A DNA stretch of 34,741 nucleotides from a virus: the IMG/VR virus record IMGVR_UViG_3300032073_000100, positions 1 through 34,741 of that record; one strand, written 5' to 3'. Both the position numbers and the translations under genes were made by a program. The notes under the pieces were generated by a model that was not told where the DNA came from, searched no databases, and saw nothing but the letters and a program-made list of their open reading frames with translations. Of the stretch, positions 1 to 34,741 are shown in pieces. The first letter of the stretch is position 1, and every line of letters begins with the position of its first letter.

Positions 1-2
1 AT

Positions 3-2177
3 CTACCGCAAGACGTTAAGTCTCAAGTTTATGATGTTTTAATAACAGGTGGAGTTGATGTTCCAACAGTTGACGGAGTTACCGACAAGGAATCAGTCCT
101 CAATCAAGTATTTGGAGAAAATTGGTCAGACCAATCTGAGGAGGTTCTTAGAGGCGTCTTAGATGTATTCGCTGCAAATGACGGCACTCCCATTCGTTAT
201 CCAGAAGGAGATCCAAGAAACGAAGATGCAGACATTGGCGAGGAAGGGCCAGAGGTAGGAGACGGAGCGCCACAAGACGGAGATCCAGAAGATCAGGGAC
301 AAGAAGCGGGAGAGGAGCCACCCGAAGAAGAGTTACCTGAGTTACCTCCTCCTGATGATGATTCAGAAAACGATATTCCTCCCGGCCCCTCGCAAGAAAC
401 AGATACTGGACAAGAAGATGAGTTCCCTCCTTTCCCTCCTTTCCCAGATGCAGAGGACGATTCAGATCAGCAACCCGAAGATGATTTTCCTGAGCTACCT
501 CCTCCTAGCGACACGCCTGAAGATGAAGATCAGGGAGAGAGCGAATTACCGCCTGATGATGAAATAGATTTACCTCCTACTGATGACGAAACCACAGATC
601 AATCTTCAGAGTCACAGGAAGAATCAGAAGCAGAGTCAGAATCAGAAAGTCAATCAGAGGCAGAGGCAGAAGCAGAAGCAGAGGCAGAAGCAGAGGCAGA
701 AACAACAACAGAGGCAGAGGATCAGTCTGATGAACCGACCGATCAATCTCAAGATTTACCACCCGGAGAGTTGCCCCCAGAAGAAGATCCGCAACCTCCG
801 ACAGACGAGCAACCAGAAGATTTACCACCAACAGATTCACCACCCGGACAACAACCAACGGGAGACTTGCCGCCGGGAAATCAAACCCCTACAGGCGAGC
901 CTTCTGGCGAAGACGATTTTCCTGACTTGCCACCCGGAGACGGAGACGGAGACGGAAATAATGACGAGGACGATGACGATATGAGCATAGGAGATTTTCT
1001 AGGCGACATTTTTAGCGAAGGGCTAGGAGCCGCAGCGCAAGCTCTAGGAGGAAGCGCATCAATTAACAACGTAATTGACGTAGCCGCAGCAGCCTTACAA
1101 GATCGAAAAGCGCAAGAGTATTATACGGACGCTTTGCGAGATGCGAGCGATGCTGAATTAGCGTTCTTAGAACGTATGATTGCTCGTCAAGAAGTTTATC
1201 GACCGTTTTATAATGTTGGCACAGGCGAGAAAGCTCCTTTTCTTGGCTATCAAATAAACAAGCTTAGAGATTTAGTTAACAGAGAACCTGATTTTCCTGA
1301 CTCAAGAAGAATAATCCCAGAGGTTGACATTCTGCCCTTGATTGAAGAAGCGGCAGCGATTGAAGCGGTAGATCCGACAGTGAACCAAATCAACGTAGCT
1401 GATATGCTTTTGGATTTAAACACCGGAAATGTGCCTAGTCCGTCTATGTTAGACATTGGTACGGTTCCTGATCCTCTTAGAACAGACGTAAATTTAATTA
1501 ACCCTTTCAACCCACAAGATCCAGCCTTACGATTCTTACAGGATGAAGGTAGACGAGCTATCGAATCGGCTGCCGCTGCAAAAGGGCGATTAAACACAGG
1601 AGGGACTCTTCAAGAATTACAAGAGCAGGCCATTGGGACAGCAGCAAAATATGCCGGAGACTTGGCTGACATTGGAAGAGTTCAGGATCAAGCTCGTTTA
1701 GACAGAGATCAACAGTTCTTCTCTCAAGCTCTTGGTTCTGGTGGAGAGATGTTTGATCGTGAATCAACCGCAGACCAACAGTTCTACTCGCAACTACTTG
1801 GTTCAGGTACAGAGGGATTTGGACGAGAAATGGATCGGCTAGGGGCTATCTCAGACGCTCAACGATTCCAAGACGATCAAGCTCTTCAGGCTGACATTAG
1901 AAGATTTGAGTCTGAGGCTGACCTAGCAGGAACGGAATTTGATATGTCTCGCTTTGCAAACCAAGACGCAATCGCTAGAGATCAGACGCTTATAGATCAA
2001 TTAAGTGGATTGGTAGACATTGGAAGCGTTGGGGCTGGTGGCCTCACAGGGAATGCTTCTACCTTTGCAGGGTTGGGAAAAAGTGCTTATAGCGAACTCG
2101 GAGACTTGAGAGCATACGAAGGATTACAAAGAGGAAATAGATTTTCAAACATCGTTGGCGGTTTGTTTGGAACTTAA
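3..2177 (+). CDS. Ejection/virion protein, allele A (5' partial)
   Basis: The frame is open from base 3 to the stop at 2177 with no start, so the N-terminus lies off the window; at least 724 residues remain. The order is a short N-terminal stretch, the shared motif IRYPEGDPRNEDADIG (about residues 63-80), an acidic Pro/Ser/Glu-rich linker including a run of Ser-Glu-Ala-Glu repeats (about 195-240), and a conserved alanine/aspartate-rich C-terminal domain beginning MSIGDFLGDIF near base 981. It is a diverged version of the gene at 30968-33376: the C-terminal halves align closely and the linkers do not. Its place ahead of two further ejection-type genes recalls the P22 gp7-gp20-gp16 cluster, so I infer a protein carried in the virion and ejected with the DNA. 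That role is inference; no enzymatic motif is visible. Confidence 0.8.
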   Translation, partial: LPQDVKSQVYDVLITGGVDVPTVDGVTDKESVLNQVFGENWSDQSEEVLRGVLDVFAANDGTPIRYPEGDPRNEDADIGEEGPEVGDGAPQDGDPEDQGQEAGEEPPEEELPELPPPDDDSENDIPPGPSQETDTGQEDEFPPFPPFPDAEDDSDQQPEDDFPELPPPSDTPEDEDQGESELPPDDEIDLPPTDDETTDQSSESQEESEAESESESQSEAEAEAEAEAEAEAETTTEAEDQSDEPTDQSQDLPPGELPPEEDPQPPTDEQPEDLPPTDSPPGQQPTGDLPPGNQTPTGEPSGEDDFPDLPPGDGDGDGNNDEDDDDMSIGDFLGDIFSEGLGAAAQALGGSASINNVIDVAAAALQDRKAQEYYTDALRDASDAELAFLERMIARQEVYRPFYNVGTGEKAPFLGYQINKLRDLVNREPDFPDSRRIIPEVDILPLIEEAAAIEAVDPTVNQINVADMLLDLNTGNVPSPSMLDIGTVPDPLRTDVNLINPFNPQDPALRFLQDEGRRAIESAAAAKGRLNTGGTLQELQEQAIGTAAKYAGDLADIGRVQDQARLDRDQQFFSQALGSGGEMFDRESTADQQFYSQLLGSGTEGFGREMDRLGAISDAQRFQDDQALQADIRRFESEADLAGTEFDMSRFANQDAIARDQTLIDQLSGLVDIGSVGAGGLTGNASTFAGLGKSAYSELGDLRAYEGLQRGNRFSNIVGGLFGT

Positions 2178-2191
2178 AGGAGCAAGATAAA

Positions 2192-3850
2192 ATGGCGAAC
2201 AGACTTCAAAGAATCATGGCGATGGATCAAATGATGCAAAATCGCAATATGCCTCAGCAGGGGATGCAAAGTGTTTTCAATCCCACAACAGGAACATTTG
2301 TGAACGTCCCCTTTCAGACTGATCCTAATTTCAAAGGGCGCAGAACGGTTATGACTCCCTCTGGCCCTCAAGCACTTCCGGGATTTCAAGGACAAGAAAA
2401 TCCTTACAGGGCATTAGGTCGAGGCGCAAGAAACTTACTAGGCAACTTGTTTGGTCGTGGACAACGTAGACGGCAAAACAGAAAAGCAGATCAATCTTTG
2501 CAATCTCAAGAGGAGATTCTAAGAGAGCGTTATCGTCAGGCTGGCCCAGATGGACAGATGAATACTGATGACGATATTTTGCCTGAGTTGGTAACGAAAG
2601 CTGCAACAGCCTCTCCAGTTGTCGTGAAAGACGGAAAAGGTGAAATTACTTTCACGCAAGAAAGAATGCCCGGAGTTTTTAAAGAAGCAGGAAGCTACGA
2701 AAACAGAATCAAGCAATTGATGGAAAATCAAGGTATTAACAGAGGAGAGGCAGAGCGAAATCAAGCAGAAGCAATTAAGAAAGGAATGGATTTAGATAAC
2801 TCTGGTTATGTTGATGATTCAGAAGCGTTTGCATTTAACAACCCAACGACTTCTGGACAGCCCCTTGAGATTCCTGCTTTCCGAAGCGGCAGAGAAGAGA
2901 AATTAAGAGAAATAGAGGAAAGAATCAATCGTCCAATTATGCGTGGCCCTGCGCCCCTGCCTACCTTTGACATTTCTCAAATGTCGAGGGGACAAGTCAA
3001 ATACGGTGATCCAAAAACATTTACTTTACCGAATGGGGATCTAGCAGTTTCAAGAACTGTTACAAAAGGAAATCAATCAGGATTAGAAATCATAGATCCG
3101 AGTAGTGGCAGAGTAATTTTTTCAAACGCTCCCGGTACAACAAGCTCTAAAACTAGCAGCGCAACTCCACAAGCTAATCCGTTTGCTAAAAAAATGGATC
3201 GTGAAATAGACTTTGATGCAGCTATTTTGTTGCCCAAAGACGAACAAGAAAAATATTTAGATCCAAATATTTCAGACGCAGAATTTAAAAAGTTAAACAA
3301 AAAAGCAAAAGTATTATTAGCCAAAACACCTAAAAAAGAAAAACCAACTGAAGGGATGTTAAACTCAAAAACAGCTTTTACTCAAATGACTTTAGCGGCT
3401 CCGACTTTGAAAAGATTAGAGCAAAACGCAAAGCTAATGGAACAGTTAGGTGGTTTTTCAGGGGCAATGGCAAGAAACTTTAGGTCAATGGCTGACCCAG
3501 ATGAAAGGCTTTATCTTCAAGCAGCAGATGCTTGGATAAGGGCAAAACTAAGGAAAGAATCCGGGGCAGCAATTGGTGAAAAAGAGATGGAGCAAGAATA
3601 TGCAACATTCTTCCCACAACTCAACGACACTCCAGAAACCATTGCAGAAAAAGCTAGACAAAGAGAAGTCTTAACAAGACAAATGGGAATAAATGCAGGA
3701 GAAATTAAAGAAACAAAACAAGATAAAGAACAGACCACTGAGACTGAAACTAACAACGCTTTGCCAACTGTAAGCACTCAAGAGCAATATGACGCTTTGC
3801 CTAGTGGAGCAAAATATTTAGAAGACGGACAAGAATTTAGGAAGCCTTAA
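2192..3850 (+). CDS. Ejection/virion protein with EF-hand-like loop, allele A
   Basis: 552 residues, preceded by AAGGAGCAAGATAAA and ATG, a strong ribosome site that is identical ahead of the second copy at 33391. The N-terminus is Met/Gln-rich (MANRLQRIMAMDQMMQ) and followed by Arg-rich stretches. Near residues 197-208 DLDNSGYVDDSE fits the 12-residue EF-hand calcium loop (acidic positions 1, 3 and 12, Gly at 6). The C-terminal half is Lys/Glu/Gln-rich and predicted helical. It sits between two other putative ejection proteins and is assigned as a virion/ejection protein by gene order only. The 3' half is nearly identical to the second copy while the 5' half differs more. No catalytic motif is recognised. 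Confidence 0.8.
   Translation: MANRLQRIMAMDQMMQNRNMPQQGMQSVFNPTTGTFVNVPFQTDPNFKGRRTVMTPSGPQALPGFQGQENPYRALGRGARNLLGNLFGRGQRRRQNRKADQSLQSQEEILRERYRQAGPDGQMNTDDDILPELVTKAATASPVVVKDGKGEITFTQERMPGVFKEAGSYENRIKQLMENQGINRGEAERNQAEAIKKGMDLDNSGYVDDSEAFAFNNPTTSGQPLEIPAFRSGREEKLREIEERINRPIMRGPAPLPTFDISQMSRGQVKYGDPKTFTLPNGDLAVSRTVTKGNQSGLEIIDPSSGRVIFSNAPGTTSSKTSSATPQANPFAKKMDREIDFDAAILLPKDEQEKYLDPNISDAEFKKLNKKAKVLLAKTPKKEKPTEGMLNSKTAFTQMTLAAPTLKRLEQNAKLMEQLGGFSGAMARNFRSMADPDERLYLQAADAWIRAKLRKESGAAIGEKEMEQEYATFFPQLNDTPETIAEKARQREVLTRQMGINAGEIKETKQDKEQTTETETNNALPTVSTQEQYDALPSGAKYLEDGQEFRKP
3416..3542. repeat. 127-bp exact repeat shared with the window's end
   Basis: Bases 3416-3542 are identical to 34615-34741, and the match stops exactly at the last base of the window. 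The preceding base differs (A at 3415, G at 34614). It lies inside the second ejection-protein gene. It is the identical tail of a longer diverged duplication (2192-3542 against 33391-34741). Confidence 0.95.
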
Positions 3851-3851
3851 A

Positions 3852-6077
3852 ATGGAAAGTAAATTTGGTGGAGTTCCTGTCAATACATCGAGATTCGGTG
3901 GAATTCCTGTAAGTAAAGAGATGGATTTTGATGCTGGAGACATAGCAGCAGAAACAGCTAGATCAGCGGTGCAAGGTTTAACTTTTGGGTTTGGGGATGA
4001 ACTAGAAAGTGGTTTATCTGGAATTGTTGGAAGTATGCAAGGAGAGCCATTTCAACAAGCCTATCGCCAACGGTACAGAGAGTTAGAGCGCAGAAGAAAA
4101 GCGTTTGAAGAACAATACCCCGGAATAGCAATTCCTGCTGAACTAGCCGGAGGGCTTTTGACAGGAGGAGTTGGAGCCGCTAGGACAGGCGCACTCCAAG
4201 GATTAAATCAACTGAGCAAACTTGGAAAAGCAGGAAGGCTTGCAAAAGTTGGGGCAGTAGAAGGTGGGATTTATGGCGCAGGGAAAGCAGATCCAGACGA
4301 AATCGTAGAGGACACTATTGAAGGGGCTGCATTAGGTTCAGTTGTAACCCCGGTTGCTGGCGGTACATTAAATGTATTAGGCGATTTAATTTCAGGAGTT
4401 GGAGACTTTGCCTCCAGAAAACTAGTGGACACGCCAAGACAACAAGCAGACCGAGTTTTAAGACAAGCAATGACAGACGAAGGCATGACCCCTGAAACAG
4501 TAGTTGCTCGGATTCGTGAGCTTAATGAAGCAACACCCGGAACGCCTCAAGCAACAATGGCAGACGTTGGCGATGCGTTTAGAACACAAGCAAGGGCAAC
4601 AATGGACGTTGGCGATGCAGCAAAAGGTAAAGCAAGGGATTTATTTAATCAGAGACAAGCAGGACAAAGAACCAGAGTTAAAACATTAATCAATAAAAAT
4701 TTTGGTGCTGATGCAGATAACTTCTTTTCTGACTTTGATAGTGCTTTAAGTAAAAGATCACAAGCAGCCTCGCCTATTTACGAAAGAGCTTTTAATCAAG
4801 GCGTAGAAATGACAGAAGAATTAGAGGACTTTATTGCTGATCCTTTAATAAAATCATCCTACTCTGAAGCAAAAAAATTTGCAGCAAGCCTTAAAGATCC
4901 CGGTGATTTAAATTTAAGAACGCTCGATCAACTCAAAAAAAGATTAGATGACAAAATAGGATCATCAATAAAAAACGAAAAAAGACAAACAGCAAGAGCA
5001 TATCAAAAGAAAAAAACAGAGCTGCTTGACTTAATAGGCCAACAAAATCCAGATTACAGAAACGCGCTTGCTCAATTTTCAAGCGACTCAGCAATAATCA
5101 ATGCAATGGAAAACGGTTTAGAATTTTTAAAACGAGATCCAGATTTGCTCAAGCAGTCACTTAAAGGTTTGACAGAAACAGAGAAAGACTCTTTTCGAAT
5201 AGGTGCGGTAAAATCTTTACAAAATTTCATTGAAAGCCAAGGGGATAATACTGACGTAGTAAAAAGATTGATCGGAAGTGAGGCAATGCGTAAAAGACTG
5301 CAATCTATTATGCCAGAGGAAAACGTAGATAACTTTTTAAAAGGACTAGATACTGAATCAGAGTTTTTTAGAACAAGAGGCGCAATTACTTCTGGCTCTC
5401 CCACCGCAGAAAGGCAACAAGCTATATCAAGATTAGAGGATCAAATATCTCCTGATCTTTTAGTGTCTTTAGGTATGGGAGATCCGACTTTTATTGTTCC
5501 TCAAGTTGCTAGGGTATTGTCGAAAGGAAAAGCATCTCCTGAATTAGTTGACGCTCTGTCTGACAGTCTTTTTGATGCAGGACTTACTGGGCAGCAAATT
5601 ATTGATATTCTGTCAAAGCCAACGGTACGCAAACAGTTTTCCGATCGCTATGATGAAACCATTGGCAAAATAATTAACAAGGATCGAGTGAGATCAGGGA
5701 TCACGCCCGCATATTTTGCAACGACAGGAACGACAGGAAGGGAAGTAGATCCTTCTATGTTTCGTGCTGATGGTTCTAGAAAATCTGAGATAGGGTTTCT
5801 TGGGCCAATAAAGAATAATATTACAGGGGGAACTATGACTGAGTTCTCTACTGATATGATGTATAAAGGTGAGAAAATTGAAATTCCTACGATGGTTCCT
5901 ACACAAAGTAAAGAAGCTATAGAACATATGCAAAACATGGAGCCAGGAAAGGGGTGGAACATGAAAAACCCTATAAATAAACAAATAATAAATACGGCTC
6001 GTGAACACGCTAAGATTCGGTTAGATCAAGGTAAGTCTCAATTCTATGTAGATGGAGAAACGGAAACTACAAGATGA
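3852..6077 (+). CDS. Third ejection-type virion protein (741 aa)
   Basis: 741 residues; ATG two bases after the previous stop. The N-terminus repeats FGGVPV/FGGIPV (residues 5-19), then has the segment AVQGLTFGFGDELESG (about 39-54), a pattern I recognise from phage proteins encoded after tail genes. A glycine/alanine-rich, weakly hydrophobic stretch follows (about 97-180), then long charged helices. The last ~100 residues contain IGFLGPIKNN, MTEFS, EIPTMVPT and a terminal AREHAKIRLDQGKSQF pattern that recurs at the C-termini of many phage virion proteins. Position and size suggest the counterpart of P22 gp16, which helps DNA cross the cell envelope. No lytic transglycosylase motif is visible. 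The ATGA overlap with the lysozyme fragment indicates translational coupling. Confidence 0.8.
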   Translation: MESKFGGVPVNTSRFGGIPVSKEMDFDAGDIAAETARSAVQGLTFGFGDELESGLSGIVGSMQGEPFQQAYRQRYRELERRRKAFEEQYPGIAIPAELAGGLLTGGVGAARTGALQGLNQLSKLGKAGRLAKVGAVEGGIYGAGKADPDEIVEDTIEGAALGSVVTPVAGGTLNVLGDLISGVGDFASRKLVDTPRQQADRVLRQAMTDEGMTPETVVARIRELNEATPGTPQATMADVGDAFRTQARATMDVGDAAKGKARDLFNQRQAGQRTRVKTLINKNFGADADNFFSDFDSALSKRSQAASPIYERAFNQGVEMTEELEDFIADPLIKSSYSEAKKFAASLKDPGDLNLRTLDQLKKRLDDKIGSSIKNEKRQTARAYQKKKTELLDLIGQQNPDYRNALAQFSSDSAIINAMENGLEFLKRDPDLLKQSLKGLTETEKDSFRIGAVKSLQNFIESQGDNTDVVKRLIGSEAMRKRLQSIMPEENVDNFLKGLDTESEFFRTRGAITSGSPTAERQQAISRLEDQISPDLLVSLGMGDPTFIVPQVARVLSKGKASPELVDALSDSLFDAGLTGQQIIDILSKPTVRKQFSDRYDETIGKIINKDRVRSGITPAYFATTGTTGREVDPSMFRADGSRKSEIGFLGPIKNNITGGTMTEFSTDMMYKGEKIEIPTMVPTQSKEAIEHMQNMEPGKGWNMKNPINKQIINTAREHAKIRLDQGKSQFYVDGETETTR

Positions 6078-6214
6078 ATTCACAATCTAAACAAAATATT
6101 TTTGAGCAGTTAAAGATTGATGAAGGCATTAAACATGAATGCTATCTATGTTCAGAAGGCGTACCTACCTTTGGTATAGGCCATAGACGAAGACTAAACA
6201 TCCTCTGGCGTTAG
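6074..6214 (+). pseudogene. Truncated T4-type lysozyme fragment
   Basis: ATG overlaps the upstream stop (ATGA) and the frame runs only 46 codons. The peptide keeps the N-terminal catalytic pattern of T4-type lysozymes, E-8aa-D/C-5aa-T: Glu17, Cys26 and Thr32, followed by GIGH at 34-37. Everything after GIGH is missing; a full enzyme is about 150-170 residues. The 3' end overlaps the stop of the converging gene at 6194, so the break looks like a recombination or deletion joint. A separate full-length lysozyme of the same family is at 13667. Whether the short peptide is still made is unknown. Confidence 0.8.
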
Positions 6215-6529
6215 CTCCGGCAGATAGGTCGCATCCTTGTATTTGCTCGTCTGTTTCCGGGTTCTGAAAAAGTCTTTATATTGCGGATATGCATCTATGA
6301 ATTTCCGCGAATAGAACGGACGATGATTGTTGTTGATCTTGAATTCTAAGATCCCATCACCGCCAACGTCCTTCTCCCATCTGATGCGCTCGAATATAGC
6401 ATTGACGGAATAATTCTTTTTTCCGCGACGAATCATTTGAAAAGTAAACTCCTGAAACATTTTCCAGAATTCAGGATACTCTTGGTCATAAGCCTCGAAA
6501 TGTTCTTTCAGTTCTTCTAATCGGTTCAT
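6194..6529 (-). CDS. Conserved phage protein of unknown function
   Basis: 111 residues from the ATG at 6529, chosen because GGAGGT lies just upstream of it; an in-frame ATG at 6544 lacks such a site. The protein is mixed charged, with FKINNNHRPFYSRKF and FFRTRKQ in the second half, a pattern I have seen in small phage proteins without known function. It is the last gene of the leftward operon and follows a 39-aa ORF whose stop merges with its ribosome site. Its stop lies inside the lysozyme fragment on the other strand. Confidence 0.8.
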   Translation of the reverse strand: MNRLEELKEHFEAYDQEYPEFWKMFQEFTFQMIRRGKKNYSVNAIFERIRWEKDVGGDGILEFKINNNHRPFYSRKFIDAYPQYKDFFRTRKQTSKYKDATYLPELTPEDV

Positions 6530-6530
6530 G

Positions 6531-6650
6531 CTACCTCCATTCATTTTTTAAATTTTTGTCTATAAAATTTTCTTTTTTCTCAGGCAATTTTCGTGCAATG
6601 TCTAAAGCAGCAAAAGATAAAAATAAAATCAGAATAAATATTTTTTTCAT
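6531..6650 (-). CDS. 39-aa membrane or secreted peptide
   Basis: Short ORF whose ATG overlaps the stop of the TGT-like gene (TGATG) and whose stop sits at the ribosome site of the next gene. The N-terminus MKKIFILILFLSFAALDIA is a Lys-Lys-led hydrophobic segment typical of a signal peptide or single membrane span; the remaining ~20 residues are charged. There is no lipobox cysteine. Tight coupling on both sides supports translation. The function is unknown; an inner-membrane-acting early peptide is one possibility. Confidence 0.6.
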   Translation of the reverse strand: MKKIFILILFLSFAALDIARKLPEKKENFIDKNLKNEWR

Positions 6651-7330
6651 CAAATTAACCCCATTTGTTCTGATTCATCTTTTTCCCAATGAATCGGGCA
6701 ATTAAAAGAATCTATTTTCCGAGCCATTTTTTCAGGATCACAATTAAGAGTTTTAAAATTTCTAGCTACATTGGTTGAATCAGCTGATGCAAAAGGCCAT
6801 CGTTCCCCTCCAACAGACAACCCTCTTAACATATGAATCCACGGCATTTGCTTATTTTTAGAGAGGAGGAAATTAAACGCATCATCAATTCTTCGATTCC
6901 ATTTCTCGCTACCGATCTGCCAATACTCTCCAGAACTCCCGAAACAAACTTTAGAATAATTATCAATTAAGAAAGACAAGTAATCGAAAGATAAATTGAT
7001 ATGCCAGACAGGAGATCCCAAATCTTTTTGAAAAGGCCAATCTTCTAAAGTATTTTTGTTTTCTTTCTCGCTGCCCCCGATGATGTCAGGTATGACCGCC
7101 CAATGGGGATGACCTAACAACGGATCAAGCCATTCATAATATTTTTTTTTATCAAACCTTTTGCCTAACGTAAATGAAGAAAAAGCACCGTTGTCTAGCA
7201 TGACACTTTGCCCAATCGCTAAACATATTTTGATCTGATCTGGTCTGGCAAAGCTCACGCAAAAATGCTTGCCTCCCATCTTATAAAGTTGAGCGTTTGG
7301 TGTGAGTGGAGTACCGTGATAATGAATCAT
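6650..7330 (-). CDS. TGT/DpdA-like base-exchange family protein
   Basis: 226 residues. Motifs resemble the tRNA-guanine transglycosylase fold: VMLDNGAF (Asp46) where TGT has its substrate-binding SDSGGFQ motif, AVIPDIIGG (Asp82), FGSSGE (130-135), HMLRG (166-170), and ASADSTNVARN (Asp184) at the place of the TGT nucleophile motif DCVxPTRxGRN. The C-terminal Cys/His zinc site of classical TGT is not seen. Short phage relatives of TGT (DpdA group) insert 7-deazaguanines into phage DNA, so a DNA-modification role is plausible. No preQ0-synthesis genes are in the window, so a precursor would have to come from the host. It is coupled by ATGA overlap to the upstream gene. The fold call is by eye; activity is inference. 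Confidence 0.6.
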   Translation of the reverse strand: MIHYHGTPLTPNAQLYKMGGKHFCVSFARPDQIKICLAIGQSVMLDNGAFSSFTLGKRFDKKKYYEWLDPLLGHPHWAVIPDIIGGSEKENKNTLEDWPFQKDLGSPVWHINLSFDYLSFLIDNYSKVCFGSSGEYWQIGSEKWNRRIDDAFNFLLSKNKQMPWIHMLRGLSVGGERWPFASADSTNVARNFKTLNCDPEKMARKIDSFNCPIHWEKDESEQMGLI

Positions 7331-7632
7331 TTGTTGTCGCTGTTGAATTCAGATATAACTTTGACTCCTTCATGTTCTCCAACCAAAATGACACGCAGAA
7401 AATCTAATTTGGGTTCTTTTTTTAAAATATCAAAATAAACAAATCTGCATAAATCCTCTTGGTAAATGAATCCCTCATAATATTTAAAGATATTTTTTAA
7501 AACTCCAACTTTGAACCATAAACTTGATTCAATAGTTGCTGCATAAGAATTTTTTATTACGTTTTCTTGATGTTCTAATTCAGGACAACTAAATCCATCA
7601 ACTTCTAAATGATAAATGAATGTTTCTATCAT
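7327..7632 (-). CDS. Hypothetical early protein
   Basis: 101 residues, preceded by AGGAGG at good distance. It is rich in aromatic residues (IETFIYHLEVDGF, FKYYEGFIYQEDLCRFVYFD) with an even alternation suggesting a small alpha/beta domain, and has no membrane span. It lies between SSB and the TGT-like gene in the leftward operon and overlaps the latter by ATGA. I do not recognise the family. Confidence 0.75.
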   Translation of the reverse strand: MIETFIYHLEVDGFSCPELEHQENVIKNSYAATIESSLWFKVGVLKNIFKYYEGFIYQEDLCRFVYFDILKKEPKLDFLRVILVGEHEGVKVISEFNSDNK

Positions 7633-7644
7633 AAATGCTACCTC

Positions 7645-8001
7645 CTAAAATGGGATGTCATCGTCTACAAGCGGCTGATCTTTTGGGGACAAGAATTGAA
7701 AGTTGAACGCCCGAATTGAAGTTGAGTATCTCTTCTCTCCGTCTTTCTCCCACTCCTGATATTGGATCTCTCCCTCGACATATATCTTTGAGCCTTTCTT
7801 GAGTTTATCTGCTATCTCTGCCAAGGCTCCCGAAAACTGGACTCGATGCCAGGCGGTCTGTTCCTTTGGCTCTCCGGTTCTCGTTTTCCACTTCCTTGAA
7901 GTTGCAAGGCTGGCCGTCACTGTTTTTGTGCCGTCATCCCAATTTTTTATTTCCGGGTCACGCCCAAGATTCCCTACTAGAATTGCTTTATTAACTGACA
8001 T
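7645..8001 (-). CDS. ssb: Single-stranded DNA-binding protein
   Basis: 118 residues from the ATG at 8001, chosen because AAGGAGCG precedes it and the protein then starts MSVNKAILVGNLGRDPEI, the standard SSB opening. An OB-fold follows with the conserved TAWHRVQFSGALAEIA and KGSKIYVEGEIQYQEWEKDG segments (about 53-90). The end is the acidic tip DDDIPF (113-118), which in cellular SSBs recruits partner proteins. It coats ssDNA during replication and annealing. It stands two genes after the exonuclease and annealing protein, making a recombination module. The short linker between OB-fold and tip is usual for phage SSBs. Confidence 0.96.
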   Translation of the reverse strand: MSVNKAILVGNLGRDPEIKNWDDGTKTVTASLATSRKWKTRTGEPKEQTAWHRVQFSGALAEIADKLKKGSKIYVEGEIQYQEWEKDGEKRYSTSIRAFNFQFLSPKDQPLVDDDIPF

Positions 8002-8242
8002 CTTTACGCTCCTTTTTTCTTGCAATGCTGTCTTTTCTCATTCTTCTTAAAGATTGATTATATAAATCAGTCGCACAACCCATCAGATCAGCCATAAGAT
8101 CAACAGTCATTAGAGAAGAATCACTCATAAATGCAGGATGTAAAAATATTTCTGCCTCTCCTGCTTTGAAGTCTGCATAGATAATACCGATGACATTTGT
8201 TTGAATATCCTCAATGTCATCATCGTCATGTTTCTCAAGCAT
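7991..8242 (-). CDS. Small hypothetical early protein
   Basis: 83 residues. The start at 8242 lies inside the 3' end of the exonuclease gene and has GGAGG about seven bases upstream; the 3' end overlaps the SSB start. The protein opens with an acidic stretch (MLEKHDDDDIEDI), has a short mixed core and ends in a basic tail (RRMRKDSIARKKERK). The tight overlaps on both sides support it as real. I do not recognise the family. Confidence 0.7.
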   Translation of the reverse strand: MLEKHDDDDIEDIQTNVIGIIYADFKAGEAEIFLHPAFMSDSSLMTVDLMADLMGCATDLYNQSLRRMRKDSIARKKERKDVS

Positions 8243-9059
8243 CTTTTGCCTCCGTTATGTTGATTTTTTTGTAAGTCGATGACTTGGAAAAATACGGTTC
8301 AAGTTGTTTCAAGAGATCGGGATCTTCCTCTTCCAACCTTTGAAGATTGAGAGAGCCTTTCCTTTCAACCGTAGACACGGCAACCCCAAAGCCGAAGCAC
8401 TCGCCCTGGTCTTTAAGAGTTTTACTGATTGCCAATAACTCGTCTTTGATTTGCTTCTCTATCCTTTTCAGGCTTTTGTACTCCTTTGCAATCTCCCCAA
8501 AATCCTCGTCTGTTCGCTCAGATTCAAAATTGTTCCATGCTTCTATGAGTTGGCTAAAGTGATCTTCAGTAATATGACACTCCTGGAGTCGGGTTCTATC
8601 CTCGTCATAGGTGTACAAAAACGTCCTTTCGGCCCCGGAACAGAGTTTTTGATGGACAAGTTGCCAGAATGTAGGGTGCTTTTCGTCCAAATCGTCCCAG
8701 TAGCCACTAGAAGGGCTTGAGGGGCATTTTATCTCCACGATGATGTCTACCCCTCCCAACTCTCCAAAAGCGTCCAGAGAGGCTCCAAATAAGCCCATTT
8801 CATAGCAACGTGGCTCAAGACTTATGCCAAGCTCTTCCCCTACTGCTGCCCTTGCTATGGGTTCCATATTCGACCCTCTAAGCATTGCCTCGTTGACGAA
8901 AGTGGGTTTCTTGTCTGCCTTCTGCTTTCTCAAAGCGTTTTGGGACTGATATGGATTGACGTTCATTACGGTGGGAGTCTCTGAGGCAGTACGGAGTGAC
9001 TCACGCCACTCCAACCACTCCGGGGAACCTTGATCCAGGAAAACCTGTTTATTTTTCAT
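8235..9059 (-). CDS. YqaJ-type viral exonuclease
   Basis: 274 residues. It begins with the QGSPEWLEWR pattern (10-19) of lambda-exonuclease/YqaJ nucleases. The PD-(D/E)XK active site is visible as GSNMEP (Glu66), GASLDAFG (Asp96) and VEIKCP (Glu109, Lys111). Such enzymes resect double-stranded ends to give 3' tails for an annealing protein, and the gene directly upstream, overlapping by 11 bases, is such a protein. Together with SSB they form a Red-like recombination set, which can make the concatemers needed for headful packaging. Length and motif spacing are normal. Confidence 0.92.
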   Translation of the reverse strand: MKNKQVFLDQGSPEWLEWRESLRTASETPTVMNVNPYQSQNALRKQKADKKPTFVNEAMLRGSNMEPIARAAVGEELGISLEPRCYEMGLFGASLDAFGELGGVDIIVEIKCPSSPSSGYWDDLDEKHPTFWQLVHQKLCSGAERTFLYTYDEDRTRLQECHITEDHFSQLIEAWNNFESERTDEDFGEIAKEYKSLKRIEKQIKDELLAISKTLKDQGECFGFGVAVSTVERKGSLNLQRLEEEDPDLLKQLEPYFSKSSTYKKINITEAKDA

Positions 9060-9687
9060 CTATCGCCTCTTGCATCTTCTCATCGAACGCCCTCTTGACT
9101 CGTGCCTCGATTTTTTGCTGGTCCCATCCTTCTTCTGACCAGACTTTCAGACTTTTTTCAGAAATAATTTTTTCGTCAAGTCCTTTTTGAATGATCGCGG
9201 TTTTCACAATCCCTGTTTCTTTTTGTGGCATTTTGCCAATCTTATTTATTTGTTCTTTTATTTTTTCTTTTTCGTTAATTTCTCCTTTAGCATCCTCTGG
9301 CAAATCTTCCCCTGCATAGATGTAAAGTCCTAGACCGTGAAAGGCAATAGTTTTAGTCAGGCATCTTTGCAAGGCTGTGTTCACCTCAAAAGACTTAGGT
9401 TTCTGAATTGATTTATTGACGTTGTTTAGAACTGGAAATGTCTCTGTAAGCGTTATTCCATCCGCTGTTACGCTTGTCTGGACGAAGGCGTAACCGTCCA
9501 AGTCTCTCATATAAGGAAGATAGGAGCCTTCATTGTTAAGAAAAGTGTGCTTCTCAAAAGTTGCGTCAGGACAATGTTCTTTCAACATTTGCCACGCCCA
9601 TGTCCAAGAGAGATAACTGAACTTCCCTTTCTTCTCAACGTGTTTGCTACAGTCAATAGCGTTTAATCTTTTAAAAAGTGTACTCAT
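9049..9687 (-). CDS. Single-strand annealing protein, DUF1071/Rad52-like
   Basis: 212 residues. The N-terminal region carries KFSYLSWTWAWQMLKEHCPDATFE (around 22-45, with YLSWTWAW diagnostic), followed by ALQRCLTKTIAFHGLGLYIYAGEDL (about 115-140), the arrangement of the DUF1071 phage recombinases in the Rad52-like superfamily. The C-terminal third is charged and helical. It should anneal complementary strands produced by the downstream exonuclease. The start has ATCAAGGGGAA five bases before ATG. It immediately follows the 58-aa membrane ORF. Confidence 0.88.
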   Translation of the reverse strand: MSTLFKRLNAIDCSKHVEKKGKFSYLSWTWAWQMLKEHCPDATFEKHTFLNNEGSYLPYMRDLDGYAFVQTSVTADGITLTETFPVLNNVNKSIQKPKSFEVNTALQRCLTKTIAFHGLGLYIYAGEDLPEDAKGEINEKEKIKEQINKIGKMPQKETGIVKTAIIQKGLDEKIISEKSLKVWSEEGWDQQKIEARVKRAFDEKMQEAIDEK

Positions 9688-9688
9688 G

Positions 9689-9865
9689 TTAGTTCCCCTT
9701 GATTGAACATTGTGGTTGAAGGTTTTTGTAATCCGGGTAGGTACCAGAGCAAACGTCTTTCAGATATTGCTCTTCCGCGATTCGTTCACTCTCGAAGTCG
9801 AGGTTTCCAACGAGTCCGATAATCAAAAGAATCGTCGCAAAAATAGTAAAATGTTTAAAAGTCAT
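9689..9865 (-). CDS. 58-aa single-span membrane protein
   Basis: ATG overlaps the upstream stop (ATGA). The N-terminal half is one membrane span (MTFKHFTIFATILLIIGLVG). The soluble part has Cys39 and Cys53 and the segment SGTYPDYKNLQPQC. Small phage proteins with a span followed by a Cys...G-[WY]-PDY...C pattern are common in early regions, and I place it with these. Two cysteines after one span suggest an exported tail with a possible disulfide. The function is unknown. Confidence 0.7.
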   Translation of the reverse strand: MTFKHFTIFATILLIIGLVGNLDFESERIAEEQYLKDVCSGTYPDYKNLQPQCSIKGN

Positions 9866-10143
9866 AGCTGGGCCTCTCTCAGAATTCTGATCGCCTCTGA
9901 TCCGTCAAAACCAACGGAAGGATCGTGCGACTCTGCTTCAAACTTTAAATCATCTTTCCATTGATCGTAGTCTTCAAGGATGCTTTCAAGAAGTTGTAGA
10001 GGATTGTCGCTCTTAGATTTGTCATCAACAGCCTCTTTGATGGTTTCAGCTAAACCATCTTCAGCGTTAATAAATTCAAACCACAAGCTATATTCATCTC
10101 TGTTGATGCGTTTGCTTTCTGAAACAAGTTTATCATTTGTCAT
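9862..10143 (-). CDS. Acidic hypothetical protein, first gene of leftward operon
   Basis: 93 residues from the ATG at 10143, chosen because CAAGGGAG precedes it and because the alternative ATG at 10182 would lie across the promoter and dyad. It is acidic (EDGLAETIKEAVDDKSKSDN, ESILEDYDQWKDD) and predicted helical. It is the first product of the early leftward transcript. I do not recognise the family; small acidic first-genes of phages can be host-interaction or DNA-mimic proteins, but nothing here proves that. Confidence 0.75.
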   Translation of the reverse strand: MTNDKLVSESKRINRDEYSLWFEFINAEDGLAETIKEAVDDKSKSDNPLQLLESILEDYDQWKDDLKFEAESHDPSVGFDGSEAIRILREAQL

Positions 10144-10161
10144 TTGTTTTCTCCCTTGATC

Positions 10162-10175
10162 TGCATTATTATGCA
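10162..10175. promoter_or_regulatory. Dyad 1 (TGCAT-TATT-ATGCA), putative operator
   Basis: Perfect 5-4-5 inverted repeat. It overlaps the -10 hexamer of the leftward promoter and is a candidate repressor or activator site. A second dyad of the same 5-4-5 geometry lies 30 bp away. Confidence 0.5.
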
Positions 10176-10195
10176 CATCCAAAATAAATTATCAA
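10168..10195 (-). promoter_or_regulatory. Leftward early promoter
   Basis: Reading leftward: -35 TTGATA (10195-10190), 16-bp spacer, -10 CATAAT (10173-10168). It is sigma70-like and correctly placed for a short leader before the ATG at 10143. The -35 and -10 are each covered by one dyad. Confidence 0.55.
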
Positions 10196-10205
10196 CTGTT
10201 GTTGA
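10192..10205. promoter_or_regulatory. Dyad 2 (TCAAC-TGTT-GTTGA), putative operator
   Basis: Perfect 5-4-5 inverted repeat overlapping the -35 regions of both the leftward and the rightward promoter. The adjacent 66-aa HTH protein is the obvious candidate ligand. Confidence 0.5.
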
Positions 10206-10229
10206 ATACATAGTAAAAATGGTTATGAT
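10202..10229 (+). promoter_or_regulatory. Rightward early promoter
   Basis: TTGAAT (10202-10207), 16-bp spacer, TATGAT (10224-10229). The predicted start would fall at or next to the ATG at 10236, implying a leaderless or very short leader mRNA unless transcription starts upstream. Confidence 0.4.
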
Positions 10230-10235
10230 GTCAGG

Positions 10236-10436
10236 ATGCTAAAAGAGAAGACGATAGAATTGTTGCGGGAAAGTCCGAAGCCTCTTCCAAAGATTGCAAA
10301 GGATTGTAAGCTAAAAGAAAGGTGGCTATATCATTTGAAGAATGATTATTGGGATGATCCGGGCGTTTTGAAGATAGAAAGGCTGTACGAGTATCTATCT
10401 GGTAAGTCTTTGAATTTAGGCAGAAAAAGGAAATAG
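10236..10436 (+). CDS. Small HTH DNA-binding protein
   Basis: 66 residues. LPKIAKDCKLKERWLYHLKND (about 17-37) reads as a helix-turn-helix and DDPGVLKIERLYEYL (41-55) is the typical continuation seen in small phage HTH regulators. The tail is basic (GRKRK). It faces the leftward operon across a 90-bp control region with two dyads and probably regulates one or both promoters, as Cro-like proteins do. No ribosome site of normal spacing is visible, in line with a leaderless start. The family call is solid; the target is inference. Confidence 0.75.
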   Translation: MLKEKTIELLRESPKPLPKIAKDCKLKERWLYHLKNDYWDDPGVLKIERLYEYLSGKSLNLGRKRK

Positions 10437-10610
10437 TGACCCAACGTGACGGAATAAGAAAACCGTTATCCCAGCGCACCATCTGGACAAAAGGGAAACT
10501 AAGAAATGGATAAATCTGTAGTTTAGAGACTCGTTATTCAATATTGCTATTTCCTCCGTCAAGATTTTAAAAAATCGCTCGTCGGTTAAATGGTTTATGG
10601 GAGAGAGAAA
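10437..10610. other. 174-bp gap before replication gene
   Basis: A gap in a block where genes otherwise overlap. I see no convincing ORF, only very short frames. An imperfect hairpin (ACGG/CCGT around 10452-10470) and AT-rich stretches are present, but no clear promoter or terminator. Confidence 0.4.
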
Positions 10611-11027
10611 ATGGAATATACAGAAGAATTCAAGGAATTCTGGAGCTTGTACCCAAAGCAAACAGGAAAGGGAGCCGCTTTTGCAAGCTGGAAGAAATAC
10701 AAAAAATCAGAGCATGAGCTAATACTAGACCACCTTCCAGAACGGATTAAAACAGATTCAGATTGGTTAGAGGGTAAGTTCATCAAGAACCCTGCTACTT
10801 GGTTGAATCAGAGATGCTGGGAAGACAATTACAAAAGAGCATCTCAGTTCGCAAGAATCGCAGGAATCAAGAAAGAGACCTGGTGTGAAAAATGCGAAAG
10901 CTATAATTTTACCCAAAGGCATGAAGACATCTGCGAGAACGGCGAAGAATTTTATCACGTTCGCTTTAAGAACAAAAAATGGGTTTTCAAAATGTCAGGA
11001 GCAGAGCAACTTGAAACGATCTCTTGA
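10611..11027 (+). CDS. Replication-organiser-like protein
   Basis: 138 residues from ATG 10611, preceded by GGGAGAGAG; an in-frame ATG at 10590 lacks a ribosome site. The segment EFKEFWSLYPKQTGKGAAFASWKKYKK (about 6-32) and FIKNPATWLNQRCWEDNY (about 56-73) match the C-terminal module of phage replication proteins of the O/DnaD-type group, which recruit the host helicase loader. The usual N-terminal HTH domain is absent, so this is a short form. A CxxC pair near residue 92 (WCEKCESYNF) may bind zinc. The first downstream gene overlaps its 3' end. Confidence 0.65.
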   Translation: MEYTEEFKEFWSLYPKQTGKGAAFASWKKYKKSEHELILDHLPERIKTDSDWLEGKFIKNPATWLNQRCWEDNYKRASQFARIAGIKKETWCEKCESYNFTQRHEDICENGEEFYHVRFKNKKWVFKMSGAEQLETIS

Positions 11028-11388
11028 ACAAAACGACTGCTTTCACAAATGGAGTCGCGTGATTGCTGACCACCTTCAAGATTCAGGCGTGGCTGTGAGT
11101 CACGACACTGTGAAAGAGTTAATACTTTTAGAATTGGGGAACACCAAGAAAGTCAAAGTGCCGGGAATGCCTGAAAGAGTTATAGCTATGAGAAGTCATC
11201 AGTACAAACAAATGGATTTTGATCTTAGTGAGTACGATAGAAAAAATAATTTCATCTCGATGAACGCTTTACTTTCTAAAGTGGATGCGTGGGCTGCAAC
11301 CGACTTGAATCTCCAGCTGGAAAGAGTAAAATTTCACAAAGAAGTTTTTAAAGAAGTTTTTGACGGATCGCTGGCTGAAGAGAAATGA
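11011..11388 (+). CDS. NinB-like recombination protein
   Basis: 125 residues if the TTG at 11011 is used (AGGAG lies nine bases upstream). A GTG at 10885 and an ATG at 10921 are also in frame but would overlap the previous gene much more. After the start, KRSLEQNDCFHKWSRVIADHL resembles the RSxxQNxxxxK...I opening of NinB-like phage proteins (lambda orf family), and the KVDAWAATDLNLQL end is compatible. NinB/Orf proteins bind ssDNA and assist recombination. Its neighbour two genes on is a NinG-like protein, which supports the call. Confidence 0.55.
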   Translation: MKRSLEQNDCFHKWSRVIADHLQDSGVAVSHDTVKELILLELGNTKKVKVPGMPERVIAMRSHQYKQMDFDLSEYDRKNNFISMNALLSKVDAWAATDLNLQLERVKFHKEVFKEVFDGSLAEEK

Positions 11389-11624
11389 TGGGGTTTTTTA
11401 AGCACGAACCTTGTTTGAAATGCAAAACGACAAATCCTGGAAAGTTTAAATCTAAGGAAAAGAATTTTTGTCGCGACTGCTTGAAACAGATGAAATTTTC
11501 GCCCCAGAATCAGGATTATTTCAAAGGGCTGGTAACTCAAAAGCTCAACAATCTTTATTGGCCCTCGCCTCCAGACAAAGAAATAGAATATGGAGTGCCG
11601 TTTGCTGAAATGGAAAAAACATGA
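11385..11624 (+). CDS. Small zinc-ribbon-like protein
   Basis: 79 residues, with ATG overlapping the upstream stop. CLKC (10-13) and CRDC (29-32) form a four-cysteine zinc-ribbon-like pattern. The rest is basic and aromatic with no enzyme motif. It lies between the NinB-like and NinG-like genes and ends in an ATGA overlap with the latter, so it is probably an accessory DNA/RNA-binding protein. The family is not recognised. Confidence 0.7.
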   Translation: MMGFFKHEPCLKCKTTNPGKFKSKEKNFCRDCLKQMKFSPQNQDYFKGLVTQKLNNLYWPSPPDKEIEYGVPFAEMEKT

Positions 11625-12034
11625 GAGGAAGAAGAGGACCGCAGAATTTAGAGAAGAAAACTGTCCCTCAGTTACAAAATACCTTATGGCCTATTTTCGC
11701 CAACTATATCAAAGCAGTTCATGGCTCAGAGTGCTTTACTTGTGGCAAGCGATGCGAGGGCAGGGACAGACAAGCCGGACACTTCATTCCCCGGACGTAC
11801 TCTCCAGTCAAATACGATGAGGACAATGTGAGAGTTCAATGCTCTAGGTGTAATGAGTTCTATGCTGGTAAGCCTGTAGAGTATGAAAGAAAGCTTAGAC
11901 TTCAGATCGGAGACGAGGCAGTAGAAAACCTCAAACGAGAATCCACGAAGACTTGGAAGTGGGATCGACAATGGTTAATAGATAAGATTCTCTACTATCG
12001 ACAAGCCTTAAAAGAAAGGGAGGAAGCTGCATGA
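11621..12034 (+). CDS. ninG: NinG/Rap-like recombination protein
   Basis: 137 residues. CFTCGKR (38-44), QAGHFIPR (51-58), VRVQCSRCNEFYAGKPVEYERKL (71-93) and the FANYIKAVHGSE opening (26-37) are the hallmarks of the NinG (lambda Rap) family, with a zinc-binding Cys/His set C38, C41, H54, C74, C77. Rap is a structure-specific endonuclease cutting D-loops and Holliday junctions. This protein is shorter than lambda NinG (about 200 aa), lacking most of the N-terminal extension. It is coupled by ATGA to the PP-loop gene downstream. Confidence 0.9.
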   Translation: MRGRRGPQNLEKKTVPQLQNTLWPIFANYIKAVHGSECFTCGKRCEGRDRQAGHFIPRTYSPVKYDEDNVRVQCSRCNEFYAGKPVEYERKLRLQIGDEAVENLKRESTKTWKWDRQWLIDKILYYRQALKEREEAA

Positions 12035-12909
12035 GCGTTGCGACTGAAAGAAAGTTCAACCCTTATTTTATTAACGAACCCGCAGCAATTTCTTTTAGCG
12101 GTGGTCGAACCTCTGCTTATATGCTTTACAAAGTGCTAGAGGCTCATCAAGGTAGCCTCCCAAAAAACGTGAAGGTTATTTTTGCTAATACTGGTAAAGA
12201 AATGCCTGAAACCTTAGATTTTGTTAAGGCTTGTTCAGACCATTGGGGCGTTGAAATTATTTGGTTGGAGCTTTCTGCAATGCAAAGGGAGAAAAAGCCA
12301 GACAAGAGGGCGGTAATTACAACGGAGTATAGGGTTGTCAATCATCAAACAGCCTCTCGCAATGGAGAACCTTTTAAAATTTTGCTAGACGCAATTCCAG
12401 CGATGCCTAATGTTGTTGGGCGTTACTGTACTGCTGAGTTAAAAATTAGACCAATGACGAAGTATTTAACAGATTTAGGATTTGAGTTACCAGTGCTGAC
12501 TTTGGTAGGTATTCGATATGACGAACAATACAGAGCATCAAAAATTAACGGAACAACTAGCCACGGACAAGAAAAATATCTTCCGCTTTGGGTAGACGAG
12601 GTTGATGTGCGAGTTATTTCTGATTTTTGGAGTTCAAACAATTTTGATTTAGGTTTGCAGGGCCATAATGGTGACACCGCATGGAGCAACTGCGATCTTT
12701 GTTTTATGAAATCAAAATCTAGACGCTTGTCGATAATGAAGGAACGGCCAGATTTATCGACTTGGTGGATTAACGCAGAAAAATTAAAAGGCTCTCAGTT
12801 CAGAAGGGAAGAGCCGAGTTATGAACAAATGCAAATAATAGCGACCGATCAAGGACAGTTGTTTGACTTTGATGACGATCCCTCAATTCCTTGTTTTTGT
12901 GGAGACTAA
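12031..12909 (+). CDS. PAPS-reductase-family PP-loop protein
   Basis: 292 residues. The PP-loop is SFSGGRTSAY (21-30), followed by VIFANTGKEMPETLDFV (49-65), the usual second segment of the PAPS reductase/DndC superfamily. RYCTAELKIRP (131-141) carries the conserved cysteine, CDLC (221-224) is a CxxC pair and CFCGD closes the protein. Enzymes of this superfamily activate a substrate by adenylation, often for sulfur transfer. Phage members are common and their true substrate is not settled; sulfate reduction is unlikely here and nucleic-acid modification is a possibility. It is coupled at the start by ATGA to ninG. Confidence 0.82.
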   Translation: MSVATERKFNPYFINEPAAISFSGGRTSAYMLYKVLEAHQGSLPKNVKVIFANTGKEMPETLDFVKACSDHWGVEIIWLELSAMQREKKPDKRAVITTEYRVVNHQTASRNGEPFKILLDAIPAMPNVVGRYCTAELKIRPMTKYLTDLGFELPVLTLVGIRYDEQYRASKINGTTSHGQEKYLPLWVDEVDVRVISDFWSSNNFDLGLQGHNGDTAWSNCDLCFMKSKSRRLSIMKERPDLSTWWINAEKLKGSQFRREEPSYEQMQIIATDQGQLFDFDDDPSIPCFCGD

Positions 12910-12911
12910 AC

Positions 12912-13292
12912 ATGAGCCTATTAACTTCACTGATTGCGCCAGTTGCTAACATTGCTACCGGGATCATAAAAAACAGAGGCGAGATTTTCAAAGCAAAACA
13001 CGAAGCTAAAATGTCTCAGATTCAGAATGACGCAGATTGGGAATCGAAGATGGCCGATGCTTCTGCTAATTCGTGGAAAGACGAGTGGTTTACAATTTTA
13101 CTTTCCATACCTTTACTAGCAGTCGGTGCAGGAGTTGTTATGGATGATCCCCTTATCATTGACCGAGTAAAATCAGGCTTTCAGGCTCTTGAAGAGTTGC
13201 CAGATTGGTACAGCTATCTTTTATTCCTAGCAGTCTCCGCATCTTTTGGAGTGAAAGGCGTTGATAAACTTATGAACATGAGAAAGAAATGA
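12912..13292 (+). CDS. Holin-like membrane protein
   Basis: 126 residues from ATG 12912, preceded by GGAG seven bases upstream. The N-terminus is amphipathic (MSLLTSLIAPVANIATGII); a charged segment ending in SWKDEW precedes two hydrophobic spans (about 59-75 and 98-115). The arrangement matches the three-span holin group seen in phages and gene-transfer agents (3TM holin). It heads the lysis cluster (this protein, an EF-hand membrane protein, a 21-aa peptide and the lysozyme), so a pore-forming role in timing lysis is likely. Confidence 0.7.
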   Translation: MSLLTSLIAPVANIATGIIKNRGEIFKAKHEAKMSQIQNDADWESKMADASANSWKDEWFTILLSIPLLAVGAGVVMDDPLIIDRVKSGFQALEELPDWYSYLLFLAVSASFGVKGVDKLMNMRKK

Positions 13293-13612
13293 ACAAAGAA
13301 CTAGAGCCGGGAAGTGAATATAACAAGTATGATACTGACGGAGATGGCGTAGTTACAGATGCAGAACTCGCCACCACTGAGAGACTGCAAGCCTTAGAGT
13401 TGCAGAATGAAAAAGCCGATGCTCAGAAAACAATGTGCTGGTTTGCGTTATGGGGGATGCTCCTCTATCCAAGTGGAATTGTAATTACCTCGTTTTTAAA
13501 ACTGGATTCGGCTGCTACCATACTCGGGGACATTGCATCCGTTTACTTCATTAGTGTCTCAGGTTTGATCGCGGCCTTTTTTGGGTTCCAAAGTTTTAAT
13601 GGTAAAAAATAA
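13289..13612 (+). CDS. EF-hand two-span membrane protein of the lysis cluster
   Basis: 107 residues; ATGA overlap with the holin-like gene. DTDGDGVVTDAE (15-26) is a canonical EF-hand calcium loop, followed by a short helix and two hydrophobic spans (about 50-68 and 78-100). Membrane proteins of this design sit next to lysozymes in other phages, but their role is unproved; a second holin or regulator is the likely reading. The EF-hand would be cytoplasmic or periplasmic depending on topology, which I cannot fix. Confidence 0.75.
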   Translation: MNKELEPGSEYNKYDTDGDGVVTDAELATTERLQALELQNEKADAQKTMCWFALWGMLLYPSGIVITSFLKLDSAATILGDIASVYFISVSGLIAAFFGFQSFNGKK

Positions 13613-13677
13613 TGGAAATACTGATCGCAGTTGGTTTTATTCTCGGATACGTTTTGGGAAAACACTATGGCCGTTAA
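13612..13677 (+). CDS. 21-aa single-span peptide
   Basis: Start overlaps the previous stop (TAATG). The peptide MEILIAVGFILGYVLGKHYGR is one hydrophobic helix with small residues spaced G8-G12-G16, ending in a basic tail. It overlaps the lysozyme start. Coupling and the clean transmembrane character argue it is made; a lysis-helper role is inferred from position only. Confidence 0.55.
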   Translation: MEILIAVGFILGYVLGKHYGR

Positions 13678-14155
13678 CCTAGATCAGTTGTACGAAGAAA
13701 TCAAAGCAGACGAGGGACTTGTCACAAACGACGAGGGCGAGTCTCTGATCTATAGGTGTACCGAGGGCTATTTGACTTGTGGCATAGGGCATAAAATCGT
13801 AGAAGGAGATGCAGAGTATGGATTCGTGGAAGGCGATACTGTACCGATGGACTCGGTTAAGAAACATTTTGAGAAAGACGTTCAAACAGCTATTGAAGAC
13901 TGTCGAGCAATTTATGGCGAGGGATTTGATTCGTGGAGCGAAGAACGCTGTCATATCGTTACTAACATGGCTTTTCAATTGGGTCGAAAAGGTTTATCTG
14001 GCTTTAAGAAGTTTAATGCGTACTTTCAAGAAGGAGCTTATGGCGGTGCGGCGTTGGAAATGATGGACAGCCGTTGGGCAATTCATCAAACCCCGAACCG
14101 AGCTACAAGACTGAAAGATCGAGTTCTAGCTTTAGCTGATGACCCTAGCCGATAA
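13667..14155 (+). CDS. Endolysin, T4-type lysozyme
   Basis: 162 residues from ATG 13667; a TTG further upstream is less likely. Catalytic pattern: Glu16 in KADEG, then Cys31 and Thr37 (C-5aa-T), followed by GIGH (39-42). The segment between Glu and Cys is longer than in T4 lysozyme by about six residues. The C-terminal domain has NMAFQLG, FKKFN and MMDSRWA..TPNRATRL, the usual lysozyme end. It cleaves the peptidoglycan glycan chain and lacks a signal peptide, so it needs the holin-like proteins just upstream. A fragment of a second, divergent lysozyme lies at 6074. Confidence 0.93.
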   Translation: MAVNLDQLYEEIKADEGLVTNDEGESLIYRCTEGYLTCGIGHKIVEGDAEYGFVEGDTVPMDSVKKHFEKDVQTAIEDCRAIYGEGFDSWSEERCHIVTNMAFQLGRKGLSGFKKFNAYFQEGAYGGAALEMMDSRWAIHQTPNRATRLKDRVLALADDPSR

Positions 14156-14549
14156 AGCTGATAAGTTGATAGAGTTGTGGGTGAGGGAACTGGCTCAAGA
14201 ATCAGCCAATCCCTACAAAGCTCAGAGCCTTTTAGACGGACACTTTGCCCTTGAGGTAGGAGGTAAGCGAAATCCTTTGAAGTCATACATCAACGCAAAG
14301 GAAACAAAATCACCGCCCAGGGACGTTATCAGCAGCGATTTGATTTTAATTGACTCGATCATTGGTCAGATTAGCAAAGTAAACAGTAAGTACCCTCTAG
14401 TATTAAAGTGGTTTTACAGCACAGGAGACATGAAGCGAGTAGCGAAAGAGGCAAACGTCAGCCTTACGAAAGCGCGAGAACTGAAGAATACAGCATTTGA
14501 TTTGGTGCAAGTTTTATTAGATGAAAAACTAGGAAAGAACTATGCGTAA
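14139..14549 (+). CDS. Late transcription regulator, Q/RinA-like
   Basis: 136 residues, overlapping the lysozyme end by 17 bases. The C-terminal half YPLVLKWFYSTGDMKRVAKEANVSLTKARELKNTAFDLV (about 85-123) reads as a sigma-like helix-turn-helix, as in phage antiterminators of the Q type and RinA/ArpU activators. Such proteins switch on the late operon. The late operon starts 1.5 kb downstream behind a leader with strong hairpins, a fitting target. A small terminase is the alternative, but a better candidate lies next to TerL. Confidence 0.6.
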   Translation: MTLADKADKLIELWVRELAQESANPYKAQSLLDGHFALEVGGKRNPLKSYINAKETKSPPRDVISSDLILIDSIIGQISKVNSKYPLVLKWFYSTGDMKRVAKEANVSLTKARELKNTAFDLVQVLLDEKLGKNYA

Positions 14550-14646
14550 ATTATGGGAAAAGATTAAAAAATGGTTGGGCTTGACCTCTGAGGTAGAACC
14601 CCCAAAAGCCAAGCCCGGAAAAGCTAAGCGGAAGAAAGCCCTCTAG
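14542..14646 (+). CDS. 34-aa basic peptide
   Basis: ATG overlaps the upstream gene's end, with AGGAAAG before it. The peptide starts amphipathic (MRKLWEKIKKWLGL) and ends Lys/Pro-rich (PPKAKPGKAKRKK). It overlaps the convergent RHH-like gene by 23 bp. It is probably real from coupling; the function is unknown. Confidence 0.45.
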   Translation: MRKLWEKIKKWLGLTSEVEPPKAKPGKAKRKKAL

Positions 14647-14788
14647 CAAAATCTAACAGCTTTTTCCTGAACTGAGGGAGGACATAAACCTCAACCTTCT
14701 GAAGTCCCTGCCGTTTGCGTTTCAGCCTGTGGCGTTTAACCCGGTCACGATTGAGCCGGGCTTTTTTCTCTTCTTTGGTTTCGTTCAT
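14624..14788 (-). CDS. Ribbon-helix-helix-like small protein
   Basis: 54 residues, with GGAGG upstream of ATG. The N-terminus is very basic (KARLNRDRVKRHRLKRKRQG); KVEVYVLPQFRKKLLDFA (31-48) reads as a beta-strand followed by a helix, as in RHH transcription factors (Arc/MetJ class). It may bind the operators at 15738-15776, but this is speculation. It is the last gene of the small leftward cluster. Confidence 0.6.
   Translation of the reverse strand: MNETKEEKKARLNRDRVKRHRLKRKRQGLQKVEVYVLPQFRKKLLDFARGLSSA
14740..14767 (+). terminator. Putative rightward terminator
   Basis: CCCGG (14740-14744), 11-nt loop, CCGGG (14756-14760), then C and six T. It fits the end of the rightward middle operon. 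It lies antisense inside the RHH-like gene, so the same bases code for its Arg/Lys-rich N-terminus. Confidence 0.45.
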
Positions 14789-14790
14789 GC

Positions 14791-14979
14791 CTAGCCTCCT
14801 TCTAAAGCCGCTTGAGCCTCTTTCTTGGCTCGATTAACTTCAATTTCAGATAAGTTTCCAGCAAACAATTCGGCAACCGCCAAGGCTCTTTGTGACTGCT
14901 CTTCAGTAGGTGCTGAAATCGCAAGTTTAAGTGCCAAAACAAGCGCATCGTAAAGATCAGTTAATGGTTTATTTTCCAT
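14791..14979 (-). CDS. Small helical protein of unknown function
   Basis: 62 residues, alanine/leucine/glutamate-rich and probably all-helical (DALVLALKLAIS, EEQSQRALAVAELFAG, NRAKKEAQAALEGG). Its start overlaps the upstream gene by 11 bases. It looks like a small phage protein often found in accessory clusters; I know no function. Confidence 0.75.
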   Translation of the reverse strand: MENKPLTDLYDALVLALKLAISAPTEEQSQRALAVAELFAGNLSEIEVNRAKKEAQAALEGG

Positions 14980-15193
14980 AAAGATTGATCCTCTCTCTTT
15001 CCAACCAATCTGAAATTGTCATGTTTCGCTCTTTTTCGCCCATTGAGGCTATGTAAGCATCATGTTTGGGAGCTTGCTCAACCACACTGAATTTGCCAGT
15101 TTTTGAAAAAGAGATAATATACTTTTTGCCATCTTTTAAAGATCGCAATCGTTTTAACTCTTTGTTTGCCTGATGAATATTTTTAAAAATCAT
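14969..15193 (-). CDS. Small basic protein of unknown function
   Basis: 74 residues, with ATCAAGGGGAA five bases before the ATG. A basic N-terminal helix (HQANKELKRLRSLKDGKKY) is followed by a short beta region (YIISFSKTGKFSVV) and a C-terminal helix (SDWLERERINL). No known family. Confidence 0.75.
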   Translation of the reverse strand: MIFKNIHQANKELKRLRSLKDGKKYIISFSKTGKFSVVEQAPKHDAYIASMGEKERNMTISDWLERERINLYGK

Positions 15194-15221
15194 TTTATTT
15201 CCCCTTGATTTAGTTAACTTA

Positions 15222-15599
15222 TTAACAACCCATCCTTTGCTCTGCTCTCGCCCATGACTGTTCCTCTGCTTCTAACATTTTCATCTTTGAAAGTTGCTGC
15301 TCTAATTCTTCACGATGCTTGGTTTCCAGGCGTGAAATGTCATAATCTTGGACAGTCGTTCTCCCATCGCATTTAGGGCAATTAACATCATAAACGCCTG
15401 AAAAATAATTTTTGTAGAACTCGTCCCGGTCATCCGGGTGAATTTCGTCAGCAGTCATCCCATTAAATGCAGGATTGCCACAAGTACCCTCACCTTTACA
15501 GGTCGGACAAACTACCCATTTTTTAGGAAGTTTGTATTCTGTTGTATCTTCCGATTGCCAGCTTCCATCTATAATTAAATATTCAATGTCGCTATCCAT
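15222..15599 (-). CDS. DnaJ-type zinc-finger protein
   Basis: 125 residues from ATG 15599, chosen because ATCAAGGGGAA lies five bases before it. CPTCKGEGTC (about 31-40) and CPKCDGRTT (about 73-81) are CxxCxG modules as in the DnaJ zinc-binding domain. The C-terminal third is a coiled helix (LETKHREELEQQLSKMKMLEAEEQSW). There is no J domain, so it is a stand-alone zinc finger, perhaps a chaperone adaptor or nucleic-acid binder. It is the first gene of the leftward cluster behind the control region. Confidence 0.75.
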   Translation of the reverse strand: MDSDIEYLIIDGSWQSEDTTEYKLPKKWVVCPTCKGEGTCGNPAFNGMTADEIHPDDRDEFYKNYFSGVYDVNCPKCDGRTTVQDYDISRLETKHREELEQQLSKMKMLEAEEQSWARAEQRMGC

Positions 15600-15644
15600 A
15601 CTCTTTCCCCTTGATGTATTTAAGTTACAAGGATGATAATACAC

Positions 15645-15658
15645 CATTACAGGTAATG
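15645..15658. promoter_or_regulatory. Palindrome CATTAC-AG-GTAATG
   Basis: Perfect 6-2-6 inverted repeat about 45 bases upstream of the zinc-finger gene's start, in the expected promoter area. A candidate operator. Confidence 0.45.
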
Positions 15659-15679
15659 CAATTAATTTAGTGCAATTAA
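15657..15679. repeat. Direct repeat TGCAATTAA x2
   Basis: Two exact 9-mers at 15657-15665 and 15671-15679, period 14 bp, next to the palindrome and inside the AT-rich leader of the leftward cluster. Confidence 0.5.
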
Positions 15680-15737
15680 ATAAGGTATTTTTCTGCACCA
15701 AGTTTCGCGCAGTCAATAACACATAATTATTTGCGCG

Positions 15738-15776
15738 TCAGTGTCGTGATACCACTTTTTCAGTATCGTGATACCA
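15738..15776. promoter_or_regulatory. Twin operators TCAGTRTCGTGATACCA
   Basis: Two 17-bp repeats (15738-15754 and 15760-15776) with a single difference and a 22-bp period, about two helical turns. The core of the second, GTATC-GT-GATAC (15763-15774), is a perfect palindrome; the first has one mismatch. This is the layout of two dimer sites bound on the same DNA face, as for phage repressors. Confidence 0.65.
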
Positions 15777-15788
15777 GTTAAAAATAAG

Positions 15789-15861
15789 CCCTACCCCTAC
15801 CCCTAAACCTACTCTCCCTCCTACCCTTACACCTACCCCTATACCCCCCCTACCCAAAAAC
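15789..15861. repeat. C-rich, G-free tract (G-quadruplex-prone on minus strand)
   Basis: 73 bases without a G, built from irregular CCCTA/CCCCTA units with eight runs of three or more C, one of seven. On the minus strand the runs are GGG or longer, spaced by short loops, which meets the usual intramolecular G-quadruplex rule more than once. Confidence 0.8.
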
Positions 15862-15962
15862 GTCTACAGCCCTTTGTTTATGTACGTTTCAAGGAAAGTG
15901 CTTGTGAAAGAAAAAGGTTTGCAACACGTTTTTTATAGTGTAAGGTATGGAAAGGTGCGATT

Positions 15963-15994
15963 GCTGACTCTTTCTCCCCTTGAGGGGGGTCAGC
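15963..15994 (+). promoter_or_regulatory. Leader hairpin 1
   Basis: Outer stem GCTGAC (15963-15968) with GTCAGC (15989-15994) and inner stem CCCC-TTGA-GGGG (15976-15987). No T-run follows, so it is not a simple terminator; RNA structure or a protein site is more likely. Confidence 0.45.
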
Positions 15995-16037
15995 CCACCT
16001 AAATTCATGCGAAACCCTTGCTCGATGATGGCATGAT

Positions 16038-16062
16038 GGGGGGACGGCTCTCCCTTCCCCCC
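16038..16062 (+). promoter_or_regulatory. Leader hairpin 2
   Basis: GGGGGG (16038-16043), 13-nt loop, CCCCCC (16057-16062), ending about 20 bases before the first late-gene ATG. It could block or shape initiation, or act with a Q-type factor. Confidence 0.45.
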
Positions 16063-16081
16063 TGATTGTTAGGAAACAAAA

Positions 16082-16216
16082 ATGACAAGAAAAGTGGAAC
16101 GCAAGCTCAAGAAAATAGCGAAGTCGTTGAGTAAAACTAGCCGGACTCAAAAAAACCAGGCAAACGAAATTAATAAAATTGTCAAAAAAAAGGTTAAATC
16201 GAGGCGCAGGAAATGA
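16082..16216 (+). CDS. 44-aa lysine-rich protein
   Basis: ATG with AGGAAAC upstream; ATGA overlap with the next gene. About 40% Lys/Arg (MTRKVERKLKKIAKSLSK..., ending KSRRRK). First gene of the late operon; a DNA- or RNA-binding or minor virion role is possible. Not recognised. Confidence 0.55.
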   Translation: MTRKVERKLKKIAKSLSKTSRTQKNQANEINKIVKKKVKSRRRK

Positions 16217-16554
16217 GCAGAAGAATTTTCGTAAACCCGCACCGCCAGAACACAACTAACAGGGTTTATTCTCAGAACGTAGATACTGACATGCTCTACA
16301 AAGTGGATTTCAGCGCAGAAGCATCAGAGCTTTCAACTTCTGTCAGTTCGGTGGCGGCTGAAAGCAAGGGCCGACAAAACATCACCCTGACTACGCCCTC
16401 TGTCAGTTCCAACGTGGCAAGTTTTTACGCCAGTTCAGCAAATTCCGGGGATGGTGTCATCAAGGTCACTGCAACCTACGCCAGTGGAAAAAAAAGCGTC
16501 CAAGGCATTAAGCTGAAGATCGACAACCTCGCAGATCAAAGACTGTTTGCATGA
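16213..16554 (+). CDS. Small beta-rich virion-type protein
   Basis: 113 residues. Ser/Thr/Val-rich beta pattern (YKVDFSAEASELSTSVSSVA, GVIKVTATYASGKKSVQGIKLKI), like small Ig-like decoration or head proteins of phages. The N-terminus is basic. It ends in an ATGA overlap with the coiled-coil gene. Structural role inferred from composition and position. Confidence 0.65.
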   Translation: MSRRIFVNPHRQNTTNRVYSQNVDTDMLYKVDFSAEASELSTSVSSVAAESKGRQNITLTTPSVSSNVASFYASSANSGDGVIKVTATYASGKKSVQGIKLKIDNLADQRLFA

Positions 16555-16742
16555 GCGACGAACTCAAGGGAAGAATTGAGATACTGGAACAGCAGCGTAA
16601 TGACGCTATGAATCAATCGGTATTGTTGGGCGGTCAGATCAAGCAGATGATCGAACAAATCGAAGGATTACAAAAGAAGCTAAAGGATTTAGAAGATGGC
16701 AATGACCCGAGCGCAGACGAATCGGAAGATCAGACAGGATAG
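16551..16742 (+). CDS. 63-aa coiled-coil protein
   Basis: Heptad-like helix (LKGRIEILEQQRNDAM, IKQMIEQIEGLQKKLKDLED) with an acidic tail (GNDPSADESEDQTG). Coupled by ATGA upstream; its end overlaps the terminase small-subunit-like gene by 47 bases. Function unknown; possibly a packaging accessory. Confidence 0.6.
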   Translation: MSDELKGRIEILEQQRNDAMNQSVLLGGQIKQMIEQIEGLQKKLKDLEDGNDPSADESEDQTG

Positions 16743-16992
16743 TCTGCGAGAACAACTTGCCAACCAGAAGCACATTGAGCAAGTCGTTGAATCCATTAAA
16801 AAACTGGAAGAACTGGACACTGATCTGGATAGCGTTTCAGTAAGCCGGATTAAAGGAGCCATCGACAGCAGGATAAAGCTCGTAAGTAAGTACCTACCTG
16901 ACCTGAAAAGTATTGAACTTTCCGGGGATGAGGATAGCCCAGTACAGATCGCAGCCTATGAAATCCAATTCAGTGATACCCCTGAAACGTAG
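16696..16992 (+). CDS. Terminase small-subunit-like protein
   Basis: 98 residues. A basic helical N-terminus (RAQTNRKIRQDSLREQLANQKHIEQVVESIKKLEELD) is followed by VSRIKGAIDSRIKLVSKYLPDLKSIEL, a pattern I know from proteins just ahead of TerL in related phages. It would recognise pac DNA and recruit TerL for headful packaging. There is no ATPase motif and it is smaller than P22 gp3. It overlaps the TerL start. ATG at 16702 is an alternative start. Confidence 0.6.
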   Translation: MAMTRAQTNRKIRQDSLREQLANQKHIEQVVESIKKLEELDTDLDSVSVSRIKGAIDSRIKLVSKYLPDLKSIELSGDEDSPVQIAAYEIQFSDTPET

Positions 16993-18223
16993 GGTTCCGA
17001 CAGCATTCAAAGAACTTTACGAACCTCACAGGATTAAATGTTATTGGGGAGGGCGAGGCGCAGGGAAGTCGGTTCAAATGGCTTCAGCACTTCTGCTAAA
17101 GGGAACGGAAAGCCCGAAAAGAATTCTATGCGCTAGAGAGATCCAGAGATCAATCAAGGATTCTGTTCACTCTCTACTCGCATCAAGGATTGAAGCGTTA
17201 GGACTTGAAAGGTTCTACGAAGTCACGCAGAACGAGATCCGAGGAATAAACGGAACGACGTTTATATTCACTGGACTCTTAGCAAACATTCAGTCAATCA
17301 AGAGTATAGACAACATTGACCTTTGCTGGGTTGAGGAGGCGAGTTCTGTTAGTGAGAACTCATGGAGGACTTTGATACCTTCAATACGAAAGCCCGGCTC
17401 AGAGATATGGGTTAGCTTCAATCCAGAACATAAGACTGACGCAGCGTATCAGAGATTTGTTTTGTATCCACCGCAGAATGCAATGGTGAAGAAAGTCAGC
17501 TACCGGGACAATCCTTACTTCAGTCAGACAACGCTCCCAGAAGAGATGCAAATCCTTAAAGATCAGAACGAGGAAGAATATCTTCATGTATATGAGGGGG
17601 AGCTAAAGCAATTTGTTGACGGCAGCATCTACAGAAATCAACTCAAGCAAGCGAGAGACGAAGGTCGTATTTGCTGGTTTCCAGTTGAGAGCTTAGAGGT
17701 GCATACATTTTGGGATCTCGGTAGGAACGACTCAACTGCAATATGGTTTATGCAGTCAGTCGGGAAAGAGCTAAGATTTATTGATTTTTATGAACACCGC
17801 CTAGTGGACTTAGACCATTACGCTCGGGTCTTGAAAGAAAAAAATTATTTGTACGGAACACATTATCTTCCTCACGACGTTGAGGTCATCTCGTTAGGGA
17901 GCAACAACCGAAGCAGGAGAGACATCCTGGAAGGTTTGGGAATCCGTCCGATTACCACTGTCCCAAGGATTGCCAGCGTTGAAGATGGTATTGCGATGGT
18001 GCGAGATAAATTTAAATCTTGCTGGTTCCATGAGGAAAATTGTGAGGGGGGTTTAGAAGCTCTCTCAAACTATCAGTACCAGTTCGATGACAAGCACGAT
18101 ACGTTTAGAAAAGTGCCTTTGCACAATGCAGCAAGCAACGGATCAGATGCGTTTAGAATGTTTGCTCAGGGATTTGAAGAATATATTGACAGCCCTGAAT
18201 TAGAATTTGCGAGTGAATGGTGA
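16958..18223 (+). CDS. terL: Terminase large subunit
   Basis: 421 residues from ATG 16958 (a TTG at 16913 is also open). Walker A GGRGAGKS (31-38), Walker B IDLCWVEEA (120-128), and the C-terminal RNase H-like nuclease with FWDLGRNDS (Asp253), YLPHD (Asp306) and NGSDAFR (Asp397). It is the ATP-driven motor that packages DNA into the head and cuts it. It belongs to the group of P22-like headful enzymes by its context with a P22-type coat and portal. The start overlaps the small-subunit-like gene by 35 bases. Confidence 0.96.
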   Translation: MKSNSVIPLKRRVPTAFKELYEPHRIKCYWGGRGAGKSVQMASALLLKGTESPKRILCAREIQRSIKDSVHSLLASRIEALGLERFYEVTQNEIRGINGTTFIFTGLLANIQSIKSIDNIDLCWVEEASSVSENSWRTLIPSIRKPGSEIWVSFNPEHKTDAAYQRFVLYPPQNAMVKKVSYRDNPYFSQTTLPEEMQILKDQNEEEYLHVYEGELKQFVDGSIYRNQLKQARDEGRICWFPVESLEVHTFWDLGRNDSTAIWFMQSVGKELRFIDFYEHRLVDLDHYARVLKEKNYLYGTHYLPHDVEVISLGSNNRSRRDILEGLGIRPITTVPRIASVEDGIAMVRDKFKSCWFHEENCEGGLEALSNYQYQFDDKHDTFRKVPLHNAASNGSDAFRMFAQGFEEYIDSPELEFASEW

Positions 18224-18224
18224 A

Positions 18225-20204
18225 ATGAAAGAGAGAAGCGAAGAAGACAAGCAGGAAATTATTGCGGAGGCATTAGACCGTTTTGAAAGCGCCTCTGACT
18301 CATGGAGCTATATTTACGAAGAGGCTGTCGAGGACGTAAAGTTCGTCGATGACGACGAGGACGGGCAGTGGTCTGATCAGATGCTCAAATCAAGAGCTAA
18401 CCGCCCTTGTTTGACGTTTGACAAATTATCTACCTCAGTAGACAGAGTGATCGGAGGGCAACTCAGCAATATGCCCTCTGTGAAAATCAGAGCCGCCGAG
18501 GAAGGCGATGAAGACATAGCTGAAGTCTACCAAGGGTTAATCCGTCAAATTGACCAGAGAGGCATACAGGCAATCAAGACGGCCTTCAAGTTTGCCGTTA
18601 AGGGTGGCTTTGGATGCTTCCTTGTAGATCACGACTACATTGATGACGTTTCTCTTGATCAGGACATTTTAATTCGAGAAGTGAAAAATCCTTTTTCGGT
18701 TTTGATTGACCCGATCATTCAGGCAGAAAGAACAACAGAAGCACGTTTCGGGTTTCTCTTTCAGGACATGGAAAGAAAAGAATTCGACAGGCTTTATCCA
18801 GACCAACCAGACGTTTCAGAGAGTGAGTTCCTGACAAGCAATACCTCAGAGACATGGATCACGGAAGATTATGTTCGTGTTGCTGACTACTACCGAATCG
18901 TGCTTGAAGAATCGACATTGGTTCAGTTGTCGGACGGCAGAGTGCTAGATTTAAAAGAGGTACAGCCCGTCAGGGACGAGTTAAACCTTCAAGGTATTAC
19001 GCTCGGCAAGACAAGGAAGGTGCAGAAAAGGAAACTGGAAAGATTTAAAATAACGGCGAACAACATTCTTGAAGAAGTCGAGTGTGTCGGGCGGTATATT
19101 CCGATCGTTCCTGTTCTTGGCAAAACATCAAACATCAACGGAAAATTCATTTCAAGAGGTCTGGTCCGAAAAGCTAAAGATGCTCAGAGGCTTTATAACT
19201 ACTCTCGAAGCGTAGCAGTAGAGGTCACGGCCCTCACGCCTAAACAGCCTTACTTTGTGACTCCAGCAATGATCAAGGGTCACGAATCGAAATGGCGTAA
19301 TATGATGGTTTCAAACGATCCAGTGTTGACCTTTAATTTTGATCAGGGGCAAAAACCTTACAGAGAATCCCCGGCTCAAGGTTCTCCCGGATTGATGCAG
19401 GATGCTCAACTCGCAGCAGAAGACATTAAAGCTACCACCGGAATTTATGACGCGAATCTGGGGCAACAAGGCCAGGAGATTTCAGGCGTTGCGATGGGCA
19501 AAAGACAGTTTCAAGGTGAAATGTCTAACTTTGAATTTCAGGACCAGCTTGTTGATGCAATCGAGCTTTCTGGCCGGATCTGTATCGACATGATTAGAAG
19601 CGTTTACGACACTGAGCGACAAATCAGAATTGTCGGAGAAGACGAAAAAGAAGAAGTCATTTCAATCAATAAGACTTTGATGGATGCTCAGACGGGTCAG
19701 TACGTCAAGACAATGGATTTAAGTGCTGGGAATTACGATATCAAGGTAGCCAGTGGTCCGTCCTTCTCGACAAGGAAGCAGGAAACCGCAGAACAGTTGT
19801 CTACAATCATTTCCCAGAATCCTGCAATGTCCGAACTGGTCGGAGATGTGTTGTTCAAGAACCTTGATCTCGTAGGCGGCGATGAGGTGATCAAACGACT
19901 TAGAAGCGCGGGAGTCAAGGCAGGAATTATCGAACCGGATGAACAGGAAGCTGCTGCACTTCAGCAACAGATCCAGCAAGCGAAGCAAATTGAAGCTCAA
20001 GCTGCTCAATTAGAATTGGCGTTGAAGCAAGCGGAAGTTATGACAGAGCAAGCAGAAGCAAGAGAGCGAGAATCTAAAGCCCAGATGAATACCGTGAAGT
20101 CAGCCGTAGAACAGTTAAAACTTGCAGAAGCCCAGGAAGACCTCGAAACAAAAGAAATAGCCCAGATGCGTCTTAGGCAGTCTGTCGGGCTTCCGTTAAT
20201 TTGA
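18225..20204 (+). CDS. Portal protein, P22 type
   Basis: 659 residues from ATG 18225; in-frame TTG/GTG codons at 18207 and 18213 are less likely, as TerL ends at 18223. The N-terminal segment has RANRPCLTFDKL and VIGGQLSNMPSVKIRA; further on come KNPFSVLIDP and SGVAMGKRQFQGEMSNFEFQDQ, typical of P22-like portals. The C-terminus is a long Gln/Ala/Glu coiled region (about 575-645), the counterpart of the P22 portal barrel. It forms the dodecameric ring through which DNA enters and leaves, binding TerL first and the gp4-like ring afterwards. Confidence 0.94.
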   Translation: MKERSEEDKQEIIAEALDRFESASDSWSYIYEEAVEDVKFVDDDEDGQWSDQMLKSRANRPCLTFDKLSTSVDRVIGGQLSNMPSVKIRAAEEGDEDIAEVYQGLIRQIDQRGIQAIKTAFKFAVKGGFGCFLVDHDYIDDVSLDQDILIREVKNPFSVLIDPIIQAERTTEARFGFLFQDMERKEFDRLYPDQPDVSESEFLTSNTSETWITEDYVRVADYYRIVLEESTLVQLSDGRVLDLKEVQPVRDELNLQGITLGKTRKVQKRKLERFKITANNILEEVECVGRYIPIVPVLGKTSNINGKFISRGLVRKAKDAQRLYNYSRSVAVEVTALTPKQPYFVTPAMIKGHESKWRNMMVSNDPVLTFNFDQGQKPYRESPAQGSPGLMQDAQLAAEDIKATTGIYDANLGQQGQEISGVAMGKRQFQGEMSNFEFQDQLVDAIELSGRICIDMIRSVYDTERQIRIVGEDEKEEVISINKTLMDAQTGQYVKTMDLSAGNYDIKVASGPSFSTRKQETAEQLSTIISQNPAMSELVGDVLFKNLDLVGGDEVIKRLRSAGVKAGIIEPDEQEAAALQQQIQQAKQIEAQAAQLELALKQAEVMTEQAEARERESKAQMNTVKSAVEQLKLAEAQEDLETKEIAQMRLRQSVGLPLI

Positions 20205-20410
20205 TCACAACGCTCTACCTGATTAGCAACCTTGCCTGGTTTCACTTCAAGGACTTTGATGACGACTACCAGATTGATTCGTGTTTGGCGATGAAAACAA
20301 GCATTGAGTCAAGGTTCAATGTCAAAGGTGTATGCCTTTCAAAGTGGGGCAAAACCATGATTTTAAACAACCAGATATATGGGGACAGTTATGCCAAGAG
20401 TAGGAAATAA
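20201..20410 (+). CDS. Small hypothetical protein
   Basis: 69 residues from a TTG that overlaps the portal stop (TTGA). The N-terminus is hydrophobic (ITTLYLISNLAWFHF), followed by FDDDYQIDSCLAMKTSI and a basic end. There is no clear ribosome site, so the start relies on coupling. It fills the only gap between portal and the Lys-rich ORF. Function unknown. Confidence 0.5.
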   Translation: MITTLYLISNLAWFHFKDFDDDYQIDSCLAMKTSIESRFNVKGVCLSKWGKTMILNNQIYGDSYAKSRK

Positions 20411-20507
20411 ACATTTTTCATACACGAAAGAGGGTATGAAAGCGGCAAAAAAAGCTAGAAATAAAATAAAAAATAAAGCTAAAAAGAAAGGTGGATACGA
20501 CAAATGA
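20391..20507 (+). CDS. 38-aa lysine-rich head-region protein
   Basis: Starts MPRVGNKHFSYTKEGMKAAKKA and continues Lys-rich. I recognise the MPRVGxKHFxYTKxGM opening from small phage proteins near capsid genes. ATGA overlap with the next gene. Possibly a minor DNA-condensing head component; unproved. Confidence 0.65.
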   Translation: MPRVGNKHFSYTKEGMKAAKKARNKIKNKAKKKGGYDK

Positions 20508-20947
20508 ATCAACCAATAAACCGAACTCCGGCTCAAGACTTGGTTATGTCTCGCAGAGAAACACCGGGCACAGGTATGGCAGGAGCTAACGCACTTGCTA
20601 ACCAGATGACTAAACCGAACATGGCTCTTCCATCGTCAACGCCTCAAACTGAAATGCCTGAACTGCCCAATAACCCAAGACAAATGGTGACAGGCAAAGA
20701 CGGTAAGAAATACCAGATCGTTATTGACCCCGGCACAGGCTTACAAACTTTCATCCCTTATCGTGAACCAGCAGGTATAGGAATGGGTCAAATGCGAGGA
20801 ATGGGCGAGATGCGAGGCATGGGTGGAATGCCCGCACAAGGCGGCAGAACGGAAAGAATCCAACGTTTAGCACAGCAAATGGGGCAGATGCAAAGCCCCG
20901 CTGCCCCTGCAAACCGACTTAGCAGTATATTGTCCTCTGGTGGCTAA
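20504..20947 (+). CDS. Met/Gly/Pro-rich head-region protein
   Basis: 147 residues, low complexity. The centre has GKDGKKYQIVIDPGTGLQTFIPY (about 65-87), the only ordered-looking part, then MGQMRGMGEMRGMGGM repeats and a RLAQQMGQMQ helix. It overlaps the next gene by 8 bases. Disordered proteins of this kind between portal and scaffold may be minor head proteins. No assignable function. Confidence 0.65.
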   Translation: MNQPINRTPAQDLVMSRRETPGTGMAGANALANQMTKPNMALPSSTPQTEMPELPNNPRQMVTGKDGKKYQIVIDPGTGLQTFIPYREPAGIGMGQMRGMGEMRGMGGMPAQGGRTERIQRLAQQMGQMQSPAAPANRLSSILSSGG

Positions 20948-22700
20948 CGGACTTAAAGACATTCTGGAAGGCTACGCTGGTCGTAGACAGTCAAACAGAT
21001 TAGCAGGATTTGAGCCTCTCCTGACGGCTGGTTCTGCTGTAGCTTCTGAAGTTCCTGCATTGACTGTAGGTCTGGTTGCCCTCGATGATCCCGAAGACAA
21101 GTTCAAGCCTTTTAGCGGCGCGGTTGAACAAGCTGACGAAGTAAGAGAGATGCTCACCTATAACCCTCGCTCGATGGAGGGTCAGGCAGGAATGCAATCT
21201 CTTTTAAACTCTGTTAGTCAACTAGCCGACACGCTCGGACTTGATACAGCTTTCAAATATCTAAACGAGGAGATCATTCCCAGAGTACAAAGCACACTCG
21301 GCGAAGACGCTGCGAGAGAACTTGGCTCGATGGCGATGATGATTCCGGCTGTTAAAAGAGTCACAAAAGTAGTGCAGCCAAGCGCAGACATAGAACAAGA
21401 AATAATTGACCCTGATAAAAATCTAATGTTTTTGCAGAACACAAGCCAAGAAGCGTTAGAGAGTTTTGACGAGATTGGCGGGATGCCGATGCCTTCTCTA
21501 GCAGTCACAAAAGAAGACATACCCTTTGAGGGATTTGGAGAAATAACTTTAGTCGGGAAGCCCGAGAGTTTTGATCCGAAAGCCTCCAGAACCAATGAAA
21601 TGTTTTCTGCTGACGCTTATACAGTCCGCGCTCCCAGACCAATGCAACTGGCAAAGAAAAACGCAGACGATATTTTTGAAGAAAAATTCGGGACATCAAA
21701 AGAATTAGAACAACTGGATGTGAATGCTTACGGTTTGATAGAGAATTTAAGGTCACTATCATCTAAAAATCGGGCGTATCCAGAAAGTTATAACCGTATT
21801 TCCGAGTTTTTTGAAAGCAAACCCGGAAAAAAATTATTCGCATTAGAAAAAGGTTTTAAAACAGAAGACTTACCAAAAGAAAATAAATTAGCTGCATTTT
21901 TAAGTGACAAAGAAACAGAGTTTGAAGAATGGCAAAAAGAACAAATAAATGATTTGCTAGAACCTGAAAAAGTTTTTGTTTCAAAACAAATGTATGCAAC
22001 AAACACAAAACCTTATCGACAAAAAATATCGCCCTACACCGCAGAAGAAGTGACAAAGGTCATGCGGAGGAGTAGTGGTCAAAATATGGAGGAAGGAGGA
22101 AATTTTAATCAATCCTCTATCGGGGCGCAAAGAGCCGCAACTGCTGAACCAATTAAATCACTTAAACAAGCAAGAGAAAGAAAAGATCAAATACAAACAA
22201 AAGAGGCACTTGAAGATTTAAAAGAAGCGCAAAACGAAGCCTTTTTTTCTATTCACGATGATTTAAAAAAATATTATGAATTTAATTCTGATCGTTTTGG
22301 TTTTGTTGATGAAGTAGGTGAATTGATAAAAATATCAGAGCGAAAAGGATTAGACGCTGCGTTTCGAGAAGTTGGATTTAAAGATGTCCCAGATGATTTG
22401 AAAGACGCAATCAACGAGTATAAAGATTCGTTACGCTCTGCGCCAACTCAGTATTTTGAAGCAAAACCTAAACGAGTTGTTGATCTATCAGAATTCGGAG
22501 GGGCAATTGTTCCTAAAGGATCTGAACCACAGATCAGAAAAATTTTAGAAAAATACGGAATAACCCGCTTGAAAACATACGAAACAGACGTTGAAAGAAC
22601 TGCGGCACGAAAAGCCTTTCAGGACTTGATGTTTTCTATTGGATTACCTGCAACAGTTGCAGGGTCAATAATTTATGGCGAAGAAGATCAATCGGTTTAA
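20940..22700 (+). CDS. Large polyvalent-type virion protein (putative ejected effector)
   Basis: 586 residues. Residues about 182-234 contain GGMPMPSLAVTKEDIPFEGFGEITLVG and SADAYTVRAPRP, and the C-terminus contains FGGAIVPKGSEPQIRKILEKYGITRLKTYETDVERTAARKAF (about 520-562). I know this pair of segments from very large phage and conjugative polyvalent proteins that are carried into the recipient cell with DNA. Here both are in one mid-size protein without a methylase, helicase or toxin domain between them. A virion-carried protein acting in the newly infected cell is inferred; no active site is identified. The start overlaps the previous gene. Confidence 0.55.
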   Translation: MANGLKDILEGYAGRRQSNRLAGFEPLLTAGSAVASEVPALTVGLVALDDPEDKFKPFSGAVEQADEVREMLTYNPRSMEGQAGMQSLLNSVSQLADTLGLDTAFKYLNEEIIPRVQSTLGEDAARELGSMAMMIPAVKRVTKVVQPSADIEQEIIDPDKNLMFLQNTSQEALESFDEIGGMPMPSLAVTKEDIPFEGFGEITLVGKPESFDPKASRTNEMFSADAYTVRAPRPMQLAKKNADDIFEEKFGTSKELEQLDVNAYGLIENLRSLSSKNRAYPESYNRISEFFESKPGKKLFALEKGFKTEDLPKENKLAAFLSDKETEFEEWQKEQINDLLEPEKVFVSKQMYATNTKPYRQKISPYTAEEVTKVMRRSSGQNMEEGGNFNQSSIGAQRAATAEPIKSLKQARERKDQIQTKEALEDLKEAQNEAFFSIHDDLKKYYEFNSDRFGFVDEVGELIKISERKGLDAAFREVGFKDVPDDLKDAINEYKDSLRSAPTQYFEAKPKRVVDLSEFGGAIVPKGSEPQIRKILEKYGITRLKTYETDVERTAARKAFQDLMFSIGLPATVAGSIIYGEEDQSV

Positions 22701-22767
22701 CGCACCGTAAAAGCGTGGGCTTACTTGCTGCCCTCTGAGCAAGGTAAACATTCGTGGAGACGTACTC

Positions 22768-23643
22768 ATGGAAACTGATGCAGCAATAGCTGAGGCTGAA
22801 ATATTGCCAACGGAAATAGAGCAAGCCGGACAAGATGCTCCCGAGCCTGAACAGGGCGAAACCTCTGAAGCAGTAGAAACTCCAGAAACCGGGGAGAAAG
22901 CCGCAGAAGAGTCATCCGGGGAAGAGACACCCGAAAAACTAGCAGAAGAGAAGCAGAAAAAGCGTAACTCTGTTCAGGAAAGAATCTCACAACTGGCACG
23001 ACAGAAAAATGAAGCGAACACCAGAGTATCTGAATTAGAGCAACAAGTTGCGTATCTGCAATCTCAAAGTCAGCCTCAAACCCAGGATATGCCACAAACA
23101 TACCCTAGACTTGAAGACTACGACTATGATGAAGGCAGACACCAGCAAGCAGTTCTTCAGTATACGGCTAATCTGAACGCTCAAAATGTTTCTCAGGTAA
23201 TGCAACAGCAACAGCAAGCCCAACTGGCTCAACTACAGGCAAAGAAGCAGCAGATCGCTTCAGCAACCTTTGTAGAAAAATCAAACGACTTTTCAATCGA
23301 CTATCCTGATTTCAAAGAAAAGGTAACCAATCCTGCTTTTGAACAGAGTGACTTTGTTGCGAATCAGATCGTTGAAATGAGCAACGGACCAGCAGTTGCC
23401 TATTACCTGGCAAATAACCAGAATATTGCAAATTCGATTAACCGAAAGAGCGATATCGAGGCATTGAAAGATTTGACGCGAATCAGCACGGCTCTATCTA
23501 TTAACGCTAAAAAAAGAAGGTCGGCCACTCAAACTAATGCGCCCACTCCGTCCAGAACGGTGACACCTAAAGGGAAAGTTTCAAAAGATCCTGACAAGAT
23601 GACACCGGACGAATATCGGCGGTATCGTGGGTATACAAAATAG
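22768..23643 (+). CDS. Scaffolding protein
   Basis: 291 residues; GGAG before ATG. The N-terminal 70 residues are very acidic (EPEQGETSEAVETPE...), then coiled-coil helices (ERISQLARQKNEANTRVSELEQQV), a Gln-rich stretch (about 145-165) and a basic C-terminus (KGKVSKDPDKMTPDEYRRYRGYTK) as expected for the coat-binding end of P22-like scaffolds. It lies directly upstream of the coat gene. It should direct procapsid assembly and leave before DNA packaging. Confidence 0.88.
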   Translation: METDAAIAEAEILPTEIEQAGQDAPEPEQGETSEAVETPETGEKAAEESSGEETPEKLAEEKQKKRNSVQERISQLARQKNEANTRVSELEQQVAYLQSQSQPQTQDMPQTYPRLEDYDYDEGRHQQAVLQYTANLNAQNVSQVMQQQQQAQLAQLQAKKQQIASATFVEKSNDFSIDYPDFKEKVTNPAFEQSDFVANQIVEMSNGPAVAYYLANNQNIANSINRKSDIEALKDLTRISTALSINAKKRRSATQTNAPTPSRTVTPKGKVSKDPDKMTPDEYRRYRGYTK

Positions 23644-23654
23644 GTAATCGATAA

Positions 23655-24842
23655 ATGGCTAATTCATTATTAACCCCATCGATCATCACTAAAGAAGCTC
23701 TCGCTGTTCTACATCAGAAATTAAATTTTGTGGGAACCATCAATCGTCAATATGACGATCAATACGCAAAAAGCGGTGCGAAAATTGGTAATGATCTTAA
23801 AATCCGACTCCCCAACCAGTTCTCAGTAAGAACCGGAGCAACTCTTTCGTCCCAGGACGTAACAGAGCAATCCGTCACTCTGACTGTCGGAACTCAGAAG
23901 GGTGTTGACTTCACGTTCAGCTCGGAAGAACTCTCACTGCACATTGACGAGTTCAAATCGCGGTACATAGAGCCAGCAATGGCTGTGCTAGCGTCCAATA
24001 TCGAGTCTGATGCATTCAACATGAATAACGATGTGTACAATTTCGTGAATGGCGTAGGCTCAGCTAATTCCTTTGCCAACATTACGAAAGCCCAAAAGGA
24101 GCTAACGCTAAACCTTGCCCCTTATGGCGATCGCATCTATATGCATGACCCTCAATCAGTCGTTGATATGCTGGCCGACACTAAAGGTCTGTTTCAGGAT
24201 TCTGGACAGATTGCCAAGCAATATAAGGACGGCATGTTGGGGCGAATATCAGGGTTTGACCACTACGAAAATACGCTGGTCCCCACCCATACCACGGGAA
24301 CGGCTGCGGCCACTACAAGTTATCTTGTAAATGGTGCGTCCCAGACAGGTGCAAGTTTGACCGTTGACGGTGGTAGTACCACCTTCCTGGTAGGGGACAT
24401 CATTACTATCGCAGGAGTCAACAGAGTCCATCCTGAAACTAAAGCAGATACAGGCGTTCTTCAGAACTTTGTCGTGACTGCAAACTCAGGTAGCTCTGCC
24501 ACCACATTGGCAATTTCGCCCTCGATAACAGCGTCAGGCGGGAATCAGAATGTCAGTGGTAGCCCTGCTGATAATGCTGCTGTTAGTAAAGTAGGCGGCG
24601 GCAATGGTGCAGACTGGGTTGATACGCTTGCGTATCACAAGGACAGTTTCACTTTCGCTACAGCGGATTTAGTCCTTCCAGAAGGGATTGATTTTAGCGC
24701 GAGAGAAGTAATGGACGGAATCTCTATGAGAATCGTCCGAGACTACTCGATCAGTGCTGATACCTTCCCTTGCCGTATTGACATTTTGTACGGCTACAAA
24801 ACCATCAGGCCGGAAACGGCGTGTAGGGTCGGAATCAACTAA
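23655..24842 (+). CDS. Major capsid protein, P22 coat family
   Basis: 395 residues. MANSLLTPSIITKEALAVLHQKLNFVGTINRQYDDQY is the diagnostic opening of the P22 coat family, with an HK97 fold expected. A Gly/Ser/Thr-rich insertion (about 215-310, with VDGGSTTFLVGDIITIAGVNRVHPETK) corresponds in place to the P22 insertion domain. The end FPCRIDILYGYKTIRPETACRVG is typical. P22 coat is 430 aa, so this one is somewhat shorter. A hairpin with T-run follows the gene. Confidence 0.96.
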   Translation: MANSLLTPSIITKEALAVLHQKLNFVGTINRQYDDQYAKSGAKIGNDLKIRLPNQFSVRTGATLSSQDVTEQSVTLTVGTQKGVDFTFSSEELSLHIDEFKSRYIEPAMAVLASNIESDAFNMNNDVYNFVNGVGSANSFANITKAQKELTLNLAPYGDRIYMHDPQSVVDMLADTKGLFQDSGQIAKQYKDGMLGRISGFDHYENTLVPTHTTGTAAATTSYLVNGASQTGASLTVDGGSTTFLVGDIITIAGVNRVHPETKADTGVLQNFVVTANSGSSATTLAISPSITASGGNQNVSGSPADNAAVSKVGGGNGADWVDTLAYHKDSFTFATADLVLPEGIDFSAREVMDGISMRIVRDYSISADTFPCRIDILYGYKTIRPETACRVGIN

Positions 24843-24855
24843 GACCTCTCTTAGT

Positions 24856-24884
24856 CGGGGGGTAAAACCCCCGGCTCTATTTTT
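24856..24884 (+). terminator. Hairpin with T-run after the coat gene
   Basis: CGGGGG (24856-24861), loop GTAAAA, CCCCCG (24868-24873), then GCTCTATTTTT. It looks like an intrinsic terminator between coat and the gp4-like gene; since the operon goes on, it is probably a partial terminator or an RNA 3'-end stabiliser. Confidence 0.65.
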
Positions 24885-24893
24885 AGGTGAATT

Positions 24894-25298
24894 ATGGCAA
24901 CGAGTCAGACAATCATAGATCAGGCAACCAGCCTTTTGAGAGTCAGAACGTCAGGAGTTACATTCTCAACCGACGACTCTGCAAAAAACGCTGATGTCTT
25001 TATTTCCTTGAAAAACATGATCAACGAGTTTGCTGAAGACGGGCTAATCAATATTCCTGCGCCTAGCGCGGTGGGAGATACGCTCGATATTCCTGATGGC
25101 TCAGTGCGAGGACTTGCTTATAACCTAGCGGTTGAAGTAGCGGCAGAGTTTGGTTTAGATCCGGCTCCGGTAGTTTTCGAGATCGCAAAAGAAACAAAAG
25201 ACCGGTTAGAAAGTGAAATTACCCTTGATCTTTCTTTGAATGCCTCAGATTTAAGGTGGGCGCAGAAAAGTTACGAGGTCAATACTGATAGCGTATGA
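24894..25298 (+). CDS. P22 gp4-like tail accessory factor
   Basis: 134 residues. Helical, with ATSQTIIDQATSLLRV at the start and LKNMINEFAEDGL in the middle, the pattern of P22 gp4-type head-tail connector proteins (P22 gp4 is 166 aa). gp4 forms a ring under the portal and plugs DNA after packaging. ATGA overlap with the gp10-like gene repeats the P22 order gp4-gp10. Confidence 0.8.
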   Translation: MATSQTIIDQATSLLRVRTSGVTFSTDDSAKNADVFISLKNMINEFAEDGLINIPAPSAVGDTLDIPDGSVRGLAYNLAVEVAAEFGLDPAPVVFEIAKETKDRLESEITLDLSLNASDLRWAQKSYEVNTDSV

Positions 25299-26719
25299 GA
25301 GCTTTAATCCCTTTAGAATCTAGCTATCAAAGCACCCGGCTTGACGCAAACAGACAGCAGACATTGAACCTTTATCCCCATACATTGAGGGGATATCGCC
25401 AAGTTCCGGGATACGTCACCTTTGCATCGTTTCAGGCTACAGGAGAAGCGATTACAGACAGTTTAGGTTCTGCTCTGACTGATTCATCGTCTGAAGCAAT
25501 AACAGCCTCAGTCACGCCCGGAGGCGCAGACAGAGGATTGATTGCTGATGGGCCGAATGGACTTCTGTATCAGGTCACCGGATCGGCTTTGTATTCGATT
25601 GATCTGGCCGGATCTGCCAATTTCATAGGCGAAATATCAAATAGCCCGACTCCGGTAGTAATGGCAACCGATAGAAATCAGTTAATTATCTGCACTGGAG
25701 GAACGCCCGACGCTTATGTCTACACAGTCGCGGGAGGCTTACAGGAGATTAGCGATACCGATTTACTCCTAACAAGCAGCGTGGCTTTTTTAGACTCAAG
25801 ATTTATCTATCAACAGCCTGATGGCTATTTTGTCGTTTCTGCGCTGAACGATGGCACAAGCATTGCCTCTTTAGATTTTGCACAAGCGGAGGCTTTACCA
25901 GATGACTTGTTAAGGGTTTTCTCTCAGGATCAATACCTTTACCTATTCGGACAAACAACGACTGAGATATGGTTCACAAGCGGCACAGGTAGGCCGCCTC
26001 TATCAAGACAGGCAGTCTTGCAGCAGGGCATTTGCGGAACTTACGCAGTCGATTCCATAGATGGAATAATTTATTTTATAGATGCAACCCGAAGGCCGGG
26101 CATGATTCAAGGAGAGAATTTTGCTCCTTTGTTTGTTCCTGCAATCGGTGAACAGTGGGCTTCATTTGATGAAAGTGATTTTACAAACGCAAGGGTATCA
26201 GCCTACTCCTTGCATCAGGAAAATTTCGTAGACTTTGTATTTCAAGATCAGGGCGAAATCTGGACGTACCATATCACCTCGAAAACATGGTTTGAAAAAG
26301 ACTTTATTACTACTTCAGTCGTTCACGCTTTCAGTAAAATTCTTGCGGCTCATTCTGAAAATAAGAAAATCTATCAATTAGACTTCTCCAATTATCAGCA
26401 GGACGGCGCAAACATGACGAGGCGTAAAGACCTGCCTTTGATTAGCTCTGAAGTCCTGGATGTCGGTGGCGCAGATATGGTCATTGACCGACTGAAAATT
26501 CATGTAGATACCAGCACAACGTCAACCGTCACGCTGAAAGTATCAAAGAATCTAAGCTCTTTCACAACGATTAACAGCGCAAGCATCAACGGAAATAAAA
26601 CGGCAGATATGAATTCGATAGGAAAATCAAGAGAAATTATTGCGAGAATAGAAACAACGTCAAATGCAAGAGTTGATATTCTGGACGCTGCCATTGACGC
26701 TCAAATTCTAAGAGGATGA
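25295..26719 (+). CDS. P22 gp10-like DNA stabilisation/tail hub protein
   Basis: 474 residues, almost the length of P22 gp10 (472). The opening LESSYQSTRLDANRQQTLNLYP and the beta-propeller-like core with FSQDQYLYLFGQTTTEIWFTSG and RQAVLQQGICGTYAV are signatures of this family. The C-terminal part (about 380-474) is a beta-sandwich-like stretch. It continues the tail tube below gp4 and stabilises packaged DNA. Start by ATGA overlap with the gp4-like gene. Confidence 0.9.
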   Translation: MRALIPLESSYQSTRLDANRQQTLNLYPHTLRGYRQVPGYVTFASFQATGEAITDSLGSALTDSSSEAITASVTPGGADRGLIADGPNGLLYQVTGSALYSIDLAGSANFIGEISNSPTPVVMATDRNQLIICTGGTPDAYVYTVAGGLQEISDTDLLLTSSVAFLDSRFIYQQPDGYFVVSALNDGTSIASLDFAQAEALPDDLLRVFSQDQYLYLFGQTTTEIWFTSGTGRPPLSRQAVLQQGICGTYAVDSIDGIIYFIDATRRPGMIQGENFAPLFVPAIGEQWASFDESDFTNARVSAYSLHQENFVDFVFQDQGEIWTYHITSKTWFEKDFITTSVVHAFSKILAAHSENKKIYQLDFSNYQQDGANMTRRKDLPLISSEVLDVGGADMVIDRLKIHVDTSTTSTVTLKVSKNLSSFTTINSASINGNKTADMNSIGKSREIIARIETTSNARVDILDAAIDAQILRG

Positions 26720-26720
26720 C

Positions 26721-28472
26721 ATGGGACAATTAACTCAAACGACTACTCAGCTTCAGACAATCATAGATGATGCAGACGCAAGTAACGCTGGGAATACGTC
26801 TATCTCAGACGGCAGCGATACAACAGCAACAGCCTTAAAGAAGAGTGGGTTTTTTAGTCTTGGGGCTAGTTCGTCAAATGCTCCTTCAAGTGACCGATCA
26901 GTGGTAATTTCGGCGGTTAGAAATACCTCAGCAAGTGGTGAGATTAGATACGGCCAAGTCGTTTTAACGGAAAGCGCAGGGCTATATTGGGCTGTTGATG
27001 ACGGCGGTAGTTTGTCAAGCTGGTCCCAGGCGATTGGCACAACCTCAACCCAGACACTGACAAACAAGACTCTTACCAGCCCGGTACTGACTACTCCTCA
27101 GATTAATGATTCGTCAGCAGACCACCAGTATGTATTTTCATCGGCAAATCTGGCCGCAGACAGAACGGTGAGTCTTCCGCTGTTAGGCGGCAATGACACG
27201 TTTGTTTTTGAGGCACACACTCAAACCCTGACGAACAAAACACTCACTTCAGCAGTTTTGAATACCGGAGTTAGTGGCACAGCAGTTCTAGACGAGGATA
27301 ATTTTGCAAGTGACTCAGCGACGAAGTTAGCAACCCAGCAAAGTATCAAGGCTTATGTCGATGGTCAGGTAAGCGGAGTAACCGCCTCTAGCACTACGAC
27401 ATTTACAAATAAAACCATTACGGCAGCAAATAATACCCTTACGTTGCTTGCCACCGATATCAAGATCGGGGAAGACGATGAAACCAAGATTGACTTTGAA
27501 GATGCTGACAAAATTAACTTCTATGCTGGTAATGAAAAGCAGTTAATTCTTGAAGATGGAGTTTTGTATCCAGGAGCAGATAATATCATTGATCTTGGTA
27601 AGTCTGACAATGAATTCAAGGATGCGTATTTTGATGGCACGGTTACCGCAGATGCTTTTGCAGGGCCATTAACGGGAAACGTAACAGGTAATGCTTCTGG
27701 AACTGCTGCCACTGTAACTGGGGCGGCTCAATCTAATATTACATCGCTAGGGACTCTGACTACCTTAACTGTTGATAATGTCATTATTAACGCCACAACG
27801 ATAGGGCACACTGATGACACTGATTTGATGACATTAGCAGATGGCGTTTTAACAGTCGCCGGTGAGGTCAGTATGACCACTCTGGATATTGGTGGAACTA
27901 ATGTTACTTCTACGGCAGCAGAACTCAACAAGTTAGATGGAGTAGGCGTATTAAGACAAGCCGGGCTAGAAACAATCTATGTTCCTGCGGCTGCGATGTA
28001 CCCGAATTCAACCAACGGATGCGCGGATTTAGAGCAGGTAGAATTAGCTAACGGCCCTGAACTAAAATGTTTAGATTTTGATGCAAGTTCTGATGAAAAC
28101 GCACAGTTTACTGTTTGCTTTCCAAAAAGCTGGAACGAAGGAACTGTTACCTTCCAGGCTTTCTGGACAGTTACAGGAACTAACACCGGAACCGTAGCGT
28201 GGGGTTTGTCAGGTGGATCTATGGCAGACGATGCTTCAATCAATACTGCCTTTGGAACAAATGTAGTCGCTACGGCAAAAGCCTTTTCAGGAACATCTAA
28301 CGACATGACAGTGAGTGCGGTAAGCGGGGCCGTCACCATAGCCAATGCTGCTGTAGATACTCAAACGTATTTCCAGATTATGAGAGATGTATCTGCTGAC
28401 GATCAATCAGGAGATGCAAGATTGTTAGGTATTAAGCTGTTCTTCACGACTGACGCAGCTAACGATTCTTAG
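26721..28472 (+). CDS. Tail fibre protein
   Basis: 583 residues. The N-terminal third has two copies of TQTLTNKTLTS and one FTNKTIT, a repeat common in phage fibres. LQLKP-type spikes are absent; instead DNIIDLGKSDNEFKDAYFDGTVTADAF and LTGNVTGNASGTAATVTGAAQSNITSLGTL form beta-helix-like repeats. STAAELNKLDGV marks the end of the shaft. The C-terminal 150 residues are a distinct domain (PNSTNGCADLEQVEL...) likely to be the distal part. It is probably trimeric and used for host binding. Confidence 0.85.
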   Translation: MGQLTQTTTQLQTIIDDADASNAGNTSISDGSDTTATALKKSGFFSLGASSSNAPSSDRSVVISAVRNTSASGEIRYGQVVLTESAGLYWAVDDGGSLSSWSQAIGTTSTQTLTNKTLTSPVLTTPQINDSSADHQYVFSSANLAADRTVSLPLLGGNDTFVFEAHTQTLTNKTLTSAVLNTGVSGTAVLDEDNFASDSATKLATQQSIKAYVDGQVSGVTASSTTTFTNKTITAANNTLTLLATDIKIGEDDETKIDFEDADKINFYAGNEKQLILEDGVLYPGADNIIDLGKSDNEFKDAYFDGTVTADAFAGPLTGNVTGNASGTAATVTGAAQSNITSLGTLTTLTVDNVIINATTIGHTDDTDLMTLADGVLTVAGEVSMTTLDIGGTNVTSTAAELNKLDGVGVLRQAGLETIYVPAAAMYPNSTNGCADLEQVELANGPELKCLDFDASSDENAQFTVCFPKSWNEGTVTFQAFWTVTGTNTGTVAWGLSGGSMADDASINTAFGTNVVATAKAFSGTSNDMTVSAVSGAVTIANAAVDTQTYFQIMRDVSADDQSGDARLLGIKLFFTTDAANDS

Positions 28473-28481
28473 GGTTATTAA

Positions 28482-29291
28482 ATGTTTGGCTATCGAGTAT
28501 TAGGTTTTGGTGTAGGTAAAGCTCCTAGAGCACCATACACTGCCGAATATCTTATTGTTGCTGGAGGCGGTGGTGGCGGGAGTCAGCTAGAAGGATCTGG
28601 AGGTGGAGGCGCTGGTGGTGCTTTAGATAGCTCGTTCACAGCAACACCCCTTCAAGGATACACTATAACAATAGGGGCTGGAGGTGCAGCAGCACTTGGT
28701 CAGGGTAATTCAGGGGCCAATTCCAGCATCGACTCAACAGCAGCTACAGGGGGAGGCGGGGGATCGCCCGGAAACGCTGCTGGATCTTCTGGAGGCTCTG
28801 GGGGAGGGGGGGGAGGATCTCAACATAATAATGGAGCCGGTGGTTCAGGAACAAGTGGTCAAGGAAATGCTGGAGGAGCCGGTAGCACTGGAAAGAGAGG
28901 CGGTGGTGGTGGAGGAAAAGGCTCTGCTGGTTCAACCCCACCGGGAAATGGTGGTACTGGAATAGATTGGAAATCCTTGGGAACTTCTTATGCTTCCGGG
29001 GGAGGAGGAGCATCAGCCACGGCTAGCAATGGATCTGCGGCTGCTGGAGGAGGAACTGATGGATTTACCTATCCGGGACATGGAAGCCAATATGCGGCAA
29101 GCAACGCTGCTGCCAATACCGGAGGTGGAGCAGGAGGCACTAATGGAACCTATGGATCAGGTGGGGCAGGGGGTAGCGGAGTAATAATTATCAGATATGC
29201 TGGCGGCCAGCAAGCTACTGGAGGCACAATAACTTCTGCTGGAGGATACACCTATCACACTTTTACTTCATCTGGAACATACACAGGCTAA
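28482..29291 (+). CDS. Glycine-rich receptor-binding/adhesin protein
   Basis: 269 residues, about 40% glycine. EYLIVAGGGGGGSQ (23-36) and the closing GSGVIIIRYAGGQQATGGTITSAGGYTYHTFTSSGTYTG are the signatures of the glycine-rich domain used at phage fibre tips (polyglycine sandwich, as in T-even gp38-like adhesins). It follows the fibre gene and is likely its tip or partner. The many GGN codons make it prone to slippage and recombination. Confidence 0.85.
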   Translation: MFGYRVLGFGVGKAPRAPYTAEYLIVAGGGGGGSQLEGSGGGGAGGALDSSFTATPLQGYTITIGAGGAAALGQGNSGANSSIDSTAATGGGGGSPGNAAGSSGGSGGGGGGSQHNNGAGGSGTSGQGNAGGAGSTGKRGGGGGGKGSAGSTPPGNGGTGIDWKSLGTSYASGGGGASATASNGSAAAGGGTDGFTYPGHGSQYAASNAAANTGGGAGGTNGTYGSGGAGGSGVIIIRYAGGQQATGGTITSAGGYTYHTFTSSGTYTG

Positions 29292-29294
29292 ACT

Positions 29295-29666
29295 ATGGCT
29301 CATTATGCAAAAGTAGTAGATGGAGTAGTGGAAACAGTCATTGTTGCTGAAGCAGAGCATATTGCAACTCTGGAAGGTACATGGGTAAAAACCTCTTACA
29401 ACATGCGTGGTGGAGTGTATTACGACCCTTCAACATCAGGACCAGCAGCCGATCAATCAATTGTTAGTGGCGATGCAGCGAGAGAACGAAAGAATTATGC
29501 AGGAATTGGTTATAGATATGATGGGACAGGATTCTTTAATCCTGTTAAACCTTTTAATAGTTGGGTTTTTAACAACTCGACTTATCTTTGGGAGGCTCCT
29601 GTAGATCGTCCTGGTCATAATTTTGAGTGGGATGAAGCAAATACCAGGTGGGTTGAGATAACGTGA
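29295..29666 (+). CDS. Small tail-associated protein
   Basis: 123 residues. AHYAKVVDGVVETVIVAEAEHIATLEG, KTSYNMRGGVYY and GIGYRYDGTGFFNPVKPFNSWVFN are features of a small protein widespread next to fibre genes in aquatic phages. It is probably a fibre chaperone or minor fibre component. The GTGA end is shared with the next gene. Confidence 0.75.
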   Translation: MAHYAKVVDGVVETVIVAEAEHIATLEGTWVKTSYNMRGGVYYDPSTSGPAADQSIVSGDAARERKNYAGIGYRYDGTGFFNPVKPFNSWVFNNSTYLWEAPVDRPGHNFEWDEANTRWVEIT

Positions 29667-29827
29667 GCAAACTAGAATCCCACGAAAGAGAGTGTGCGCT
29701 GAGATACAAGAATATCGAAGAGCGACTTGATCGCGGGACAGAGCGGATGAATCGCATAGAAATGAGTGTTTACGCTCTTTACCCTTTTCTAGTAGGACTT
29801 TTCCTAGCCAGCAGATTCCTGGGGTAG
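29663..29827 (+). CDS. 54-aa single-span membrane protein
   Basis: GTG start overlapping the previous stop (GTGA). A charged helix (SKLESHERECALRYKNIEERLDRGTERMNRIEM) is followed by one hydrophobic span (SVYALYPFLVGLFLASRFLG). The HEREC...Y.NIE.RL pattern is familiar from small phage holin/haemolysin XhlA-like proteins. It may help lysis or DNA entry. Confidence 0.65.
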   Translation: MSKLESHERECALRYKNIEERLDRGTERMNRIEMSVYALYPFLVGLFLASRFLG

Positions 29828-29833
29828 CCCCTC

Positions 29834-30385
29834 ATGTTCGCTGAACTGGCAGCGATTACCAGTGCCATATCAGCGATTAACAACACTATTGCAACCTTCA
29901 AAGAAGGTAGAGCCAATGCTCAGGATGCTGCCGCGCTCTTGGGCAAGTTCGGCACAACGGCTCAAAAACTAGACGATTGGGAGAAAAAGAAGAAACTTAA
30001 ACGCCCTCTCACTCCTAAAGAGGCTATGGATCTCTCCATCAAACGCAGAGAGATCAAAACCATAGAAAGGAAAATCAAAGACCATCTGATGATGGCTGGG
30101 ATGTCCGATGTTTGGCGAGATGCTGAACGCATACGAAAAGAATCAGAAAGGGACCATCTCCAGTACCTGAAGGACATTCACAAAAAGCGTAAAGAACGAA
30201 ATCGTAAGTTGCAAGAAAGAGCTACTGCTGCGTTTATTATTATTTCCTTGTTATTTCTATGCTGGGCAGGTTGGTTTCTCTACGGGGCCATTACAGAATC
30301 AAGGCTTGATGCCGCAAAACAAAGGCTAGAACAGGCAAAAGAAAGACAACGGAATATCAGAAAATGCGGTCGAATTAAATGCTGA
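29834..30385 (+). CDS. Membrane protein with charged helices, unknown function
   Basis: 183 residues. The N-terminal helix is hydrophobic-alanine-rich (MFAELAAITSAISAINNTIATF), followed by a highly charged region (EKKKKLKRPLTPKEAMDLSIKRREIKTIERKIKDHL), one clear span (about 131-151, AAFIIISLLFLCWAGWFLYG) and a coiled tail ending CGRIKC. It resembles conserved phage proteins of unknown function near tail genes; a spanin-like role is imaginable but unproved. Confidence 0.7.
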   Translation: MFAELAAITSAISAINNTIATFKEGRANAQDAAALLGKFGTTAQKLDDWEKKKKLKRPLTPKEAMDLSIKRREIKTIERKIKDHLMMAGMSDVWRDAERIRKESERDHLQYLKDIHKKRKERNRKLQERATAAFIIISLLFLCWAGWFLYGAITESRLDAAKQRLEQAKERQRNIRKCGRIKC

Positions 30386-30597
30386 CAATCGCGTTTCTTC
30401 TCATTGTTGAAGTAGACAATGAAATCGTTAGCGATCCGCGAATGCTCTGGCGGTCAATATATAATTGCCAAGAGTATGCTTCAGCGATAGAAATGGGAAA
30501 ATGGTCTAGAAATGATCGTCCACATTATCGACAGGAAAAAGTTACCGCATATTGCGTTCCAAAAATGGTCGATAAAAAAACAGTGCTATTTCAATGA
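30379..30597 (+). CDS. Small hypothetical protein with paired cysteines
   Basis: 72 residues. A hydrophobic start (MLTIAFLLIVEVDNE) suggests an export signal or beta-strand. SIYNCQEYASAIEMG and VTAYCVPKMV carry the two cysteines. The pattern matches a small phage protein seen in tail regions. It overlaps its upstream neighbour by 7 bases and is coupled to the next gene. Confidence 0.65.
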   Translation: MLTIAFLLIVEVDNEIVSDPRMLWRSIYNCQEYASAIEMGKWSRNDRPHYRQEKVTAYCVPKMVDKKTVLFQ

Positions 30598-30971
30598 CAA
30601 CGAGAATTTTAAGAGATCCGAAAGCAGTCAGGGTCAACCCGGAAGCAGAACCGCTGCGCCAAGTCGTAATAGACATGTTCTCCTTGGTGAAGCCTTTTTA
30701 CTCAAGACAGACAGCAGCCTACACCACAACAGGGGAAGCTGCCCTAGAGATAGTTGAGGTTGATAGTTCAAGTACCGTGGTCGTCAGTCTCCACGTTTCA
30801 CCAAAGGACGGACAACAAGTCATAGTGAAAAGAATGGGAAGTGGGGCCGTGACCGTAGCTACAGCAGGAGCCGAATTGATAGATGGGTCAGCGAGTAAAT
30901 CCATTGCAAGCCAGTATGATGCCTTGCGAGTTGTTTATCTGGATGCTTCTGGAGAGTACATCGTAATATGA
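30594..30971 (+). CDS. Small beta-sandwich virion protein
   Basis: 125 residues. VSLHVSPKDGQQVIVKRMGSGAVTVAT, IDGSASKSIASQYDALRVVYLDASGEYIVI in the second half is a beta pattern typical of phage fibre or baseplate-tip domains. Starts and ends with ATGA overlaps. Structural role inferred. Confidence 0.7.
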   Translation: MTTRILRDPKAVRVNPEAEPLRQVVIDMFSLVKPFYSRQTAAYTTTGEAALEIVEVDSSSTVVVSLHVSPKDGQQVIVKRMGSGAVTVATAGAELIDGSASKSIASQYDALRVVYLDASGEYIVI

Positions 30972-33376
30972 GTGAACGCGGATCTCCAACGCCAAGAAAT
31001 AATCGTGCAGAAAATTGGGCTTCAGATATTAGTGAAGCCGAAAAAAAAGGGCAGATTGATTTTGATGCTGATCTTTTTGAAGCTGGGCTGCAAGCAAATG
31101 ACGCACAAATGCAACGCCTTTATCTTGAAAAAATGCTTTCTGATTGGGAAGCCGGAATAGGAGAAATAAATAATCCTTTTTATGTCGGCGAAGAACGCTG
31201 GCAAGACATTGAAGGAAATGATCTAACGGCAAAACAAGAAAAAATGCTAGCTTGGGAAGCCGCGTTTCCTGAAACCTATTTAATTCTGAAGCGCATATTT
31301 GGCGAAGATATGGAACGCCAGACTAGCCGAGACAGCTTTCAGGAAACATACTCAGAAACAACAGGAACCGAGTTAAAAGAAAACGAATATACAGAGTGGC
31401 TAAAAGACTCCGATCTTTCCGATGACTTAAAAAGAACTGTCTGGAGTGCGCTAGAGCGCGGCGTAAATATTGAATCAAATAGTGACGGCGTTGTTGATAA
31501 AGCATCTGTTTTGGAGCAGGTTTTCGGGGATTCCTGGGCAGAGTTGCCGGAAGAAACATTGCGAAAAGTGCTTTATGGGTTGAGTGCCGACGATGGGCAA
31601 CCCATTCAATATCCCGAAGGAGATCCTAGAAACGAAGATGCTGATGTAGGTGAGCAGCCTACGGAAGTTGATGAAGAAGGCGACGCTCCACAAGAAGATC
31701 CACCGGAAGAAGAGCCTCCACCACAAGAAGATCCGCCACAAGAAGATCCACCGGAAGAAGAGCCTCCATACGACGATGAGCCTCCATACGACGATGATCC
31801 TTTTCCCAGAGAAGGGCCGCCAGAAGACCAATCTCCTTTTCCTTTTCCACCAGACGATCCTCCACCAGACGATCCTCCACCGGAAGAAGATCCAGAAGAC
31901 GAGGAAGATGAACTTCCTCCAGATGAGGATATTGACCTTCCTCCACAAGATGGCGGTCCACCAGATGAAGATGATCCACCACCAGACGATCCAGAAGAAG
32001 AAGCTCCAGAGGCTCCTACGGAAGAAGGACCGGGAGATGGAGAAGGACCGGGAGATGGAGAAGGACCGGGAGATGGAGAAGGACCGGGAGAGGAAGAAGG
32101 CCCCGGAGAGGAACCAACAAATCAGGAGCCTCCCGGAGAAGCTCCACCGGAAAATCAACCAGAAGCTCCACCGGAACAAGATCCTTCAGGAGAAGACGAG
32201 TTTCCAGAACTACCACCACCCGCAGATGCACCACCAAGCGGAGGAGAAAATGACGATGACGAGGAATCAATAATGTCAAAGATCGGAGATTTTTTTAAAG
32301 ACATCTTCACCGAAGGAATTGGAGGAGCCGCAGCGCAAGCTCTAGGAGGAAGCGCATCAATTAGCAATATTGTAGACGTTGCGGCTGCCGCAGCGATTGA
32401 TCGAAAAGCGCAAGAGTATTATACCGATGCGTTGCGAGATGCCTCAGATCAGGAACTAGCCTTTTTAGAAAGCATGATGGCTCGTCAAGAAGTGTTTAGG
32501 CCGTTTTATAACGTAGGCACTGGCGATAAAGCTCCGTTTACTGGTTATCAAATAAACAAGCTCAGAGATTTAGTCAACAGAGAACCTGATTTTCCTGACT
32601 CAAGGAGGATAAGCCCAGAGGTTGACATTCTGCCCTTAATTGAAGAAGCAGCAGCAATCGAGGCGATTGACCCGACAGTAAATCAAATCAACGTCGCTGA
32701 TATGCTTTTGGGATTAGATACCGGAGAAATCCCGGAAGCAATGAGGACAGACGTAAATTTAATTGATCCTTTCAATCCTGAAGATCCTGCCTTACGATTC
32801 TTGCAGGATGAAGGTAGACGAGCCATTGAAAGTAGTGCTGCTGCCAAAGGGCGATTAAATACAGGAGGGACCCTTGAAGAATTAAGCAGACAAGCTATTG
32901 GCACTGCCGCTCAATACGCAGGAGACTTAGCCGACATTGGGAGGGTTCAGGACGCAACTCGGTTGGACGCAGATCAACAGTTCTATACGCAGTTACTTGG
33001 TTCAGGCAGAGAAGGATTAGGTCGGGAAATGGATCGGCTAGGAGCTATTTCAGACGCTCAACGATTCCAGGACGATCAAGCTCTTCAGGCAGATTTGCGA
33101 AGATTTGAGTCTGAGGCTGACAGAGTAGGCGAACAGTTTGATATGTCACGCTTTGCCAACCTGGACGCGATGTCGAGAGATCAAACGCTCATAGATCAAT
33201 TAACCGGACTTGTGGACGTAGGGCGAATTGGTGCAGAAGGACTGACGGGGAACACTTCAACTTTTTCCGACCTCGGAGGCGGCATTTACTCGGGGATGGG
33301 CGATCAAACAGCATATGAAGGGTTAAAACGAGGAGATCGATTTTCAAACATTGTTGGCGGTTTGTTTGGAACTTAA
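30968..33376 (+). CDS. Ejection/virion protein, allele B (complete)
   Basis: 802 residues, ATGA overlap at the start. Three parts: a globular, charged N-terminal region (1-220), an acidic proline-rich linker (about 225-430) with PPEEEPP, PPYDDEP and GPGDGE repeats, and a conserved domain (about 436-802) with GGSASISNIVDVAAAA, RKAQEYYTDALRDASDQELAFLE and LVNREPDFPDSRR. The N-terminal part and linker are unusual in length. It is the full-length counterpart of the partial gene at the window's start. As for allele A, an ejected virion protein is the best inference. An internal ATG at 32273 with GAGGA upstream could make the last domain alone. Confidence 0.82.
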   Translation: MSERGSPTPRNNRAENWASDISEAEKKGQIDFDADLFEAGLQANDAQMQRLYLEKMLSDWEAGIGEINNPFYVGEERWQDIEGNDLTAKQEKMLAWEAAFPETYLILKRIFGEDMERQTSRDSFQETYSETTGTELKENEYTEWLKDSDLSDDLKRTVWSALERGVNIESNSDGVVDKASVLEQVFGDSWAELPEETLRKVLYGLSADDGQPIQYPEGDPRNEDADVGEQPTEVDEEGDAPQEDPPEEEPPPQEDPPQEDPPEEEPPYDDEPPYDDDPFPREGPPEDQSPFPFPPDDPPPDDPPPEEDPEDEEDELPPDEDIDLPPQDGGPPDEDDPPPDDPEEEAPEAPTEEGPGDGEGPGDGEGPGDGEGPGEEEGPGEEPTNQEPPGEAPPENQPEAPPEQDPSGEDEFPELPPPADAPPSGGENDDDEESIMSKIGDFFKDIFTEGIGGAAAQALGGSASISNIVDVAAAAAIDRKAQEYYTDALRDASDQELAFLESMMARQEVFRPFYNVGTGDKAPFTGYQINKLRDLVNREPDFPDSRRISPEVDILPLIEEAAAIEAIDPTVNQINVADMLLGLDTGEIPEAMRTDVNLIDPFNPEDPALRFLQDEGRRAIESSAAAKGRLNTGGTLEELSRQAIGTAAQYAGDLADIGRVQDATRLDADQQFYTQLLGSGREGLGREMDRLGAISDAQRFQDDQALQADLRRFESEADRVGEQFDMSRFANLDAMSRDQTLIDQLTGLVDVGRIGAEGLTGNTSTFSDLGGGIYSGMGDQTAYEGLKRGDRFSNIVGGLFGT
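32024..32092 (+). repeat. 18-bp tandem repeat, about 3.8 copies
   Basis: Unit GAAGGACCGGGAGATGGA, exact in three copies from 32024 to 32077, then diverging. It codes for GPGDGE in the linker. Exact copies point to recent slippage. Confidence 0.85.
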
Positions 33377-33390
33377 AGGAGCAAGATAAA

Positions 33391-34741
33391 ATGGCAAACA
33401 GACTTCAAAGAATCATGGCGATGGATCAGATGATCCAGAATCGTAATATGCCTCAGACCGGCACACAAAACATTTTTGATCCGACAAGTGGTCAATTTGT
33501 AAAAGTCGAATATCAGACTGATCCGAATTTCAAAGGGCGCAGAACTGTTATGACTCCCTCTGGCCCTCAAGTGTTACCGGGTTACCAAGGAGTAGAAAAC
33601 CCCTATCGACAACTAGGTCGAGGAGCAAGAAATCTACTAGGCAACTTGTTTAATCGTGGACAGCGACGAAGGGCAAACAGAAAAGCAGATCAATCTTTGC
33701 AATCTCAAGAAGATATTTTGCGAGAGCGTTATCGTCAGGCTGGCCCAGATGGACAGATGAATACCGAGGACGATATTTTGCCTGAGTTGGTAACGAAAGC
33801 TCCGACAGCCTCCCCGATTGAGGTTAAAGACAAAAAAGGGGAAATAACGTTCACTCAGGAACGATTCCCAGGAATGTTCGAAGAGGCAGGAAGTTACGAA
33901 AACCGAATCAACCAGTTGATGGAAAATCAAGGCATCAGCAAAGTAGAGGCAGAGCAAAATCAAGCAGACGCAATCAGTCGAGGAATGGATTTAGACAATT
34001 CTGGTTATGTCGATGACTCGGAAGCGTTTGCATTCAACAACCCGATGACGGCTGGACAACCTCTTGAGATTCCTGCTTTCCGAAATGAGCAAGAAGAGAA
34101 ATTAAGAGAGCTAGAGGAAAAAATCAATCGTCCGATTATGCGTGGCCCTGCGCCCCTGCCTACTTTTGACATTTCTCAAATGTCGAGGGGACAAGTCAAA
34201 TACGGTGATCCAAAAACATTTACTTTACCTAATGGAGATTTAGCAGTTTCAAGAACTGTCACAAGAGGAAATCAATCAGGATTAGAAATCATAGATCCGA
34301 GTAGTGGCAGAGTAATTTTTTCAAACGCTCCCGGTACAACAAGCTCTCAAACTAGCAGCGCAACTCCACAAGCTAATCCGTTTGCTAAAAAAATGGATCG
34401 TGAAATAGACTTTGATGCTGCTGTTTTGTTGCCTAAAGACGAACAAGAAAAATATTTAGATCCAAGTATTTCAGACGCAGAATTTGAAAGATTAAACAAA
34501 AAAGCAAAAGTATTATTAGCTAAAACACCTAAAAAAGAAAAACCAACTGAAGGGATGTTAAACTCAAAAACAGCTTTTACTCAAATGACTTTAGCGGCTC
34601 CGACTTTGAAAAGGTTAGAGCAAAACGCAAAGCTAATGGAACAGTTAGGTGGTTTTTCAGGGGCAATGGCAAGAAACTTTAGGTCAATGGCTGACCCAGA
34701 TGAAAGGCTTTATCTTCAAGCAGCAGATGCTTGGATAAGGG
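33391..34741 (+). CDS. EF-hand-like ejection protein, allele B (3' partial)
   Basis: 450 codons, running off the window's end. The start context AAGGAGCAAGATAAAATG equals that of allele A. It differs from allele A in the first ~245 residues (for example GTQNIFDPTSGQFVKVEYQTD against GMQSVFNPTTGTFVNVPFQTD) and is nearly the same afterwards. The EF-hand-like loop DLDNSGYVDDSE is kept. On a circular map it would continue into 3543-3850. Confidence 0.85.
   Translation, partial: MANRLQRIMAMDQMIQNRNMPQTGTQNIFDPTSGQFVKVEYQTDPNFKGRRTVMTPSGPQVLPGYQGVENPYRQLGRGARNLLGNLFNRGQRRRANRKADQSLQSQEDILRERYRQAGPDGQMNTEDDILPELVTKAPTASPIEVKDKKGEITFTQERFPGMFEEAGSYENRINQLMENQGISKVEAEQNQADAISRGMDLDNSGYVDDSEAFAFNNPMTAGQPLEIPAFRNEQEEKLRELEEKINRPIMRGPAPLPTFDISQMSRGQVKYGDPKTFTLPNGDLAVSRTVTRGNQSGLEIIDPSSGRVIFSNAPGTTSSQTSSATPQANPFAKKMDREIDFDAAVLLPKDEQEKYLDPSISDAEFERLNKKAKVLLAKTPKKEKPTEGMLNSKTAFTQMTLAAPTLKRLEQNAKLMEQLGGFSGAMARNFRSMADPDERLYLQAADAWIR
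34615..34741. repeat. 127-bp exact repeat of 3416-3542 at the window's end
   Basis: Identical to 3416-3542 up to the last base. See the entry for the first copy. Confidence 0.95.

Follow-up and report, generated by a model that had tools for sequence, protein, structure and literature searches.

A G-free, C-rich repeat tract at the border of a hypervariable island between a candidate Q-type antiterminator gene and the late promoter of uncultured marine phages

The window analyzed here, an IMG/VR virus record of 34,741 nucleotides with a lambda-like plan, contains a 73-base C-rich tract that is a real and compositionally exceptional feature. The tract marks the border of a hypervariable island that is situated between a candidate Q-type antiterminator gene and the late promoter of uncultured marine phages. 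It is most likely a border spacer of this accessory island, unusual in composition and either insulating or neutral.

The genes of the window include a P22-type portal, a Sak-type annealing protein, a RecE-like exonuclease, and, at 10590, a lambda-O-like replication gene. Its two ends (1025-3542 and 32323-34741) are homologous with 82-87% nucleotide identity but not identical, which reflects either a true two-gene duplication or the wrap of a circular map assembled from two co-occurring strains, in which case the genome would measure about 31.2 kb.

On the plus strand, positions 15789-15861 comprise 73 bases with zero G and 41 C (56% C), including eight C-runs of at least three, and form the sole G-free stretch of at least 35 bases within the whole window. 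When the window was shuffled 200 times with preserved dinucleotides, the longest G-free or C-free run reached at most 65 bases (mean 42), and the largest absolute difference between C and G per 78 bases was 31, compared with 41 observed. The 78-base stretch with the highest excess of C over G in the window is the tract region itself. Both the run length and the C excess lie beyond the shuffle maxima. The original prediction had described the G-free tract and its eight C-runs accurately. The C-rich part proper spans 15789-15855, since the terminal AAAAAC is no more than ordinary flanking sequence.

The original prediction had also described irregular, telomere-like CCC(C)TA units. C-rich repeats on one strand are indeed present, but they are better read as a single degenerate CCCTAC array, for which the periods given by TRF are 6 and 12. 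Set in a single register of six, the units read CCCTAC, CCCTAC, CCCTAA, ACCTAC, TCTCCC, TCCTAC, CCTTAC, ACCTAC, CCCTAT, and ACCCCC, followed by C(C)CTACC; these approximately 11 units are about 68% alike. The self-identity at lag 6 is 0.60, a value matched by 79 of 5000 composition-preserving shuffles (best of lags 4-12), and the period of six is therefore only moderately significant given the composition of the tract. Seven distinct alleles of the tract were found in the phage group, which vary between C7 and C8, and none of them is shortened by whole repeat units.

The predicted capacity of the minus strand to form G-quadruplexes (G4s) was borne out in silico. C-runs are retained in 7/7 distinct tract-bearing alleles, and a canonical G4 motif (G3+N1-7, that is, four G-runs of at least three with loops of at most seven) is present in 6/7, having been lost in L015. 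This motif (GGGTAGGGGGGGTATAGGGG) is the only one that the motif scan found on either strand of the window. The G4Hunter score reaches -2.28 at 15832, and scores of at least 2.0 are very rare in phages, at about 0.00005 per kb (PMC8036883). The window's highest G4Hunter score, 2.4, is located elsewhere, at 28792-28816 within a glycine-rich coding gene (28482-29291).

The tract and its neighborhood are composed of the following features.

14139 to 14549, plus strand: candidate Q21-like antiterminator gene of 136 amino acids, left border of the island (weak profile and fold matches)
14624 to 15722, minus strand: accessory genes of the island, read leftward, among them that of a 54-amino-acid basic protein (gene calls and relatives)
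15636 to 15660, minus strand: putative leftward island promoter with a -10 like TATTAT, overlapping the palindrome ATTACAGGTAAT (found by eye; conserved in relatives)
15741 to 15776, no strand assigned: pair of palindromic operators GTRTCgtGATACCA at a distance of 22 bases (conserved in island types A and C)
15777 to 15918, no strand assigned: module of 141-142 bases from the operators to the late promoter, in type A only (alignment and type C junctions)
15789 to 15855, plus strand: C-rich, G-free array of about 11 worn CCCTAC hexamers, G-rich on the minus strand (composition, TRF, and alleles)
15836 to 15855, minus strand: sole canonical G4 motif of the window (motif scan)
15919 to 15946, plus strand: putative late promoter TTGCAA-16-TAAGGT (block TAAGGT/TAATCT), strongly conserved in all relatives with the region
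15947 to 16084, plus strand: leader of the late RNA, with a pair of conserved hairpins of which the second resembles a terminator (comparison of relatives)

The product of the gene at 14139-14549 matches the Q-like antiterminator family phrog_79 with an E value of 0.012 in the window and 2.2e-4 in the relative L021. Foldseek aligned its model to Q21 and to sigma region 4 (E 0.3-1), and no match was obtained in Pfam or NCBIfam. The PHROG and fold results agree in weakly suggesting a Q21-like antiterminator. From this gene to the late promoter, 14550-15918 is a hypervariable island of swappable small leftward genes that carry one common promoter/leader motif. The last of these genes (14624-14788) encodes the 54-amino-acid basic protein, which is present in nearly all islands seen, shows a weak MazE-like match, and is possibly a ribbon-helix-helix protein. 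For the operator sequence, no convincing further copy was found within the window. The module to the right of the operators consists of a short A-rich left piece, the tract, and a 63-base right flank that is common to type B islands. Conservation of the leader hairpins extends to 11 relatives, and the terminator-like stem shows a compensatory change; the leader has no match in Rfam.

The tract had been placed between operators and the late operon, ahead of the terminase genes, which is right and can be refined: it is situated to the right of the operators and about 60 bases to the left of the late promoter, the genes on its left are leftward accessory genes, and the large terminase gene begins about 1.1 kb beyond it. 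Both putative promoters, of the island and of the late genes, are divergent and point away from the tract, so that neither is expected to transcribe it, and its RNA could play a role only through read-through or antisense transcription. The original prediction also proposed a transcription pause element; for the late transcript this is unlikely, given that the tract precedes the late promoter.

A terminase search yielded 33 IMG/VR loci, among which four arrangements lead from the Q-like gene to the late promoter. Type A (operators, tract, and right flank) is found in the window and in L002, L032, L004, L005, L010, L015, L016, and L017; L003 ends at the tract. In type B (L007, L009, L014, and L040), an alpA-like gene replaces the operators and the tract next to the same right flank, and the shared sequence starts inside the tract's right end, TATACYCCCCCTAC. 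The alpA-like gene matches Phage_AlpA with an E value of 0.006, which falls short of Pfam's cut-off, and an excisionase family with 0.001. Its last codons enter the tract-shared flank in L007 (743-982), and the copy in L014 stops just short of it. Type C (L011, L012, L018, L030, and L049) consists of the operators, eight bases, and the promoter, and type D (L013 and L046) has no island.

The original prediction took absence of the C-runs at this place in close relatives as an argument against it, and such absence was found in part of them. L011, L012, L013, and L018, whose terminases are 88-93% identical, share the late promoter and lack the tract, and two shorter contigs, L046 and L049, are like them in this. 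Siblings thus carry an alpA-like gene, a direct junction of operators and promoter, or no island in its place; the tract is therefore dispensable and optional within the phage group. An exact search retrieved it from eight IMG/VR contigs, all within this group. No relative was found when 84,980 bacterial and archaeal genomes were scanned by terminase alignment, and the exact first 23 bases of the tract are absent from the same genomes, so that no link to a host or an integration site emerged. Among 50,697 phage records there was no similar DNA and no tract, and the searches for Rfam families and tRNAs gave no match.

The island types are scattered over the terminase tree, where type A accounts for four changes, two of them forced by well-supported branches. 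Moreover, loci with near-identical terminases carry different types (L012 type C and L013 type D; L007 type B and L011 type C). The island has therefore been exchanged repeatedly between lineages. In pairs of type A loci with diverged terminases, the tract differs by 3.0%, the right flank by 7.2%, and the fourfold sites of the terminase by 32%, which means that the tract is about 10 times less diverged than the fourfold sites. This could be due to constraint or to recent cassette transfer; as islands move between lineages, low divergence was not taken by itself to prove selection. L004 and L005, for instance, are 22% apart at fourfold sites and alike in operators, tract, and flank except for one C, and the shared block points to transfer.

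A different picture is given by two further copies of the tract:

L016, 3051 to 3123, and L017, 620 to 693: tract copies differing only inside the tract over 1.67 kb

Over the 1.67 kb surrounding the tract, these two near-identical phages are distinguished solely by one change in C length and three substitutions, which all fall within 27 bases of the tract (for the substitutions, the probability of this by chance is 0.006). They may result from hypervariability, local conversion, or sequencing or assembly error in the C-rich tract.

Our favored reading, tentative as it is, is that the module acts as an insulator between the island and the late promoter, of Rho type if it is transcribed. The module would shield two divergent control regions from each other. 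Stray rightward RNA from the island, either antisense or read-through of the Q operon, would expose a long, G-free, unstructured C-rich stretch on which Rho could be loaded, and transcription would then be ended ahead of the late promoter and leader. The added length of the module would furthermore distance the operators and their binders from the late promoter. The reading is suggested by the likeness to rut sites, which are defined by a C>G bubble, regular C spacing, and lack of structure (PMC6407284, PMC9160355). Only the rightward RNA is C-rich and hence the candidate rut strand; it has 42 C and 2 G in 78 bases, by a wide margin the most extreme value in the window, and is rich in C over G and poor in G over the approximately 78 nt typical of rut sites. 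It is predicted to be fully unstructured (0 kcal/mol), with C regularly spaced as in the 11-13 nt pattern of rut sites. The insulator reading is further suggested by the position exactly between operators and late promoter with a module length constant to one base across type A, by a C excess over G of at least 38 per 78 bases in 7/7 alleles, and by the lower divergence of the tract relative to its flank and the fourfold sites. On the other hand, both putative promoters face away from the tract, sibling phages do without it, its low divergence may equally stem from cassette transfer (as in L004 and L005 and in the scatter of types on the tree), and the tracts of L016 and L017 differ within an identical neighborhood. 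In addition, the hairpin that RhoTermPredict expects within 150 nt downstream is missing under the strict stem rule, with a leader hairpin from about 15954 in range.

Nearly as likely as the insulator is a neutral simple-sequence spacer. A CCCTAC repeat would have expanded by slippage where the island ends on its right, later decayed, and been carried along with the module in island exchange. The worn period-6 array, its C7/C8 length variation, the tract-less siblings with their types scattered on the tree, and the L016/L017 differences inside the tract all fit such an origin. Furthermore, the tract's right end also occurs beside alpA in type B, which makes the array look like an extension of the shared flank. 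Against a neutral spacer speak the divergence between lineages, which is lower than that of the adjacent noncoding flank (3.0% versus 7.2%), and the lack of any allele shorter by whole units. It is unlikely that the tract instead works as a DNA element, in which a minus-strand G4 or a plus-strand i-motif would stall replication forks or promote recombination at the island border in the manner of the pilE G4 of Neisseria (PMC3547852). The sole canonical G4 of the window, of a score class very rare in phages and retained in 6/7 alleles, does sit at a border with repeated cassette exchange; yet islands without the tract (types C and D) were exchanged too and the motif is gone in L015. Moreover, the pilE system requires a promoter that fires at the G4 and makes a small RNA (PMC3547852). 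The search here found no promoter that would fire through the tract, and a promoter scan covering sigma-70-like sites listed none in 15717-16735. That the tract is a pilE-like, phage-borne G4 that raises the rate of cassette swapping beside the late promoter is very unlikely.

The register of six with its approximately 11 units, adjoining twin palindromic operators in an island that encodes a small basic, possibly ribbon-helix-helix protein, could also serve as a series of binding sites, with one site for every one or two hexamers, for a protein of phage or host origin that acts on the neighboring operators or on the late promoter. This is quite unlikely, as the units are only about 68% alike and the basic protein also occurs in the tract-less islands of L009, L011, L014, and L018. 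The replication origin or packaging start (pac) suggested by the original prediction has in its favor a repeat array about 1.1 kb ahead of the large terminase gene, but becomes highly improbable with a dispensable tract that close siblings (L011, L012, L013, and L018) lack. The GC-skew check proposed for this region showed no inflection of cumulative skew at 15.8 kb beyond the tract's own composition, and the lambda-O-like replication gene is 5 kb away. Finally, a Pro/Thr-rich coding linker, whole or relic, is barely conceivable. Its frame (AGC CCT ACC CCT ACC...) is stop-free through the tract, but it lacks a start codon downstream of the in-frame TGA that precedes the tract, the C7/C8 alleles shift it, and the neighboring alpA of L014 ends before the shared sequence. 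The missing start codon and the frame shifts indicate that the tract is noncoding and contradict an intact gene.

A TRAP-like reading of the minus strand, with TAG about every six bases and a nearby gene with a DnaJ/anti-TRAP-like zinc ribbon, was considered and rejected. The matches are far below cut-offs, the minus strand of the tract has no known transcription, and the occurrence of the zinc-ribbon gene does not follow that of the tract, as it is unseen in the islands of L010, L015, and L016 and present in the tract-less L018.

If the tract is insulating, it shows how phages may accept foreign regulated genes beside the late switch and leave that switch undisturbed; should it fold as a G4, it would offer a natural system in which to test whether cassette exchange in phages is linked to G4s.

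We know of no counterpart of the C-rich tract in the Q to pR' region of lambdoid or Stx phages. The order of Q, late promoter, and leader terminator is that of lambdoid phages, as described for Stx phages (PMC6266700), and the present locus shares with it a Q-like gene, a late promoter, a leader terminator, and variable DNA nearby; unlike in the Q to pR' region, the accessory genes are here placed in the interval from Q to the promoter, in leftward orientation. With CCCTAA-type telomere-like repeats, the tract has in common C-rich hexamers that are all on one strand, but its unit is CCCTAC, and it is worn, internal, and restricted to a single locus, with no terminal role seen. Like the pilE G4 of Neisseria gonorrhoeae (PMC3547852), it is a G4-prone sequence beside a locus of frequent cassette exchange; it differs in that no sRNA promoter was found, siblings without it exchange too, and its folding is predicted. 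Rut sites with their C>G bubble resemble it in being about 78 bases long, C-rich, G-poor, and unstructured, with regular C on the candidate RNA strand, whereas the tract is more extreme (zero G) and repetitive, and its rut role is predicted. The tract may be described as a rut-like, G4-prone simple repeat.
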